Assembly (NCBI RefSeq): GCF_009831575.1
Contig: NZ_WUUT01000001.1
Coordinates: 829,345-893,344 of the forward strand
DNA from: Halovenus carboxidivorans
GTDB taxonomy: Archaea > Halobacteriota > Halobacteria > Halobacteriales > Haloarculaceae
DNA length: 64,000 nt
Direction: 5' to 3'
Shown here: positions 1 to 64,000 of the stretch, one piece after another
Position numbering within the stretch: the stretch's first letter is position 1
Layout: each line of letters starts with the position of its first letter
Notes under the pieces: generated by a model
Databases searched by the model: none
Told to the model about the DNA's origin: nothing
What the model saw: the letters and a program-made list of their open reading frames with translations, nothing else
Translations under genes and position numbers: made by a program

Positions 1-189
1 GTCCGGTTCGGGGAGGGCGCTGTGGACATTGTATCTGTGTCTTCGCCCACCAACATCGTATAACGACGTGCTAGGAGTGCAGACGGAGGCCACTACGATA
101 TCTAGCTACCACGACCTGCCACTCGGTACGACACCAAATACCACATGACCGACCGACGAGACAGATCTACGACCCGGCGGGTCGCGGAG

Positions 190-561
190 CTATTCGCAAT
201 TCTCGCTTTCTTCGCGTATCCACGCGGCCAACTCCTCGCCCGGGACGAAGCCGTCGTCTCTCCGCGCCACCGGTTCTCCGTCGACGAACAGCACCAGAAG
301 CGGGACGCGCCGAACGTCGAATCGCTCGATCAACGGCGGATCGTCCCTGGGGTTGACGAAGCCGATGTCGATTCCGAGTTCCCGTCCGACGTTGCCGACC
401 ACCGGCTCCATGCTCTGACAGAGGCCACAACCGTTCGTGTAGAACTCGACGAGTGCGGTCTCCGCGCCTGCAACGAACTCGTCTAACTCACTCTCGTCCG
501 CGAGTTGTGCTGGCCGGTGCTGATCCGTCGCAGGGGTCGTATCGGCGTCTGCGGTTGTCAT
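190..561 (-). CDS. Thioredoxin-fold protein
   Basis: The 123-aa product has a thioredoxin fold with a C-G-L-C active-site pair (Cys45, Cys48) after the strand LVEFY, and the expected cis-proline at Pro87 in RRVPLLVL. Such proteins exchange thiols and disulfides in the cytoplasm. The CGLC motif is not the classical CGPC, so the redox potential and partners may differ from canonical thioredoxin. About 30 acidic N-terminal residues precede the domain. The gene stands alone and diverges from the coiled-coil gene at 641. Family assignment is firm; the substrate is unknown. Confidence 0.88.
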   Translation of the reverse strand: MTTADADTTPATDQHRPAQLADESELDEFVAGAETALVEFYTNGCGLCQSMEPVVGNVGRELGIDIGFVNPRDDPPLIERFDVRRVPLLVLFVDGEPVARRDDGFVPGEELAAWIREESENCE

Positions 562-640
562 ACCCGTTTTTGTCGCTGCGGGCGTCTAAACGCTTCGTCG
601 GGGGACAACTGTCTTGCTGACCGAGCACGAAGCAACCACA

Positions 641-1117
641 ATGAGCGACGACAGCGGCGACCTCTCGCCGGCGGAACTGGCCGAGTACTGCAGGACGCAG
701 GCGGGGCTGCTCGCGGGCCGTACGGAGACTATCGCCGCCGAGACCGACGAGCTACTGGACGAGATCGACGAGGACATCGCGGTCATGCGCGACCGACTGG
801 AGGGTGAGCCAGGCGATTCCGACGCGTCCGCTGACTCCTCGCGGACGGACGAAACAGCCGACGCCGCCGCCGAACTGGAGCAACTGGAAGCCGATATCGA
901 GCAGCGACAGGCTGTCGCCGAGGCGAACCGGGCACGGATGGCGGCCATCCGGGACCTCTCCGAGAACTACGCCGAGCTCGCGGCCGACCTCGACACTGTC
1001 GACGGCGAACAGGAGGCACTCGAACGGATCGTCGCGTTCGAGCAAGAGCACGACGCGTCCGCCTACTTCGACGACCGCCAGACGCTACTCGAAGCCGTCG
1101 CGGAATCGAACAGCTAG
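641..1117 (+). CDS. Acidic coiled-coil protein of unknown function
   Basis: The 158-aa product is highly acidic and mostly helical, with long Glu/Asp/Ala/Leu stretches typical of coiled coils in its middle and C-terminal parts. No catalytic motif or membrane segment is visible. I chose the ATG at 641, which opens with MSDDSGDLSP. An upstream in-frame ATG at 614 would add nine residues unlike the rest of the protein. It is divergent from the thioredoxin-like gene. I do not recognise a named family; a structural or scaffolding role is only a guess. Confidence 0.72.
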   Translation: MSDDSGDLSPAELAEYCRTQAGLLAGRTETIAAETDELLDEIDEDIAVMRDRLEGEPGDSDASADSSRTDETADAAAELEQLEADIEQRQAVAEANRARMAAIRDLSENYAELAADLDTVDGEQEALERIVAFEQEHDASAYFDDRQTLLEAVAESNS

Positions 1118-1136
1118 CTGTCGGGGTGTTCAACCG

Positions 1137-1337
1137 TCAGTGGTCGTGTTCGTGCCATCCGACCTGCGGTGCGAAGTGCAACCTGTGGTCCGTCCCGTCT
1201 GTCGTGACGATTATCGTGTCGATTCCCTCGGTGGGGCTCTCTTCTGTCTCTACCTGTTCGAAGGTATCGCTCCCGCGCAGTTCGTCGACTTCACTCGACG
1301 TGAGTGGTCGGTTCGGAAGGACATCACTCAGTGCCAT
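1137..1337 (-). CDS. Small haloarchaeal protein of unknown function
   Basis: This 66-aa protein begins MALSDVLPNR and ends in a histidine-rich WHEHDH tail that could bind a metal. The chosen ATG lies about 25 nt downstream of the box GGATATATCC (1358-1367, palindromic so readable on this strand), which fits a leaderless transcript; a start further upstream would put coding sequence across that box. A central segment (DTIIVTTDGTDHRLHFAPQV) looks like a small beta-sheet. Function is not recognised. Confidence 0.6.
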   Translation of the reverse strand: MALSDVLPNRPLTSSEVDELRGSDTFEQVETEESPTEGIDTIIVTTDGTDHRLHFAPQVGWHEHDH

Positions 1338-1457
1338 GCCCACGGGTACGCCCCGCCGGATATATCCGTGGTCCGGTTCGCTCTCCGTTTTCCGGCTACC
1401 GACGCTGCAAACCGGTGTCGACCCCGGCACCGAGTACGTCGCAGTGTCCGATCGCCG

Positions 1458-1694
1458 CTACGGTTTCCAGTCGATTTCGATCCTGACGGTCTCACGACTC
1501 CCGCGGAATCGGGATTGCTTCTCGACGACATCGATCCGGTAACTCACCGTCTCTGACGGCGTGAGTACAACGTTCTTGTTGCCGACGCGGACTTTCATCT
1601 CTTCGCCGGACCGCAGTTCCTCCGCCAGGTCGGTCAGTCGCTCGGCGACGGCAGCCCTGTCCATCCGCTCGGCGTTTGTCGTTTGATCCGCCAT
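1458..1694 (-). CDS. Amphi-Trp domain protein
   Basis: The 78-aa product matches the small amphi-Trp domain family. It has an N-terminal amphipathic helix (AAVAERLTDLAEELRSG), then beta strands with a conserved glycine, and ends in EIDWKP, where the tryptophan is characteristic. These proteins are widespread in haloarchaea and have no established biochemical role. No signal peptide or membrane segment is present. It lies upstream of the small histidine-tailed gene at 1137 on the same strand; a 120-nt gap separates them. Confidence 0.82.
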   Translation of the reverse strand: MADQTTNAERMDRAAVAERLTDLAEELRSGEEMKVRVGNKNVVLTPSETVSYRIDVVEKQSRFRGSRETVRIEIDWKP

Positions 1695-1829
1695 ACACGT
1701 TCAATGGGATAACCAGTGGTTGTTATGATGGGCTTACGTCACCCCGCTCCACCGTTCCCGCCGATTGTCGCCATCAGCGGCGCCCATCGGGAGTGATGCC
1801 TTTTTATCCGCTATCGAGTTAGCCTCGGC

Positions 1830-2216
1830 ATGGATCCGATCCAGGTGCTTCAGGACGGCGCAGTTCGTGTCTCGGAGGCGACGTACGCGGTCTGCCGAAC
1901 CGACCACAGCCATCCAGCGGCGTTCGCGACGATCCGGGACGAGACCGAGACCACGCTCATCATCGAAGAGAGCGAGGTCGGGAGCCTCGACGCCGAGACC
2001 GTCGAGACCGGCTGGAAACGCCTCACCTTCGAGATGGAACTCCCGTTCGAACTCGTCGGGTTCCTCGCGACGGTTGCCACGGAACTTGCCGAAGCGGATG
2101 TCTCGGTGTTCGTCGTCTCCTCGTACTCGACTGACCACGTGCTCGTCAAGCAAGAGAACCTCGACGATGCCCTCTCCCGACTCGAGGAGCTGGGCTGTCG
2201 TATCCTGATGCAGTGA
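1830..2216 (+). CDS. ACT-domain protein (CASTOR/ACT_7 type)
   Basis: The 128-aa product looks like two tandem ACT-like modules. The second half (FELVGFLATVATELAEADVSVFVVSSY) carries the helix and strand typical of small-molecule-binding ACT domains of the CASTOR type. Members bind amino acids or related ligands and regulate metabolism. The ATG at 1830 is about 26 nt after a TATA-like TTTTTATCC (1800-1808), consistent with leaderless transcription. The gene is monocistronic, and its ligand cannot be deduced from the sequence. Confidence 0.8.
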   Translation: MDPIQVLQDGAVRVSEATYAVCRTDHSHPAAFATIRDETETTLIIEESEVGSLDAETVETGWKRLTFEMELPFELVGFLATVATELAEADVSVFVVSSYSTDHVLVKQENLDDALSRLEELGCRILMQ

Positions 2217-2359
2217 GCAAAAGCCCGCGCCACCAGCTCACCGCTCGCCGAACGGCGACCCGGAGTTTATTTTTCGGTACGACTGTCGTCTGGCGGTTTC
2301 AGCCGTGTCCGTCGGCCACCTGTGGATCGATCTGTGTCTGCTCCTGGCGATTCCGGTGC

Positions 2360-4450
2360 TCAGCCGAAGTGTTCGAGCGGCGGTGTCAGCTGTCCGGAAA
2401 GCGCCTGCTCGATGTCTTCGGCTCGCCACCCGACCGGGGATAGCACGCTTTCGGCAGCTCTGACGAGCTGTTTCCGGTAGAACGAGATATCGTACGTGTC
2501 ACACCCCTCGGCGGAGAGGCGAACCCGCTCGCGGTCGGTTCTGTCGTCGTCGACGACGACGTAGGAGACGTCCGTGCCGGCGGCCGACTCCCAACCCCCG
2601 TCCGCGAGCCGCTGCATGGCCGCTGTCGTCTGTGTCGACTGCGTGTACTCGCCAAGTCCCTTCGACGTTCGCCTCGTCACCGTCAACTTCTCCGGGTCGA
2701 CCGTTTCCGTTTCGAGCCGACTCGTCCAGTCGGCCAACTCCGTACAGACGGCCTCCGGATCGCGGGTCTGATCGAACGCCTCGATCAGCGCGCGCTGGCA
2801 CTCCGCGACGAACGGCGGCGTGCTGCGCTGTCGACACTCGACCCCGCGATACTTGTATCCGCCGCCGGCTCGCTTGCCGAAGTACTTCGTCAGTGCGCCG
2901 CTCTCACTGTTGCGAAGCGGGACGAACGCAATCCAGTCGTACTCTCCCTCGTATTCGAGCCGGATGCCCGTCTGCTCCGTGACCGCAGTCGCGACCTCCG
3001 GCAGCGGTGTTCGGTCCCGACCGGGCCGCGGTGTGACCCAGAGGCTGTCGACGATGCCGTGGACGACCCGCCAGCCGGCCGCCTCCAACTGTGCCTTCGC
3101 ATCGAGTAGCAGTTCGCGGGCGTAGGCGTTGATGGCCTCGTGGCACTCGATCCGGCCGAACTTCGCGTTAGAGAACCCCTGATACCCGAAACAGGAGACG
3201 AGAATCCACTTCAGCGCGTCCGCCCGTCCCTGCAGTGTCGCTCTCCTCGCAGGATCGTCGATATCAGCGAGTTCTGCCTTGATCGCATCTCGATCGTCGA
3301 TGAGCGGCCCGAGCACGTCCGGCAGATACCCCGGTTCGTCACAGATGCTGTACCCGAGTCCCGGCACGTCCGCTCGGTCGTGACAGTCGCATCTGATCGT
3401 CTCGGGGCTGACGTTTCGCGTACAGATGATATTCGGGTACAGCGACGAGAAATCGAGTTCGTGGACGGTCTCGCGGACGCCGACCGCCGGAGCGAAGGTG
3501 AATCCACCGCGGTCGGCGTCGTGCAACTGCCGCATCTGTTTCGGAAACTCGTGGCGTCGACTCTTCCACGGAACGAGGACGTTCCGCGCGACTGCCTCGC
3601 GGATCTGGATCGCCGTCAACACGTTCCCAATCGAGGCCCACGAGAGCTCCTGTAACGGTTTCTGCGACCGCTCGACGAGGTCGAGGCAGCCGTCGAGGGT
3701 CGTCTCGTCGTAGAAGAAGGTGTTCGCCCGGTCGATCAGCACGCGACCCGGAACGTCGTATCGGGCCGGCGAGTGACCGACCTGCCCGTAGCTCTCGTAG
3801 GTCGACGCGCTCGCCAGTTGCTCGTATCCCGACCGCCGGCCCAACTGAACCGGAGCGTCGAGGCGCTGTCCGGTCTCGGTTACCGCCGGGACCAATTCGG
3901 CCGTAGACAGCACGAGTACGTCCGGATCGACCGCGTGCAGCCGTTCTCGCAGCGTCGCGACGACCTCAGTCGGCGTCTCACACAGATCGTCACCGATCCG
4001 CAACGCTGTCACCGGGACCTCGGGCGTACCGGGCTGTGGGTACTCGATATCGAGTGTCCGGAGCGACCGCTGTGGTGTCGCATCCCGCCCCGTCTCGAGG
4101 CAGTAGCGGAACGCTCGCGAGAGGTCGACGTTGAACAGACGGTAAGTCCCGGGCCGGCCCTGGCGGCGGATCCAGGCTGCAACCGGCTGAACGCGCCCGA
4201 TCGAAGCTACATCGATCCGGAGAACTCGTTCCTCGTCGCGCCGGAACGCGGGTCGCCAGCCCTCCTGCTCAACCGCTGCCACGTCTCCCCGCTGTTCGAG
4301 TCGGTCCGCGAGTCGGTCAAGACCGTCGCCCGCCGTCGTCGCGGCGTAGATTGTCGGCGTGTACGACGTGTTCCGGCGGGTCCGGACGCCGTTGGCCGTC
4401 GCGTGCCACTCCCGGACGCCGTCGTCGGTGTACTCAACCGTCAGCACCAT
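2360..4450 (-). CDS. polB2: Divergent B-family DNA polymerase (PolB2-type)
   Basis: The 696-aa product is a short family B polymerase. Motif A is intact (DFSSLYPNII, Asp333). Motif B retains Lys414, but the usual NSxYG reads VSCFG. Motif C reads H-G-I-V-D-S instead of YGDTDS, so the first aspartate is replaced by isoleucine and only Asp468 remains. The exonuclease region keeps an LDIE (133-136) resembling Exo I, but I see no Exo II motif, so proofreading is probably lost. Both aspartates generally needed for metal binding (Asp333, Asp468) persist, so catalysis is possible. Its start overlaps the upstream 91-aa gene by 17 nt. Archaeal PolB2 proteins were first regarded as inactivated; translesion activity has been reported for a Sulfolobus relative. 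Confidence 0.9.
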   Translation of the reverse strand: MVLTVEYTDDGVREWHATANGVRTRRNTSYTPTIYAATTAGDGLDRLADRLEQRGDVAAVEQEGWRPAFRRDEERVLRIDVASIGRVQPVAAWIRRQGRPGTYRLFNVDLSRAFRYCLETGRDATPQRSLRTLDIEYPQPGTPEVPVTALRIGDDLCETPTEVVATLRERLHAVDPDVLVLSTAELVPAVTETGQRLDAPVQLGRRSGYEQLASASTYESYGQVGHSPARYDVPGRVLIDRANTFFYDETTLDGCLDLVERSQKPLQELSWASIGNVLTAIQIREAVARNVLVPWKSRRHEFPKQMRQLHDADRGGFTFAPAVGVRETVHELDFSSLYPNIICTRNVSPETIRCDCHDRADVPGLGYSICDEPGYLPDVLGPLIDDRDAIKAELADIDDPARRATLQGRADALKWILVSCFGYQGFSNAKFGRIECHEAINAYARELLLDAKAQLEAAGWRVVHGIVDSLWVTPRPGRDRTPLPEVATAVTEQTGIRLEYEGEYDWIAFVPLRNSESGALTKYFGKRAGGGYKYRGVECRQRSTPPFVAECQRALIEAFDQTRDPEAVCTELADWTSRLETETVDPEKLTVTRRTSKGLGEYTQSTQTTAAMQRLADGGWESAAGTDVSYVVVDDDRTDRERVRLSAEGCDTYDISFYRKQLVRAAESVLSPVGWRAEDIEQALSGQLTPPLEHFG

Positions 4451-4709
4451 CGTCGACCTCCTCCAGTTGAGCGACTCGCTCGGTTAGCGCCGCCAGTTCC
4501 CGCTCGTGTGCCAGTAACACCGATACCAGAAACGGTATCTCGGGGTTCGGGTGGTTGAGGTAGCCGGCAGCGTGGGCGTACGTTCGCCCGTGCTCGAACA
4601 GTCGCTCGACGTGTGGCTGCTCGCTCGCCCGCAGCGCCCGGCGATAGGGCTCGAACTCCGCCTCGATCTCTTCGAGACGGTCACGGTAGGTCGGGTTAGT
4701 TCGACCCAC
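4434..4709 (-). CDS. Small helical protein of the PolB2 cassette
   Basis: This 91-aa protein lies between the RadA-like gene (14-nt overlap) and the polymerase gene (17-nt overlap), a layout that implies translational coupling. It is predicted mainly helical. The first half has a charged amphipathic helix (YRDRLEEIEAEFEPYRRAL), and the C-terminus looks like a short coiled coil (HERELAALTERVAQLEEV). No enzymatic motif is visible. By position it may be an adaptor between the RecA-fold protein and the polymerase, which is inference. I do not recognise a named domain. Confidence 0.82.
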   Translation of the reverse strand: MGRTNPTYRDRLEEIEAEFEPYRRALRASEQPHVERLFEHGRTYAHAAGYLNHPNPEIPFLVSVLLAHERELAALTERVAQLEEVDDGADG

Positions 4710-5406
4710 GAATACTCACCCCCAACCTGTCCTCAGGTGTGTCTCCCGGCGTTTCGTAGAGCGGCTCCCGACTCGCGAGCACGTCGGCCCAGAACGCGAG
4801 CGTCGTCTGCACCACCTCGCCGCCCTCGACGGGATACACGAGGGTCTCCTCCTCCGGCGTCTGGAACCGCGGCCCGAACGGGGTCTGCTCGCAGCGCACT
4901 CGCTGATCCGCCGCCCGTTCGACCGGCGCGCTGAACTCGTCGGCACGGCTCCGCGTGACCAGCGCGGCCACGTCCGCTCTGCGAGCGATCCGGGCGAGCG
5001 ACACGACCCCGGTGAGCAGCATCTCCTCGCCCTCGTCGGCGAGCAGGCTGTCGTCGCGGTAGTACCGGTCGATCTCCGGGACCACGACGAGGCTCGTCTC
5101 GGCGGTGAGCCAATCCGGAAGCTTCTGCAGGAGCGCGAGGTGCTGGAACGGGGTGAACCCCCGCGCGACCCGGATCTGGTCGAGAATCCGCGCCGAAGGG
5201 GCGAGGTCGGTCAGCGGGTCTGTCCGTGCGCGCGTCCCTGGATCGATCCAGATTCCGGTTCCCCCGGAGAGCAGGACGTGATCGACAGCCAGCGCGTGGA
5301 CGACGTTGTCTATCGAGTCGGTGTCGTTGCAGAGTGTAATCCCGGGGTCGAGGTCGGGCACCGCGGCGATCTGATCCGGCGTCGAGCGTCGGGTGGATCC
5401 TGACAT
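4696..5406 (-). CDS. RecA/RadA-fold protein lacking Walker A
   Basis: The 236-aa product resembles the core of RadA/RecA ATPases. Residues 79-100 (VARGFTPFQHLALLQKLPDW) recall the RadA segment before Walker B, and LVVVPEID (106-113) occupies the Walker B position. The region that should hold the P-loop reads LLSGGTGIWIDPG (45-57), with no GxxxxGK[ST], so ATP hydrolysis is unlikely. The ATG at 5406 was chosen because a TATA-like box (5430-5437) lies 23 nt upstream; a longer ORF would run antisense through orc1. It is first in the cassette with the 91-aa gene and polB2. Composition is reminiscent of ImuA/SulA-type RecA relatives, by analogy only. Confidence 0.78.
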   Translation of the reverse strand: MSGSTRRSTPDQIAAVPDLDPGITLCNDTDSIDNVVHALAVDHVLLSGGTGIWIDPGTRARTDPLTDLAPSARILDQIRVARGFTPFQHLALLQKLPDWLTAETSLVVVPEIDRYYRDDSLLADEGEEMLLTGVVSLARIARRADVAALVTRSRADEFSAPVERAADQRVRCEQTPFGPRFQTPEEETLVYPVEGGEVVQTTLAFWADVLASREPLYETPGDTPEDRLGVSIRGSN

Positions 5407-5429
5407 ACACGGGGACTGTGCCGAGAGGG

Positions 5430-5437
5430 GGTTAAGC
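5430..5437 (-). promoter_or_regulatory. TATA-like box of the RadA-like/PolB2 cassette
   Basis: On the minus strand this reads GCTTAACC. It sits exactly 23 nt before the ATG at 5406, consistent with a leaderless transcript. The orc1 promoter has the near-identical box GCTTATGT at the same distance from its own ATG. Confidence 0.6.
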
Positions 5438-5448
5438 GAGTGGGCGGC

Positions 5449-5466
5449 GCTTCCGGGTTTCCGGGT
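5449..5466 (-). promoter_or_regulatory. 18-bp promoter element, cassette side
   Basis: Read on the minus strand this is ACCCGGAAACCCGGAAGC. It lies 11 nt upstream of the cassette TATA-like box. It matches the orc1-side copy at 5551-5568 in 17 of 18 positions, and both copies point toward their own promoter. The plus-strand view shows two tandem TTCCGGGT units (5451-5466). Identity of the binding factor is unknown; Orc1 itself or a stress regulator are candidates. Confidence 0.6.
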
Positions 5467-5550
5467 TCTGCGGTGACTCTCGCTCCCGACCCGGGTTCCA
5501 AGTTGTGCGTCGGTCCGCCGCGGTCGGAGGTTCGCTGCCGGTGCGTCGCT

Positions 5551-5568
5551 ACCCGGAAACTCGGAAGC
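5551..5568 (+). promoter_or_regulatory. 18-bp promoter element, orc1 side
   Basis: ACCCGGAAACTCGGAAGC lies 11 nt upstream of the orc1 TATA-like box (5580-5587). It is the inverted partner of the copy at 5449-5466, with 84 nt between them. It contains GGAAAC, also part of haloarchaeal origin recognition boxes, but lacks the long G-run usual in those boxes. Confidence 0.6.
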
Positions 5569-5579
5569 ACGGCCCTTCC

Positions 5580-5587
5580 GCTTATGT
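5580..5587 (+). promoter_or_regulatory. TATA-like box of orc1/cdc6
   Basis: GCTTATGT is followed by 23 nt and then the ATG at 5611. This supports 5611 as the start of a leaderless mRNA over the upstream in-frame ATG at 5584, which lies inside the box itself. Confidence 0.6.
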
Positions 5588-5610
5588 GGCTGGCAGTTGA
5601 TCGCTCGGGT

Positions 5611-6612
5611 ATGATTCAGGACGCCCGCGTACTGCAGGACGACCATCTGCCTCGCGAGATTGTCCACCGCCACGAGGAGATGGCACAGCTCGCGACGGCG
5701 CTCGAACCCGTCGTCGAGGGTGACCGCCCGCAGCACGCGGTGTTGACGGGTCCGTCGGGGGCGGGGAAGACCTGCATCGCTCGGGCGACGCTCGACCGCC
5801 TCCAGGAGCAGGTACTCGACGTGCATACCGCCCACGTCGACTGCTGGCTCCACCACAGCGACTTCCGGATCCTTTACAAACTGCTCGAAACGCTCGGGAC
5901 GACCTACGACATCCACCGGTCGACGCCGCACGACGAACTGCTCGACCGACTCGCTGATCTGGAGAAACCCTTCCTGATCGTGCTCGACGAGGCCGACCAG
6001 ATCGACGACCCCGATCTGCTGCGCCGGCTGTACAGCGTTCCCCGGATTACGATGATTCTGGTCACCAACCACCAGCGAGACCTCTTCTCGCCGCTGGACG
6101 AGCGGCTGCAATCGCGGCTCCGGAGCAGCGACACCATCGAGTTCGACAGCTACACGCACGACGAACTCGTCGCGATCCTCTCCGACCGAGCCGACTGGGG
6201 GCTGACTGACGGCTCGATCACCGACGACCAGCTCGCTCGGCTGGCGACCGCCGCCCGTGGAAACGCCCGCGACGCCATCAGTATGCTGCGCTCGGCGGCT
6301 CGGAACGCGGAACAGGCCGGCCGCGAGCGGATCGACGAACTCGACATCGACGAGGCGATTCCCGCTGCCAGGGCAGAACTCCGCCAGAAGAGCCTCGACC
6401 GACTGACGGCCGACCAGTTGGCCGTCTACGACGTTCTCCGCGAAGGCGGGGAACTCATGCCGAAAGAGATCACTGCGGCGTACCAACAGCGCGTCGACGA
6501 CCCGAAATCGAAACGGACGGTCCGAAAGTATCTGCGAAAACTCGAACAGTACAACCTGATCGAGGGCTCGGGAAACGGACCCAGTAAGGTCTACACGACG
6601 ACGAGCTCCTGA
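5611..6612 (+). CDS. orc1: Orc1/Cdc6-family replication initiator
   Basis: The 333-aa AAA+ protein has Walker A GPSGAGKT (47-54), Walker B FLIVLDEAD (121-129), a sensor 1 region (MILVTNHQ, about 148-155) and a C-terminal winged helix ending near KYLRKLEQYNLIEGSG. This family binds origin recognition boxes and helps load MCM. It is shorter than the roughly 400-aa main haloarchaeal Orc1 proteins and may be one of the accessory paralogues. It is divergent from the RadA-like/PolB2 cassette and shares a matched promoter element with it. The 204-bp intergenic region has no obvious AT-rich unwinding element, so it is not clearly an origin. Confidence 0.93.
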   Translation: MIQDARVLQDDHLPREIVHRHEEMAQLATALEPVVEGDRPQHAVLTGPSGAGKTCIARATLDRLQEQVLDVHTAHVDCWLHHSDFRILYKLLETLGTTYDIHRSTPHDELLDRLADLEKPFLIVLDEADQIDDPDLLRRLYSVPRITMILVTNHQRDLFSPLDERLQSRLRSSDTIEFDSYTHDELVAILSDRADWGLTDGSITDDQLARLATAARGNARDAISMLRSAARNAEQAGRERIDELDIDEAIPAARAELRQKSLDRLTADQLAVYDVLREGGELMPKEITAAYQQRVDDPKSKRTVRKYLRKLEQYNLIEGSGNGPSKVYTTTSS

Positions 6613-6681
6613 AAGGAGGCGAGTCCATCGCTGATTGCGGGTTCGAGACTCACCGGTCGGCTCGCCACGGTGTTGGGCAAA

Positions 6682-7524
6682 TCAGGAGGCGCTCTCGTTA
6701 CCCTTCTCGATTCGAACGTACGGTGTCACCCGCGTGTCTGCTGTCAGCCGCCTGTACGCGACGGTGACGCCGAGGTAGAGGATGGCGATACTCACGAGGA
6801 ATCCGGTCTGGGCGGGGCCGTCCCACGCGAACCCATCTACCAGTAGCGGCCAGCTATTACCGAGTCCGTGCAGCAGTCCCACGAAGTAGAGGTTCTCCGT
6901 GAGTTCGTACACGATCCCGAACCCGGCCCCGCTGAGTGTGAGTACGACCAGTGTCCCGACGACGGAGACCCCGCTCACGTATCCACCTTCGACCAGAATC
7001 CTCGGCACGTGCGCGAGGGCAAACAGGACACCTGCTGTGACGACGGCTCCCGCCCGCGAGAGCCAGCTATTCCCTCCGAGTACGCTCCGCACCTTCCCCT
7101 GCAGGTACCCGCGGAATACGAGCTCTTCGATAAATGCGTAGCTCATCGTCGCAGCGAGGGCTCCGACCGAGACCGATGTGAGCAAATCAGCCCCCCACGG
7201 GTTACCACTCGCGAGTGCCAGCCCCACACCGACGACGTTCAGCCCGACCCAGACGGCGATGAAGGCACCGAAGCCGGGCGCGACGAACGGACGCGAGAGC
7301 CCGATATCCGCCGCGTCGGCGTCGTCCAGATAGAGAAAGCCGAGCCCAATCGCGGCGAGCCCGAGGAACCACACTGTCTCGACGGCGTGCTGTGTCACTG
7401 CTGTCTCGCTCGTCACGGCTGCGTCGACCAACTGATTGAGCACGATATACGCTGCTACCACGGCGAGAAACACGATCAGCCACGTCGGATCGCTGTCTAT
7501 CGACACTTCTCTCTCCGTTTTCAT
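6682..7524 (-). CDS. CPBP-family intramembrane metalloprotease
   Basis: The 280-aa polytopic membrane protein has the CPBP (Abi) signature. The EE pair is at 133-134 followed by FRGYLQ, with a histidine in LFALAHVP (His172) and another in LLHGLGN (His219). Seven or eight hydrophobic segments are apparent. Family members include the CAAX prenyl protease Rce1 and proteins involved in bacteriocin immunity; the haloarchaeal substrate is unknown. It is convergent with orc1 and has no obvious operon partner. Confidence 0.9.
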   Translation of the reverse strand: MKTEREVSIDSDPTWLIVFLAVVAAYIVLNQLVDAAVTSETAVTQHAVETVWFLGLAAIGLGFLYLDDADAADIGLSRPFVAPGFGAFIAVWVGLNVVGVGLALASGNPWGADLLTSVSVGALAATMSYAFIEELVFRGYLQGKVRSVLGGNSWLSRAGAVVTAGVLFALAHVPRILVEGGYVSGVSVVGTLVVLTLSGAGFGIVYELTENLYFVGLLHGLGNSWPLLVDGFAWDGPAQTGFLVSIAILYLGVTVAYRRLTADTRVTPYVRIEKGNESAS

Positions 7525-7647
7525 CTGTTCGCTCGCGGTCTATTCGTTGGGGAGTGTTGGGTTGTATTAACGATTGCTCCGCTGCTATTCATACCAACTG
7601 GCCCCGAACTCGCGGCCTGCCGGTCAACTCGCCACAGAAGTGATCAC

Positions 7648-7662
7648 AGGCGGACTCGAACC
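7648..7662. repeat. Partial tRNA T-arm-like repeat
   Basis: This 15-nt segment matches the T-arm of the neighbouring tRNA-Gln (7745-7759) in 13 of 15 positions and in the same orientation. It lies downstream of the tRNA 3' end. It may be a relic of integration at the tRNA, but 15 nt is short. The rest of the 214-nt gap contains no gene I can support. Confidence 0.35.
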
Positions 7663-7738
7663 CCGAGGACTCGCTTCGCTCGCCCTCTGAAACGAATCCG
7701 CGTCGCGACGCTCCACGCTCACTTCGGTCGCGCAGAAT

Positions 7739-7810
7739 AGTCCCGGGCGGATTCGAACCGCCGTCAGAGGCTCCAAAGGCCTCTATGATTGGCCGCTACA
7801 CCACGGGACT
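7739..7810 (-). tRNA. tRNA-Gln (anticodon UUG)
   Basis: Read on the minus strand, the acceptor stem AGTCCCG pairs with CGGGACT. The anticodon stem GAGGC/GCCTC encloses the loop CTTTGGA, giving UUG at positions 34-36. The T-arm GGCGG-TTCGAAT-CCGCC is perfect. CCA is not encoded and no intron is seen. Confidence 0.95.
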
Positions 7811-7907
7811 GCATGTGCTCCTTACTGGCTGGCCTACAAGTGTCTTACTGTCGCTTCCGACCGCCGCTGAAGAAAAGCTCCTGGGTGGTTAGCAGCCCAC
7901 TGTGGCC

Positions 7908-8159
7908 TTAAATCTCGCCGTCCTCTTCGAGCGCTTCCATGATGTCGTCGACGAACGACTCGACGTCGTCGTAGGGGAAGTCGCCGCCGCTGACGGTCTG
8001 GTTGAGCTCCATCGCCGTCATCGAGAAATCACCGGACTCGAAGGAGGTGGACGGACCGTTCGGCAGTGCCGGAACGAGATCCATCGGGCTGTTGATCGGG
8101 TAGTCTGCACCTTCGAACGCGTTGATGAACTGCTCGCGCAGGTCGTCTTTATCGACCAT
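7908..8159 (-). CDS. MTH865-like family protein
   Basis: The 83-aa acidic protein begins MVDKDDLREQFINAFEGADY and contains the segment MDLVPALPNGPSTSFESGDF, characteristic of MTH865-like small proteins. The family has a known fold (EF-hand-like helices) but no known function. The ATG at 8159 matches the usual N-terminus; the open frame extends upstream but that sequence is unlike the family. It is divergent from the large cupredoxin/DUF7282 gene. Confidence 0.85.
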   Translation of the reverse strand: MVDKDDLREQFINAFEGADYPINSPMDLVPALPNGPSTSFESGDFSMTAMELNQTVSGGDFPYDDVESFVDDIMEALEEDGEI

Positions 8160-8310
8160 ACCCGTTATTCGTGAACACCGCTGAAAAAGATTGGTGGTTT
8201 CCGACCGACAACGCTTCGCACACACCGCTGCCACCTCCCGAATCGGTCTCTCACCACGGCGCAGTAGGTACTGTGGGCTACTGTTACACACCATACATGT
8301 TAGCATGTTC

Positions 8311-8320
8311 TTTATCATAT
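8311..8320 (+). promoter_or_regulatory. TATA-like box of the cupredoxin/DUF7282 gene
   Basis: TTTATCATAT lies 24 nt upstream of the ATG at 8345, in an AT-rich stretch that contrasts with the GC-rich surroundings. The spacing fits a leaderless or nearly leaderless mRNA. Confidence 0.55.
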
Positions 8321-8344
8321 ACTCCCTACGCACAGTGATACTGT

Positions 8345-10906
8345 ATGCCAGACGATTCACTCGACAGTCCCCGGCGGCGGAAACTACTCGCAAGCATGGG
8401 TGCCGGAGTCGTTGCCTACGGGGCTGCTGTCGGCGGGACAGCGGCACAGACACAGCAAGAGGTCCAGGCGACGCTGAACAACATTAGCGCCAGCGCGTGG
8501 GAGGTGACGAGCGTCGAGGGCGACGACGAGTTCGCGGAGATGGGCGTGGAGAACCCGGAACTGACGCTCCGGGTCGGCACGCGGTACACGATTCAAAACG
8601 ACGGGTGGAGTTCGCATCCGCTCGAATTCCGTGACGCCGACGGTGATGCCCTGTTGAGTCAGAGTACCGACGGTTCGTTCGAGGGCGACTCCGAGACCGA
8701 CTGGGTCGACGACGGCACCTCCGTCTCGTTCACCGTCACGAGCGAGTTAGCGGACGAACTCGACAGCTACATCTGCACAGTCCACGGTCAGATGAACGGT
8801 TCGATCCGGACGGTACAGCAGAGCGACAGCGACGCGCCGGCCGACGTGACGATGAGCGACCAGTCCTCCGACGGTGTGACGGTCACCGTCGACTCCGCCC
8901 GTCTGGACGACGGCGGGTTCGTGACGATCCACGACTCGACGCTGCTCGACGGCGATGCAATCGGCAGTGTCCGCGGCACCAGCGAGTACATCGAACCCGG
9001 GAGCGTCGAGAACCTCGACGTCGAACTCGACGACCCGCTCGTCGAGGGTGATACGCTGATCGCGATGCCCCACCGGGACTCGAACGACAACGAGACGTAC
9101 GACTTCGTCTCCTCCGGAGCGAACGCCGATCCGCCGTACACCGCCGAGGGTGACGCTGTCACCGACGACGCGGACGTACAGGTCGACACCGCCGCCGCGA
9201 CGCTGATTACCGATCAGCGCTCGGACGGCGAGAGCGTGACGGTCGATTTCACCCGGGTCGACGACGGCGGATTCGTGACGATCCACGACTCGACGCTACT
9301 CGACGGCGACGCGCTGGGTAGCGTCCGCGGCACGAGCGAGTACCTCGAATCCGGAACGTACGAGGATCTCGAAGTCACGCTCGACGACCCGCTCGCCGAG
9401 GGTGACACGCTGATCGCGATGCCACACCGCGATACTAACGGCAACGAAACCTACGACTTCGTCTCTTCGGAGGCGAACGCCGACGCGCCGTACACCGACG
9501 ACAGCGGTGCGATCACCAACGCGGCCGATGTGCAGGTGACTGCGGCCGACGTGCGCATCAGCGATCAGGCCACCAACGGAGAGACGGTCACGGTGGATTT
9601 CGCTCGGGTCGACGACGGTGGATTCGTGACCATCCACGACTCGACGCTGCTCGACGGCGACGCAGTCGGCAGCGTCCGCGGCACGAGCGAGTATCTCGAG
9701 CCCGGAAGCGTCGAGAATCTGGAGATCGGACTCGACGATCCGCTCACTGAGAACGACACTCTCATCGCGATGCCCCACCGGGACACCAACGGCAACCAGA
9801 CCTATGATTTCGTCTCCTCCGGGGCGAACGCCGACGCTCCGTACACCGACAGCGACGGCGCGATTACCGACAGCGCCGCGGTCCAAGTCGTCGACGCGTC
9901 GGTCAGTTTCTCGCGGCAGGCGACCGCCTCTCCGACATCGACCCAGGAGGGTGCGACCGCGCCCGGCGTCTTCGCACAGGTGAGTGCCAACACCGAAACC
10001 GCGGTCGTCGTCACGTACGAGGACGGCGGAGACCTCGTCATCGCAGGTCTCGGCGTCTTCGGTGCGGACGCACTCAACGGCGAAGGCGTCACCGTCGCCG
10101 TCGAGGATGCAGGCGGCTTCCCGGGCCAGCACACCGTCCACGCGATCCCGGCGAGCGAACTCAGCGGCGACTACGCGCCCGGAGACACGGTTTCCGCGGC
10201 GACCGCCGGGGCGGTCGTCGACAACAGCACCGCGACGGTCCATCAGGCCGGACTGACCTTCGAGAACCAGACTACCCAGGGGCCGGTCGAAAGCGGCGAT
10301 ACGATGGCGACGGTCGACGCGTCGCTGTCCGGCGACGTGACCTACACCGTCGACGTGCACGTCACGAACAGCGAGGGCAGTCTCGTCGCGGCCGAGTGGA
10401 TCGGCTCGACGAACGTCCTGACCGGCGAGAACGAGGGGGCGGAGATCATCGCCGAGCGCGTTCCGAGCGACGGCGAGTTCAACGAACTGCCGTTCTCCGG
10501 TACGGACGCGTTCGTCGCGATGATCCACCTCGCACCAGACGCCAGTGCCGGCGAGTCAGCGTCACCCGGTTCGGGGCCGGTGGTTCCGAACGTCGACGCC
10601 GAAGCGGGTCCCGTCCCCGGCGGCGTGACCGCCCGTGCCGAAATTACCGCCGAGGAATCGATGGACGGCGAAGACGGCACGGACGGAGAGGACGGCATGG
10701 ACGGCAACGACAGCAGCAATATGGACGGTGGGGACAGCGAAGGTGGGGACGGCGGAGACAGTTCAGACGGCTCCGGGCCGGGCTTCGGTCCGTTCGCCGG
10801 CGCGGCCGGACTGGGCAGTCTCGCCGCCTACGCCTACCGGAAACTCGACCTCGACGCCGATCCGGCGACTCCCGAGGACGACGACCTCGACGAGGACTCC
10901 GAGTAG
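8345..10906 (+). CDS. Tat-exported cupredoxin protein with three DUF7282 repeats and PGF-like anchor
   Basis: The 853-aa protein starts with a Tat-type signal (SPRRRKLLA). A cupredoxin-like domain follows at about 38-158 with candidate copper ligands His91, Cys144, His147 and Met150 (YICTVHGQM). Three tandem DUF7282 domains occupy about 167-284, 285-401 and 402-517, each with a GGFVTIHDSTLLDGD segment and a PHRD[ST]N motif. Two further beta-rich regions and a low-complexity Gly/Asp/Ser linker lead to a PGF-like membrane segment (GPGFGPFAGAAGLGSLAAYA, about 811-830). Unusually, 19 mostly acidic residues follow the anchor. It probably functions on the cell surface, perhaps in copper binding or electron transfer; the DUF7282 role is unknown. 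Confidence 0.88.
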   Translation: MPDDSLDSPRRRKLLASMGAGVVAYGAAVGGTAAQTQQEVQATLNNISASAWEVTSVEGDDEFAEMGVENPELTLRVGTRYTIQNDGWSSHPLEFRDADGDALLSQSTDGSFEGDSETDWVDDGTSVSFTVTSELADELDSYICTVHGQMNGSIRTVQQSDSDAPADVTMSDQSSDGVTVTVDSARLDDGGFVTIHDSTLLDGDAIGSVRGTSEYIEPGSVENLDVELDDPLVEGDTLIAMPHRDSNDNETYDFVSSGANADPPYTAEGDAVTDDADVQVDTAAATLITDQRSDGESVTVDFTRVDDGGFVTIHDSTLLDGDALGSVRGTSEYLESGTYEDLEVTLDDPLAEGDTLIAMPHRDTNGNETYDFVSSEANADAPYTDDSGAITNAADVQVTAADVRISDQATNGETVTVDFARVDDGGFVTIHDSTLLDGDAVGSVRGTSEYLEPGSVENLEIGLDDPLTENDTLIAMPHRDTNGNQTYDFVSSGANADAPYTDSDGAITDSAAVQVVDASVSFSRQATASPTSTQEGATAPGVFAQVSANTETAVVVTYEDGGDLVIAGLGVFGADALNGEGVTVAVEDAGGFPGQHTVHAIPASELSGDYAPGDTVSAATAGAVVDNSTATVHQAGLTFENQTTQGPVESGDTMATVDASLSGDVTYTVDVHVTNSEGSLVAAEWIGSTNVLTGENEGAEIIAERVPSDGEFNELPFSGTDAFVAMIHLAPDASAGESASPGSGPVVPNVDAEAGPVPGGVTARAEITAEESMDGEDGTDGEDGMDGNDSSNMDGGDSEGGDGGDSSDGSGPGFGPFAGAAGLGSLAAYAYRKLDLDADPATPEDDDLDEDSE
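8843..9898 (+). repeat. Three tandem DUF7282-coding repeats
   Basis: Three in-frame copies of about 351-354 bp begin near 8843, 9197 and 9548. Aligned GAC/GAT-CAG codons fall at 8858, 9212 and 9563. Similarity is high at nucleotide level in the segments coding GGFVTIHDSTLLDG and MPHRD, which suggests duplication followed by recombination or purifying selection. Confidence 0.85.
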
Positions 10907-10911
10907 GAAAG

Positions 10912-11604
10912 TTACCGCGTCTCCTTTCGCCACTGTTTTCGGTCGACAACCTCGCCGTCGAGCAACTCCGCCGGTGCCTCGGTCGCCGCCCAGATGAACT
11001 GCGCGGCAACGTCCTCCGGGTCGTGGCCTCGCTCGCCGGAGAGTTCGGTCGCGACCTGTCCCGGGTCGACGACGCCGACGACGCGTTCGGTGTCCGCTCC
11101 GAAGCCGCGGGCGATGGCCTCTGCGGCGGCCTTCGAGACGGCGTAGGAGCCGTAGCCGGGGTACGGTTCCCGCGCGACCGATCCGGAGGCGACGAGAACC
11201 CGCGCATCCTCGGCAAGATGTGGGAACGACTCGCGGACGGTCGCGAACGTCCCGCGGGCGTTCGTCCGCATGTGATCGTCGAAGGCGGCGTAGCTCTCCT
11301 CGGTCAGCGGCGTCGATCCGGTCTCGCCGTGATAGACCGCCGCGTTCGCGACGACGCAGTCGATCTCGCCGCCGATCTCGGCGGCGGTCTCCATCAGTCG
11401 CTCGACATCGAACTCGTCGCGCACGTCCGCTCGCGTCGCTGTCGCCCGCCCGCCAGCGTCTTCGATTTCCTCGGCGACGGCCTCGATCGCATCGCTGTCC
11501 CGGGCACAGATGACGACGTGTGCGCCCGCTTCCGCGAACGCGTGCGCGACGGCCTCCCCGATCCCACGACTCGCTCCTGTGACGACGGCTGTCTGTCCGT
11601 CCAT
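10912..11604 (-). CDS. SDR-family NAD(P)-dependent oxidoreductase
   Basis: The 230-aa short-chain dehydrogenase has the cofactor motif TGASRGIGEAVA near the N-terminus, a VVANAAVYHG segment in place of NNAG, and the catalytic Tyr-Lys in YGSYAVSKAAAE. The start ATG at 11604 gives MDGQTAVVTGASRGIG; the frame extends further but without family resemblance. The substrate is unknown. It is convergent with the cupredoxin gene, with only 5 nt between their stop codons. Confidence 0.9.
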   Translation of the reverse strand: MDGQTAVVTGASRGIGEAVAHAFAEAGAHVVICARDSDAIEAVAEEIEDAGGRATATRADVRDEFDVERLMETAAEIGGEIDCVVANAAVYHGETGSTPLTEESYAAFDDHMRTNARGTFATVRESFPHLAEDARVLVASGSVAREPYPGYGSYAVSKAAAEAIARGFGADTERVVGVVDPGQVATELSGERGHDPEDVAAQFIWAATEAPAELLDGEVVDRKQWRKETR

Positions 11605-11700
11605 ACGCCGGTCTTCGGCCGGGCGCTCCTTAATTCCGACTCCGGGAGCCACGACGGGATCGATCCAATCACCTCCGGCGAGCAGACACCCGTTCCATCC

Positions 11701-12351
11701 TCACAGCCCCGGCAGCCCGTCGAGCGCCCGTCGCAGTCGCCCTCGCTCGTCGAGCCGTCGCATCCGACCGCGAATCATCGGGACGGCGCCGTCAGTGATC
11801 GTCTCGTATTCGAGTAACTCGAAGCGGTCGTCGCGGCGGAACAACTCGCCGGTGTCGCGGTTGAGATGACAGCCGCCGGCGACGGTGTGCCAGGCGGGTG
11901 CGAGCAGGTCGTGTGCGCGGCCGACGGCTCCGTCCCCGCGGACGTGTTCGAGAAATCGGAACTCGCCGCCCGGCCGCAGAACGCGAGCGACCTCGTCGAG
12001 GGCGGCCTCGTGGTCCGGGATCGTACAGAACACCAGCGAGGCGACGACGGCGTCGACGGACCCGTCGTCGTACGGGAGTGATTCGGCGTCGGCGTCGACG
12101 AGTTCGACGGCCAGATCCAGATCGGCCGCGCGCTCGCTCGCCCGGACGCGCATGTGCGGATCGGGTTCGACCGCGTGGAGTTCGACCCGTTCGTCGTAGT
12201 AGGGAAACATCGCCCCGGTCCCGGCCCCGAGTTCGAGGACGCGCCCCGAGAGGCCCGCCGCCAGCGCCTCGCGATGTTCGGGGAGTACCGTTCGCTCGGG
12301 GACGGCCATCACCGCGTCGTACAACCTCGCGACGATTGGATGTCCGGTCAC
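11701..12351 (-). CDS. Class I SAM-dependent methyltransferase
   Basis: The 216-aa protein has the SAM-binding motif VLELGAGTGAMF followed by an acidic residue in HAVEPD and the DADAESLPYDDGSVD segment. These are typical of UbiE/Methyltransf_11-type small-molecule methyltransferases. The C-terminal half (HDLLAPAWHTVAGGCHLNRD) resembles the METTL7-like subgroup. Substrate cannot be deduced. It precedes the SDR gene on the same strand across a 96-nt gap. Confidence 0.9.
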   Translation of the reverse strand: MTGHPIVARLYDAVMAVPERTVLPEHREALAAGLSGRVLELGAGTGAMFPYYDERVELHAVEPDPHMRVRASERAADLDLAVELVDADAESLPYDDGSVDAVVASLVFCTIPDHEAALDEVARVLRPGGEFRFLEHVRGDGAVGRAHDLLAPAWHTVAGGCHLNRDTGELFRRDDRFELLEYETITDGAVPMIRGRMRRLDERGRLRRALDGLPGL

Positions 12352-12393
12352 AGGCGGGGTTCGGTCAGCGGGGCAAAAACAGTGTGGGAACCG

Positions 12394-13668
12394 TCACTCG
12401 TATCGCAGCGCGTCGATCGGATCGACGCGGGCGGCCCGCCAGGCGGGGTACAGTCCGGCGACGATCCCCGTCGTGATCCCCATCGCGGTCGCGACGGCGA
12501 TCCAGCCGAACGGGACCGTGAACCCGACCTCGGCGTAGGCGGCCGCCCCGAACCCGACGATCAAGCCGACGGGGATTCCGACGACTGCACCGGCCAACCC
12601 GAGCAGTGTGGACTCTGCGAGAAAGAGTCCCATCACCTCGCGGTTGTGCGCGCCGTTTGCCTTCATGATCCCGATCTCCTTGGTCCGCTCGGTGACGCTG
12701 ACCAGCATGATGTTCGCGATTCCGAAGGCACCGACGAGTAGCGCCAGGATCCCGATACCGGAGACGAGTTGGATCACGTCGTTGAGCACCGACTCGATTC
12801 CGTCGACGATTGCGGCCGTCGACTGGACGGTCACTCCTTCCTCGACGACCTGTCCCGCGTCGGACTCCTCCTCGAAGTACCGCTCGATGCGGTCGCGGGT
12901 CTCGCTGACCTGGTTCGGCTCCGCGACGACGGTTACCTGCCGATACGCGGCCTGTTCGACACCCTGGGACGGTGACTCGACGGTATTGCCGTACTCCCGG
13001 TAGTACGGGTCCGTCGGGACGTAGACCTCGGCGCTGAAACTCCCGAAGACGTTCAGCCCGCCCCGGGCCTGTGAGATGATACCGACGACCGTGAAGTTCT
13101 CCTTGCTGTTGCCGTAATCGATCACGACGGTGTCGTTCACGCCGACATCCCCCTCAAACTCGTTGGCGGCAGTCTCCGACAGGACAATCTCCCCGGAGTC
13201 CCCCTGCTCGAAGGGGCCACCGCTCACGAAGTTCTCCTCCGGCAAGGCCGCCGGCGTGGTCGCGATGACGCTCTGTGGCCGAGTCTCGTTCTGGTAGCTG
13301 ACCGAACTGGCGTCGATACTCCCGCGTGGGATCACCGACCTGACGCCGTCGATCTGTGAGAGCTGATCTAAGTCGTGGACGGTGATTCCCGGCAGCGCGA
13401 TGTTCCCGAGTTCGTCGGCCGAAGGGGGCGGTCCGCCGTCGCCGCCCGAACTGGGATCGAGTCCCACGTCGCCGGTGACGATGATGATCTCGCTGGCGGC
13501 CGTGTCCTCGAACTCCCCGACGATGTCGGTCTGGACGCTCGTCCCGAAACTCGCGAAGATAATCACCGTCGCGATGCCGATAACGATACCGACCGTCGTC
13601 AGTGCTGATCGGAGTCGGTGACCGGTCAGCGACCGCCACGCGATCCCGATTCCGTCTCGAAACTTCAT
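12394..13668 (-). CDS. MacB/FtsX-type ABC transporter permease
   Basis: The 424-aa membrane protein has an N-terminal transmembrane segment (LRSALTTVGIVIGIATVIIF), a large external MacB_PCD-type domain (about 45-270), and three C-terminal transmembrane segments with the FtsX signature GIMKANGAHNREVMGLFLAE. Such permeases act in mechanotransmission or lipoprotein/peptide export. The start overlaps the upstream ATPase gene by 4 nt (ATGA), so the two are translationally coupled. Confidence 0.93.
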   Translation of the reverse strand: MKFRDGIGIAWRSLTGHRLRSALTTVGIVIGIATVIIFASFGTSVQTDIVGEFEDTAASEIIIVTGDVGLDPSSGGDGGPPPSADELGNIALPGITVHDLDQLSQIDGVRSVIPRGSIDASSVSYQNETRPQSVIATTPAALPEENFVSGGPFEQGDSGEIVLSETAANEFEGDVGVNDTVVIDYGNSKENFTVVGIISQARGGLNVFGSFSAEVYVPTDPYYREYGNTVESPSQGVEQAAYRQVTVVAEPNQVSETRDRIERYFEEESDAGQVVEEGVTVQSTAAIVDGIESVLNDVIQLVSGIGILALLVGAFGIANIMLVSVTERTKEIGIMKANGAHNREVMGLFLAESTLLGLAGAVVGIPVGLIVGFGAAAYAEVGFTVPFGWIAVATAMGITTGIVAGLYPAWRAARVDPIDALRYE

Positions 13669-14387
13669 TGCAGTGGCTCCGGTGTGGTCTGCTCGATTGA
13701 CTCGATGCCTTCGACGACCCCATCCGTGATGTGGATGATCCTGTCGGCGTGTTCTGCGATCCGGCGCTCGTGAGTGACGAGGATGATCGCGTTCCCGCGG
13801 TCGTTCGCGTCTTCGAGCAGTCGCATGATCCCCTCCCCGGTCTCCGTGTCGACGTTGCCCGTCGGCTCGTCTGCGAGGATCAGGTCGGGATCGGAAGCGA
13901 GCGCCCTGGCGATGGCGACACGCTGGCGCTGGCCGCCGCTCAACTCCTGTGGCAGATGGTCGATCCGGTCGCCGAGACCGACGTCGTCGAGCAGCGACCG
14001 CGCACGCTCACGACGGCGCGACCGCTCCCACTCCGCGAACAACAGCGGCAACGCGACGTTCTCCTCGGCAGTCAACCGCGGCATGAGGTTGAACGTCTGG
14101 AAGATGAACCCGATCCGCGTCCCTCGGAGCGCAACCCGCTCCGACTCCGATAGCGTCGGGATGTTCCGGCCGGCGACGACCACGTCACCGTCCGTCGGGG
14201 TGTCCAGCGCGCCGACGAGATTCAACAGCGTACTCTTGCCGGACCCGCTCGGCCCCATCACCGCGGAGTAACTCCCCGGCTCGAAATCGAGCGTGACGCC
14301 GTCGAGAGCGGTCACCGTTCCACCGAGATCGTACTCCTTTCGGACGCCGTCGAGGGAGACGACTGTCTCCGCGTCGGAAGTACCCAT
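13665..14387 (-). CDS. MacB/LolD-type ABC transporter ATP-binding protein
   Basis: The 240-aa ATPase has Walker A GPSGSGKST, a Q-loop in FIFQTFNLMPRL, the signature LSGGQRQRVAIARAL, Walker B LILADEPTGNVD and the H-loop in LVTHERR. It belongs to the MacB/LolD subfamily and partners the FtsX-type permease encoded directly downstream. It is divergent from a LolA-like surface protein gene at 14468, which may be functionally linked. Confidence 0.95.
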   Translation of the reverse strand: MGTSDAETVVSLDGVRKEYDLGGTVTALDGVTLDFEPGSYSAVMGPSGSGKSTLLNLVGALDTPTDGDVVVAGRNIPTLSESERVALRGTRIGFIFQTFNLMPRLTAEENVALPLLFAEWERSRRRERARSLLDDVGLGDRIDHLPQELSGGQRQRVAIARALASDPDLILADEPTGNVDTETGEGIMRLLEDANDRGNAIILVTHERRIAEHADRIIHITDGVVEGIESIEQTTPEPLQ

Positions 14388-14467
14388 TCAGTACGTATAG
14401 GGGCATCTGAGCAGTGAATGTTTCGACTGGCGAGGTTATATGATTCTCCCGCACGTATGGGAAATTA

Positions 14468-16129
14468 ATGAGCGCAACCGACCGTCGACGGGGACAGACT
14501 GCCGTCCTCGCTGTCTCGCTCGTCGCGGCCGTCGCGGTGGTCACTGTCGCCGGCCTCATCTTCGCCGGCAGTAGCTCACAGACAGCAGAGCCGACGGCCG
14601 ACGCAATCCTCGACGACGTCGAGGAGAAGTACAACGGCGCGGACTCGGTCGTCACGGACGCCGTGGTGACCGTCGAACGCGGCAATCGGACCGCACAGTT
14701 CGAGCTATCGGTGGCGACCGCCGGCGAACGCCAGGCACGGCTGAACATCTCCAGGGAGGACCGGTACGTCCTCCTCGGAACGGACGGCGAGACGATGTGG
14801 ATTCACGACCCCGAGACGACACTCACGGGCGTGCTCCGGACGACCGGCGACGGGGTCGCTGGCTCGCTCCGCGCGGGCACCGAACAGCAGCAGAGCGCCC
14901 TCCCCGGACTCCCCATCTCGGCCGGAGAGATCGAACCCGACGATCAGGTGTCCGAACTGCTCGCGGAGTTCGACGGAGAGATTCCGCCGCAGTACGAGGC
15001 GGCACTCGAAGACCTGCCGGAGAACGCCACGGTCGCTGATCTCGTCGGTGACAACGGGACTGAGGCCGATCTGCCGGGCGAGTTCGACCGAGATACCGTC
15101 GACCTCGGGCAGTTCTCGACCAACGACAGCGAGCGACTTGGCGAGTTTTCGATCAACGACAGCGCGCGATTTGGCGAGTTCCTGAACAACGATAGCTCGC
15201 GGTTCGGCACGTTCTCGCTCAACGATACCGCGCAGTTCGGGAATCTCTCGGCGGCGTTCGGTGAGACCCCCTGGACCGGCAACCGGTCCGCCGACGGCTA
15301 CGAGTTCGGCGGCTCCGACGGCTGGTCGCACAGTGGGGATGTCCTGTGGAACTCGACGGCTCTCGGCGGGTGGCGCGACGCCAACGGAACCCTCTCGGCT
15401 GGGAAACTCGACGGCTCTGCGTTCCGCGAGATGGCGTGGGTCGGTCAGCACTCCGGCGATTTCGAACCGGCCAACGCGACGGTCGACGCCGAACTCGTCG
15501 GCACGACGACGGTCGACGGAACAGACGCCTACGAACTCCGCCTGACGGGACTCCCTGAGGGGGTCGACGCCCGCCTCTGGGTCGGGGTGGACACCGACAC
15601 GATCCTCAAACAGCAGTTCACGGCCGACGAGACGACGGTGACCGTCGACGTGACCGACACCCGGTTCGACGTCGCCGCCGCGGACAGCACCTTCGAGCCG
15701 CCGGGTGCGATGACGGTAGTCGAAGGGAACCTCTCCGTCGTCGGGACGGCCGCCGAACTCGACGGACAGACGCCCTTCGATGCCGTCGCCCCCTCTGCGG
15801 AGTGGACGTTCGAGCGCGGCTACGTTAGCACCATCGAGGCCGGTGGCTTCCCCGGGTTCTCCGGGATGGAACTCCCGGACCGCGCCGTCTCCGTCTACGC
15901 CGACGGCAACGCCACGCTCGTGGTCAGTCAGAGCGACGCGCAGCGTCCGCTCCCGGACGCGGTGGTGAATCGCAGCGAAACCGTGACTGTGGGTGACAAG
16001 ACCGTCCAACTGTACGCGACCGGCGACCGGACCGCTGCCGTCTGGCAGACCCGGGGGACGCGAGTCTCGGTGGCCGGCGACATCTCCCGGAGTCGGCTCG
16101 AATCCGTGATCGGCGGAATCGACAGCTAA
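14468..16129 (+). CDS. LolA-like surface protein with sequon repeat
   Basis: The 553-aa protein has an N-terminal membrane anchor or signal (AVLAVSLVAAVAVVTVAGLI), followed by a region resembling LolA/DUF4367-type lipoprotein-carrier domains (ADAILDDVEEKYNGADSVVT and ISREDRYVLLGTDGETMWIH). Residues 214-257 form four 11-residue repeats, each with an N-D-[ST] glycosylation sequon. The C-terminal half has more beta-rich LolA-like sequence. A TATA-like TTATAT is near 14435, about 28 nt upstream. It diverges from the MacB-type transporter and may serve with it on the extracytoplasmic side, which is inference. Confidence 0.78.
   Translation: MSATDRRRGQTAVLAVSLVAAVAVVTVAGLIFAGSSSQTAEPTADAILDDVEEKYNGADSVVTDAVVTVERGNRTAQFELSVATAGERQARLNISREDRYVLLGTDGETMWIHDPETTLTGVLRTTGDGVAGSLRAGTEQQQSALPGLPISAGEIEPDDQVSELLAEFDGEIPPQYEAALEDLPENATVADLVGDNGTEADLPGEFDRDTVDLGQFSTNDSERLGEFSINDSARFGEFLNNDSSRFGTFSLNDTAQFGNLSAAFGETPWTGNRSADGYEFGGSDGWSHSGDVLWNSTALGGWRDANGTLSAGKLDGSAFREMAWVGQHSGDFEPANATVDAELVGTTTVDGTDAYELRLTGLPEGVDARLWVGVDTDTILKQQFTADETTVTVDVTDTRFDVAAADSTFEPPGAMTVVEGNLSVVGTAAELDGQTPFDAVAPSAEWTFERGYVSTIEAGGFPGFSGMELPDRAVSVYADGNATLVVSQSDAQRPLPDAVVNRSETVTVGDKTVQLYATGDRTAAVWQTRGTRVSVAGDISRSRLESVIGGIDS
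15107..15238 (+). repeat. Four 33-bp repeats coding N-glycosylation sequons
   Basis: Four in-frame 33-nt units encode GQFSTNDSERL, GEFSINDSARF, GEFLNNDSSRF and GTFSLNDTAQF. Every unit has Asn-Asp-Ser/Thr at positions 6-8. A fifth partial unit starts GNLS. Confidence 0.85.
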
Positions 16130-16208
16130 GAACTGTTCCCCCTCGTCACGGCGCCTGCGACCGGCCTGCAACACGGCTGTCCGCAGAAGGCGTCGTCACC
16201 CTCTCAGC

Positions 16209-17555
16209 TCAGTCCTGTTCGACAGCACCGAGCAACGAGGTCGCCCGCTCCGCGAGCGTCGGCGCGTCGGTGGCCAGCAGTGTCACCAGCGGCTCCCGAC
16301 CGCCGCGGTCGATCACTCCGACCGGGGGGGTCGTCTCCTCGGCGAACGCCTGCCGGACGCCCCACGCCAGAGCCGGTTCCCCGTCGGGGCTGTTCGCCCG
16401 GTCGAACGCGCCGACGGGCCAGCCGAGCGTCTCCAGCGCGGCCTCGATATCGCTCCCGAACCGACAGTCGAGCGCGAACCGGTACTCGGGGTGGGACTCC
16501 CGGGCGGCAAGCAGCGTCTGTGCGACGTGGTCCGACGCGCCGTAGCGGACGTCCCCGCGGACCGCGATGCCGTCGGCCGCCCGGCCGATACGCCCCTCGA
16601 CGGCCGCGCACTCGCCGGGCACCTCGGCGTACGGCGTCGCGCCGGCGACGTTCATCCCCACTTCGGGAACGAGCGCCCCGGCGTCTGCCTCCATTAGCGT
16701 CTCGAGCACGTTACGGACTGCCTCGGCCGTCGGTTCGCGCTCGGCCCGGTCGCGGGCGGCGACCATGTGATGCACCGCGCCCGGCCCCTCCCCCACGTCG
16801 AGGCTGTATCTGACCGCGCGGGCGAGCAGGTCGGTCCCGGTTCTGATCGCCGTTTCGAGGTCGTCGCCGTAGGCGAGTCGGGTCGCGATGGCCGAGGAGA
16901 GCGTACAGCCCGAGCCGTGTGTCGCGGCGGTCTCGACGCGCGGGTGGCTGATCCGCTCGACCCTCTCGTCGGTGACGAACACGTCGACGACCTCCTCGCC
17001 GTCGACGTGGCCGCCCTTGACGAGCGCGGCGTCGACGCCGTCCTCAATTAGCTGTTCGCCCGCCCGAACCGCCGCCTCGGTCGACTCCACCTCGATTCCG
17101 GTGAGCACCTCCGCCTCGTCGGCGTTCGGGGTGAGCAGTGCGGCTTCGCGGGCGAGATCCTCGTACGCCGACTCCGCTCCCTCGTCGAGCAGGCGGTCCC
17201 CGGAGGCGGCGACCATCACCGGATCGACCACCGCGGGAACGGATAGCTCGGTGAGCTTCTCCGTCACCAGTTCGATCACCTCCTCGGTCGCGAGCATCCC
17301 CGTCTTGACGGCTTCGACGGCGAAATCCTCCGCGACGGCCTCGTACTGGGCTTCGATCTCCTCGAGCGGGAGCAGATGCGTGCTCCGGACGCCGCGGGTG
17401 TGCTGGGCTGTGACGCTCGTGATCACGCTGGTCCCGAAGGCACCGCCGGCTTCGATCGTCTTCAGATCCGCCTGAATGCCCGCGCCGCCGCCGGAGTCAC
17501 TCCCTGCAACGGTCAACACGACCGGCGGCTCGACGGGTGCGCGCTGTCGAGTCAT
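16209..17555 (-). CDS. thiD: Bifunctional HMP/HMP-P kinase fused to ThiN (ThiDN)
   Basis: The 448-aa protein joins ThiD and ThiN. The N-terminal ribokinase-like domain (about 10-270) has AGSDSGGGAGIQADLKT and HGSGCTLSSAIA, and phosphorylates hydroxymethylpyrimidine phosphate for thiamine synthesis. The C-terminal domain (about 280-448) resembles ThiN, the archaeal thiamine-phosphate synthase (EVGMNVAGATPYA and FDCRF-like segments). I chose ATG 17555 (MTRQRAP), because the extra nine residues of the longer frame are not family-like. The ThiN fusion is common in archaea that lack ThiE. Confidence 0.93.
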   Translation of the reverse strand: MTRQRAPVEPPVVLTVAGSDSGGGAGIQADLKTIEAGGAFGTSVITSVTAQHTRGVRSTHLLPLEEIEAQYEAVAEDFAVEAVKTGMLATEEVIELVTEKLTELSVPAVVDPVMVAASGDRLLDEGAESAYEDLAREAALLTPNADEAEVLTGIEVESTEAAVRAGEQLIEDGVDAALVKGGHVDGEEVVDVFVTDERVERISHPRVETAATHGSGCTLSSAIATRLAYGDDLETAIRTGTDLLARAVRYSLDVGEGPGAVHHMVAARDRAEREPTAEAVRNVLETLMEADAGALVPEVGMNVAGATPYAEVPGECAAVEGRIGRAADGIAVRGDVRYGASDHVAQTLLAARESHPEYRFALDCRFGSDIEAALETLGWPVGAFDRANSPDGEPALAWGVRQAFAEETTPPVGVIDRGGREPLVTLLATDAPTLAERATSLLGAVEQD

Positions 17556-17597
17556 ACACGGGAGTATCACCGGCGCATACAAATCGGTGATGGATGC

Positions 17598-20078
17598 TCA
17601 CTCGCCGTTCTCCTGCAGGTCGATCCGCTGGATCTGTACTTCGACACCCGGTTGCTCGCTGCTCCCGATCGACTCGTACGGCGCGTCGACTGTCTCTCCG
17701 CTGGACGGCCCGACGTAATCGAACCGCTGGTTGTCGTTCGTGTCCCGGTGGGCGACGATCCGGACGGTCTGTTCGTCCGCCAACTCCCGGTCGACCGGAA
17801 CGACGACGTCGGTGTGCGTGCCGGGTTCGAGATACTCGGTCCTGCCCAGTAGCTCCCCTTCGACGCCGTCTTCGTCGTAGACCGCGACGTACCCGCCCTC
17901 GGAGAGCGACACCTCCTGGACACCGTAGACGTTGTTCTCGTCGGCGGTCACCCCCGTCGCGGAGATCGAGGCGACCGGCGAGGTGAGCAGGATCATGAAG
18001 ATGTACCCGATCGTCACCATCACGGCGGCGTGTTTCGCGCCGTCGCGGAGCGATCCCTCGCCGAGTTGGCCGGCGATAAAGCCCGCGAACGCCGCCTGGA
18101 TCATCGCGCCGTGGAAGAAGACGAGCGAGTACGCCGCCTTGTCGACGCTGCCGAGTTGGTCGAACTGGTTCGACCCGCTCGGGAGTCGGCTCACGCTATC
18201 GCCCGACGGCGCCGGCACGACATCCGGTAGGCTGGGGATGAGCACCTGATTGATCGCGGCGACGATCACCAGGAACACGAAAAAGGAGACGTAGATGACG
18301 ACCAGATAGGTCATCATCTTCTGGCTGCGCTGGCGGCGCAGTTTCACCTCGGCGCGGGCCTGTTCGGCGGCGACCCGGAGCACCGGCCCCATGTCGCCGC
18401 TGGCCCGCATCGCGTTGGTCAACAGCGTGACGACCCGCGCCACGGCGGTCGTCCGGACCCGACGCCCGAGTCTGACGAGTGCGTCGCTGATGTTCGAGCC
18501 GTACTGCACGTCCCGCCAGATCCGCTCGACCTCCGGAGTGAGCACCCCGAGGTCGCTCCCACGGAGCCGCTCGAACCCCTCGACGACGGACATTCCGGCC
18601 TCGTTCAGGCTCGCGAGCCGTTCCAGTAGCTCCGGCATCGCCGCCTCGATGTGGTTCAGCCGTCGCTTGTAATACTCCCGGAATATCGCGTAGCTGACGA
18701 GGACGAACAGCGACGACTGGATCACGATGTCGTCCAGGACCCGGGTCGCGACGCCCTCCGCCTGAAACGCCGTCGGCAACCGCAGTGCCAAGACGACCGT
18801 CGCTATCGGGACCGTGATCCAGAGGATCTTCGTCGGGTTCCAGAGAAACGTCCGCAGGGGATTCCGGAGCCACCGCTTGACTCGACCCAGCCGGTCGTAC
18901 AGCGCGATCATCCGCCAGTTGTCCACCTCGCGGCCGTCGGCGACGCCACCGTCTGGACGAGTGGCCCGACTCGCCGGCAACACGTTCGTCGGCGTCGACG
19001 CGCTGAGGTCGTCCAGAAAACCGGTCCCGCTCCCCCTTGCGATGCCGAGTTCGTCCAGTTTCTGCTGGAGGATCAGCGCGAAGGCGGCGTTACCGAGGGG
19101 GATCATCAGGTAGATCATCAGTTTCAACAGCATCAGCGTATCGGCGATCAACAGCCCGAACACGAGCAGAATCGTGATCAGAAACAGCGTCCCCGCGACG
19201 AGGACGGTCACGTACATCTCCGCAATCGTCGCGAGCAGTTCGAGCACTTCCTCCTGTCGTTCCTCCTGCTCGTCGCGGAACCGCTCGTACTGCTCGCGGA
19301 AAAACGTCGGCAGGTCGCTGCCGCTCTGGAGGATGCTGGTCATGTTCTCCGCGAAGGTCTTGAACTGCTCGCTGGGGGTCCGCCGTGCCATCCGCCGCAG
19401 TGCGCTGATCATGTCCCGTCCGAACAGGTCCATCTCCCGGACGGCGACGTTCATCTCGTTGGCCGCCTCGCCGTAGACCGCCCGGTTGCGGGCCAGCGTT
19501 CGGAGAATCTGCGGGAACTCCATGCCGCCCCGAGAGAGCGCGTACATGAAGGCGGTCGTCCGCGGTAGCCCCTCCTCGATACCTTGGGATCTGACCGACG
19601 CGGTGCTCGCCGGCAGTTGCCACCTGAAGACGTACGACAGCGCTGCGGTGACGACTCCGAGTCCGAACCCGCCGACGACCAACACGAGCCAGCGGGTCTG
19701 CGAACTGATGACGAACACGTAGTCCTCGGTCACGCCGAGCGGTTGTGTGATCGTGTCTGGCAGACCGGCAAGCGTCCGCACCAGCGGCTGGAAGACGGCG
19801 AGCACGAACGCGAGCAGGTAGCCGCCGAGAATCGTTCCGGCCAGAAACGCCATACAGACGAACAACAGCGTCTTGGCGGCGTAGGTCCGGTAGGTGTTCG
19901 TCGTGTAGGCGGCTTCGAGCCGTCGCTTCCGGCGCTGGCTCTCCGAGACGAACCGGCCGAACACCACCCGGCTGATCCGGTTGAGCGTCTTCTCCACGCG
20001 CGGGCTGAACTTCCCGAGCGCCCAGAGCACGACCAAGGCGACTCCGAGCACACTCGGGAGCGGCCAGAGCGGAATCAT
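17598..20078 (-). CDS. Type IV pilus/T2SS F-family membrane protein with C-terminal DUF7282 domain
   Basis: The 826-aa protein has two T2SSF (TadC/PilC) modules with paired transmembrane segments, the first near residues 160-360 and the second near 480-640. A conserved cytoplasmic motif appears as RGGMEFPQILRTLARNRAVY. This is the archaeal pilus platform protein that works with the adjacent secretion ATPase. After the last membrane segment, residues about 710-826 form a DUF7282-like domain (EYLEPGTHTDV and HRDTNDNQRFDYV) homologous to the repeats in the protein at 8345. The start overlaps the ATPase stop by 4 nt (ATGA). Usual family members lack this domain. Confidence 0.9.
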   Translation of the reverse strand: MIPLWPLPSVLGVALVVLWALGKFSPRVEKTLNRISRVVFGRFVSESQRRKRRLEAAYTTNTYRTYAAKTLLFVCMAFLAGTILGGYLLAFVLAVFQPLVRTLAGLPDTITQPLGVTEDYVFVISSQTRWLVLVVGGFGLGVVTAALSYVFRWQLPASTASVRSQGIEEGLPRTTAFMYALSRGGMEFPQILRTLARNRAVYGEAANEMNVAVREMDLFGRDMISALRRMARRTPSEQFKTFAENMTSILQSGSDLPTFFREQYERFRDEQEERQEEVLELLATIAEMYVTVLVAGTLFLITILLVFGLLIADTLMLLKLMIYLMIPLGNAAFALILQQKLDELGIARGSGTGFLDDLSASTPTNVLPASRATRPDGGVADGREVDNWRMIALYDRLGRVKRWLRNPLRTFLWNPTKILWITVPIATVVLALRLPTAFQAEGVATRVLDDIVIQSSLFVLVSYAIFREYYKRRLNHIEAAMPELLERLASLNEAGMSVVEGFERLRGSDLGVLTPEVERIWRDVQYGSNISDALVRLGRRVRTTAVARVVTLLTNAMRASGDMGPVLRVAAEQARAEVKLRRQRSQKMMTYLVVIYVSFFVFLVIVAAINQVLIPSLPDVVPAPSGDSVSRLPSGSNQFDQLGSVDKAAYSLVFFHGAMIQAAFAGFIAGQLGEGSLRDGAKHAAVMVTIGYIFMILLTSPVASISATGVTADENNVYGVQEVSLSEGGYVAVYDEDGVEGELLGRTEYLEPGTHTDVVVPVDRELADEQTVRIVAHRDTNDNQRFDYVGPSSGETVDAPYESIGSSEQPGVEVQIQRIDLQENGE

Positions 20079-21718
20079 GCCTCGTCGAGTTCGACGCCCC
20101 GGTTCTCGATTCGGCGCATCACTTCCTCGGCGTCGGCGTAGTACTTGTTGACCATCGCGGTGAACCGCCGGTAGTCGCTGACGCCGTTGTCCTGCAGATA
20201 CTTCAGGAACCGCCGTCGGTTCCGTAGTTCTTCGAGCAGTTCGGACTGGCTCCAGCCCCGTTCCTCCCGGATCTCGCTCAACAGTTCGGAGTTGTTCTCC
20301 GAGAACGCATCGGCCGTCGAGTCCCACGAGTAGGTGTTCGAGTAGTCCAGTTCGCCGGTCCGCTGGTCGATCCCTTCGATTTCGGCGATGGTCTTGGCGC
20401 GTCGAACGCGCTCGTCGCCGGTCCGACCGAGCACCTGCACCCAGAGGATATCCAGCGAGGTGACCATCGGCCGCGGCACGTTGATCGGCTCGTTTTCGAG
20501 TCGGTTGATTACCGTCTGCACCGAGTCGGCGTGCATCGTCGAGAAGGTCGTGTGGCCGGTGTTCATCGCCTGGAACAGCGTGATCGCCTCCTCGCCCCGG
20601 ACCTCGCCGACGATGATGTACTCCGGCCGGTGCCGCAGCGCCGACCGCAGCAGGTCGTACATCGTGATGTCGGCATCACCCATCCGCTCGCGGGTCACCG
20701 AGGACAGCCAGTTGTCGTGATACAGCGACAGCTCCCGGGTGTCCTCGATTGTCAACACCTTCGACCGCGGCGGGATGAACATCGAGACGGCGTTCATCGA
20801 GGTGGTCTTGCCCGCCGCGGTCCCGCCCGCGAAGATCATCGAGCGGTTGTTCTCGATTGCCAGCCAGATGTACGCGAGCATCTCCCGGCTGACAGTGCCG
20901 AACTCCAGCAGATCGATCGGGGTGAACGGCTCCTCGGCGTACTTCCGGATCGTAAACGCCGATCCCTTCGGCGTCACCTCCTCGCCGAGCGCGAGTTCGA
21001 TACGGGAGCCGTCCGGCAGCGTCGTCGAGACGACGGGATCGGAGACCGAGACGTGCCGTCCCGACCGCTGTGCGAGCTGGATGACGAAATCGGAGAGTTC
21101 GTCGTCCCGGTAGACGATGTTCGTCTCGATGTCGGTGTACTCGTCGTGATAGACGAACACCGGGAGGGCCGGCCCGTCACAGGAGATGTCCTCGATGTGG
21201 GGGTCGTGCATCAGCGGATCGAGCCGACCGTACCCCTGGAAGGCCCGGTAGAGGTAGTAAAACAGCCGGTAAAACGTCTCGTCGGGCACGTCGACGCCGT
21301 ACTCTTCGAGGCGGTCGATCAACTCCTCGCGGAGGGCGTGTTCGGGCGTGTCCGCGACCTCCTCGCGGTACAGCAGCGGGCCGCGGATGTCCTCGAACAG
21401 GCGGTCGAGCAGTTCCTGCTCGAACTCCGTCAGTTCCGGTTCGACGACGTAGTAACGGTGTTCCGTCTCTTCGGGGTAGTAGTTGATCGAGACGAACGCG
21501 AAGGGGGCGTTGACCCAGTACCGCTCGACCTCCTCGTGGCCGTCGAGGCCGTCGAAGGTGACGAGTCTACCGTGACGCTCGGGATCGTAATCCGTCGGCG
21601 ACACCGTCGACCCGGCCAGCGCCCGGGCGGTCCGCGTGAGCCATCCCGTGATCCCTCCGGCGCTCTCGGCCCTGCCTTCGAGCGCCTGCTCCCGTTCGGC
21701 TGACTCATCCTTTGCCAT
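20075..21718 (-). CDS. Type II/IV secretion system ATPase (archaeal pilus)
   Basis: The 547-aa secretion ATPase has Walker [17 protein letters not shown], an Asp box, Walker [21 protein letters not shown] and the HADSVQT His-box region. It powers assembly of type IV pilus-like structures with the platform protein encoded immediately downstream. The N-terminal region (about 1-150) is acidic and family-typical. A TATA-like TTTAAGTA on the minus strand lies near 21779-21787 and a G-rich GGGGGAAC precedes the ATG, so this mRNA may have a short leader. No pilin gene is recognised next to it. Confidence 0.94.
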
Positions 21719-21802
21719 TGTTTGTTCCCCCGAACCGGCCGACGACCCAGTTGATATGATCGCTTACTGGGCCAGCTACTTAAATGGCACCCGGTGTGAC
21801 GG

Positions 21803-22327
21803 TCAGGCCGACTGCGCGGTGGCGTCGTCGCTTCGCTCGATGCGTTCGGTCCGCAGCAGGATGACCCCCAGCACGACCTGCAGGACGACCCCGACCGGGA
21901 CCGTCGTCCCGAGGTGGTTCCGGACGAGCAGGACGCATGCCCCGCCAAGCAGGACCGCGCTGGCGACCAGCAGACCGCCGAGGATCTTGACGGGGTCGAC
22001 CGTCAGTGACTGGATCCGTTCTTCGGCGACGTAGTACGCGACGCTGAGTCCGAGGGCGACTCCGAACACTCCCGTTCCGGCGAGCCACAGGTAGGTGGCG
22101 TACGTTTCGCCGGTGTAAACGGAGAACTCGAGAAACCCCCAGACCCACAGGGGCCGCTCGCCGGGGATATTCAGCCCCGGCGTGAACAGCAGGTTGATCG
22201 CGTGAAACCAGAAGAAATAGCCCGTGGCTTCCCCGCGGGCGATCCAGGTCACCGCCCACGGAGCCAGCCCGCAGAGCCACGTCGAAAGCACCGCGAGTTC
22301 ACCCGCGTACTCGGAACGAACCCACAT
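21803..22327 (-). CDS. Small polytopic membrane protein
   Basis: The 174-aa protein has about four to five hydrophobic segments (for example ELAVLSTWLCGLAPWAVTWI and ILGGLLVASAVLLGGACVLL). It starts MWVRSEYAGE, and the open frame upstream is not protein-like. I see no catalytic motif. It resembles uncharacterised haloarchaeal membrane proteins. It lies upstream of the pilus ATPase on the same strand (84-nt gap), but a functional link is unsupported. Confidence 0.78.
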   Translation of the reverse strand: MWVRSEYAGELAVLSTWLCGLAPWAVTWIARGEATGYFFWFHAINLLFTPGLNIPGERPLWVWGFLEFSVYTGETYATYLWLAGTGVFGVALGLSVAYYVAEERIQSLTVDPVKILGGLLVASAVLLGGACVLLVRNHLGTTVPVGVVLQVVLGVILLRTERIERSDDATAQSA

Positions 22328-22365
22328 ACTCCCTGGGGGGAGCGCTCGTGGGTAAAAACTGTCGG

Positions 22366-23127
22366 CTACAGGTTGCTCCTGATGTACTCGGCGATGTCGT
22401 CGACGACCGACCGATCGTACGTCCAAAAGCCCTCCCACTTCGCGTCTCCGCTTTCGATGGCGAGCAAAGCGGCGCTTCGCTCGCCCGGTCGGTCCGGCGG
22501 CGGCCGGTAGACGACGAACCACGAGTGCTCGAAGTCTCTCGTCCGCCCGTAGTGGGCGGTCACGTCGAGTTCGTCTGTCGGTCGCCAGTCCGGCTTCCCG
22601 TAGACGTGTACGTCGACGTCGGTGTCCGACACCTTCCGGTAGGTGCGCCGCGTCCCGCGTTCGTCTTTGATCCGCGAGAGGCTCTGGAACGACGACCGCA
22701 GGACGCCGTCTCCGACCTCGTACGCCCGGCGCTCGATGTGCCGCGAGATGAGAATCAACAGCAGTTTCTCCGTGTTCGACTCGGGGTAGCCGCGCAGCGA
22801 AAACCGGATGTCGGTCAGCGCGTCGATTACGTCCGGGACGTTCGTTTCGTCGAGGCTCCGCGTCCCGGTCGTGTACAGATCCGAGTTAACCATCAAAATC
22901 GCGTCGTGCAGGGCGTCGAGCGACGACTCCGCGATAACGTCTCCGTCCTTCAGCAGGAGTACCGTATTCTCCGGGTACGTCCCGTCGACTGTCTCTCTGA
23001 CATCGACGGTCTGCTCGGCGAACAGGTTCTCGACCATCCGCTGGAACGGCTCCGGCTGTGTCCGATTCGTGACGACGAGTTTGTAACCGCCATCGTCCGG
23101 AACCGACAGAAACCTGTCCAGGCCCAT
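22366..23127 (-). CDS. DICT-domain sensor protein
   Basis: The 253-aa protein fits the DICT sensory domain family, whose members are found with two-component proteins and diguanylate cyclases. Conserved-looking segments include VNSDLYTTGTRSL and LLLILISRHIERRAYE in the middle, and FEHSWFVVYRPPPDRPGERS near the end. There is no kinase or DNA-binding domain, so it probably acts through partner proteins. The 199-nt gap to phoU is AT-rich and contains no gene. Confidence 0.8.
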   Translation of the reverse strand: MGLDRFLSVPDDGGYKLVVTNRTQPEPFQRMVENLFAEQTVDVRETVDGTYPENTVLLLKDGDVIAESSLDALHDAILMVNSDLYTTGTRSLDETNVPDVIDALTDIRFSLRGYPESNTEKLLLILISRHIERRAYEVGDGVLRSSFQSLSRIKDERGTRRTYRKVSDTDVDVHVYGKPDWRPTDELDVTAHYGRTRDFEHSWFVVYRPPPDRPGERSAALLAIESGDAKWEGFWTYDRSVVDDIAEYIRSNL

Positions 23128-23326
23128 GTGATGGCTGGCCGTACACCACCGAGGAATTTGAATCTGGTGTTGGTTATCATCGCTAATGTTTGCGGTTCAC
23201 CCTAATTTACATGAAATTCTCGGCCACGTCGTGAAGTTACACGTGTTAACTAGAAATGCCGTTTCAATTGCAGAAAATTCGGTACCGCTCTGTTGTTTCT
23301 GACACGTGGTCCTTCGCCGCCCGGGA

Positions 23327-24001
23327 TCAGTACAGGAGTTCGTCGTCGGATTCGACCATGTACAGCGTCCGTGCGGCGATGTTGACCGCGTGGTCGCCCA
23401 CTCGTTCGAGGTCCCGGATCGTCAACAGCAGCCGATACACGTCCTGCATCGTCTCTTGAATCTGCTCTTCGGCGGTGATATCCTGCCGTTCGATCAGGTC
23501 GCGCACGACCAGTTCGGAGGCCTCCTCACAGAGCTCGTCGATTTCGTCGTCCCGGTCGGCAATTTCGATGCAGGCCTCGGCGTCTTCTGTGTCGTACGCC
23601 TCCATCGCGTCTTCGACCATCTCGATGGTCTTCGAGCCGATGGCCTGGATGTCGACCTCGGGGAAGGTGTCTTTCTGCGCGTCCAGGGAGTAATCGCCGA
23701 GATTCGTCGCCAGGTCCGCGATCCGCTCCAGATCGGTGATGATCTTGAACGACGCCGCGATGAATCGGAGGTCGCCGGCGACGGGCTGCTGGAGCGCGAT
23801 CAGGTCGATACACTCCTGTTCGAGTTCGAGATACATCTCGTTGATCTCGTGGTCGCCCTCGATCACCTCCCACGCGAGGTCCTCGTCTTTGTCCTGCAAC
23901 GCATCGAGGCCCATCTGCAGGCGCTCGATGACGAGTTCGCTCATATAGAGGATATCGTCGGATAGTTTCTCCAGGCGTTGTTGGTAACCGTCTCTGGGCA
24001 T
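23327..24001 (-). CDS. phoU: Phosphate-signalling protein PhoU
   Basis: The 224-aa protein consists of two three-helix PhoU repeats, each with the acidic metal-binding pattern: DLRFIAASFKIITDLERIAD in the first and LLLTIRDLERVGDHAVNIA in the second. PhoU restrains high-affinity phosphate uptake and signals phosphate status. Pst transporter genes are not adjacent in this window. The assignment is secure. Confidence 0.94.
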   Translation of the reverse strand: MPRDGYQQRLEKLSDDILYMSELVIERLQMGLDALQDKDEDLAWEVIEGDHEINEMYLELEQECIDLIALQQPVAGDLRFIAASFKIITDLERIADLATNLGDYSLDAQKDTFPEVDIQAIGSKTIEMVEDAMEAYDTEDAEACIEIADRDDEIDELCEEASELVVRDLIERQDITAEEQIQETMQDVYRLLLTIRDLERVGDHAVNIAARTLYMVESDDELLY

Positions 24002-24140
24002 ACTCCCACCATGACACTCCCTGGGTTAGTAGCTTGTGTGTGCCCTGACGGCGCTGCGCTCGTCGCCGGATCCATCGCCGAGTTTCTCGGTTATCGCCGT
24101 CCTCGACAAATTTATACTGTTCCCGTCTGAAATAATCTCT

Positions 24141-24632
24141 GTGGCGGACGACGACGTCTCAGTTCTGACCGCTGCTGCGGTGTTTCTCGGTGCGGCGGTA
24201 CTCGTCGGAGCCCCGGTGACGGCTCTCGCGCTCGGACTCGTCGGGGCCGTTCTGGACGCGGTCGGCGTGTCGATCACGCTGGGAACCGGGATCGTCGATA
24301 CTCTCGCCGCACTCACCATCGCTGTCGCCGTGCTGTGGCTCTGGCTGCAGATCTCCTACGAGGCCGCCCAGCTACAGGTGTACGGTACCGCGGCCCTCTC
24401 CCGCGGGCCGCGCTGGGCTGTTCTCGTCCGTCATCTCCTGCTGTCCGGGGCGGTCCTGGCTGTGCTCGTCTCCGTCGCGATTCTGGGCGTGTCGGGTGCG
24501 CTGGTGTTGGTCTCCGGGCCGTCAGTTGCGGCGCTGCCCGGCCTCGCGCTCGCAGCCGCCACGGTCGCCGTGCTCGTTCGCGCTGGCCGAGCCTTTCGTG
24601 ACAGACTGGGAGACGGCAGTCACTCCGGGTAA
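24141..24632 (+). CDS. Small integral membrane protein
   Basis: The 163-aa protein is almost entirely hydrophobic, with four or five transmembrane segments, and ends DRLGDGSHSG. I chose GTG at 24141 because a TATA-like box (AATTTATAC, about 24109-24117) lies about 25 nt upstream, which gives a leaderless start. An ATG at 24036 would place that promoter inside the gene. No family is recognised. It abuts the convergent SRPBCC gene with no intergenic base between stops. Confidence 0.68.
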   Translation: MADDDVSVLTAAAVFLGAAVLVGAPVTALALGLVGAVLDAVGVSITLGTGIVDTLAALTIAVAVLWLWLQISYEAAQLQVYGTAALSRGPRWAVLVRHLLLSGAVLAVLVSVAILGVSGALVLVSGPSVAALPGLALAAATVAVLVRAGRAFRDRLGDGSHSG

Positions 24633-25115
24633 TTACCCCTCCAGTAGCTCCTTCGTCCGCCGGTGACGGTATCGGAAGAACGGCTCGAAGCCGACGACGC
24701 CGAAGGGGCCGGCCGCCTGCCCGAGCGGTCCGAACGGAAACTCGTAGCGAACGCGGTCGCGGACGACCGTCTCCCCGTCGTCAGCGTAGAACATGTGCGT
24801 GTGTTCCCACTCCGGAAACGGTCCCTCCGCCATCTCGTCGACGAAGTAGGCGGTCCCGCCCGAGTGTTCGCGTTCGGTAATCTTCGAGACCCAGTCCTGT
24901 CGGGGGCCGACGTTCAGCGGCCGGACCGACGAGCGAATCTCCGATCCGGCGTCGAGCACGTCCGGATTCGGCCTGCCGTCGGGACCGGTCACCGACTCGA
25001 TTTCGAGGTTCATCCAGCCGGGTGTCAGCGCGACCAGTCCGGACTCCGTCGAGTGAAACTCCCAGACTTCCTCGAAGGGTGCGGCGACCCGAACGGACCG
25101 TTCGTACGTAGCCAT
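24633..25115 (-). CDS. SRPBCC-family protein
   Basis: The 160-aa protein has the START/Bet v1-like fold pattern of polyketide cyclase-like SRPBCC proteins: YERSVRVAAPFEEVWEFHST at the N-terminus, then alternating strands and a C-terminal helix ending YRHRRTKELLEG. The fold binds hydrophobic ligands. The ligand is unknown. Its stop codon directly adjoins that of the convergent membrane protein gene. Confidence 0.88.
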   Translation of the reverse strand: MATYERSVRVAAPFEEVWEFHSTESGLVALTPGWMNLEIESVTGPDGRPNPDVLDAGSEIRSSVRPLNVGPRQDWVSKITEREHSGGTAYFVDEMAEGPFPEWEHTHMFYADDGETVVRDRVRYEFPFGPLGQAAGPFGVVGFEPFFRYRHRRTKELLEG

Positions 25116-25154
25116 ACAGACCCCTGGGCATCCGGGGAGAAAACGGTGTGGTTG

Positions 25155-26411
25155 TCAGGGCCAGATGCCGCCTTCCTCGGCCGCCCGGACGACGCGCTCG
25201 AGCGCGACCGTGTACATGGCCACGCGCAGCGTCGGCACGTCCAGACGCTCGTAGGCGTCGACCATCGAGTCGAACGCGTCGGTGATGTACCGTTCGAGTT
25301 CGTCGTTGACGCGCTGTTCGGTCCAGGGGAACCGCTGGCGGTTCTGTACCCACTCGAAGTACGAGACGGTGACGCCGCCGGCGTTCGCGAGGATATCGGG
25401 AATCACGTAGACGTCCCGTTCGGCCAGCACGTCGTCGGCGTCGGGAGTTAGCGGCCCGTTAGCGGCCTCGGCGATCAGGTCCGCGCTGACGGCCTCGGCC
25501 AGTTCGGCGTCGATGGCGTTTTCGAGCGCGGCGGGGACCAGCACGTCCACGTCGGCGGTCAACAACTCCTCGTTCGTCCATTCCTCGGTCGCACCGTCGA
25601 ACCCGCTCAGCGATCCGGTCTCGGCCTTGTATTCCTTTGCCGCCTCGACATCGAGGCCGTCGCCGTCGTATATCGCACCGCTGGAGTCCGAGGCCGCGAC
25701 GATATCCGCGCCGAGGTCGTCGAGCAGGCGCGCCGCAATCGACCCGGCGTTTCCGAAGCCCTGCACGGCGACGGTCGCGTCGGTCACGTCCCAGCCGAAG
25801 TGGTCGAAGGCCTCGCGCACGACGAGCATCACGGACCGGCCGGTCGCCTCGACGCGGCCCTGACTCCCCCCGCTCTCGATTCCTTTTCCGGTGACAACGC
25901 CTGGCTCGGTCGTCCCCTCGAGCGTTTCGTAGGTGTCCTTGAACCAGTTCATCTCCCGCTGGCCGGTGTTGACATCCGGGGCGGGGATATCGCGGTCCTC
26001 CCCGACAAGCGGCCGCAGTTCCTCGGCGTACGCACGGGTGAGCCGTTCCAGTTCGGCCTCGGAGTACTCGGCCGGGTCGACCCTGATCCCCCCTTTTCCA
26101 CCGCCGTACGGGACGTTCACGGCCGCGCACTTGTAGACCATCCAGCCCGACAGCGCCTTCACCTCGGCCCGGTTCACCCCCGGGTGGTACCGGATTCCCC
26201 CCTTGTACGGCCCGCGGTCGCCGTTGAACTGCGACCGATACGCCTCGAACAGTTCGATCGATCCGTCGTCCATCTCGACTGAGAGGTTCAACTCGAGAAC
26301 CCGCTCGGGGTTGCTCAGTCGTTCGAGCACGTCCTCCCCGAGGTCGATGGCCGCGCCCGCTTCCCGCACCTGCTCCTGTAAACTCTCGAATGGGTCCGCT
26401 TCGCCGGTCAT
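25155..26411 (-). CDS. gdhB: Glu/Leu/Phe/Val dehydrogenase (glutamate dehydrogenase)
   Basis: The 418-aa protein has the catalytic region [11 protein letters not shown] with its lysine, the substrate lysine in [12 protein letters not shown], and the nucleotide-binding [10 protein letters not shown]. It interconverts glutamate with 2-oxoglutarate and ammonia. I used ATG 26411, giving [12 protein letters not shown]; the open frame continues upstream without similarity. The coenzyme preference cannot be read with confidence. The CoA-ester lyase gene lies 80 nt upstream on the same strand. Confidence 0.95.
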
Positions 26412-26491
26412 GCTTACCCAGTCGCTCACGACGTGCAAAAGGTTGACGACCAACGAATAGTCGGAAAGTGCGCTTCTGGATCGACGACTGG

Positions 26492-27346
26492 TCAGTCCTC
26501 GACCGATACGCCGGCCGCAGTTGCCCGTTCGATCACCTGCTCCGCCTGCGCGATCAGTGGAGCGTCGATCATCTCTCCGTCGACGGCAAATACGCCTTTC
26601 CCTTCCTGATCGGCCTGTTCTTTCGCGGCCAGCACGCGCTCGGCCCACTCGATGCGCTCTCGGTCGGGCGTGAACGCCTCGTTGATCACCGACACCTGGG
26701 CTGGGTGGATCGCCATCTTTCCGTCGAAGCCGAACTGGACGGCGCGCTCGCTTTCGGTTTCGAGGTACTCGGTCCGCTCGAAGTCAGTCACGAGGGTGTC
26801 GATGCAGTCGACTCCGGCACTGCTCGCCGCGAGGACGACCCGCTGGCGCGCGTAACCGATCTCCTCGCCGTCGTCGGTGCGGGTCGCACCGATGTCGGCG
26901 GCGAGGTCTTCCGCGCCGAACAGCAGCGCCTCGACATCGCGCTGTCCGCCGATTCGCTCCGCCGAGAGAACTCCAGCGGCAGTTTCGAGCAACGCCAGGA
27001 TCGGTCGCCGCCACCCGACCGCGTCGAATCGCTCGTGGAGCCTCTCTATCTGGTCCGGACCCGAGACTTTCGGGAGTACCACGCTGTCGACCGACGCTAC
27101 GGCGTCTGCAAGCGCGGCGAGATCCGCCGACCCTTCCCCGTCGATGGGATTGATCCGGACGCACAGTTCACACTCGGGATCGATACCGTCGAGCACCGAC
27201 ACGACCGCGTCCCGCGCCGCCGACTTCTCGCTCGGCGCGACGGCGTCCTCCAGATCGAAGACGACGACATCTGCCCCGCTCTCGGGTGCCTTCCGGAGGA
27301 GCTCCGGCTGGTCGCCCGGGGAGAACAGGACGCTTCTGCGAGCCAT
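26492..27346 (-). CDS. HpcH/HpaI aldolase, citrate-lyase-type CoA-ester lyase
   Basis: The 284-aa protein resembles CitE/malyl-CoA lyase enzymes. It opens [20 protein letters not shown] and has the metal and substrate residues in [36 protein letters not shown] and [13 protein letters not shown]. Haloarchaeal relatives cleave beta-methylmalyl-CoA and contribute an apparent malate synthase step in the methylaspartate cycle. Neighbours include glutamate dehydrogenase downstream and a MaoC hydratase 1.3 kb away, which are compatible with that pathway but do not prove it. Confidence 0.9.
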
Positions 27347-27424
27347 GTCCCGGGATTCACGCGGGCCGACAAAAACACTGGTGTTGACCCGGAGAATAAG
27401 AGGCTCCGCGCCCAACACGGGGCA

Positions 27425-28594
27425 ATGGAAGCGTCTCCCGAGACGTTCGTCACGCGGGCAAGCGACCTCTCCGCGGGCCGGCCAGCACCCGAGTGGCCGG
27501 TTCACGGCGGCGCAGTCGACGGCTTCTCGGCGCGCGCGGGGGACGGCGGGCGCGTACAGATCCTTGCCCTTTCGGAGAGCGCCACGGCGAGACAGCGCCG
27601 GGCGTTCGTGCGCGCCCGCTCGGAGTGGCTGGAACGTGCGGACACGGAGCGACTCGTCTCCGTCGTCGCCACCGGCGACGAGCCCCGACCGTGGCTCGCC
27701 GTCGACCCCCCATCTGATCCGGCAAAACCCCTCTCAGCGGCCGCTGTCCGCTCGATCATGATCGATCTCGCGGAGGCGTTCTGGCTGATCGAGAGCGCCG
27801 ACCGCCCGGTTCCGACCCGGGAAGCGGTCCGTATCGATCCGACGGCCGAGCGCGCTCGGGTCTGCTGGCCGCTGGAAGCCGAGTCCACACCTGCCGATGG
27901 GGTCGACCGAATCGCCAGGCTCGGTGCCGAGTTGCTCACCGGAGAGACGCCGCCGCCCGAGCGTCCGTTCGACTGGCCGCAGAACGGCCCGCCGCCGCGT
28001 CTCTGGCAGACGATCGAGTCCGTTCTCGCCGGTTCGTCGTCGATTCGGTCGTGTTACGAACTGAAACGTGCCCTGTTGTTCGGGCCGACCACGCCGCCGG
28101 TCGAGCGGTCGCCACCGGAGCCGTCGGAGCCGGATCAATCGGGCGAGAGCGCAACACAGAGTCTCCCCGAACAGGTGAGTCGCCGGACGCTCGTCGGCGT
28201 GCTCGGGGTCGGCGCGCTCGGCGCGACGGGCCTGTTCGCGCGCGGGACCGGCCGAGAGGGCGGTGAGACGGAGGCTGATTCGGGACCGCCGCAGGCATCC
28301 TTCTCGTTCGAGCAGGGACAGACGACACTGACGGTGACACACACCGGCGGCGATCCGATCGAGGCCGGCAACCTCGTCGTCCGGAACACGCGGGTCAGCG
28401 GAATCGGTGCCTACCGGTGGTCGGACTACGAGGGCTACGACGAGGAGACGATGGTCACCGAGGGCGACTCCATCGTGATCGACCGCGGGGTGCTCAGCAT
28501 GTGGTACGCCTACGTCGGCTGGGAAGATCCGACCGGGGACCGCGAAGTCGTCCTCGAACGCCGCCAGATCAGCGAGGAGGATCTGTACTCCTGA
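27425..28594 (+). CDS. Pseudokinase-like membrane protein with external beta domain
   Basis: The 389-aa protein has an N-terminal region (about 40-220) whose second half resembles a protein-kinase C-lobe: LAEAFWLIESADRPVPTREA, LGAELLTGETPPPERPF and a final helix before RALLFG. The catalytic HRD and DFG motifs are absent. A proline-rich linker leads to one membrane segment (about 253-272, SRRTLVGVLGVGALGATGLF) and then a beta-rich domain resembling archaeal type IV pilin/Ig-like domains (TLTVTHTGGDPIEAGNLVVR). ATG 27425 was chosen; longer frames run antisense to the lyase gene. It may be a signalling or envelope protein. Confidence 0.75.
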   Translation: MEASPETFVTRASDLSAGRPAPEWPVHGGAVDGFSARAGDGGRVQILALSESATARQRRAFVRARSEWLERADTERLVSVVATGDEPRPWLAVDPPSDPAKPLSAAAVRSIMIDLAEAFWLIESADRPVPTREAVRIDPTAERARVCWPLEAESTPADGVDRIARLGAELLTGETPPPERPFDWPQNGPPPRLWQTIESVLAGSSSIRSCYELKRALLFGPTTPPVERSPPEPSEPDQSGESATQSLPEQVSRRTLVGVLGVGALGATGLFARGTGREGGETEADSGPPQASFSFEQGQTTLTVTHTGGDPIEAGNLVVRNTRVSGIGAYRWSDYEGYDEETMVTEGDSIVIDRGVLSMWYAYVGWEDPTGDREVVLERRQISEEDLYS

Positions 28595-28636
28595 TCCGGC
28601 GGTAGCTATTTCTTCCCGGCTTGCGAGCCGACTCGT

Positions 28637-29083
28637 ATGACTGGCCTGTACTACGAGGAGTTCGAGGTCGGCGACCGGATCGAACACGAGAAACGACGGA
28701 CGATCAGCGAGGCGGACAACCAACAGTTCTGCGATATGACGATGAACCAGCAGCCGTTGCATCTCGACAGCGAGTTCGCCGCCGACACGGAGTTCGGCGA
28801 GCGCGTGGTCAACGGTCTGTACACGATGAGTCTGGCCGTCGGCCTGACGATTCCGGACACGACCGACGGCACTATCGTCGCTAACCTCAGCTACGACGAC
28901 GTCGAACACCCCAACCCGGTTTTCCACGGCGACACGATCCGGGCCGAAACGGAAGTGCTCGACAAACGCGAGACCAGCGACGGCGACCGTGGCATCGTCA
29001 CGATGCGCGTCGAAGCGTTCAATCAGGAGGACGAACTGGTCTGCTCGCTCGAACGCACCGCGCTCTCGCTGAAACGGGACTGA
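28637..29083 (+). CDS. MaoC-family dehydratase
   Basis: The 148-aa single hotdog domain has the (R)-hydratase-type segment MTMNQQPLHLDSEFA, equivalent to the usual D-x-N-P-x-H region with changes, followed by VNGLYTMSLAVGL. MaoC-type enzymes hydrate enoyl-CoA or mesaconyl-CoA thioesters. Its proximity to a CoA-ester lyase suggests a CoA-thioester pathway. Dedicated haloarchaeal mesaconyl-CoA hydratases are larger, so the substrate stays open. Confidence 0.9.
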   Translation: MTGLYYEEFEVGDRIEHEKRRTISEADNQQFCDMTMNQQPLHLDSEFAADTEFGERVVNGLYTMSLAVGLTIPDTTDGTIVANLSYDDVEHPNPVFHGDTIRAETEVLDKRETSDGDRGIVTMRVEAFNQEDELVCSLERTALSLKRD

Positions 29084-29149
29084 CCGTTCGGCCTGCGGCC
29101 GGGGACGGCGAATGGATTTATATCGCCATCCCCCGTACCCACCGGGGTG

Positions 29150-30112
29150 ATGGCCGCCCGATTGCGTCGGCGTCGTGCCGTGTTGCTCGTCACTGCGATC
29201 TGTCTCGCTGCCGGCCTGGCGGCGCCCGCCGTCGCCGGACCCGGCGAGCAACCACAGACCTCGACCCCGACCGGTCCCCCATCGACATCCCTGCTCGCCC
29301 AGGAGTCCCAGAGTTCGATCTCTTCGATCACGATCAACCGGACCACGGTCCGGGCCGGGGAGACGGTGGCGATCACCGCAATCGTCGAGAACACCGCTAC
29401 CGAACGGCAGACGATACCCACGACCCTGACAGTCGGCGGCGAGACGAGAGCGACACAGCGCCCGTCCGTCGATCCCGAGTTCCCCGTCGTCGTCCGCTTC
29501 GAGGTCACGCTCGACGACCCCGGGGAGTACGCGGTCGCCGTCAACGGCGTCGAAGCCGAGCAGACGGTGACGGTTCGATCACCCGGCGGCGACGGATCTG
29601 AGGACGCCAACGAACAGTCCAGCGAGAACTCGGCTTCGGCGGACGGCCCCCCGACCCTCTCGGTCTCCTCCGAGAACATCACCGTCGAGAGCGTCGAGGT
29701 AGAGCCGTCGTCTGTCGATCCCGGACAGACGGTCGAGGTGACCGCGCTGCTCGTCAACACCCGACCGGAGATCGTGAACGTCTCGGTCGCGCTCGAAATC
29801 GACGGGACTGTGGTCACGACCAGCGTCGCGGAGAACGTTCTCTCACAGACCAACAACCCCGGGCTGACGATTCCCTACACGTTCGAGTACACGCCCGAGG
29901 AGTCGGGGACGTACACGGTGAGCGTCAACGGGACGCAGGCGGGCAGTGACCTGGAGGTCTCCGGTGGCGGTGGGTTGTTCGGATTCCTCGGAGGACTCCC
30001 GCTCGGATTCCTCCCGCTCGGTCTGCTCAGGCCGCTCTTCCTGTTCGTCGTGCTCCCGCTCGCGCTCGTTTACGGCGTGTTGAAGGCGCTCGCGATCTAC
30101 CTCGGTTACTGA
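29150..30112 (+). CDS. Secreted CARDB-type surface protein with C-terminal membrane segment
   Basis: The 320-aa protein has a Sec-type signal (MAARLRRRRAVLLVTAICLA, ending near AVAGP), then two Ig-like CARDB-type domains (about 55-140 and 170-265; for example VRAGETVAITAIVENTATE and VDPGQTVEVTALLVNTRPEI). A glycine-rich hinge and hydrophobic C-terminal segments anchor it. A TATA-like TTTATA (29117-29122) fits a leaderless start; GTG at 29147 immediately precedes the ATG and is an alternative. It is convergent with the FBPase gene and overlaps it by 7 nt. Confidence 0.82.
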   Translation: MAARLRRRRAVLLVTAICLAAGLAAPAVAGPGEQPQTSTPTGPPSTSLLAQESQSSISSITINRTTVRAGETVAITAIVENTATERQTIPTTLTVGGETRATQRPSVDPEFPVVVRFEVTLDDPGEYAVAVNGVEAEQTVTVRSPGGDGSEDANEQSSENSASADGPPTLSVSSENITVESVEVEPSSVDPGQTVEVTALLVNTRPEIVNVSVALEIDGTVVTTSVAENVLSQTNNPGLTIPYTFEYTPEESGTYTVSVNGTQAGSDLEVSGGGGLFGFLGGLPLGFLPLGLLRPLFLFVVLPLALVYGVLKALAIYLGY

Positions 30113-30948
30113 ACTGCTGATTCGAGGTCGTCGATCAGCGACTCGTTGCCGACGAAAAGCGGCGTCCGTTCGTGTAGCTCCTGCGGTGTCTTGTCCAACA
30201 GTGACTCCGATCCGTCGCTCGACGCACCGCCGGCCATCGAGACGATGGCCGCAATCGGGTGGCCCTCGAACTGCAGTCGGAGTTTCCCCTCCGGCCGGTC
30301 CGCGAGCATCGGGTAGCCGAACAGGCCGCCGTAGGTCAGCACCTGATTCACGTCCGCGACCATCGCGCCGCCGTAGCGGAGTTTGAGCCGTCTGTTCTCG
30401 ATCTCTTCGACGAACGAGGCGAACGCCTCGGGCCAGTCGGGTGCCCGACCGCCGAAGCCGTAGACGACGGGATCGTCCGGAACCGTCACGTCCTCGTCGA
30501 GTACGGCTCGGTCCCCGTCCTCGACCAGGTACTCGGTGACGGTCCCGTCGACGGCGGTGACCATCGTCGTCGTCGGGCCGTAGAGGACGTACGCCGCGGC
30601 GACGAGCGCGTCCCCGCCCGCGGGCAGTGGCTCGTCGTACACCCCGACGATTGTCCCCATCCCGTTGTTGGGCTTGAGATTCGAGGAGCCGTCGAGAGGA
30701 TCGCAGGCGACGTGGTACTCCCCGCTGTCTTCGACGACCTCGTCGCGCTCCTCGCTGGCGTACGATCCCACCGCCGGGATGTCGAGCAGCCGCTGTTCCA
30801 GCCGCTCGTCGGCGTAGATGTCGGCCGCGAGTTGCTGCTCGCCGCTGGGATTTTGGCCCTCCTCGTAGGAGCGGCGCTCGCCGAGAATCGAGCGCACGTC
30901 CCCGGCTGTCTCTGCGACGGTCTCGAAGACCGCGTCGATCTCGTCCAT
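30106..30948 (-). CDS. fbp: Class I fructose-1,6-bisphosphatase
   Basis: The 280-aa enzyme has the metal-binding motif DPLDGSSN of class I FBPases and the GGLFGYPML substrate segment. It converts fructose 1,6-bisphosphate to fructose 6-phosphate in gluconeogenesis. The start ATG at 30948 lies 2 nt downstream of the aldolase stop codon, so the two genes form an operon catalysing consecutive steps. Its 3' end overlaps the convergent surface-protein gene by 7 nt. Confidence 0.94.
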   Translation of the reverse strand: MDEIDAVFETVAETAGDVRSILGERRSYEEGQNPSGEQQLAADIYADERLEQRLLDIPAVGSYASEERDEVVEDSGEYHVACDPLDGSSNLKPNNGMGTIVGVYDEPLPAGGDALVAAAYVLYGPTTTMVTAVDGTVTEYLVEDGDRAVLDEDVTVPDDPVVYGFGGRAPDWPEAFASFVEEIENRRLKLRYGGAMVADVNQVLTYGGLFGYPMLADRPEGKLRLQFEGHPIAAIVSMAGGASSDGSESLLDKTPQELHERTPLFVGNESLIDDLESAVQ

Positions 30949-30950
30949 CG

Positions 30951-31748
30951 CTACTGTTCCGTCGCGGCCAGTGCCGTCTCGACGGAACTCTCCTCGAAGA
31001 TGATCTCTTCGAGGCCGTCGAGGATCGCTTCGGGGTTCTCTCGCTGGAAGACGTTGCGACCCACCGCCAGCCCGGACGCGCCGGCGTCCATCGCGGCCTT
31101 GACGGTCTCGAGGAACTCCCGGTCGCTGGTCTTCGAGCCACCGGACATGATGACCTTCGTCCGCCCCGCCATCTCGACGACCTCCTCCATCGCTTCGGGA
31201 CTCCCGGGGTATTTCACCTTGGCAACGTCGGCACCGAGTTCCAGCGCCTGTCGGGCGGCGTAGGCGATAGTGCCGGGTTTCTTGTCGTTTTTCAGCCCCT
31301 GGCCGCGCGGATAGGACCACATGACGACCGGCATGTCGCGCTCGCGAGCGGCCTCGTGGGCGTCGCGGAACTCCTCGGCCATCTCGATCTCGTGATTGGA
31401 GCCGCCGTACAGCGTGAACCCGATGGAGTCCGCACCGATCTCGTCGGCGTACTCGACCGACCAGTTCACGGCCGAATCGGGTTCGCCCATCCAGAGGTTC
31501 GACGTGCCGTTCAGTTTCGCCAGCAGGGTCACGTCCTCGGCGTAGTCCGGATAGTACGCCTCGGCGACGCCCTTCTGGACCGCGAGGCTGGTGACCGCCG
31601 GGTGTGTCGCGACCTCGAAGACGTGTTCCGGATCCGCGCTCTCCGGCACTGCCTCGAAGTCGACCGGCCCGTGTTCGAGTCCGTGATCGTACGCCAGAAT
31701 GAGCACCTTGCCATCCCGTGTGAGCGGTGAATCGTCGATAGGTCGCAT
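30951..31748 (-). CDS. fba: Archaeal class I fructose-bisphosphate aldolase
   Basis: The 265-aa protein is a DhnA-type class I aldolase. It has LILAYDHGLEHGP near the N-terminus, the Schiff-base lysine region ADVAKVKYPG, and the phosphate-binding MSGGSKTSDREF and GLAVGRNVFQ. It condenses or cleaves fructose 1,6-bisphosphate. Related 2-amino-3,7-dideoxy-heptulosonate synthases are a possible alternative, but the tight operon with fructose-bisphosphatase favours a gluconeogenic role. Confidence 0.93.
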   Translation of the reverse strand: MRPIDDSPLTRDGKVLILAYDHGLEHGPVDFEAVPESADPEHVFEVATHPAVTSLAVQKGVAEAYYPDYAEDVTLLAKLNGTSNLWMGEPDSAVNWSVEYADEIGADSIGFTLYGGSNHEIEMAEEFRDAHEAARERDMPVVMWSYPRGQGLKNDKKPGTIAYAARQALELGADVAKVKYPGSPEAMEEVVEMAGRTKVIMSGGSKTSDREFLETVKAAMDAGASGLAVGRNVFQRENPEAILDGLEEIIFEESSVETALAATEQ

Positions 31749-31850
31749 CTGTACTCGTTGGTGCGGACAGTTGGCGTAAATGCTTTACTCACCACAGCCA
31801 CCGTGGGTCGGCCCCCCAGACTTACACTGCTCGCAACCACATCTCGGCAC

Positions 31851-32711
31851 ATGCGCGAACTGGACGCAATCGACACCGTCGGCGTCGTCGGAGCCGGCAA
31901 CATGGGGAGCGGAATCGCACAGGTCGCGGCGATGTCCGGCTACGACGTGGTGATTCGGGACATCGAACAGGAGTACGTCGAGAACGGTCTCGAAACTATC
32001 GAGTTCAGTCTCGACGACCTCGTCTCCCGCGGCGAAATCGACGAGACGGCCGCGGAGGACACCCTCGACCGCATCACCGGCACGACCGACCTGCCGGACA
32101 TCGCACGGGCAGATCTGGTCGTCGAGGCCGTGCTTGAGGAGATGGGCGTCAAACAGGAGGTCTTCGAGGAACTGGATACGATCCTCGACGACGACGTGGT
32201 GCTGGCGACGAACACGAGCACGCTCTCGATCACCAGCATCGCCGCCGCCACCGACCGTCCCGAACTGGTCGTCGGCCTGCACTTCATGAATCCCGTTCCG
32301 ATCATGGAGGGTGTCGAAGTCGTCGTCGGCGAACAGACCGACGAGGCGGTCGTCCAGTTGGCCCACGACTTCGCCGAGGATCTGGACAAGACCACCTGGG
32401 AGGCCGAGGACAAGCCGGGGTTCGTCGTCAACCGGGTGCTGATGCCCTGGATCAACGAGGGGATCCGCGCCTACGACGAGGGCGTCGCCAGCAAAGGCGA
32501 CCTGGACACGGGACTGAAACTCGGGACGAACGTCCCGATGGGGCCGCTCGAACTCGCGGACCACATCGGTTTGGATATCGTCCTGAACGCGAGCGAGACG
32601 CTGTACGAGGAACTCGGTGATCGATACAAGCCGGCCTACCTGCTCAAGCGGAAAGTCGAAGCGGGCGACCTCGGCAAGAAGACGGGCAAGGGCTTCTACG
32701 AGTACGAGTAG
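31851..32711 (+). CDS. hbd: 3-hydroxyacyl-CoA dehydrogenase
   Basis: The 286-aa protein has the NAD-binding GVVGAGNMGSGIAQ, the catalytic histidine in LHFMNPVP and the glutamate in DKPGFVVNRVLMPW. It oxidises (S)-3-hydroxyacyl-CoA in beta-oxidation or 3-hydroxybutyryl-CoA metabolism. The ATG at 31851 lies about 23 nt after a TATA-like CTTACACT (31820-31827), supporting a leaderless start. It is divergent from the aldolase operon and convergent with PEP synthase. Confidence 0.95.
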   Translation: MRELDAIDTVGVVGAGNMGSGIAQVAAMSGYDVVIRDIEQEYVENGLETIEFSLDDLVSRGEIDETAAEDTLDRITGTTDLPDIARADLVVEAVLEEMGVKQEVFEELDTILDDDVVLATNTSTLSITSIAAATDRPELVVGLHFMNPVPIMEGVEVVVGEQTDEAVVQLAHDFAEDLDKTTWEAEDKPGFVVNRVLMPWINEGIRAYDEGVASKGDLDTGLKLGTNVPMGPLELADHIGLDIVLNASETLYEELGDRYKPAYLLKRKVEAGDLGKKTGKGFYEYE

Positions 32712-32716
32712 CTTCT

Positions 32717-34987
32717 CTACCGCACCGAATCGAGCAGGAGTCGCTGCTCGACGCGCTTGACCTCGTGTTGCACGTCCCGGACGGCGTCGATGTTGGCGCT
32801 GATCGAGGTGACGCCCTCGTTGACGAGGAACCGAACCATCTCGGTATCAGAGCCGGCCTGTCCGCAGATGCTCGTCTCGATGTCGTGCTCGCGGCAGGTC
32901 TCGATCGTCTGGCTGATCAGTTCGAGGATCGAGGGGTGCATCGCGTCGTAGCGGTCGGCGACGTTCTCGTTGTTCCGGTCGACTGCGAGGGTGTACTGCG
33001 TGAGATCGTTCGTCCCGAAACTGGCGAAGTCGATGCCCGTCTCGGCCATCTCCTCGATGCCGAGCGCGGCGGCGGGCGTCTCGACCATCACACCCCAGGA
33101 GCGCTTTTCGGTGTCGATGCCGACCTCCTCCATCAGTCGCTTCGCCCGGAGCACGTCCTCGCTGTCGTTGACCAGCGGCAGCATGATCTCGACGTTGTCG
33201 TAGCCCATCGCGTACAGTTTCCGGAAGGCTTCGAGTTCGTATTTGAACACCTCCGGCCGGTCGAGGCTACGCCGGATCCCGCGGTAGCCGAGCATGGGGT
33301 TGTGCTCTTCCGGTTCGTCCTCGCCGCCGTCGAGTTGGCGGAACTCGTCGGTCGGCGCGTCCAGTGTGCGGGCGCGTACCGGACGGGGGTAGAACTCCTC
33401 GGCGACCGTCCGGACGCCCTCGACGATCTGGTCGATGTACGCCTCCGTGCCGTTGTCCTCGATGTACCGCTCGGGTGTCTTGCCCAGCGAGAGGATCATG
33501 TGCTCGATGCGCAGCAACCCGACGCCGTCCGCGCCGGTCGCCGCGGCCCGCTCGGCGGCGTTCGGGATGGAGACGTTGACCTTCACCCGCGTCGCGGTCA
33601 TCGGCTTGACCGGGGTGTCCGGTCTGACCTCCTCGACGGCGTCGTGGTCTGCCGTCTCGTCGGCACCGGGTTCGACGCTGCCTTTCTCGCCGTCGATCGT
33701 GATATACTGGCCGTCTTCGAGCTGTCGGGTGGCTGTTTCCGCCCCGACGACCGCCGGCACGCCGAGTTCTCGGGAGACGATAGCGGCGTGGGAGGTGGTC
33801 CCACCTTCGTCCGTGACGATGCCGGCGGCGCGTTTCATCGCCGGCACCATGTCGGGCGTGGTCATCTCCGCGACGATGATATCGCCTTCCCCGATCTTGT
33901 CCAGCTGGTCGAGATTCTCGATGATCTTCGCCTCGCCGGAGGCGCGTCCGGGCGTCGCGCCGAGACCGGAGACGACGCCGCCGCCGTCGTCAGTCGTCTG
34001 TGCCGCGGCCGCCCCGCCGTCGGCGACGCCGCCCTCGGTGGCACCCTCGCTGATGGTCGTGATCGGGCGGGACTGCAACAGGTAGAGTTCGCCGTCGTAG
34101 ATCGCCCACTCCACGTCCTGCGGTTCGCCGTAGTACTCCTCGATCATCTCGCCGGTCTCGCGGAGCTGTTCGAGCTCGGCCGCCGAGAGCACCTGCTCGG
34201 TCTGCTTCTCGGCGGGCACCTCCCGTTCGACCGTCTCGCCGGTCTCGCCGTCACGGACGTGCATCACCTTCTTCTCCGCGACGGTCTTGTCCTGGATCTC
34301 GCCGGTGTTGCGGTCGACGACGTAGTTGTCCGGCGTCACGGCACCGGAGACGACCGCCTCGCCCAGTCCCCACGCGGCCTCGATGGTGACGACCGGCGCA
34401 CCTGTCGAGGGGTGGCTCGTGAACATGACGCCGCTTTTGTCGGCGTCGACCATCTGCTGGACCACGACCGCGATGTCGACGACTTCCTCGGCGAAGCCCT
34501 GTTCCTGGCGGTAGTAGAGCGCGCGCTGGGTGAACAGCGACGCCCAGCACTCCCGGACCTTGTCGACCAGATCCTCGCCGGTGACGTTGAGAAACGTCTC
34601 CTGCTGGCCGGCGAAGGAGGCGTCTGGCAGGTCTTCCGCGGTCGCGGAGGAACGGACCGCGACGGGCACCTCGTCGCCGAGCTCGTCGTAAGCGCCCAGG
34701 ATCTCCTCGTGAAGTTCCTCGGGCATCGGCGTCTCGCGGATCAGTTCCTGTGCGGCGTCGGCTGCCTCCGCCAGCGCCGCCGAGTCCTCGGTCTCGATGT
34801 CGACGAGTTCGAACAGCTCGTCGTCGATGCCGGTTGCCTCGATAAATGAGCGGTACGTATCCGCCGTCACGACGAACGCGGGCGGGACGGGCAGCCCCGC
34901 GGAGGTCATCTCCCCGAGCGATGCCGCTTTCCCGCCGACGGTTTCCAGGTCATCTCCCCGGATGTCGTCCAGCCAGAGTACAGCCAT
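32717..34987 (-). CDS. ppsA: Phosphoenolpyruvate synthase
   Basis: The 756-aa protein has the three PPDK-type domains in order: N-terminal ATP-grasp (GGKAASLGEMTSAGLPVPP), central phosphohistidine domain (GGTTSHAAIVSRELGVP) and C-terminal PEP-binding TIM barrel (GVMVETPAAALGIEEMAETG and FGTNDLTQYTLAVDRN). It makes PEP from pyruvate and ATP for gluconeogenesis. It lies one gene away from the aldolase/FBPase operon. A minus-strand TATA-like CATTACC near 35010 precedes the start. Confidence 0.97.
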   Translation of the reverse strand: MAVLWLDDIRGDDLETVGGKAASLGEMTSAGLPVPPAFVVTADTYRSFIEATGIDDELFELVDIETEDSAALAEAADAAQELIRETPMPEELHEEILGAYDELGDEVPVAVRSSATAEDLPDASFAGQQETFLNVTGEDLVDKVRECWASLFTQRALYYRQEQGFAEEVVDIAVVVQQMVDADKSGVMFTSHPSTGAPVVTIEAAWGLGEAVVSGAVTPDNYVVDRNTGEIQDKTVAEKKVMHVRDGETGETVEREVPAEKQTEQVLSAAELEQLRETGEMIEEYYGEPQDVEWAIYDGELYLLQSRPITTISEGATEGGVADGGAAAAQTTDDGGGVVSGLGATPGRASGEAKIIENLDQLDKIGEGDIIVAEMTTPDMVPAMKRAAGIVTDEGGTTSHAAIVSRELGVPAVVGAETATRQLEDGQYITIDGEKGSVEPGADETADHDAVEEVRPDTPVKPMTATRVKVNVSIPNAAERAAATGADGVGLLRIEHMILSLGKTPERYIEDNGTEAYIDQIVEGVRTVAEEFYPRPVRARTLDAPTDEFRQLDGGEDEPEEHNPMLGYRGIRRSLDRPEVFKYELEAFRKLYAMGYDNVEIMLPLVNDSEDVLRAKRLMEEVGIDTEKRSWGVMVETPAAALGIEEMAETGIDFASFGTNDLTQYTLAVDRNNENVADRYDAMHPSILELISQTIETCREHDIETSICGQAGSDTEMVRFLVNEGVTSISANIDAVRDVQHEVKRVEQRLLLDSVR

Positions 34988-35095
34988 GTACGTGCTCGTA
35001 GCATCAGCGACAAAGGTAATGAAGCTTCTGAACCACTGCCGAATACTGACCGGTTTGTGACACGCAGGCCCGTCTAACCGGGGGTTGAGCGGGGA

Positions 35096-35989
35096 TCACA
35101 CCTCGATGATCCCGTCGTCGTCGTCTTCCGGGACCGCGAGGCTCCCGTCGAGACTCGTCAACGCGGTTCCGCCGACGCTTGGCTCCCGCTCGACGGTCGC
35201 CCGCACCGTCGAGGGGCGGTCGAGAAACAGCCCGGACTCGACGGCGATCTCGTCGCGTTCGCCGTCGAAGACGGCGTGATCCGCGAGGTGTGCCGTGCAG
35301 GCGGCCACGCCGACGCCGCTGGCCCCTCGCTCGCAGCCCCGCGCCTCCGGGTCGAACACCCGTGCGTGTACGTCCGTCTCCGCCGCGAGCGTGTCGAACG
35401 TGAAGGCGACGAGCCGGCTCGCGTCGGCGTCGTCGAGCAGATGCGCGACCGTCCCCGTGTCGGGCGTCGCCCCCGAGAGGTGTTCGAGGAAGTTGACCGC
35501 CACCAGCAGCGTCCCGCCGAAGGAGCCCACCCGCGCGATCGGGAGGTCCGCCCCGACATCTTCCAGCGCCGCGACGTCGACTCCGATCGCGTCCGCGATC
35601 CAGTCGGTATCGACGGCCGGAAACTCCGGCGTCGCCGTCGGGACGTCGACCGTCACCGTCCCGTGTTTGTCGAGTTCGACCCCGAACGGGCCGGCGGGAT
35701 CGGTCTCGCCTGCGACGGCGAGTTCGTACGCACCGGGTTCGAGCGCGCCGCGGTTGTAGAGGCCGGCGGCCCCGGCGGTCGCCGCGGCGACGACGGCCTG
35801 CGCGCCGTCCCAGTCGGCGTACTCGATTGTCTCGCCGTCGAGCGAGACGACACCGCTCGTTCCGAACTCGCCCGCCGCCCGGCCCCGCTGGCTCGCGGAC
35901 ATCGACCCGGTGGGATCGACAGCGACCGGTCGGCCGCCGGTTGGCTCGTCGGCGAACGCGTCGACTAACAGGACTTCGCGCCGTTGCAT
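35096..35989 (-). CDS. PhzF-family protein
   Basis: The 297-aa protein begins REVLLVDAFADEPTGGRPVA, as in PhzF-like isomerases, and its second half has ARVFDPEARGCERGASGVGV in the position of the family's FAPxxGxxEDPATGSA region. The match is clear at both ends but diverged: the ED-P-[VA]-TGSA core is altered, so isomerase activity is uncertain. It ends with an acidic tail and is divergent from the GIDE-domain gene. Confidence 0.82.
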   Translation of the reverse strand: MQRREVLLVDAFADEPTGGRPVAVDPTGSMSASQRGRAAGEFGTSGVVSLDGETIEYADWDGAQAVVAAATAGAAGLYNRGALEPGAYELAVAGETDPAGPFGVELDKHGTVTVDVPTATPEFPAVDTDWIADAIGVDVAALEDVGADLPIARVGSFGGTLLVAVNFLEHLSGATPDTGTVAHLLDDADASRLVAFTFDTLAAETDVHARVFDPEARGCERGASGVGVAACTAHLADHAVFDGERDEIAVESGLFLDRPSTVRATVEREPSVGGTALTSLDGSLAVPEDDDDGIIEV

Positions 35990-36106
35990 ACCCGCACTCT
36001 CTCCCGCCGCGTGAATGAACCTGTTGCTCGGGGGACCTCCATCCGGTCGTCTCTCGCAGAGAGAACGACAGTATGACTTACACTGCTTCGTCCGGTGGTT
36101 TCTCTC

Positions 36107-36913
36107 ATGAGCGAGTTCGTCTTCTCCGGGTCGGGGCTCGCGCTCGGCGGGGGTCTGGTGTCGATGCTGATTGCCGTCGGGGCGCTGGTCAAGTCAAAAC
36201 AGGAGTTCGGTCCCGCGATCGCAATCTTCCGGAACGACCCGCTCGCGGTTCAGGATCTCGTCTATCACGACGGCCCGGCCGAGGTGGAGGGGACTGCACG
36301 AGGCGACGAGAAGGGCGTCGAGGCGCCGTTCACCGGCACCGTCTGTCTCGCCTACGAGTACGAGGTCCAGGAGTACAAAAGCAGCGGGCAGCACAGCCAC
36401 TGGAGCACGCTCGACGAGGGGCGCGCCTCCGTCCGGTTTCTCGTCGAGGACGAGACGGGGGCGGTCCAGATCGACGACGCCGACGCCGAACTGCACCTCA
36501 CCTCCGAGACGCTGGAACTCTCCCCCGGCGACGAACCGCCGGCACGGATCGCCCGGTACATAAGCGAGTCCGAAGACGTGGAGCATCAGGACAGCACGCT
36601 GGATCTCGGCATCACCGAACTCAACTTCGGCAACAAACAGCGGTTCATCGAGCGGCGTCTCGACATCGACGAGCAGGTACACGTCTACGGCACGGTCGAG
36701 CGCGCGCCGGCCGGCGAGTGGGGGTCGAACCTGGTGGACGCGATGCTCACCAGTGGTCGGAACACGCCGCTGGTCATCTCCGACGGCTCCGAGCGGGACA
36801 CGGCCTGGCGCATCGTCAAGAGCCACCTCGGCTGGCCGCTTCTGGCCGTCATCTGTCTTCTCGTCGGTCTCTACGGGCTCGCGCTCGGTCTCGAACCGCT
36901 TCTCGTCGGGTAG
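36107..36913 (+). CDS. GIDE-domain membrane protein
   Basis: The 268-aa protein has two membrane segments, one near the N-terminus (LALGGGLVSMLIAVGALV) and one at the C-terminus (WPLLAVICLLVGLYGLALGL), flanking a GIDE-type domain (GTARGDEKGVEAPFTGTVCL through FLVEDETGAVQIDDADAEL). In eukaryotes this domain occurs in mitochondrial E3 ligases; in haloarchaea its role is unknown. ATG 36107 is about 23 nt after a TATA-like ACTTACAC (36076-36083). The 138 nt that follow contain no gene. Confidence 0.85.
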   Translation: MSEFVFSGSGLALGGGLVSMLIAVGALVKSKQEFGPAIAIFRNDPLAVQDLVYHDGPAEVEGTARGDEKGVEAPFTGTVCLAYEYEVQEYKSSGQHSHWSTLDEGRASVRFLVEDETGAVQIDDADAELHLTSETLELSPGDEPPARIARYISESEDVEHQDSTLDLGITELNFGNKQRFIERRLDIDEQVHVYGTVERAPAGEWGSNLVDAMLTSGRNTPLVISDGSERDTAWRIVKSHLGWPLLAVICLLVGLYGLALGLEPLLVG

Positions 36914-37051
36914 CTACTCGGCGCTTCGCTCCTCGGGGGTGTCGATCCGCGGCCGTTCGAACGCGCCCTGCGTTTCTCACTCTCTCGCCGTGCGCTCGAA
37001 CAACACGCCCACGAGTCTCAGCGCTAGAAATCCGGTGGTTAGCCCGACAGA

Positions 37052-39829
37052 TCAGGCGTTCAGAACCTGTTTGAGGATCTCCGGCGCGTCGTCGAGCGCG
37101 GCCTCCAGATCCTCGCCGTTGGGGCCGCCACCCTGTGCGAAATCCGGCGGCCCGCCGCCGCCGCCACCGACGCGACTCGCGAGCTCTCCGACCACGTCGC
37201 CGGCGTCGACCGCGACGCCGTCCGGCACCGCGACGACGAACTGTGCGCCGTCTGCGGCCGACCCCACCACGGCGACATTTCCGTCCTCGACTAGGGCGTT
37301 CGCGGTCGCTCGGAGTTCGTCCATGTCGGCGTCGAGTCGCTGGACCACCGCCGTCGTCCCGTCGAGGTCGACCTCTTCGCCGCCGCCGGACCCGCCCGCG
37401 CGGGCCGACGCCAGTTCCTCTTTGAGTTCGTCGATGCGTTTGCCTCGCTCTTTCCACTCCCGGAAGAAGCGTTCGGCCGTCTCCGGGACGTCCTGTGGCG
37501 TCACGTCGAGAATCTCGGCGGCGTCGAGCAGCGCGTCCTCGGTCTGTTGGGTCGCCTCGACCGCCGCGTCACCGGCGGCGTATGTGAACCGGATCACGCC
37601 GTCCTGAATCCGCTCCGTCCCGAGAATCTTGATCGATCCGACGTCCCCGGTCCGGGAGACGTGGGTCCCGCCGCAGGCCTGGGTGTCCGACTCGGCGTGG
37701 ATCAGCCGGATCTGCTCCCCTTCGGGAATTCCGCCCTGGTAGATGTCGAAGCCGTACTCGGCCTCGGCCTCGTTGCGGTCGATCCACTCCTGCTCGACGG
37801 GGACGTTCTCCATCACGAACTCGTTTGCGAGGCGCTCGATCTCTTTGACCTGCTCGCGGGTGACCGACTCGTAGTGTTTCAGGTCGATCCGGGCGCTGTC
37901 GGTGCTCTTCTGGGCACCCGCCTGGCGGATGTGATCGCCGAGAATCTGCCGGGCAGCGTGCCCGACGAGATGTGTCGCCGTGTGATGCCGCATGTGCTGT
38001 CGGCGCCGCCGGGAGTCCACCTGCCCCCGGACGAACTCGCCTTTGCCCGGGTCCGCGTCCGCGCGATGGACGATCACGTCGCCGACCCGCTGAACGTCGC
38101 TGACGTCCGCGGTCACGTCGTCGGCCGACAGCGTCCCGTGATCGGCCGGTTGGCCACCGCCCTCCGGGTAGAACATCGTCTGGTCGAGCACGATGTCGTA
38201 GCCGTCCTCGCGCTCGAAGACGTCCAGCACGACCGCCTCGAACTCCATGCGGTTCTGGTCCTCGTAGTACAGCCGTTCGGTCGCCGGTAGGTCGGTAAAA
38301 TCGGCGGGATCGAACTCCCCGTCGTCGGCCTCCTCGTCGTCCTCCTGGCCGTGGCGTTCGGCCACCAGCGAGTAGAAGTCATCAGGTACGTCCACGTCGG
38401 CCTCGTGCTCGCTGGCAATCTCCTCGACGGTATCGGGCTGGATGCCGTGTGAGTCGTACAGCTCGATCAGTTCCTCGGTCGGGATCGGCTCGCCCTCGCG
38501 GGCGTACTCCTCGGCGAGTTGCTCGACGCGGCGGGTGCCGCGGTCGAGGGTCTCGCGGTACTTCTCGACTTCCGTCCGGACCACGTCGCGAATCGTGTCG
38601 CGGTTCTCGTACCCGAGTCGGTCGGCCTGCATGTCGACCAGTTCGTCAAGCGGCGCGTCCACGCCGACGGTGTCGACCAGCCGCTTCGTGCGGCGGAGCA
38701 CCATCCGCACGAGATAGCCGGTGCCGACGTTCGAGGGGACGATCCCGTCGCCGAGCATGTACGCGAGCGTCCGGCAGTGGTCGGCGATGGCGTAGATCTG
38801 TTCCAGCGGTTCGACCAGCTCCCGGAGTCGGTCGACATCGACGCCCAGTTCGTCCGCGATGTCGCCGCGGGCGGCCTCAACGTCGTCCACGTCGTCGATA
38901 TCCAGGTTCCCGGAGAGCCGGGCGGCGTCCTGGACGATCCGTTCTTCCTCGTCGGTGTACTCGATGCCGGCGTTGCCCCGCAGGAAGTCGATCATCTCGG
39001 GGTAGATGGCCTCGTAGACCGTCGGCGTCCCCTGGCTCATCCAGGTCCACCGCTCGAGGCCGTAGCCGGTGTCGACGACGTAGGTGTCCATCTTCGAGTA
39101 CCGATTTCCGTCCTTGAGCAGGTACTCGCCGTCGTCGTCCCGCTCCATCGACATGAACACGAGCGTCGCCAGTTCGAGCCCCTTGTAGATGACCTCGATG
39201 GCGGGGCCGGCGTTGCCCCCGCCGACCCACGGGTCCTCGATGTAGGTGACCTCGTCCAGATCCGCTCCCAGTTCTTCGAGCAGCGTATCGCAGTACTCGA
39301 CGGTCTGGTCCTTCCAGTACACCTCCCCCTCGTAGGCGTACTCGCCTTCGACATCCTCGCGGGCGTTGAAGGCGTGGTGGGCCATCATCTCGAAGGCCAT
39401 CGTGTGCCGTCCGGTCTTGCCGACGTTGTCGATGTCCTGCATCCGGATGCAGGGCTGGCTGATCGTCAGCGGATTCGCCGGCGGCGGCGTCTCCCCGCTG
39501 GTCACCAGCGGCTGGAAGTCGTAGATCGACGCCTGCGTCAACAGCACGTCGTCGCGCCAGCGGTTCGCCGCGACCGGGTACGGGTCGATACGGGTGTGGC
39601 CGTGCTCCTCGAAAAAGGACAGATACGCCTCCCGCATCTCCGCGAGGGTGTACTCTTCGGCGAAGCCGGGATCGTCGATGAAGCCGTAGGTATCACACGG
39701 CGGCTCACCGCAGGTGTCCCGCGTCTCGTCGCGGGTCCAGAACCGTGCCCCGCACTCCGAGCACTCCAGGCGGTGAAACCCGTTGTCCTCGAAATACGCG
39801 AGTTCGTATTCCTCCTCAAGATCGCTCAT
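37052..39829 (-). CDS. alaS: Alanine--tRNA ligase
   Basis: The 925-aa enzyme has the archaeal layout. An N-terminal Cys-rich insertion ([16 protein letters not shown]) precedes the class II catalytic core ([20 protein letters not shown]). An editing domain carries zinc ligands HHTATH and CGGTH, and a DHHA1-like C-terminal domain has [10 protein letters not shown]. It charges tRNA-Ala and removes mischarged serine or glycine. Length and motifs are complete. Confidence 0.98.
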
Positions 39830-39919
39830 TCGTTGGAACGTAATTGGCGAGCGTTCGGGTAAAACAGTTCCGAACGTCCGCGTCCGACTGACAACGCGCT
39901 CGTAGCCCGCGACCGACGG

Positions 39920-40366
39920 TCAGGAACTGTCGTCGTGAACCGCCAGCCCCTCGGCCTCGAGGATCGGTCCCTCGACGGCCGTCGATCCGCCTTTCGCCTC
40001 GATCAGTTCCCGACAGGTGTAGCCGGGCGGGGTCCCGTGTCGCTCCGAGAGCGCGGTCGTCGAGACGCTGAAGACGACCCGTCCCAAGCCGGCGTAGTGG
40101 ATCGCTGTGGCGCACATCTCACACGGCTCCGTGCTCGTATACATCGTACACGCCTCGCGCTCCTCGGTGTCGAGTTCGCGTGCGGCCCACCGCGCGAGTT
40201 TGAGTTCCGGATGTGCCGTGATGTCCGACTCCGTCACGGTCGTATTCCGCGACCGCTGAACCACCTCGCCGTCGACCACGAGCAGCGAGCCAAACGGCGT
40301 GTTGCCGTTGTCTGCGGCCTCGCGGGCGAGGTCGATCGCCTCCCGGATGAACGGTTCGTCGTCCAT
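39920..40366 (-). CDS. CMP/dCMP-type nucleoside deaminase
   Basis: The 148-aa deaminase has the zinc site HPE (in TAHPELKLARWAA) and PCEMC (in TEPCEMCATAIHYAG). The family includes tRNA-adenosine, guanine and cytidine deaminases; the FDG-like sequence is not diagnostic. Its stop is one nucleotide away from the next gene's start region upstream, so it is probably co-transcribed with rfcS, which ends at 40368 on the same strand. Confidence 0.92.
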   Translation of the reverse strand: MDDEPFIREAIDLAREAADNGNTPFGSLLVVDGEVVQRSRNTTVTESDITAHPELKLARWAARELDTEEREACTMYTSTEPCEMCATAIHYAGLGRVVFSVSTTALSERHGTPPGYTCRELIEAKGGSTAVEGPILEAEGLAVHDDSS

Positions 40367-40367
40367 G

Positions 40368-41342
40368 TCAGTCCTCCAGGGCGAGCGACGCCAGAAGCGC
40401 CTCCAGTTGGATCCGCTCGTTCGCGCCCTCCGTGATCCGGTAGTCGGCCTCGCCGATCCGGTCGAGCACCCGCACCGCCGCCTCGTCGTCGAGTCCGAAC
40501 TCCCAGACCGAGCGGTGCAGTTGGTCGATGATGTCCCCGCCAGCGATTCCCTCCTCGGTCAACAGCCGGTCGAGTTGGGTCCGGGAGGCGGTGAAATCGC
40601 CGTCCAGCGCCAGCGTCACCATCTCCTCGATGTCCTCGGGACGGGCGGTGCTGGTGATCTCGAAGACGGCTTCCTCGTCGACGACGCCGCCGGTGACCGC
40701 CGCGGCCTGAAGCCCGTTGATCGCCGCACGCATGTCTCCGCCAGCGACGTAGATCAGCGCCTCCATCCCGTCGTCGGTCAGTTCGATCTCCTGGTCGTCG
40801 GCAATCCGACGCACCTGCCGTTCGATGGCTTCGTCCGACAGCGGCGAAAACCGGAAGACGGTACAGCGGGACTGTATCGGATCGATGATCTGCGAGGAGT
40901 AGTTACAGGAGAGGATGAACCGGACGTTGTTCGAGAACTGCTCCATCGTCCGCCGCAGCGCCGACTGGGCGTCGCTGGTCAGCGCGTCGGCCTCGTCGAG
41001 AAAGATGATCCGGTAGTTGACGCCGCCGAAGGAGGTCCGCGCGAAACTCTTGATGCGGTCTCGGACCACGTCGATCCCGCGCTCGTCCGAGGCGTTCAAC
41101 TCCAGGAAATGCTCCTCCCAGTCAGCGCCGTAGAGTTCCTTCGCGATCGCCACGGCAGAGGTGGTTTTGCCGACCCCCGCCGGCCCCGCAAAGAGCATAT
41201 TCGGGATGTCGTCTCTCGTGACGTAACTCTCCAGCCGTTCGACGATCGACTCCTGCCCGACGATATCCGAGAAGCTCTCCGGCCGGTACTGTTCGAGCCA
41301 GATCTCCTCGCGGCCGGCCCCCGCGTTGTCAGCCTCGCTCAT
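40368..41342 (-). CDS. rfcS: Replication factor C small subunit
   Basis: The 324-aa AAA+ clamp loader has Walker A GPAGVGKT, Walker B IIFLDEAD, sensor 1 FILSCNY and the SRC motif (QSRCTVFRF). It loads PCNA with RfcL. ATG 41342 gives [20 protein letters not shown]; upstream codons lack similarity. The nucleoside deaminase gene follows after one nucleotide, so the two are likely one transcript. Confidence 0.97.
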
Positions 41343-41424
41343 GGGTGAGTGGATGGACGGGCGGCCAATAAACCCCCCGAGACAGCTCCCCGGCCGCGGT
41401 CTCTGGGCGCGCCGGACTGCCGGT

Positions 41425-42114
41425 TCACCGGGAGAGCAACACAATCGAGGCGCCGGTGACGACGACGACCGCGCCGATGTGCCCGGCGACGACGACGAAC
41501 AGCACCGGCTGGCCGACCAGAAACGGGAGAAACGCCGCCTGTGCGAGCCCGAACAGCGCGGTCTCGCCGTCGATCCGTCGCAGCGTCCGCCGGGTCTCGG
41601 CGTCGAAATCGTAGCGGACCGTCCGCCACAGCGCCGCCACGCTCGCCCACCATCCGGCCCCGATCCGGTAACAGACATCCCAGAGGATCAACAGCATCAG
41701 ATAGACCGCGAGCACCGGCGGATCTGGACCGAGCAACGCGTCCAGCAGCGGCGTCTCCGCCTGCCCCGGATCGAAGACGAACAGATGGGTAATCAGCGCG
41801 ATGTACGCGAGCACCGAGAGGACGACCTCGATGTTCGAGCCAAAGAGCAGCCGACGGTAGGCCTCGGGAACGGGGACGTCCCGGACCTGATCGCCGAGGC
41901 GGATCAACTCCGCGCTTCCGATCGTCGCGACGACGACCGCGACCGTCCCCGCAATCGCCGCTTCCGGAAGGTCGTACACCACCGCGAGCACGAGCACTGC
42001 GGCCTCGAAGAGGACGAACTGCAACAACAGCGCGACCCGGGGGTTGACGACGATCCCCGGCAGCGCGCCGACGATGCCCTCGTAGACCCAGGAATCGCTG
42101 TACGGCGAGCTCAT
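41425..42114 (-). CDS. Integral membrane protein of unknown function
   Basis: The 229-aa protein has about six hydrophobic segments (for example [55 protein letters not shown]). I see no enzymatic motif. Its ATG overlaps the stop of the upstream NDUFA9-like gene by 4 nt (ATGA), so the two are translationally coupled. I chose 42114 for that reason; the frame remains open further upstream as a shadow. Confidence 0.82.
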
Positions 42115-43001
42115 TGTTCCTCCGCGAGCGCTCGTTTGACGGCATCCCTGAACGGCGTCAGCTCCGGGCTGACGTGGTCGCGGATGCTGTCGTCGGTGAC
42201 GATAGTCGGATTCTTCAGGCCGTCGATCAGCGGCCGGGCGACCCGCCAGTCCACGTCGCTCACCAGCCCGACCCAGTACGACGAGAGCTTCGGGGTGAGC
42301 ACCGGCACCGGCACAATCGGCGGCGGTCGCCGGTCCATCGCCAGCGCGGTCTGACGGAGCATCTCCCCGTAGGTGAGCACGTTCGGCCCCCCGATTTCGT
42401 AGGTCTGTCCCGCCGTCTCCGGCACGTCGAGCACGCCGACGAGATACGCCAGCGCATCGGAGACGGCGATCGGCTGACACTCCGTGCGGACCCACTGCGG
42501 CGCGACCATCACCGGGAGCCGCTTGACCAGTTGCGTGACGATCTGAAAGCTCACGCTGCCCGCGCCGACGATGATCGAGGCCCGGAGCGTGGTCAACTCC
42601 GGCGTTCCGTCCCCGAGGATGAACTCGACTTCTCGACGCGAGCGCAGGTGTTTCGAGAGTTGATCGCCGGTCTGGCCCAGCCCTCCGAGATAGACGATGC
42701 GGCCGACCCCCGCCTCGCTCGCCGCTCGCGTGAAATTGCGGGCCGCGAGTCGGTCCCGCTCCTCGAAGTCCTCGCCGGCGTACATCGAGTGAATCAGATA
42801 GTAAGCGGCCTCGACACCGGCCAGCGAGTCCTCGAAACTCCCTCGGTCGAGTACGTCTCCCTGATATACCTCGACCTCCTCGGGAGCGTCGTAGCGGCCC
42901 GGGTCGCGGACCAGCGCGCGGACCTCGTGGCCGGCGTCGAGCAGTTCCCCCACGAGTCGCCCGCCGACGAACCCCGTCGCGCCGGTAACGAGAACGCGCA
43001 T
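42111..43001 (-). CDS. NDUFA9-like NAD(P)-binding protein (atypical SDR)
   Basis: The 296-aa extended or atypical SDR begins MRVLVTGATGFVGGRLVGEL with the nucleotide-binding GATGFVG, then VYQGDVLD and AAYYLIHSMY. It resembles the complex I NDUFA9/NmrA-like group, which binds NAD(P)H and often lacks a catalytic Tyr-Lys pair. Haloarchaeal members are sometimes linked to quinone or lipid metabolism, which this window does not test. It is coupled to the downstream membrane protein gene. Confidence 0.9.
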   Translation of the reverse strand: MRVLVTGATGFVGGRLVGELLDAGHEVRALVRDPGRYDAPEEVEVYQGDVLDRGSFEDSLAGVEAAYYLIHSMYAGEDFEERDRLAARNFTRAASEAGVGRIVYLGGLGQTGDQLSKHLRSRREVEFILGDGTPELTTLRASIIVGAGSVSFQIVTQLVKRLPVMVAPQWVRTECQPIAVSDALAYLVGVLDVPETAGQTYEIGGPNVLTYGEMLRQTALAMDRRPPPIVPVPVLTPKLSSYWVGLVSDVDWRVARPLIDGLKNPTIVTDDSIRDHVSPELTPFRDAVKRALAEEQ

Positions 43002-43056
43002 ACACGACCATTGGAGCCGTTCGTCTTAACAGTCGGGCTACGGATACGTCCCCGCC

Positions 43057-43758
43057 TCAACAGCCCTCGCAGTCGCAGTAGGTCTCACAGACCGGGTTCG
43101 CACAGTCCGGGTTGCGAGCGGAACAGTAGCTGCGGCCGTGACGGATCAACAGGACGTGCAGCGGATAGGTCAGTTCGTCGGGAACGACCGCGCCCAGAAT
43201 CTCGTGGGCGCGCTGGTTGCTCGCCGACTCGGGGACCAGCCCGAACCGCTTCGACACCCGTTCGACGTGGGTGTCGACGGCCATCGTCGGCTTGCCGAAG
43301 GTGAAGTTCAGCACGACGCTTGCGGTCTTCGGGCCGATTCCCTTGATGTCCGTCAGCCACGCCTTCGCGTTGTCGGCGTCCATGGCGTCCAGAAACGCCA
43401 GCGAGTAGGCGCCGCCGGTCTCCTCGCGGACCGCCGCGAGCGCGCGCTGGATGCGCTCTGCCTTCTGGTTCGGGAGGCCGGCGACGCGAATCGTCTCGGC
43501 CAGTTCGTCCTGATCGGCGGCCTCGATGGCGGCGAAGTCCTCGTAGCGCTCGAACAGCGACTCGGAGGCGCGACGGGTGTTCTCGTCTGCGACGTTCTGC
43601 GAGAGAATCGTCGTGACGAGTTGCCGGACGCCCTCGCCCGGGTCCGGATCGCCCTCGGCGCCGTGTGCGCTGGTCGACTCGACGGCCTCGTGGAGGTCGG
43701 TGAGGTCGTCGTGTAACTGTCGAACGCGGCTCTCGTCCCACTCCGCTGGTGTCGACAT
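43057..43758 (-). CDS. nth: Endonuclease III
   Basis: The 233-aa HhH-GPD DNA glycosylase/AP lyase has the catalytic lysine in IKGIGPKTASVVL and the aspartate in MAVDTHVERVSKRFG. The C-terminus carries six cysteines (CSARNPDC, then ANPVCETYCDCEGC) instead of the four-cysteine C-x6-C-x2-C-x5-C pattern of the E. coli enzyme, so which four bind the 4Fe-4S cluster is unclear. It removes oxidised pyrimidines. ATG 43758 gives MSTPAEWDES. Confidence 0.95.
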   Translation of the reverse strand: MSTPAEWDESRVRQLHDDLTDLHEAVESTSAHGAEGDPDPGEGVRQLVTTILSQNVADENTRRASESLFERYEDFAAIEAADQDELAETIRVAGLPNQKAERIQRALAAVREETGGAYSLAFLDAMDADNAKAWLTDIKGIGPKTASVVLNFTFGKPTMAVDTHVERVSKRFGLVPESASNQRAHEILGAVVPDELTYPLHVLLIRHGRSYCSARNPDCANPVCETYCDCEGC

Positions 43759-43900
43759 GCCAGCCCGTTGGACTCTCACAACTTCAACCCGACGAGAGCG
43801 GCCAGCCTGACTGCCTCCGTCCCTCGACCGCCGAGTGTGCGCGACCGCGAGCCAGCGGTGGCCGGGAAACATATGAGAGGCCGGAGCCTGAAAGGGAGGT

Positions 43901-44554
43901 ATGGACGACGTGGACAGCCAGGACATGCCCGGCGCGCTGGTCGAGGAGTATCTGAAGCGCGAGCGCGGAACGCTGGCACTGCTGGACGAACTCGAACAGC
44001 TGTCCATCGAGGGGGAGCACGAACAGCTCCGCGAGCGGATCCGCCGGTTCGCCGAGCACAACCAGCAGGTTTTTTACACCGTCGCGCTCTCGCTGACCGG
44101 CTCCGAGAAGTTCTTCGGCGATGTCGAGTCACAGCTCGGCGGCGAGGCGGCCGACAAGCTCAGAGAGCTCTCAGACACCTATCCCACGCTGGCCGAACCG
44201 TTCAGCCTCGTCCGGATGGAGGTCGCCAGCGACCGGTACAACCCGCTGACCGGGCTGGACGTGACGACGACCTACCACTCTCAGGAGGAGGTTCCGATGG
44301 TCTCCTACACCGCCTACTCCGGCGGCGTCGACCTCTACGAGTACCGCGGCTCGCCCGAGGAGGTGTTGCAGTCGGCGAGCTATCTCGTCCAGGCGACGAA
44401 CGACTCCCTGGAGGCGGCGCTCCAGCAGGACCACTCGGTGAACACCGACGAACTGAGCGAACTGATCGACCGCCGCGAGAAACTCGAGTCCGAACTCAAC
44501 TACCTCCACGACCTCATCGACGAACTGCGGCGCAGTCCCGTCGGTGACGAGTGA
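43901..44554 (+). CDS. Haloarchaeal protein of unknown function
   Basis: The 217-aa acidic protein is mostly helical at both ends, with a beta-containing middle (PLTGLDVTTTYHSQEEVPMV and YTAYSGGVDLYEYRGSPEE). The C-terminal helix LESELNYLHDLIDELRR may form a coiled coil. There is no signal or membrane segment. I do not recognise a named family. It adjoins the convergent aminotransferase gene with no intergenic base between stops. Confidence 0.78.
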   Translation: MDDVDSQDMPGALVEEYLKRERGTLALLDELEQLSIEGEHEQLRERIRRFAEHNQQVFYTVALSLTGSEKFFGDVESQLGGEAADKLRELSDTYPTLAEPFSLVRMEVASDRYNPLTGLDVTTTYHSQEEVPMVSYTAYSGGVDLYEYRGSPEEVLQSASYLVQATNDSLEAALQQDHSVNTDELSELIDRREKLESELNYLHDLIDELRRSPVGDE

Positions 44555-45658
44555 TCAGAGCGCGTCGAGCAGTTCGTCGATGTCCTCGTCGGTGTTGACC
44601 GCGTGTACCGAGACACGACAGGCGTACGGGTCGGGGAGATACCGGATCTGGATGTCCCGTGCTGCGAGTCGTTCGACGGTCGCTTCGGCGTCTTCGGCCG
44701 AGAACGTGACCAGCCCGCTTTTCGCATCGCGCGGCGAGAGCAACCGCTCTCCCAACCCGTCTTTGAGCCGGTCCGCGAGCCTGCTGATCCGCTGGTCGAC
44801 GGTGTCGACGCCGACCGATTCGAGCCGCTCGATCGCCGTCTCCAGGGCGACAAACGGCGCCACCGAGCGCGTCCCGAGGTCGAACTTCCGGGCGTCGTCG
44901 TAAAAGTCGGGATCTTCGGCGTCGTACTCCTCGACGGAGTAGTAGCCGATCCGCGTCGGTGTGAGCGCGTCTAAGGCGTCGTCGCTGACGTACAGAAAGC
45001 CCGCGCCCCAGACGCCGAGCAGCCACTTGTGGCCCGATCCGGCCACGAAATCCGCGCCCCACTGCTCGACGGGAACCGGTTGCTGGCCCGGGGCCTGTAC
45101 GGCATCGACCAGCACGCGCGCGCCGGCATCGTGCGCGATGTCGACGATTTCCTCGACCGGCTGGCGGGTGCCGTAGTTCCAGGTCGGGGAGTTGAAACAG
45201 AGCAGCCGAGCGTCCGAGACGGCCGTTTTGAGCTCGTCGAAATCGAGCCGACCCGCCGTCGTTTCGAGGACGCGGATCTCGATGTCGTGCAGTTCGGCCA
45301 TCCGTTCCCAGGGGAGCCGAGCGGCGCTGTGTTCCGTGTCCGTCCGGACGACGACATCCCCGGGCTGCCAGTCGATGCTCGTCGCGACGTGGTTGATCCC
45401 GTCCGCGGTACTCTGTGTGAGCGCGACGTTTCGGCTCCGTGTCCCGAGCAGTCCCGCGACGGCCTCGCGGGCGCTCTCGGTGGCCTCGTCCGCGGCCTCG
45501 TACATCCCCTCGTCGGCGGGGCTGTCGTACTGGTGGTACCGCTCGAACTCCGCGGCGGCGTCGACGACGGTCCGCGGACTCGGACCGCTCGCACCCCAGT
45601 TGAGATACGTACACTCCTCGAAGGCGGGAATCTCGCTGCGTAGGCTCTCGGGATCCAT
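44555..45658 (-). CDS. Class V aminotransferase (cysteine desulfurase-like fold)
   Basis: The 367-aa PLP enzyme has LNWGASGPSPRTVV at the N-terminus, the PLP-binding aspartate in VLVDAVQAPGQQPV and the Schiff-base lysine in GSGHKWLLGVWG. The family includes cysteine desulfurases, isopenicillin epimerases and kynureninases. I see no obvious conserved cysteine loop of IscS/SufS, so desulfurase activity is doubtful. The specific substrate is unknown. Confidence 0.9.
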   Translation of the reverse strand: MDPESLRSEIPAFEECTYLNWGASGPSPRTVVDAAAEFERYHQYDSPADEGMYEAADEATESAREAVAGLLGTRSRNVALTQSTADGINHVATSIDWQPGDVVVRTDTEHSAARLPWERMAELHDIEIRVLETTAGRLDFDELKTAVSDARLLCFNSPTWNYGTRQPVEEIVDIAHDAGARVLVDAVQAPGQQPVPVEQWGADFVAGSGHKWLLGVWGAGFLYVSDDALDALTPTRIGYYSVEEYDAEDPDFYDDARKFDLGTRSVAPFVALETAIERLESVGVDTVDQRISRLADRLKDGLGERLLSPRDAKSGLVTFSAEDAEATVERLAARDIQIRYLPDPYACRVSVHAVNTDEDIDELLDAL

Positions 45659-45813
45659 GCTACTGGCTGTGGCCGCGGCACGTATCAATCCATCTCCACC
45701 GGCGCGGTTCCCCCTGATTCGCCGCCCTCGCGAAAGTGTTGGTCAAGCGAATACTGTCTGGAATCGAATCAATGACCCAATGATTATTAGATGCCCTACC
45801 AACAGTATCAAGC

Positions 45814-46887
45814 ATGAAAGTCGTCCTGATTGGTGTCGGGCAGGCCGGCGGGAAGGTCACGCAGGTGCTCGCCGAATTCGATCACGAGATGGGATTCGAC
45901 GCCATCCGCGGCGCCTTCGCGGTCAACACTGCGAAGGCCGACTTGCAGTCGCTCGATATCGACACGATGCTGATCGGACAGGACAGAGTGAAAGGGCACG
46001 GCGTCGGCGGCGACAACGAACTCGGCGCGGAGATCATGCAGGACGAGGCGACGGAAGTGATGGATCAACTCGACGCGCGAATCGCGACCGACGCCGAGGC
46101 GGTCATGATCGTCGCCGGTCTCGGCGGCGGCACCGGCAGCGGCGGCGCGCCCGCACTCGCAAAGGAACTCAACCGGGTCTACGACGTGCCGATCTACGTC
46201 CTCGGGATTCTGCCGGGCCGCAACGAGGGCTCGCTGTACCAGGCCAACGCCGGACGCTCGCTCAAGACCGTCATCCGGGAGGCCGACTCCGCGCTGTTGA
46301 TCGATAACGACGCCTGGCGGACCAGCAACGAGACGGTCCAGGAGGGCTTCGAGAACATCAACAAACAGATCGCCCAGCGGGTCGGACTCCTGCTGGCCGC
46401 CGGCGAAATCGTCGAGGGAGTCGGGGAGAGCGTCGTCGACTCCTCGGAGATCATCAACACGCTCAGAGACGGCGGTATCGCGAGTCTGGGCTACGCCAGC
46501 GCGGAGGCCGCACCCGACGCCAGCGAGAACGTCAACACCATTACCAGCCTGGCCCGGAAGTCCCTGCTCACCGGCATGAGCCTCCCCAACGCCGTCGACG
46601 CCGAAGCCGCCCTGCTGGTCATCGCGGGCCAACCGGACCGCATCTCCCGGAAGGGCGTCGAACGCGCTCGGAAGTGGATCGAAGAGGAGACCGGGTCGCT
46701 GCAGGTCCGCGGCGGCGACTTCCCGCTGGACAGCGACCGACTCGCGGCGCTCGTGCTGCTCGGCGGCGTCGAGCGCTCACAGCGCGTCCAGGAGTTCATG
46801 GACCGCGCCCGCGAAGCCAATCAGGAGACCGAATCCCGCGACGCGACCGAAGAGTTCGACAACGAACAGCTAGACGACCTCTTCTAA
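45814..46887 (+). CDS. cetZ: CetZ tubulin/FtsZ-superfamily GTPase
   Basis: The 357-aa protein opens MKVVLIGVGQAGGKVTQVLA and has the tubulin signature GGGTGSGG. It fits the haloarchaeal CetZ family, which controls cell shape and motility rather than acting as the main division ring. The acidic C-terminal tail (about the last 30 residues) ends DNEQLDDLF. An AT-rich promoter with TTATTAGA (45784-45791) lies about 22 nt upstream of the ATG, fitting a leaderless start. Confidence 0.93.
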   Translation: MKVVLIGVGQAGGKVTQVLAEFDHEMGFDAIRGAFAVNTAKADLQSLDIDTMLIGQDRVKGHGVGGDNELGAEIMQDEATEVMDQLDARIATDAEAVMIVAGLGGGTGSGGAPALAKELNRVYDVPIYVLGILPGRNEGSLYQANAGRSLKTVIREADSALLIDNDAWRTSNETVQEGFENINKQIAQRVGLLLAAGEIVEGVGESVVDSSEIINTLRDGGIASLGYASAEAAPDASENVNTITSLARKSLLTGMSLPNAVDAEAALLVIAGQPDRISRKGVERARKWIEEETGSLQVRGGDFPLDSDRLAALVLLGGVERSQRVQEFMDRAREANQETESRDATEEFDNEQLDDLF

Positions 46888-46897
46888 TCTCGCGCCG

Positions 46898-48244
46898 TTA
46901 CTTCAGCAGCGTCGCACCGTCGAGGGAACTACGGTCGTACTCCATGTCCAGCAGCGTGAGGATACTGGGGGCGATGTCGTACAGATCGGCGTCCGAGACG
47001 CGCGCGTCCGGATCGTCGATGTACAGGCAGGCGTTGTCGAAACTGTGCATCCCGTTTCGCGGGCCGGTGCCGAACACCTCACCGTCGCCGCCGAAGCCGG
47101 CTTTCAGATCGAAGCCGTGGTTCGGAATCGCCACCAGATCCGGCGCGATGTCGTCGTGGTCGCCCCGGAAGGCGTCCTCTTTCGTCTCGACGCGGTCGAC
47201 GACCTCCTCGCCGTCGGGTCCGGTCAGCGATTCGAGGGCCTCCTTGAGTTCGGCGCGGGTCTCCTGGTACTCCGACTCCGGAACGCTCCCGCGTGGCTCG
47301 CGGCCTTCGAGGTTGATGTAGAACCGGCCCGGGATGAGCGAGTACGCCCGCGTCTCGTCCGCGATGTCTCCGAGTTCGTCCGGATCGTCGCCCTCGTATT
47401 CGAGCCAGCCCTCCTGTTCGAGCCACTCGTTGAAGTGAACCTCGTACTCGAGCGTCGTGAAACCGTGATCCGAGGCGACGACCAGGGTCACGTCGTCGGG
47501 GAGCATCTCCCTGATCTGGCCGATGTAGTCGTCGACTTTCCGGTAAAAGTCCATGAACTCCTCGTAGTACTCCCCGTCCTGTTCGTAGTCTCTGAACAGG
47601 AAGTGGTTCACCCGGTCGGTGGTCATGAACACGCCGAAGAACAGATCCCAGTCGTCCTCCGCGAGGTAGTGCTCGAACGCCTCGAACCGCTTGTCGATGG
47701 TCTCGTGGGCGTCCTCGATGAAGTCGGTCTTGTCCTCGTCGTGACCGAGTTTCGCGTTGACGTCGATCCGGTAGCCCATCCCTTCGAGATACTCGCGGAG
47801 TTCGTCGGGGTAGGCGGCCTTGTCGACGCCGGGTGAGAGAAAGCCCGAGACCTGTCGCTGAATCTCCCGGTCCGGCGGGAACGTCACGGGGACGTTCATC
47901 ACCGTCGCCTCGCGGCCCGCGTCGTCGACGCGGGTCCAGAGCCGTTTCGCCTGCACGTCCCGACCCATCGGAACGTACGTCTCGTAGGAGCCGACCTCCC
48001 GGTCCTGGAACCCGTACACGCCCGTCTCTCCGGGGTTCATCCCCGTCGTCAGGGCCGGCCAGCAGGCGCTCGACTCCGGCGGGACGATACTGTCGATGGC
48101 TCCGCCGCTGCCCTCGCGTTCGATGGCCGCGAAGTTCGGGAACTCCTCGGGGTGGTCGGCGAGCAGGCTATACGGTACGCCGTCGATACCGATGAACGCG
48201 ACTCGTGGCCCGTCGTCGCCACGAATCCGGTCGAACAATCCCAT
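46898..48244 (-). CDS. Alkaline phosphatase-superfamily phosphodiesterase
   Basis: The 448-aa protein belongs to the type I phosphodiesterase/nucleotide pyrophosphatase group. The metal-binding aspartate is in VAFIGIDGVPYSLL, the nucleophile region in CWPALTTGMNPGETGVYGF, and DHG-type metal ligands are in LVVASDHGFTTLEYEV. No signal sequence is evident, so it is likely cytoplasmic. The substrate is unknown. ATG 48244 gives MGLFDRIRGD. Confidence 0.92.
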   Translation of the reverse strand: MGLFDRIRGDDGPRVAFIGIDGVPYSLLADHPEEFPNFAAIEREGSGGAIDSIVPPESSACWPALTTGMNPGETGVYGFQDREVGSYETYVPMGRDVQAKRLWTRVDDAGREATVMNVPVTFPPDREIQRQVSGFLSPGVDKAAYPDELREYLEGMGYRIDVNAKLGHDEDKTDFIEDAHETIDKRFEAFEHYLAEDDWDLFFGVFMTTDRVNHFLFRDYEQDGEYYEEFMDFYRKVDDYIGQIREMLPDDVTLVVASDHGFTTLEYEVHFNEWLEQEGWLEYEGDDPDELGDIADETRAYSLIPGRFYINLEGREPRGSVPESEYQETRAELKEALESLTGPDGEEVVDRVETKEDAFRGDHDDIAPDLVAIPNHGFDLKAGFGGDGEVFGTGPRNGMHSFDNACLYIDDPDARVSDADLYDIAPSILTLLDMEYDRSSLDGATLLK

Positions 48245-48324
48245 ATGACCGCTACTGGTGTATCCCACAAGAAGCTTCTTCTCTCTGCACGCTGGTTCCG
48301 CCTGTCACCAGACGCCAGCGGATC

Positions 48325-48483
48325 TCAACGGTCGGCCGACTGGTCGTCGCCTTCTCCGGAACTGCCCTCCGGATCGAAGTTCTCCGGGACGACGGTCACG
48401 TGGTCGACTCCGACGGTCTGGTTGCTCGCTGCCATCACGATTCGAACGTGGTCGCGCTCCCCCAAGTAATTACCCATGCTCAT
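48325..48483 (-). CDS. Possible small acidic protein
   Basis: This 52-aa ORF begins MSMGNYLGERDHVRIVMAAS and ends in an acidic tail (EGSSGEGDDQSADR). The central strand-like VDHVTVVPENF looks protein-like, and the composition is acidic as in other genes here. A perfect 9-1-9 palindrome (48489-48507) begins 6 nt before the ATG. Nothing else in the 413 nt between 48244 and 48658 looks like a gene. It could be a chance ORF. Confidence 0.4.
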   Translation of the reverse strand: MSMGNYLGERDHVRIVMAASNQTVGVDHVTVVPENFDPEGSSGEGDDQSADR

Positions 48484-48488
48484 AACTA

Positions 48489-48507
48489 ATCGGCAACCGT
48501 TGCCGAT
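48489..48507. promoter_or_regulatory. 19-bp palindrome, possible operator
   Basis: ATCGGCAAC-C-GTTGCCGAT is a perfect 9-bp inverted repeat around one base. It lies just upstream of the small ORF at 48483 (minus strand) and 151 bp upstream of the zinc-ribbon gene at 48658. Its size and symmetry fit a repressor dimer site. Confidence 0.45.
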
Positions 48508-48657
48508 ATTCCCGACGGACATATCCGCCGTTCGAGTGTCTTCGTGCACCGATCTCCCGTGGGGTTGCGTGCCACTGTCTGGTGGTGGACGCGTTCGATG
48601 CCCCCGGAGTGGTCTCACACGAACACGTTTTTGTGCGTACGACTGAAAGTATCGGAT

Positions 48658-48855
48658 ATGTCAGAGCGGGTGTTCGTCTGTCTGGACTGCGGGACGCGCG
48701 TCGAGACGTTTCTCGAACCGTGTCCAGACTGCGACTCCGAGCAGTTCAAGAGCACGACCGCGGACTCCGGGGACGAGCGCGAGGAACCGCTCACGGAGGA
48801 ACTCGCCAAACTGACCCGTCCGGTGAACCCGATTGCGCCGGCCGCTGGCGATTGA
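48658..48855 (+). CDS. Small rubrerythrin-like zinc-ribbon protein
   Basis: The 65-aa protein has two CxxC pairs, VCLDCGTRVE and PCPDCDSEQF, forming a rubredoxin-like zinc ribbon, followed by an acidic tail. The starting ATG at 48658 gives MSERVFVCLDC. Such short ribbons are widespread in haloarchaea without a known function. It is followed 33 nt later by a convergent SDR gene. Confidence 0.82.
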   Translation: MSERVFVCLDCGTRVETFLEPCPDCDSEQFKSTTADSGDEREEPLTEELAKLTRPVNPIAPAAGD

Positions 48856-48888
48856 CCGCCCACGTTTCGGTAGCTTCGGCGGCCGTGG

Positions 48889-49605
48889 TTAGAACAGCCT
48901 GCGTTTGAGCACGTCGGGCATCACCGTCAGTGCCGTCGCGACCAGTCGCCACCGTCTGGTGACGAACTGCTGTCGCTTCTTCTCCTCGATGGCTTCCCGG
49001 ATCAACTCCGCTGCCGTCTCCGGCGAACACATCCAGAACTCCCCGCCAGCGAGGTCGGTGTCGACGAATCCGGGCTCCACCGTCGTGACCGTGATATCGG
49101 CGTCGAGATGCCGGGACCTGTAGCGGAGCCCGTCGAGGTAGTTCGAGACGTAGGCTTTCGAGGCGTAGTAGGCGGGGACCCGGCTACTGCCGACGTAGGA
49201 CGCGACCGAGGAGACGCCGACCAACTGACCGTGGCCCTGCTGTTCGAAGTAGTTCATCGCCGCGACGGCCATCGCCGTAAACCCCCGGACGTTGGTGTCG
49301 ATGGTGTCCCGCTCGGGTTCCCAGTCTAACTCCGGGTTCCCCGGTCCGATTCCGGCGTTGACGACGACCACGTCGACGCCGTCCATCTCTCCGGCGAGAC
49401 TCCTGAAGGCGTCTCTGGCGGTCTCCGTCTCGGTCACGTCCATTCGTTTCACGTACGCACGCGTGGGCAGCCCCTCGGCAATCTCCCGCAGCGTCTCGAC
49501 CGACCGGGCGGTCAGTCCGACCTCGTAGCCCTCTGTCGCCAGTTCGTGTGCCAGCGCTTCTCCGATCCCCGACGACGCCCCGATCACCATCGCTCGGTCT
49601 GTCAT
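48889..49605 (-). CDS. SDR-family oxidoreductase
   Basis: The 238-aa short-chain dehydrogenase has the cofactor motif VIGASSGIGEALAHEL, the VVVNAGIGPGN segment and the catalytic YYASKAYVSNYLDGLRY (Tyr-x3-Lys). The C-terminus is hydrophobic/basic (RRWRLVATALTVMPDVLKRR), perhaps membrane-associated, as in YqjQ/DltE-like SDRs. The substrate is unknown. Confidence 0.92.
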   Translation of the reverse strand: MTDRAMVIGASSGIGEALAHELATEGYEVGLTARSVETLREIAEGLPTRAYVKRMDVTETETARDAFRSLAGEMDGVDVVVVNAGIGPGNPELDWEPERDTIDTNVRGFTAMAVAAMNYFEQQGHGQLVGVSSVASYVGSSRVPAYYASKAYVSNYLDGLRYRSRHLDADITVTTVEPGFVDTDLAGGEFWMCSPETAAELIREAIEEKKRQQFVTRRWRLVATALTVMPDVLKRRLF

Positions 49606-49663
49606 GGCTCGCGGTTCGCCCGGCCGCCGTTTGACTCTTTTCGTCGGCCCCGACCGAACCCGC

Positions 49664-50701
49664 TTACGCCGACGACGGCTCCGGTTCCGGCGGCAGGTAG
49701 ATGTGGACGACGTTCCCGTCGTCCCGGCGCTCGAACTCGATTTCGCCGCCGAGTGATTCGATGCACCACTTCATCACGAACAGCCCCACGCCGGTACCGT
49801 GTGTGGTGCTCGTCACCTCGGCGAACTCCCCGAGCGCCTCGATTTCCATCTCGGGAATCTGCGGGTTCCGATCCGCGATCCGAATTTCGACGCGGCCGGT
49901 GTTGGGCGAGGGGCCGATCGAGATCTCGACGCGGGGGGAGTCGTCCCCGTGGACGACTGCATTCTCGACTGCGTGTCCGAGCGCGTGCTCGAACGCCTCG
50001 TCGACCCGAATCCACATCTGCCGGCGACGCTCGACGGTGATCTCGGCCTCTGGATACGCTTCCGACAGATCTGTGACTACGGCCTCGACGGCGGCGCTCG
50101 CTTCGACTGTCGACCGGTCCGACTCCGAACGCGTCGTCGCGCGCTGGATCTGCTTGACCTCCGAGGCGATGTCACCGAGTTCGACCGCGGTCGACTCGAT
50201 CACCGCCGCGGACCGACGGATCTCCGCACACTCGGTCGTCGACCGGATAGTCCCCGCGTGTCCGGCGATGACCGACGTTTCGTTGCGGAGGTTGTGTCGC
50301 AGGATGCGCCAGAACAGCGTCTCCCGCCGACTGGCGGTGTAGTAGTCCGTGATGTCGCGCATCTCCGCGAGCACCGTCTCCCCGTCCGTCCGCTGTGAGA
50401 GATTCACGCGAACCCAGATCAGCGTCCCGTCGGCGCGTTTGATCCGCCACTTGAACTGCTGTGGCTCTCCGGCCGCCGCCGCTCGTAGCCGCTCCTCGAA
50501 ATCCGGTTCGGCGAACGCGCCCGTGTTGGCCGTGTACCGGTCGACAGAAAGTGTTCTGAGGCGATCCACGGAGTACCCGAGGATCGACTCGAACCGCTCG
50601 TTCGCGTCCATCACCGTCGCCTCGGACGGATCGTACAGCGCGATTCCGGTCTGCAACGCGTCGTACTCCGCTGACAACCCGGACCCCTCTTCGAGAGACA
50701 T
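49664..50701 (-). CDS. PAS-domain sensor histidine kinase
   Basis: The 345-aa protein has one PAS domain (about 15-125, with FKWRIKRADGTLIWVRVNLS), a dimerisation/phosphoacceptor helix with an H-box (FWRILRHNLRNETSVIAGHA) and an ATPase domain with N-box (HALGHAVENAVVHGDDSP) and G-box (THGTGVGLFVMKWC). No membrane segments are seen, so it senses in the cytoplasm. No cognate response regulator is adjacent. ATG 50701 was preferred over 50785, as the extra residues are not domain-like. Confidence 0.9.
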   Translation of the reverse strand: MSLEEGSGLSAEYDALQTGIALYDPSEATVMDANERFESILGYSVDRLRTLSVDRYTANTGAFAEPDFEERLRAAAAGEPQQFKWRIKRADGTLIWVRVNLSQRTDGETVLAEMRDITDYYTASRRETLFWRILRHNLRNETSVIAGHAGTIRSTTECAEIRRSAAVIESTAVELGDIASEVKQIQRATTRSESDRSTVEASAAVEAVVTDLSEAYPEAEITVERRRQMWIRVDEAFEHALGHAVENAVVHGDDSPRVEISIGPSPNTGRVEIRIADRNPQIPEMEIEALGEFAEVTSTTHGTGVGLFVMKWCIESLGGEIEFERRDDGNVVHIYLPPEPEPSSA

Positions 50702-50775
50702 ATGAGCATACGCGTCTATCGAAACTGTGCGTAATTGCTTTGCTAAGACCAGTACGTAACGCTCTCTGTCGCCCT

Positions 50776-50793
50776 GACGGCTCAATAGCCGTC
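50776..50793. repeat. Short perfect hairpin in the gap between genes
   Basis: GACGGCT-CAAT-AGCCGTC is a perfect 7-bp stem with a 4-nt loop. It lies in the 229-nt gap between the divergent histidine kinase and dehalogenase genes. No gene is visible in this gap. Confidence 0.4.
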
Positions 50794-50930
50794 CCGAGAC
50801 CTCACGAGCCGCAGTCCCCCCGTGTCGAAGCCGTTGGCCAGTGTTTTACAGTAGCCCGCGTTTACTTTCCCGCGGTAAGATATCGTTCAGTATCCCAAAC
50901 AATTTAAAGATTGCCCGTGACGTAGCCGCT

Positions 50931-51839
50931 ATGGGCCTGGTAACCACACCCGAAGAGCGGTTCGAGGACGTGCCGGACTACGACTATCCCTACGAGCGCG
51001 TGCCGGTGACGGACGACGGCGCGAAGATGGCCTACGTCGATGTCGAACCGACGGGAGAGGACGCCGACGAGACGTTTCTGCTGTTGCACGGGGAGCCGTC
51101 GTGGGGGTTTCTCTACCGGAAGATGATCCCCACGCTGGCCGAGCGCGGGCGGGTGGTCGTTCCGGATCTGCTCGGTCTCGGCCGGTCGGATAAGTACACC
51201 GACACCGACGAGTACAGTTTCCACCTGCACTACGACTCGCTGGAGACGCTGTTGTTCGACGAACTGGATCTCGAGGAGATCACGCTGGTCTGTCAGGACT
51301 GGGGCGGCATTCTCGGCCTGGCGCTTGCGGGACACAACCCCGACCGGTTCGCCCGACTCGTGCCGATGAACACCGGCGTCCCGGACGGGACACAGCGGAT
51401 GAGCGAGGACTGGCACGAGTTCGCGGACTTCGTCGAGCGCGTCGACGAACTCCCGATCGGGATGCTCATCCAGAACGCGACCGCGACGGAACTCTCCGAG
51501 GAGGTCATCGCGGCCTACGAAGCGCCCTTCCACACCGAGGAGTCCAAGGCCGGTGCCCGCATCTTCCCGCGGTTGATTCCGACCTCTCCCGACGACCCCG
51601 GAGCGGATCACATGGCCGCCGCGAAGGAGCGACTCTCCGAGTGGGAGAAACCCGCATTCGTCCTCTTTTCGGACTCCGATCCGATCACCGGCAACGCTCG
51701 TGATCCGATCCGTGATCTGATTCCGACAGCCAGCGACCAGCCCGATATCTGGATCGAAGACGCCATGCACTTCCTGCAGGAGGACGCGGGCGAGGAGATT
51801 GCCGAGGAGGTCGTCGACTTCGTCGACCGCACGTCCTGA
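50931..51839 (+). CDS. Haloalkane dehalogenase-like alpha/beta hydrolase
   Basis: The 302-aa protein resembles haloalkane dehalogenases. It has HGEPSWGFLYRKM with the halide-stabilising Trp, the nucleophile aspartate in VCQDWGGILG (D-W-G-G), an acid in FSDSDPITG and the catalytic histidine in EDAMHFLQED. Natural substrate is unknown; other hydrolases of this fold share the pattern. ATG 50931 is about 22 nt after TTTAAAG (50903-50909), a leaderless promoter. Confidence 0.93.
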   Translation: MGLVTTPEERFEDVPDYDYPYERVPVTDDGAKMAYVDVEPTGEDADETFLLLHGEPSWGFLYRKMIPTLAERGRVVVPDLLGLGRSDKYTDTDEYSFHLHYDSLETLLFDELDLEEITLVCQDWGGILGLALAGHNPDRFARLVPMNTGVPDGTQRMSEDWHEFADFVERVDELPIGMLIQNATATELSEEVIAAYEAPFHTEESKAGARIFPRLIPTSPDDPGADHMAAAKERLSEWEKPAFVLFSDSDPITGNARDPIRDLIPTASDQPDIWIEDAMHFLQEDAGEEIAEEVVDFVDRTS

Positions 51840-51901
51840 GACCGCTCTGTTCTCCGAGACGTTCGGACACGCTCTTGGGACTGGCGTGAGTACCGACAGC
51901 T

Positions 51902-52954
51902 ATGTCACCGTCGTTCGACACCGAGTTGTTGAAAGAACTGACAGAAACCAGCGGCGTTCCCGGCTACGAGGACCGGATTCGCGAGGTCGTCCGCCGGGAA
52001 CTCGAACCCGAAGTCGACCGAATCCGGACCGACAGCATGGGCAACGTCGTCGGCACTATCGAGGGCGACTCCGACACCGAGGTCGTCGTCGCCGCACACA
52101 TGGACGAGATCGGGTTCATGGTCCGTCACGTCACCGAAGACGGCTTCGTCCAGGTCGACGCCCTCGGCGGGTGGGACGCGCGCGTCCTCAAGGCCCAGCG
52201 GGTCACCGTCCACACGGACGAGGGCGACCTCACCGGCCTGATCGGGTCGCCGCCGCCGCACACTCTCGACGAGGACCAACTCGACGCCGACCCGGAGGTC
52301 GAGGACGTGTACATCGATCTGGGGCTGGACGGCGAGACCGCACGGGAACGGGTCTCTCGCGGTGATCTCGTTACGCTCGAACAGTCGACGGAGTTGGTCG
52401 GGGAGACGGTCACCGGGAAAGCACTCGACGACCGCGTCTGTCTGTTCGCGATCCTCGAAGCCGCCCGACGGATCGACGACCCCGAGGTGACGATCCACTT
52501 CGCCGCGACCGTCCAGGAGGAGGTCGGCATCCGCGGCGCGCAGGCGCTGGGCTTCGATCTGGACGTGGACCTCGCCATCGCGCTGGACGTGACCGTCGCC
52601 AACGACGTGCCCGGGTTCGAGCCCGGCGACCACGTCACCGAACTCGGGGACGGCACGGCGATCAAACTCAAGGATTCGAGTGTCATCACGAACCCCAAGG
52701 TCAACGACCGGCTCCGGGAAGTGGCCGAGGAGGAGGGGATCGACTACCAGATCGAAGTGCTCCCCGCGGGCGGGACCGACACCGCAGGGTTCCAGCGGTT
52801 CGGCGGTGCCGCTCCGGTCGGCGCGCTCTCGATTCCGACGCGGTATCTCCACACCGTCACCGAGAGCGCCCACGTCGACGATATCGAGGCGACGATCGAT
52901 CTGCTCGCGGCCGTGCTCGAAACCGAACGTGCGGAGCAATCCTATCGGCTGTAA
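51902..52954 (+). CDS. M42-family metallopeptidase
   Basis: The 350-aa protein is an M42 glutamyl aminopeptidase/endoglucanase-like enzyme. Metal ligands and catalytic residues are visible in VVAAHMDEIGFMVRH, TVQEEVGIRGAQ, ALDVTVANDVPG and PAGGTDTAGFQRFG, with a final histidine in TRYLHTVTESAHVDD. Family members form large tetrahedral (TET) peptidases that degrade peptides. The gene follows the dehalogenase by 62 nt on the same strand. Confidence 0.95.
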   Translation: MSPSFDTELLKELTETSGVPGYEDRIREVVRRELEPEVDRIRTDSMGNVVGTIEGDSDTEVVVAAHMDEIGFMVRHVTEDGFVQVDALGGWDARVLKAQRVTVHTDEGDLTGLIGSPPPHTLDEDQLDADPEVEDVYIDLGLDGETARERVSRGDLVTLEQSTELVGETVTGKALDDRVCLFAILEAARRIDDPEVTIHFAATVQEEVGIRGAQALGFDLDVDLAIALDVTVANDVPGFEPGDHVTELGDGTAIKLKDSSVITNPKVNDRLREVAEEEGIDYQIEVLPAGGTDTAGFQRFGGAAPVGALSIPTRYLHTVTESAHVDDIEATIDLLAAVLETERAEQSYRL

Positions 52955-52968
52955 GCACCTCGCCGGAA

Positions 52969-54126
52969 TTAGACTTCGTAACCGGCGTACTCCATCAGAT
53001 TGGCGAAGATATCCGTGTCCATCGCGCTCTCGTAGACGATTCCGCCGAGCATACCGCCGGGGTAGGTCTGGCCGTTCATCACGTGGTTGACCTTGTGGCA
53101 GTGCATCAGGTAGATTCCGGGGTCGACCGTCGCGTCGAACTCGATAGTCTTCCGACCGCCGGGCACGATGTTCGCCACGTCCTGCTCGTGGACGGCGGCG
53201 TCGGGGATCTGTGCGCCGTCCTTTTCGATGACCCGGAAGCGGTGGTTGTGGATGTGCATCGGGTGGCTCATGTAGCCCGCGTTGACCAGGTGGACCCGGA
53301 CGGTCTCGCCCTGTTTGACGATGATCGGCGAACCCTGTTCGGGGTGAAGCGTCCGCGGGGCGGATTTGCCGTTTATCGTGAACACGTCGGGCCGGCGGTT
53401 CCGCGGGTCGTAACTGACGTCCTCGCCGGCGAACTGACGGGGGAGCCGCGAGTCCCAGTCCCGAAGCGTCATGAAGTACTCCTTGTCGGCCGGCTCGTAC
53501 CCCTTGGGATCGACCCGCAGGATCCCGTACATTCCCATCTCCATGTGTCGGTGCGTCTGGTAGTGACAGTGGTAGAGATGGGTGCCGGGCACGTTCGCCG
53601 GAATCTCGTAGGTGTGTTTCTCGCCGGGCTGGACCGTGATGCCGGTGGTGGTCGGGACGCCGTCGTTCTCCCAGGTCTTCGTGACTCCGTGGAAGTGCAG
53701 CGTATGCGGCATCTGTCCGTCGGTGAGATCCAGCGTCACCTCCATGTCCTCGCCTTCGGTCGTTCGCAGGATCGGACCGGGCACGCTCGGCTTTCCGCCG
53801 TCGGCACTGAACGCCCAGACCTGCGGGAGTTCGACGGGTCCACCCATCGAGTCCAGCGGATGGACGTCGTGTCTGGCTGGCTGTGACTGGATCGTCACCT
53901 GGTTGCCCTGCTCGTCGACGTTGACGACCTCCGGCGGAGCCGTCGTCGGGAGATCTGTCTGGCTCGCCGACTCCGTGGTCGGAGTCTGCGACTGGGGAGT
54001 CCCCTGGCCGTCGTTGCTTTCGAGAGACGTGCAGCCTGCGATTCCGAGGATACCTGCGGTACCGGTTGCCTTGACGAAATCACGTCGCGACAACCCATCT
54101 CCGGGGGCGCCAATTGGGTTCGACAT
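52969..54126 (-). CDS. Tat-exported multicopper oxidase (lipoprotein-like)
   Basis: The 385-aa protein starts with a twin-arginine signal (SRRDFVKATG) and a lipobox-like GIAGC, so it is probably a cell-surface lipoprotein. Two cupredoxin domains carry the copper sites HTLHFHG, HLYHCHYQTHRHMEMGM, HPMHIHNH and LMHCHKVNH. It is a two-domain laccase/nitrite-reductase-like oxidase, and activity against phenols or metals is possible. A minus-strand TATA-like GTTTTATCAT (54149-54158) precedes the start by about 22 nt. Confidence 0.92.
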   Translation of the reverse strand: MSNPIGAPGDGLSRRDFVKATGTAGILGIAGCTSLESNDGQGTPQSQTPTTESASQTDLPTTAPPEVVNVDEQGNQVTIQSQPARHDVHPLDSMGGPVELPQVWAFSADGGKPSVPGPILRTTEGEDMEVTLDLTDGQMPHTLHFHGVTKTWENDGVPTTTGITVQPGEKHTYEIPANVPGTHLYHCHYQTHRHMEMGMYGILRVDPKGYEPADKEYFMTLRDWDSRLPRQFAGEDVSYDPRNRRPDVFTINGKSAPRTLHPEQGSPIIVKQGETVRVHLVNAGYMSHPMHIHNHRFRVIEKDGAQIPDAAVHEQDVANIVPGGRKTIEFDATVDPGIYLMHCHKVNHVMNGQTYPGGMLGGIVYESAMDTDIFANLMEYAGYEV

Positions 54127-54169
54127 TACAGTCGGTCGTATGTATCCCCATGATAAAACGGGCTCCCGC

Positions 54170-54209
54170 GTTCCCAACACCCGAGAACGATTCCAACCCG
54201 TTTGGGAAC
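54170..54209. promoter_or_regulatory. Inverted repeat upstream of the multicopper oxidase
   Basis: GTTCCCAA (54170-54177) and TTGGGAAC (54202-54209) are perfect 8-bp inverted repeats separated by 24 nt. They lie just upstream of the TATA-like box (54149-54158), a typical place for an activator or repressor. No gene is visible in the 186-nt gap. Confidence 0.35.
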
Positions 54210-54312
54210 CGCCCGACCGGGCCGCCATCCCAGCCCGTCCGACTGCTGGCTCATCCGGTCAGGTCGGTGGCGGGCAAGCGTGTGCTGATCCCAGCGCGGC
54301 CGCCGAGTCGGT

Positions 54313-54801
54313 TCACATCGAGAAGGTGTTGCCACACTCCGTGCAGGTGAACTCGAACCGGCCCTCGGCGTTGATCGTCGTGCCGTGCGGGAGTTCCTCC
54401 TCGCATTCCTGGCAGTGGATCATCGATTCGAGTTCCTCCCAGTCGTGCTGTGGAGCGGGCGCGCCGAGCGCCCAGCCGACGACCTCGTTGCCGTCCTCCT
54501 CGACGGCGTAGCCGGTCTGGAACTCGCCGGGTGCGAACCGGATCACCTCGCCCGCCTCGACGGTGACGTTCTCGCGCTCTTTGCCGACCTCGAACTCCGC
54601 GGTCCCGGACTCGATGTAGAAGACCTCCTCCTGGTCGTGGTGGGTGTGGAGTCCGCCGGAGAAGGAGTCCCCCGGACTCAACTCGAAGTAGTTCATCGCG
54701 AAGTGTTCGGTCCCGAGTTCGTCCGACACCGGCCGGCGAACGTCGTGGACCTGCAACGGGTTTACCTCGTTCCGAACGTCATCGATCGTGACTTTCTCCA
54801 T
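54313..54801 (-). CDS. Cupin with C-terminal zinc ribbon
   Basis: The 162-aa protein has a cupin domain (about 1-120) with the metal motif GLHTHHDQEEVFYIESG and a second motif in GEVIRFAPGEFQTG. The last 40 residues add a zinc ribbon (HCQECEEEL and TCTECGNTF). The fusion suggests a regulatory or metal-dependent role. The substrate is unknown. Confidence 0.9.
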   Translation of the reverse strand: MEKVTIDDVRNEVNPLQVHDVRRPVSDELGTEHFAMNYFELSPGDSFSGGLHTHHDQEEVFYIESGTAEFEVGKERENVTVEAGEVIRFAPGEFQTGYAVEEDGNEVVGWALGAPAPQHDWEELESMIHCQECEEELPHGTTINAEGRFEFTCTECGNTFSM

Positions 54802-54916
54802 ACCGGACCCCTCTGAGCGAACCGTGTTAACGCTACCGACTCCCCGGCACCGAGTAACGGTACACCCGTGCTCCCGCTCGGTCCGCTCGAAAAAATCGGC
54901 GGTGCCCCCCGTCCGA

Positions 54917-55450
54917 TCAGCCGAAGTGTTCCTCGTAGAGGTCCTGTGCGTGTTCGATCGCGTCCATCGCGGCCTGCTTGTCCTCCCAGCCGAGCGTCTC
55001 GACTTCCTTGCCCTCTTCGAGGTTCTTGTAGGTCGCGAAGAACTCGTCGATCTCGTCGAGGGTCTGCTGTGGGATGTCTCCGAGATCCTCGATGTGGTCG
55101 TATCGCGGGTCTTCGGTCGGGACCGCGATGACCTTGTCGTCCTGCTCGCCGTCGTCGTCCATCTTCATCAGCGCGACCGGGCGGGCCTCGATGACACAGC
55201 CCGGGAACGTCTGGTCCTCGACGAGAACGAGCACGTCGAAGGGATCCTCGTCGTCGTAATAGGACTGCGGAATGAAGCCGTAGTCCGACGGGTAGTGGAC
55301 GTTCGAGTGCAACACGCGGTCCAGCATCACGCCGGGGATGTCCTTGTCGTATTCGTACTTGTTGCGCTCGCCTTTGAGACACTCGACGACTGCGTAGATC
55401 TCTTCTGGCGGGTTCGGTCCGGTCTCTAGATCTTCCCAGAGGTTTGCCAT
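54917..55450 (-). CDS. ppa: Inorganic pyrophosphatase
   Basis: The 177-aa family I pyrophosphatase has the DYGFIPQSYYDDEDPFDVLV metal and substrate region and KMDDDGEQDDKVIAVPTEDP. It hydrolyses pyrophosphate and drives biosynthetic reactions. The first codons are ATG ATG; 55450 (MANLWEDL) or 55453 could be the start. The divergent padR gene is 219 nt away. Confidence 0.97.
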   Translation of the reverse strand: MANLWEDLETGPNPPEEIYAVVECLKGERNKYEYDKDIPGVMLDRVLHSNVHYPSDYGFIPQSYYDDEDPFDVLVLVEDQTFPGCVIEARPVALMKMDDDGEQDDKVIAVPTEDPRYDHIEDLGDIPQQTLDEIDEFFATYKNLEEGKEVETLGWEDKQAAMDAIEHAQDLYEEHFG

Positions 55451-55568
55451 CATTATCGTATCTGATTTTTTGGCCAAAAACTACTTTCGGTCTATCTTCC
55501 TAGCGGCGAACCAGGCACGCAGTCCGGAACGGTACGCTCTCCCCCAGGGAGAAATATGTATGCATTGC

Positions 55569-55592
55569 GGTAGTTACACCGGCGTAACTACC
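55569..55592. promoter_or_regulatory. 24-bp operator-like palindrome between ppa and padR
   Basis: GGTAGTTAC-N6-GTAACTACC is a perfect 9-bp inverted repeat. It lies 77 nt upstream of padR and 118 nt upstream of ppa. Its symmetry and position in a 219-nt divergent gap fit a winged-helix regulator site, possibly for PadR itself. Confidence 0.5.
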
Positions 55593-55669
55593 CCCGTGTC
55601 CCGGTTATTTCGTGACAACGATAGGATGGATTGGCAAGCGTTAAGTAGATAGATGACATTCGACCAAGT

Positions 55670-56029
55670 ATGTCAGAGGCACAAGCAGTTCCTGACACAC
55701 CAGGCATCGCACGAGAACTTACAGCGTTCCAGCAGAATATCCTTACTATTTTGGCCGAGGAGCCTCGGTACGGACTCGCCATCAAACGGGAGCTGGAGAC
55801 CTACTACGACTCCGAGGTAAACCACGGACGACTCTACCCCAACCTCGACGAACTCGTAGAGATGGGCCTCGTCGAGAAGAGCGAACTCGACAAACGAACG
55901 AACCAGTACGCGCTGACCGACGACGGCTACCAGGCCGTTCTCGATCAGCTCGACTGGACGTTCGGGAAGATCATCACCAACGAGGACCGCAAAGCCGACG
56001 TCGAATCGCTCATCAACGACGCTGAGTAA
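55670..56029 (+). CDS. PadR-family transcriptional regulator
   Basis: The 119-aa protein is a winged-helix PadR regulator: LTAFQQNILTILAEEPRYGL at the N-terminus, NHGRLYPNLDELVEMGLVEK over the recognition helix and wing, and a short C-terminal dimer helix. A TATA-like GTTAAGTAG (about 55639-55647) precedes the ATG by about 22 nt. Its 3' end overlaps the convergent rnhA-operon gene by 17 nt. The palindrome upstream could be its own operator. Confidence 0.92.
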   Translation: MSEAQAVPDTPGIARELTAFQQNILTILAEEPRYGLAIKRELETYYDSEVNHGRLYPNLDELVEMGLVEKSELDKRTNQYALTDDGYQAVLDQLDWTFGKIITNEDRKADVESLINDAE

Positions 56030-56618
56030 GCTCGACGACGAGTTCGACCGACTCCTCGACGACCGCTTTCTGGTCGTCGGTCGGCCACACGTTTCGCGGA
56101 TAGTACTCCTCGACGAACTCCTCCAGTTCCGACTCCGTCGCCTGATCGATCCGTTTCGCGTAGTGGTTGCTCATAAACTCCGCGAGCGCCTCGGCATTTC
56201 CGCCGTGTGCGCTCCCGTGTTCGCGTTCGACCTCCTCGGCGATGGCCATGTTGTGTTCCCAGACCTCCTCCCAGTCGTCGGGGTCGCCCGGCCCGGAGAG
56301 CGGACGCTCGATTCCGCGCTCGATGTCGTCGATCCGCTCCGGGTAGACGGTCCCGTCTTCGACCCACTCCTCCGGGTGGACCACGAGCACGTCGTGCTCC
56401 TCCTCTCGAACGCGGGCCGTGTAGTCGTGCTCGGCGAGCAGTTCCGCGCGGGCCTCACGGTAGGCCTCGGCCTCGTTGTCGTCGACGGTCTCCCGCGCCA
56501 GCCGCGTCAGCCGCTCGGCCTCGTCGACGACCTCCGGCGGGAGGGGTGTCTCTTCGTCGTCTGTGTCGGTCTCGTCGGCCCGTGCCGGCTGATCGACGCC
56601 GTCGTGTTCGTTAGCCAT
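56013..56618 (-). CDS. rnhA operon protein
   Basis: The 201-aa acidic protein is the type annotated in haloarchaea as the rnhA operon protein. It is mostly helical, with segments YTARVREEEHDVLVVHPEEW and MAIAEEVEREHGSAHGGNAE and no enzymatic motif. Its start overlaps the RNase HI stop by 8 nt, and its end overlaps convergent padR by 17 nt. The function is unknown, but the operon suggests a role in RNA/DNA hybrid metabolism. Confidence 0.87.
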   Translation of the reverse strand: MANEHDGVDQPARADETDTDDEETPLPPEVVDEAERLTRLARETVDDNEAEAYREARAELLAEHDYTARVREEEHDVLVVHPEEWVEDGTVYPERIDDIERGIERPLSGPGDPDDWEEVWEHNMAIAEEVEREHGSAHGGNAEALAEFMSNHYAKRIDQATESELEEFVEEYYPRNVWPTDDQKAVVEESVELVVELTQRR

Positions 56619-57204
56619 CCTCGAACGCCTCGTTTGCCAGTTTGTCCGCTCGTTCGTTTATGTCCCGCGGTACGTGCGAGAGCGACCAGTCCTCGAATTC
56701 GCTCAACAGCTCTCGCACCCGAACCCGATACTCCCGCAGATCGGGATCGTTGGTGTCGTACTCTCCGCGGACCTGCTTGACGATCAGTTCCGAATCCCCC
56801 CGGACCTCGACCTCCTCGAAGCCGTACTCTGCGGCCAGCGTCAGCGCCTTGAGCAACGCCTCGTACTCGGCGGCGTTGTTCGTCATCCGGCCGACCCGCT
56901 CGCCGCCCTCGGTGACGATTCCGCCGTCGGTGACGATCACCCAGCCGATGGCCGCCTCGCCGGGGTTGCCCCGGCAGGCCCCATCGAAGTAGACGTGTGC
57001 CCGGCCGCCCTCGCCCTCGAGTAGCGCCTGCAGTCGGGCGGGGTCGCTGCCCTGGATGACGACCTTGTCGTCGTAGGCGACGGCCGTTGCTCCCTCGTAA
57101 CTCGCGCGCCAGCGCTCGTGATCGGTGTTGCCCGGCGATATCTCGACACCTGCCGATTCGAGTCGCTCGCGGGCCTGCTCGACGTCGCAGTTCAGTACCG
57201 GCAT
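56611..57204 (-). CDS. rnhA: Ribonuclease HI
   Basis: The 197-aa protein has an N-terminal extension of about 70 residues and an RNase H domain with catalytic residues in HVYFDGACRGNPG (Asp), NNAAEYEALLKAL (Glu), VRGDSELIVKQV (Asp) and RADKLANEA (Asp). It cleaves RNA in RNA/DNA hybrids; haloarchaeal relatives have this extended N-terminal form. A minus-strand GGATAATCC (about 57229-57237) is a candidate TATA box. Confidence 0.95.
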   Translation of the reverse strand: MPVLNCDVEQARERLESAGVEISPGNTDHERWRASYEGATAVAYDDKVVIQGSDPARLQALLEGEGGRAHVYFDGACRGNPGEAAIGWVIVTDGGIVTEGGERVGRMTNNAAEYEALLKALTLAAEYGFEEVEVRGDSELIVKQVRGEYDTNDPDLREYRVRVRELLSEFEDWSLSHVPRDINERADKLANEAFEDG

Positions 57205-57328
57205 CTACTCTCATGGAGAGGTCCCGAGGGGATTATCCGTTTCGGCTCCGTCGTTTCGGCACTACCGAGCGAATCGATATCGAAACGTAATTGTGACCGT
57301 GTGATGGCCACAAAATTCTTACCAAGGG

Positions 57329-57334
57329 TTTAAG
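57329..57334 (+). promoter_or_regulatory. TATA-like box of tfb
   Basis: TTTAAG is centred about 27 nt before the short ATG at 57359 and about 32 nt before the tfb ATG. This places the expected transcript start right at 57359. A second AT-rich CTATAAAA (57351-57358) is too close to serve the same start. Confidence 0.45.
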
Positions 57335-57358
57335 TTTGACTATCTTACTACTATAAAA

Positions 57359-57367
57359 ATGCGATGA
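57359..57367 (+). other. Two-codon leaderless mini-ORF overlapping the tfb start
   Basis: ATG-CGA-TGA starts at the predicted transcript 5' end and its stop codon overlaps the tfb ATG (ATGA, 57364-57367). It might modulate initiation at tfb. It may also be chance. Confidence 0.35.
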
Positions 57368-58329
57368 CACGGTCTAGCCGCCAGCGGGAGCGCGAGCGCG
57401 AGTCTACAACTAACAAGGAAACAGAAGAGGGGGTGCGCGAATGTTCGGAGTGTGGGTCAGAGAACCTGATCAAAAGCTCCGACCGGGGTGAACTCATCTG
57501 TGACGACTGCGGTCTGGTCGTCGAAGAGGGGAACATCGACCCCGGTCCGGAGTGGCGCGCGTTCAACCACCAGGAACGCCAGGAGAAGTCGCGCGTCGGC
57601 GCGCCGACGACCCAGACGATGCACGACAAGGGGCTGACCACCACCATCGACTGGAAGGACAAAGACGCCTACGGGCGATCGATCTCCTCGAAGAAGCGAA
57701 GCCAGATGCACCGCCTTCGCAAGTGGCAGGAGCGCATCCGGACCAAGGACGCGGGCGAACGCAACCTGCAGTTCGCCCTCTCCGAAATCGACCGAATGGC
57801 GAGCGCACTGGGCGTCCCGCGTTCGGTACGGGAGGTCGCATCCGTGATCTACCGCCGGGCGCTGAAGGAGGATCTCATCCGCGGTCGCTCCATCGAGGGC
57901 GTCGCCACGAGTGCGCTGTATGCCGCCTGCCGAAAGGAGGGGATCCCCCGAAGTCTCGAAGAGATTTCGGAGGTCTCCCGCGTCGAGCGCAAAGAGATCG
58001 GCCGAACCTACCGGTACATCTCCCAAGAACTCGGCTTGGAGATGGAGCCGGTCGATCCAAAGAAGTACGTTCCTCGCTTCTGCTCGGAGCTCGAGCTCTC
58101 AGAAGAGGTACAGACGAAAGCAAACGAGATCATCGAGACGACCGCCGAGAAAGGGCTGCTCTCCGGCAAGTCCCCGACCGGCTACGCCGCAGCGGCCATC
58201 TACGCCGCATCACTGCTCTGCAACGAGAAGAAGACACAGCGCGAGGTCGCAGACGTCGCGCAGGTAACCGAAGTGACGATCCGCAACCGGTACCAGGAGC
58301 AGATCGAAGCGATGGGGATCCACAGCTAA
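57364..58329 (+). CDS. tfb: Transcription initiation factor IIB
   Basis: The 321-aa TFB has an N-terminal zinc ribbon ([11 protein letters not shown] and [12 protein letters not shown]), a B-finger/linker region and two cyclin-like repeats ([20 protein letters not shown] and the second around [20 protein letters not shown]). It bridges TBP-promoter complexes and RNA polymerase. Haloarchaea carry several TFB paralogues, so this may be one of a set with different promoter preferences. The 5' end has an unusual mini-ORF. Confidence 0.97.
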
Positions 58330-58344
58330 CGTTTTTATCCGATG

Positions 58345-58446
58345 GCCGGGCCAGCGCGCGGTATGCGCTGAAACCTGCCCCGGCGCGGTTCGCGGCCGTG
58401 TGACCGGCCGCGTCGGGGACCGTTCGGTCACCTGCTCTCCCGAGAG
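58345..58446. other. Cluster of four hairpins downstream of tfb
   Basis: Four consecutive perfect or near-perfect stems lie between tfb and nreA. The first (58345-58384) has stems GCCGGG/CCCGGC and CAGCGC/GCGCTG separated by an asymmetric loop. The second is GCGGCCG-TGTGAC-CGGCCGC (58392-58411), the third GACC-GTTC-GGTC (58418-58429), the fourth CTCT-CCCG-AGAG (58435-58446). A T-run (58332-58336) just after the tfb stop looks like a terminator. A structured RNA is possible. Confidence 0.4.
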
Positions 58447-58483
58447 TCACATTGATACCCGGCTGTCTCCAACAGACACGTAG

Positions 58484-59740
58484 ATGCGCCTCGAGGAGTT
58501 CATCGAGGATTTCGAGCGTGACGAAGCGGCCGACCGCCGCCGTCTCGCCCGGGAGAAATCCTACGAGATCACCGACCATCTCGACGATGTCGAACAGCAG
58601 TTCGAGCGCGTCGTCCAGGGGGACTCGCTGTTCGGCTCGACGGCCCCGGAGATATTCGTCGGCCGCTCGAACTACCCGGACGTCTCGACCGGTCTGCTCT
58701 CGCCGATGGACCGAGAGGCCGACGCCGCCCAGTTCGCCACCAGCGGCGAGTGGTACCAGCAGGGATTGGGTGTCGAGGAGGTTCTCCAGCGCCGGACCGG
58801 CCTGCTCAACTCGACGCGCTCGGCGCAGGTCAACGTCCGCGACGTCTGGGACGGCTTCGTCGGCGTCCAGCGCGAGGTCGCGATCGCCGACCAACCGGTC
58901 GACGTGGAACTCGGCCTGGACGGCTCGCCGGAGATCGACCTCTCTCTGGACGACATCTCGACGCCGACTGGACCGCGGGCGCGCGCCACGGACGCGACCC
59001 TCGCGGAGAACCCGTCCGTCCCCCGCGCCGTCGAGAAGACGCTGGAGGACGACGACTGGCAGGCCGAGGGCGCGATGACCTACCTCTACCGCCGCGGGTT
59101 CGACGTGTACGAGATCAACACGATTCTCTCCGCCGGCGCGCTCGGCCGGGGACGGAATCGACGGCTCGTGCCGACGCGGTGGTCGATCACCGCCGTCGAC
59201 GATACGGTCGGTCAGTATCTCCGCGGGTCGATCCGCAACGCCCCGAGTATCGACGAGGTACAGGTCTGGTACAACGAGTACATGGCAAACGACTACTGGA
59301 TCATCCTCGCGCCGGGCAACTGGGAGTTCGAGCTGGTCGAGTTGAAAGCGCCGGGGAGTATCTGGAACCCCGACGGGGGCGGCGAGTACTACATGGCCGC
59401 CGACAGCGAGGGCTACACGGGGCGAGACAGCTACGTCGACGAGACCTCCGGCGCGTACTACGCCTCCCGTCTCGCGGTGCTCGAACGTCTCGCCGATATC
59501 GACCGCCAGGCGACGTGTCTCGTGATCCGTCACGCAAGCGACGGTTACTGGGCGCCGGTCGGGGTCTGGCAGATCCGCGAGGGGATTCGCCACGCGTTCG
59601 AGGAAGGCCAGCCTGCGGTGGCGGAGACCTTCCACGACGCCGTCCGCGGCCTCGCGGGTGAACTGCCCGTCTCCCTCGGTGCGCTTCGCCGCAAGTCCGA
59701 ACTCGTCACCGGAGTCCAGTCACAGTTGGCGGATTTCTGA
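58484..59740 (+). CDS. nreA: NreA-family DNA repair protein
   Basis: The 418-aa protein matches the archaeal Nre family involved in DNA repair. Segments such as IFVGRSNYPDVSTGLLSPMD and VWYNEYMANDYWIILAPGNW are typical. The last residues VQSQLADF form a PCNA-interacting (PIP-like) motif, as reported for haloarchaeal NreA. There is no recognised zinc finger at the N-terminus. The ATG at 58484 is about 25 nt after a TATA-like ATTGATAC (58451-58458). Confidence 0.92.
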   Translation: MRLEEFIEDFERDEAADRRRLAREKSYEITDHLDDVEQQFERVVQGDSLFGSTAPEIFVGRSNYPDVSTGLLSPMDREADAAQFATSGEWYQQGLGVEEVLQRRTGLLNSTRSAQVNVRDVWDGFVGVQREVAIADQPVDVELGLDGSPEIDLSLDDISTPTGPRARATDATLAENPSVPRAVEKTLEDDDWQAEGAMTYLYRRGFDVYEINTILSAGALGRGRNRRLVPTRWSITAVDDTVGQYLRGSIRNAPSIDEVQVWYNEYMANDYWIILAPGNWEFELVELKAPGSIWNPDGGGEYYMAADSEGYTGRDSYVDETSGAYYASRLAVLERLADIDRQATCLVIRHASDGYWAPVGVWQIREGIRHAFEEGQPAVAETFHDAVRGLAGELPVSLGALRRKSELVTGVQSQLADF

Positions 59741-59809
59741 GCGGCCCGTCGATAGTCGCGAACTCGACGGCACATGACCGCTACGCGCCACGATAGTCCC
59801 CACCGAGAC

Positions 59810-61069
59810 TTATAGGTCCAGTCGCTCGGCCGGCCCCCACCGCTTGTCGTTGTAATCGGTCTGCTGGCCGGTCTCGAACGTGTGCTCGATACGCCGCCGG
59901 ATCGTCTCCTTTCCCTGCCGGTCGATGCGGGCCAGTTCGTCGGCCTTCCCGACCGAAAGCGGCGGCCCTCGCTCCCGTGCGACCGCGCCGAGAAACTGCG
60001 TCGTGAGCTCTGCTCGGAGCTGTTCGTCCCGGGTGAACGCGTACGGCGCCTCGGCCCGGTAGATCAGATCGTCACGGGGGTCGTAGATGACGAAAAACGT
60101 GACCTCGTAGTCGTCATCGTCGAGCGTCCGTTCCTTGTCGAGTTCGATTCGTCCGTCTGCGAGCACGCCGTCGGTGCCGACGCGGGACCGGAACCAGCCG
60201 GTGAACGTCAGCGCGTCCGTCTGCGGATCGCCGTTCTCGTCGGGCCGTTCGAGCACCCGGCGGAAAAGCGCCTGGTCGTTGACCCACGGTGCTCCTGTCT
60301 TCCGGCGGAGTTCACGCGTGATCGCCTTCGACGCGCTGTTTTTGACGAACCCGACGAGCGGGGTCTCTCGCTGGACGAAGGTCTCGACCAGTTCGAGGTA
60401 GTTCGCGATCACGTCGGTGAACTCTTCCCGTTCGATGATGAGCCGTTCGAGTTCCGGGTCGCGTTCGACCCACTTCAGCAGACCCGTCGGATAGATCGGT
60501 CCGTCGAGAACGAGCAGGTCGTCGACCACTTCGCTCTGTTCGAGCGCGTGTTCACTCTCGGCGAGGTACAGCGCCAGCGCGTGCACGACGACCTGCTCGT
60601 GACGGTCGACACGCGGCGCGCGGAGGATCCGCCGCCGCGCGTACCCCTCGTCGACCATTCGCCAGTCCGTCTCCTCGAAGGCCGCTGCCGTGTCGTTGGT
60701 GTGGACCGTCATCACGATAGTTCGGGCGCGGTGTAGGTCCACGTCCGAAGGGACCGCGGCCATCGCGGCCTGAGAAACGTCGATCACCAGTCCGTTCTTG
60801 AACGTCGTCGGGTTGATCGTCCCCGCGTCGAGGCCGTGTTGGGTGGGAAACGGCGGTTCTTCGAGCGCCACGTCGGCAATCGGCACCTTCCGTTTGCCGT
60901 GCTCGTCGAGCGGTTCGAGCACGACGGACCCGTCGGCGTCGTACAGCGGATCGAGAAACTCCGAGAAGGCGCGCTCGGCGAGTTCGGTCTGGTCGGTGTC
61001 GTCGACGGCCGTCTTCACCCGGCTTGCGAGGTCGGCGATGCCGTCCACGTGGACCGGATCGAGTGTCAT
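59810..61069 (-). CDS. nurA: NurA-type DNA double-strand-break repair nuclease
   Basis: The 419-aa protein has the NurA nuclease core with acidic residues in HGLDAGTINPTTFKNGLVID (Asp in GLDAG) and VIDVSQAAMAA, and a late segment LVIDVSQ-like strand pair. In other archaea NurA works with the HerA helicase to resect DNA ends; herA is not in this window. It is followed upstream by a coiled-coil gene 33 nt away on the same strand. Confidence 0.9.
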   Translation of the reverse strand: MTLDPVHVDGIADLASRVKTAVDDTDQTELAERAFSEFLDPLYDADGSVVLEPLDEHGKRKVPIADVALEEPPFPTQHGLDAGTINPTTFKNGLVIDVSQAAMAAVPSDVDLHRARTIVMTVHTNDTAAAFEETDWRMVDEGYARRRILRAPRVDRHEQVVVHALALYLAESEHALEQSEVVDDLLVLDGPIYPTGLLKWVERDPELERLIIEREEFTDVIANYLELVETFVQRETPLVGFVKNSASKAITRELRRKTGAPWVNDQALFRRVLERPDENGDPQTDALTFTGWFRSRVGTDGVLADGRIELDKERTLDDDDYEVTFFVIYDPRDDLIYRAEAPYAFTRDEQLRAELTTQFLGAVARERGPPLSVGKADELARIDRQGKETIRRRIEHTFETGQQTDYNDKRWGPAERLDL

Positions 61070-61102
61070 GGCTGCCGTTGTGCGGCCGCGAATAAAAAGC
61101 TA

Positions 61103-61702
61103 TCAGGGCGGTTCCCCGGAGTCGTCCCCGGGCGGCGTATCGTCCGCGTTCTCGTCGGCCCCATCGTCGAGGTTGTCTTTCAGCGTCTGTAGCTCGGTGT
61201 CTACGTCGATGGCCACGGGATCGGACGGCGCCTCGCGGTCGGTCGGCTGTTGTGCCTCGTCCACCGTCCGCTCGGTATCGAGTTGCTGGCTGATCTGGCT
61301 CTGTAGCTGGCGGGCCTCGTCGATCAGTTGGCCTACCTCCTCGTCGGCGCTACCCTCTTCCAGGGAGGACTGGACCGTCGCCAGCGTCTGGTCCAACCGC
61401 GACAGCGCCTCGCTCCCCAGTTGCTCCGCACGGTCCTGAATGTCCTCGCGAGTGCCCCGTCGTTCCCGTGGCTCTCGGCCCTCGGCGAGTCTGATCGCCC
61501 GTCGGAGCAGTTTCAGCGCGCGGATGTTCGTCTCCAAAACGAGGATGACGCTCGGAATTGCGACCTCGCTGGTGAACCGCGAGAGCTGTCGTCGCCTCGA
61601 CCCCCGGCGGCGGTCGCTGTCGAGTTCGCGACGCAACACCTGCAACTCCCGCGTCAGGTCCCGCAGCAGCCGTGTCACGTCCGGATCCTGAGAATCGCTC
61701 AT
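61103..61702 (-). CDS. Coiled-coil protein upstream of nurA
   Basis: The 199-aa protein is mainly helical with a basic N-terminal half (RDLTRELQVLRRELDSDRRR) that may form coiled coils, a hydrophobic segment (VAIPSVILVLETNIRALKLL) and an acidic disordered tail. It precedes nurA by 33 nt on the same strand, so co-transcription is likely. I do not recognise the family and do not assign a repair role. Confidence 0.78.
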   Translation of the reverse strand: MSDSQDPDVTRLLRDLTRELQVLRRELDSDRRRGSRRRQLSRFTSEVAIPSVILVLETNIRALKLLRRAIRLAEGREPRERRGTREDIQDRAEQLGSEALSRLDQTLATVQSSLEEGSADEEVGQLIDEARQLQSQISQQLDTERTVDEAQQPTDREAPSDPVAIDVDTELQTLKDNLDDGADENADDTPPGDDSGEPP

Positions 61703-61779
61703 ACGACGTGCTACGGCTGGCCCGTACAAAAGGCCTCCCCGCAGTTGCTCGTATATATACGTTCCCCCGAATCCAACGC

Positions 61780-61795
61780 TTTAGGCAAGCCAAAA
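61780..61795 (+). promoter_or_regulatory. DtxR/IdeR-like box upstream of the 54-aa gene
   Basis: TTTAGGC-AA-GCCAAAA is a near-perfect 7-2-7 inverted repeat (6 of 7 pairs). It contains TTAGGC-AA-GCC, resembling metal-repressor boxes of the DtxR/IdeR family. It lies 2 nt upstream of the TATA-like box (61798-61805), a typical repressor position. Confidence 0.5.
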
Positions 61796-61797
61796 CC

Positions 61798-61805
61798 CTT
61801 ATAGT
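61798..61805 (+). promoter_or_regulatory. TATA-like box of the 54-aa gene
   Basis: CTTATAGT lies 24 nt upstream of the ATG at 61830 and gives a leaderless transcript. The spacing supports the reality of the short gene. Confidence 0.5.
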
Positions 61806-61829
61806 TTTAGGGTCACCTAACTCCTGTTG

Positions 61830-61994
61830 ATGAAAGCCACCGACTACGAGCTGGAGGACGAGCGGTCCCCAGAACTCTGTGTCGACTGCGACGTGACCGC
61901 CCACACGAGCTGTCCCGACCGGGTCGTCTTCACCGAACAAGGCAACACCGACGGCTGGATCTCGACCGACTACACCGTCGAGTTACCCCGATAG
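61830..61994 (+). CDS. 54-aa protein with a zinc-knuckle-like motif
   Basis: The ORF encodes 54 residues beginning MKATDYELEDERSPEL and ending YTVELPR. It contains C-x2-C-x4-H-x2-C (Cys17, Cys20, His25, Cys28; CVDCDVTAHTSC), similar to a zinc knuckle but with a shorter last spacing. A TATA-like box and a metal-repressor-like palindrome lie just upstream, so the gene looks real and possibly iron- or metal-regulated. It is not a recognised family. Confidence 0.65.
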   Translation: MKATDYELEDERSPELCVDCDVTAHTSCPDRVVFTEQGNTDGWISTDYTVELPR

Positions 61995-62155
61995 TTTTGT
62001 CCGTAGCCTCGTTCGACCGACCCGCCCAGCTCTGGTTCTCCTCGCAGTAGCGCGGCAGACGCTGCATACTCGTCTCTCTCCGATCAGCGCCGAGAGGAAG
62101 AGAATTTTCGCAGTGATCCGTCAGCTACGAATCCGTGGGTCGAGGCTGCACCCAG

Positions 62156-62701
62156 TTAGTTCATCGTCTCCTCGGTGACCAGCGTGTCGTCGCCGAGGTA
62201 GTGCTCGAGGTGGTGAGCGTCCTCCTCGACGTCGACGAGGATCTGTCGGAGAATCTCCGCAGTTGCGTGGTCACCGAGGTTCGTCGCGAGTTCGACGTGG
62301 TCTCGCAGCGACTCGATGATGTCGCCGTAGATTTCGAGGTCGTGCGCGAGAGAGGTGCGGATGTCGTAGATGTCGTCGTCCTCCGGCTCGACCGGCGAGT
62401 GCTCCTGAAGTTGACCGAGGCCGGCGACCGGCGTTCCGCCCAGGGCCTGCGCGCGCTCGGCGATCTCGTCGGCGGCCTCCTCGGCGCGCTCGGCGGCCTC
62501 ACCGAGGAAGATGTGGAGGTCGCGGAACTCCGCGCCCTCGACGTTCCAGTGGTGTTTCCGGAGCTGGTGGTACAGCGTGAACGTCGCCGCGAGGTCCGTG
62601 TTCAGTGCGTCGATGATCTGCTCGGATTTCTCCGTGTCGAGTCGCAGGTCGTTTTCTTCGACAGTACCGAATTCTCGCATCGCTTCCTTCTGGGTGCTCA
62701 T
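62156..62701 (-). CDS. dpsA: Dps-family iron-storage and DNA-protection protein
   Basis: The 181-aa protein is a haloarchaeal DpsA. Ferroxidase-site residues appear in LYHQLRKHHWNVEGAEFRDL and HIFLGEAAERAEEAADEIAE, and the four-helix bundle is complete. It stores iron and protects DNA in stationary phase and oxidative stress. A minus-strand TATA-like TTTATACC (62727-62734) lies 25 nt before the ATG. A perfect palindrome upstream (62755-62770) may bind an iron-responsive regulator. Confidence 0.97.
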   Translation of the reverse strand: MSTQKEAMREFGTVEENDLRLDTEKSEQIIDALNTDLAATFTLYHQLRKHHWNVEGAEFRDLHIFLGEAAERAEEAADEIAERAQALGGTPVAGLGQLQEHSPVEPEDDDIYDIRTSLAHDLEIYGDIIESLRDHVELATNLGDHATAEILRQILVDVEEDAHHLEHYLGDDTLVTEETMN

Positions 62702-62754
62702 ACAGGACGTACTTCGACCGCCAAGGGTATAAATCTACCTGTTTAGAAAATATA

Positions 62755-62770
62755 TTTTGGTGTACCAAAA
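62755..62770. promoter_or_regulatory. Palindrome upstream of dpsA
   Basis: TTTTGGT-GT-ACCAAAA is a perfect 7-2-7 inverted repeat, 20 nt upstream of the dpsA TATA-like box. It shares the TTTWGGY-N2-RCCAAAA layout with the box at 61780-61795, so both genes may answer to one regulator. Confidence 0.5.
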
Positions 62771-62921
62771 CCTATTATTCTAATCCACAGATTTCCTTTT
62801 CGATATCCGGTATTCCTTTGGGAGCTAACAGCTGTTCAGAGCGACGCTCTCCCCCCGGAAACTGGCCTCCCTTCCGGGATCGAGCGGGGCAGTTTAGTGG
62901 GTGTCGATCGTACCCGCGTGT

Positions 62922-63242
62922 ATGACCGCAACCGCGTTTCTGAGCGTCTCGCCGAAAGTCGACGGGAGCATGGCGCCCGAAATCGCGAAGGCCGTCGACG
63001 CCCTGGAGGAGTTCGACGTCGAGTACGAGACGACGCCGATGGGGACGATTCTGGAAGCACCGGAGGTGGACGACCTGTTCGCGGCCGCAGCGGCCGCACA
63101 CGACGCCGTCGACGCCGACCGCGTGGGAACGTTCCTCAAAATCGACGACAAGCGGACCGTCGAAGAGGCCGCCGAGCGGAAAGTCCAGAAGGTCGAGGAG
63201 CATCTCGGCCGAGACGCCACGAGCGAGGGTCGAAACCGCTAA
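62922..63242 (+). CDS. MTH1187-family thiamine-binding protein
   Basis: The 106-aa protein matches the MTH1187/YkoF-like thiamine-binding family: TATAFLSVSPKVDGSMAPEI at the N-terminus and ETTPMGTILEAPEVDDLFAA in the ligand region. It binds thiamine or a related molecule. A TATA-like GTTTAGTG (about 62892-62899) lies about 22 nt upstream. It is unlinked to the ThiDN gene at 16 kb. The upstream 150 nt contain no gene. Confidence 0.88.
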   Translation: MTATAFLSVSPKVDGSMAPEIAKAVDALEEFDVEYETTPMGTILEAPEVDDLFAAAAAAHDAVDADRVGTFLKIDDKRTVEEAAERKVQKVEEHLGRDATSEGRNR

Positions 63243-63288
63243 GAGCCGCTGTCCCCACTGCTCAGCCGTGTCGACGCCGTCGAAGCGG

Positions 63289-64000
63289 ATGCGCCGTCTC
63301 TGCGCCGCCGTGGCCGCCGTGCGGGCGGGCAACGGCCTCGCCCCAGTCGCGGGGCTGGCGGTCTCGATCTGTGCGATCAGCACCGGCGCGATTCTCGTTC
63401 GGCTGAGTTCGGCCCCCTCCTCGGTCGCCGCGATGTACCGCGTCCTGTTCACCACCCTTCCGCTGTTGCCGGTCGCAGCACTCCGGTACCGCGAGCAGTT
63501 TCGCGCCATGGACCGCCGCGATCTGCTGTTCGCCTGTGCCTCCGGTCTCGCGCTCGCGGTTCACTTCGCGTCGTGGTTCGAGAGTCTGGCGTGGACCAGC
63601 GTCGCGGCGAGTGTGACACTCGTCCAGTCACAACCGCTGTTCGTCGCCGTCGGTGCCTGGGCACTGCTCTCCGAGCGGGTCAGTAGACGCGTCGCCGCCG
63701 GGATTCTCGTTGCCGTCGCCGGCATCGTCACGATGTCGCTGAGTGATCTCGTCGGCGGCGTCGTCGGCGCGAACCCGTTGCTCGGAAACGCGCTCGCGTT
63801 GCTCGGGGCTGTCATGGCGGCCGGATACGTCCTCGCCGGTCGCTCGCTGCGCCAGCGGATGGCCCTGATCCCGTACGTCGTGGTCGTCTACTCGGTCTGC
63901 ACCGTCGGCCTGTTCGCGCTCGTCGTCTCTCAGGGCCACGCGCTCGGCGGGTATCCCCGCGGGGAGTGGCTCGTGTTCGCCGGCCTCGCACTCGGCCCCG
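63289..64000 (+). CDS. EamA/DMT-family transporter (truncated by window edge)
   Basis: The open frame runs off the right edge, so at least 237 residues are seen. The sequence has regular hydrophobic segments typical of EamA drug/metabolite transporters, for example GLAVSICAISTGAILVRLS, ASVTLVQSQPLFVAVGAWAL and ILVAVAGIVTMSL. Ten transmembrane segments would be expected in full. ATG 63289 is used; an in-frame GTG at 63268 (STPSKR) is an alternative. The substrate is unknown. Confidence 0.85.
   Translation, partial: MRRLCAAVAAVRAGNGLAPVAGLAVSICAISTGAILVRLSSAPSSVAAMYRVLFTTLPLLPVAALRYREQFRAMDRRDLLFACASGLALAVHFASWFESLAWTSVAASVTLVQSQPLFVAVGAWALLSERVSRRVAAGILVAVAGIVTMSLSDLVGGVVGANPLLGNALALLGAVMAAGYVLAGRSLRQRMALIPYVVVVYSVCTVGLFALVVSQGHALGGYPRGEWLVFAGLALGP

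Follow-up and report, generated by a model that had tools for sequence, protein, structure and literature searches.

The closest described counterpart of the locus treated here is the network of Saccharolobus islandicus, where the Orc1/Cdc6 paralogue Orc1-2 binds a site termed DDRE (ANTTTC) in the promoter of its own gene and in those of damage-response genes, and where dpo2, the gene of PolB2, is part of the network and is induced by it (PMC9738581, PMC10470591). Also the PolB2 mutasome operon iRadA-PPB2-polB2 with its orc1/cdc6 neighbours has already been published, including the enrichment of orc1/cdc6 close to polB2, and these papers suggest a role in DNA damage and a regulation of the operon by Orc1 (PMC4104785, PMC11791011). 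The control of mutagenic repair in euryarchaea is poorly known. The window analysed here, a stretch of 64,000 nt from Halovenus carboxidivorans, contains such an operon next to an orc1 gene, and the two share a promoter element.

Two matched promoters in the window

In the window, iRadA, PPB2 with its MGRT N-terminus, and polB2 are adjacent and co-directional, as in the PolB2 mutasome operon, and motif C of the polymerase reads HGIVDS, the first Asp of YGDTDS being replaced as described for Dpo2. The neighbouring orc1 encodes an Orc1/Cdc6 protein with an AAA+ domain including Walker A and B, a Cdc6 lid, and a C-terminal winged helix. There are several more Orc1 homologues in this genome, and this gene is the only one of the short subfamily (Table 1).

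Between iRadA and orc1, the motif ACCCGGAAAC[TC]CGGAAGC occurs twice, once per strand, with 17 of 18 positions identical, and each copy is followed by 11 nt, a TATA-like box of 8 nt, another 23 nt, and an ATG (5406 on the minus strand, 5611 on the plus strand). The initial annotation had described these two inverted copies and their spacing, and coordinates and identity were confirmed to the base, with the distances being exact at both copies. The copies lie in an inverted repeat of 34 nt (5433-5466/5551-5584, 82% complementary) whose boxes are separated by 84 bp. The copy at the orc1 promoter consists of two CGGAA units with a period of 8 bp (GGAA at 5555-5558 and 5563-5566), and in the promoter alignment the CTTA region of the orc1 TATA-like box is kept in congeners. 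As an archaeal BRE abuts the TATA box and the gap is 11 nt here, the element does not qualify as a BRE.

The element is rare in its own genome. Besides the two copies, none is found in the window at up to three mismatches (0.2 expected), none with fewer than two mismatches in the 3.25-Mb genome, and a 40-nt promoter profile gives two strong matches only (E 1.4e-9 and 6e-9), the next one having an E of 0.026. Around this third match (G000:C2:146481), neither a TATA box nor a gene start is suitably placed; it is probably a chance match.

Table 1. Features of the orc1/PolB2 locus, in window coordinates
Feature	Position	Strand	Basis
polB2, family B DNA polymerase	2360..4450	-	NF004418, 1000.7 bits
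PPB2, small helical protein, GTG start, N-terminus MGRT	4434..4709	-	MGRT as in PMC11791011
iRadA, RecA/RadB-like protein	4696..5406	-	family match very weak
TATA-like box of iRadA operon, GCTTAACC	5430..5437	-	23 nt before ATG
putative operator copy, iRadA-PPB2-polB2 promoter, ACCCGGAAACCCGGAAGC	5449..5466	-	sequence, recurrence in relatives
putative operator copy, orc1 promoter, ACCCGGAAACTCGGAAGC	5551..5568	+	sequence, recurrence in relatives
TATA-like box of orc1, GCTTATGT	5580..5587	+	23 nt before ATG
orc1/cdc6, short, 333 aa	5611..6612	+	AAA+, Walker A GPSGAGKT, Walker B LDEAD, C-terminal winged helix
predicted recognition helix of Orc1 winged helix, residues 301-313	6511..6549	+	near-invariant in short subfamily

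Recurrence and specificity of the element

The element and its fixed position are deeply conserved. A check of the orthologous intergenic regions found the same element with the same spacing before both orc1 and iRadA homologues in dozens of haloarchaeal genomes and across haloarchaeal genera, in most relatives about 39 nt ahead of each start codon. A motif fitted on 139 regions upstream of orc1 and iRadA homologues reads TTCCGGAAATTCCGGAAACGAC, and its end is mostly 39-45 nt from the start codon. In its generalised form, the element has two CGGAA units that are followed by a GC-rich spacer and the TATA box, with a unit period of 8 bp in the clade of the window and of 9 bp in most others, and with just a single unit, TTTCCGGAAACNACCC, in one Orc1 clade that is often encoded on plasmids. 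A double or single unit was also recognised by inspection in 21 of 27 scorable orc1 promoters that lay outside the fitting set, at loci mostly of other families; no clear element was seen before several orc1 relatives (L026, L033, L052, L059, L340, L345, L348). About 130 nt upstream of the plasmid-type orc1 genes L141, L144, L145, L148, and L149, there is another CCGGAA repeat, which is longer and precedes TTTCCAC.

At those polB2/iRadA loci of relatives where the operon has a short orc1 beside it, the usual order is orc1, iRadA, PPB2, polB2, all in one direction, and in these loci orc1 and iRadA each still have their own element, TATA box, and start-codon distance. In the congener G097, the iRadA operon is found on scaffold C9 and orc1 on C2, with ACCCGGAAACCCGGAAG being kept at both promoters. 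G109 was dropped as a second unlinked case because an exonuclease fragment is found on both of its contigs, which may lie next to each other. When the most closely related orc1 and iRadA promoters are aligned, element, TATA box, and start are conserved and the rest has diverged. As element and spacing thus recur also at co-directional genes and on separate scaffolds, the initial claim of a co-regulation of orc1 and the cassette by one factor is well supported; of the "matched divergent promoters" proposed at that stage, the matching stands, each promoter having its element, but the divergent arrangement is incidental. In 23 of 27 genomes or loci, both promoters have the same unit period (8/8 in 8, 9/9 in 15, mixed in 4; uncorrected for ancestry), and this agreement fits one common factor.

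There is a strong preference for these genes. Profiles of the 8-bp and the 9-bp type (R1 and R2), run against 146 genomes of the window's family, gave 107 matches, compared with about 0.2 predicted by chance at the thresholds used; the profiles had been trained on part of the matched sites, and recovery is therefore partly by construction, but the rarity of other matches is not. Short orc1 genes follow 55 of the matches and iRadA genes 24, others precede the exonuclease gene described below, a PPB2, an orc1 paralogue, remnants, three copies of a gene for a 104-aa winged helix-turn-helix (wHTH) protein, and one 98-aa HTH gene, and 17 have no assigned gene. In three genomes of one genus, the element lies about 60 nt upstream of the gene of the 104-aa protein, which is PadR-like (L281, L283, L284 in G056, G054, G057). 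Good period-9 elements are also present at G075:C1:561604, 565858, 1685315, 1688165 and G081:C1:2895007 (L285, L286, L294), where no downstream gene start is recognisable.

A third putative target is an RNase H-like protein (DIETTG, YNGETWNGGFDLPF, HNLADIRRT; Pfam RNase_H_2) that is encoded beside orc1 with the element upstream, divergent from orc1 in G097 and G109 and after orc1 in G111 (L187, L170, L188). In many plasmid-type cassettes, a homologue of this exonuclease follows iRadA-PPB2, in some directly before polB2 (L202, L203, and others); none was found in the window's own genome. As PolB2 proteins are described as no longer having a proofreading site of their own (PMC11791011, PMC4104785), it is an attractive idea that the separate exonuclease may serve PolB2 as a proofreading partner.

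The short Orc1 as candidate regulator

The element is linked to one Orc1 subfamily. It is present before 69 of 74 short Orc1 genes (20 with period 8, 29 with period 9, and 20 of the single type, six of which were assigned by eye), and it was not detected before the longer initiator-like Orc1 paralogues that were sampled in the same loci. In a tree that includes nine of the longer ones, the short proteins are a single, separate clade (100/100), and as the single-type element is confined to one clade of the short proteins, the element varies in step with the Orc1 clade. This subfamily of about 333 aa is haloarchaeal and at E<=1e-45 was found only in the window's order. The predicted recognition helix is the third helix of the winged helix, and its residues R302, T303, R305, Y307, L308, and K310 are nearly invariant, as expected if all short Orc1 proteins recognise similar DNA. 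The AlphaFold model of the window's Orc1 has a confident AAA+ domain plus winged helix (pLDDT 91.6), and the nearest solved structures are those of archaeal Orc1/Cdc6 proteins, DNA-bound forms included, with 2qby_A as the best PDB match. Among 146 genomes, short Orc1 and iRadA are both present in 72 and both absent in 49, with 12 having only Orc1 and 13 only iRadA (uncorrected for ancestry). In two congeners without a detected iRadA, orc1 appears truncated (G106) or is a remnant (G103). At L171 (G106:C15:1502), an intact orc1 promoter is followed by a 96-aa ORF in which the Orc1 N-terminus is joined to the winged helix and the AAA+ domain is gone, and at L174 (G103) and L177 (G099) element and TATA box are kept and orc1 or the exonuclease gene, respectively, is now a short remnant.

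Because the element follows the short-Orc1 subfamily, Orc1, which the initial annotation had named as a possible factor, is the leading candidate and probably the protein that binds the element. Against it count G116, treated next, and the orc1 genes that have no clear element. It is rather unlikely that the operator common to both genes is used by a different transcription factor that is conserved in haloarchaea and encoded elsewhere, or by a particular TFB, with Orc1 being only a member of the regulon. The position next to the TATA box would suit any activator or repressor, G116 keeps the element ahead of iRadA and no short Orc1 was found there (best Orc1 E 5.6e-28), and the 104-aa wHTH gene has the element itself. 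This protein was met with the element in three genomes only, however, whereas short Orc1 is the protein with DNA-binding capacity that is repeatedly found with the cassette. It is present in 49 of the 55 genomes that have the element, and in some of the other six, orc1 or the exonuclease gene is left as a remnant; also the covariation of element type and Orc1 clade argues for Orc1.

Genes for Orc1 proteins often flank replication origins, and with boxes inverted around 84 bp the pair could be part of an orc1-linked origin, with ORB-like boxes for an initiator Orc1 and only secondary effects on the promoters. This is very improbable and was rejected: the inversion is not conserved, both boxes having the same orientation in most relatives, each at a fixed distance to a TATA box and start; with an intergenic GC of 67% and A/T runs of at most 4 bp, an AT-rich region for unwinding is lacking; a clear skew switch was not seen; and the longer initiator-like Orc1 genes sampled lack the element. 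The 34-nt arms and their complementarity would also suit a recent inverted duplication of local DNA that has no role in regulation, but this reading is refuted by conservation, as the element with its spacing is kept at unlinked genes and in dozens of genera, with diverged flanks.

Proposed circuit and known systems

The best explanation overall, and a probable one judging from the sequence comparisons, is that the short Orc1 operates the element of a self-controlled regulon for the PolB2 translesion system. The 18-bp element would then be the operator of a small dedicated regulon, in which this non-initiator Orc1/Cdc6 paralogue would bind the pair of tandem CGGAA units shortly ahead of the TATA box at three kinds of promoter, those of orc1 itself, of the iRadA-PPB2-polB2 operon, and, in genomes that have it, of the exonuclease gene. 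Its binding would set the level of the PolB2 translesion machinery, and orc1 would be autoregulated. Very probably, orc1 and the PolB2 operon are switched together, most likely by Orc1 itself. By analogy with Orc1-2 and Dpo2 of S. islandicus, the net effect may be an activation after DNA damage, for which the chances are about even. In the accessible part of a UV array report on Halobacterium NRC-1, polB2 and orc genes are not among the induced genes, which counts against the circuit. A compact SOS-like circuit, in which an Orc1 paralogue serves solely as a transcription factor and via tandem CGGAA controls itself, the PolB2 mutasome, and the exonuclease, may be considered a serious possibility that falls just short of even chances. 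If such a circuit exists, PolB2 would be under the control of Orc1 proteins in Halobacteria as well as in Sulfolobales, and the question would arise whether the use of Orc1 proteins as transcription factors is ancestral or began more than once. With a defined operator, a named candidate regulator, and a short list of targets, Orc1-based damage control is directly testable in haloarchaea.

Like in orc1-linked archaeal origins, there are an Orc1-type winged helix and intergenic boxes by an orc1 gene, but the locus differs from the ORB-type origins in having no conserved inversion and no AT-rich unwinding element and in its fixed promoter spacing. With the bacterial LexA-controlled PolB2 operons, it shares the linkage of a translesion polymerase operon to the gene of a presumably autoregulated regulator, but the proposed regulator, an AAA+ Orc1 instead of LexA, is unrelated, and so is the putative operator. 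The published PolB2 mutasome operon agrees in gene order, in the MGRT start of PPB2, and in the orc1 neighbour, but the accessible text of that work treats gene neighbourhoods and describes no common cis element or regulon. In the literature searched, a motif-string search included, no description of either was found, and as far as this literature goes, the putative haloarchaeal operator, the promoter geometry, the regulon with the exonuclease, and the link to an Orc1 subfamily appear to be new.

The S. islandicus Orc1-2 network remains the closest counterpart by anatomy, and the proposed haloarchaeal circuit is like it; membership is not claimed because the exact DDRE ANTTTC is absent from the window's element, which reads CGGAAAC (reverse GTTTCCG). 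The promoters of the distant orc1 relatives L350, L351, and L110 contain tandem ACTTTC, identical to the Sulfolobus DDRE, and a similar motif, TTCACTTTCAC, is present in the iRadA promoter of L057. The two systems differ in the regulator, for which the candidate here belongs to a short haloarchaeal subfamily and is often encoded beside the operon, and in the putative operator, a tandem CGGAA repeat instead of a single hexamer, with only the GAAA/TTTC core in common. In both cases, a non-initiator Orc1/Cdc6 paralogue is linked to PolB2, as the proposed regulator in haloarchaea, where one element is common to the promoters of orc1 and the PolB2 operon and Orc1 is the candidate to bind it.
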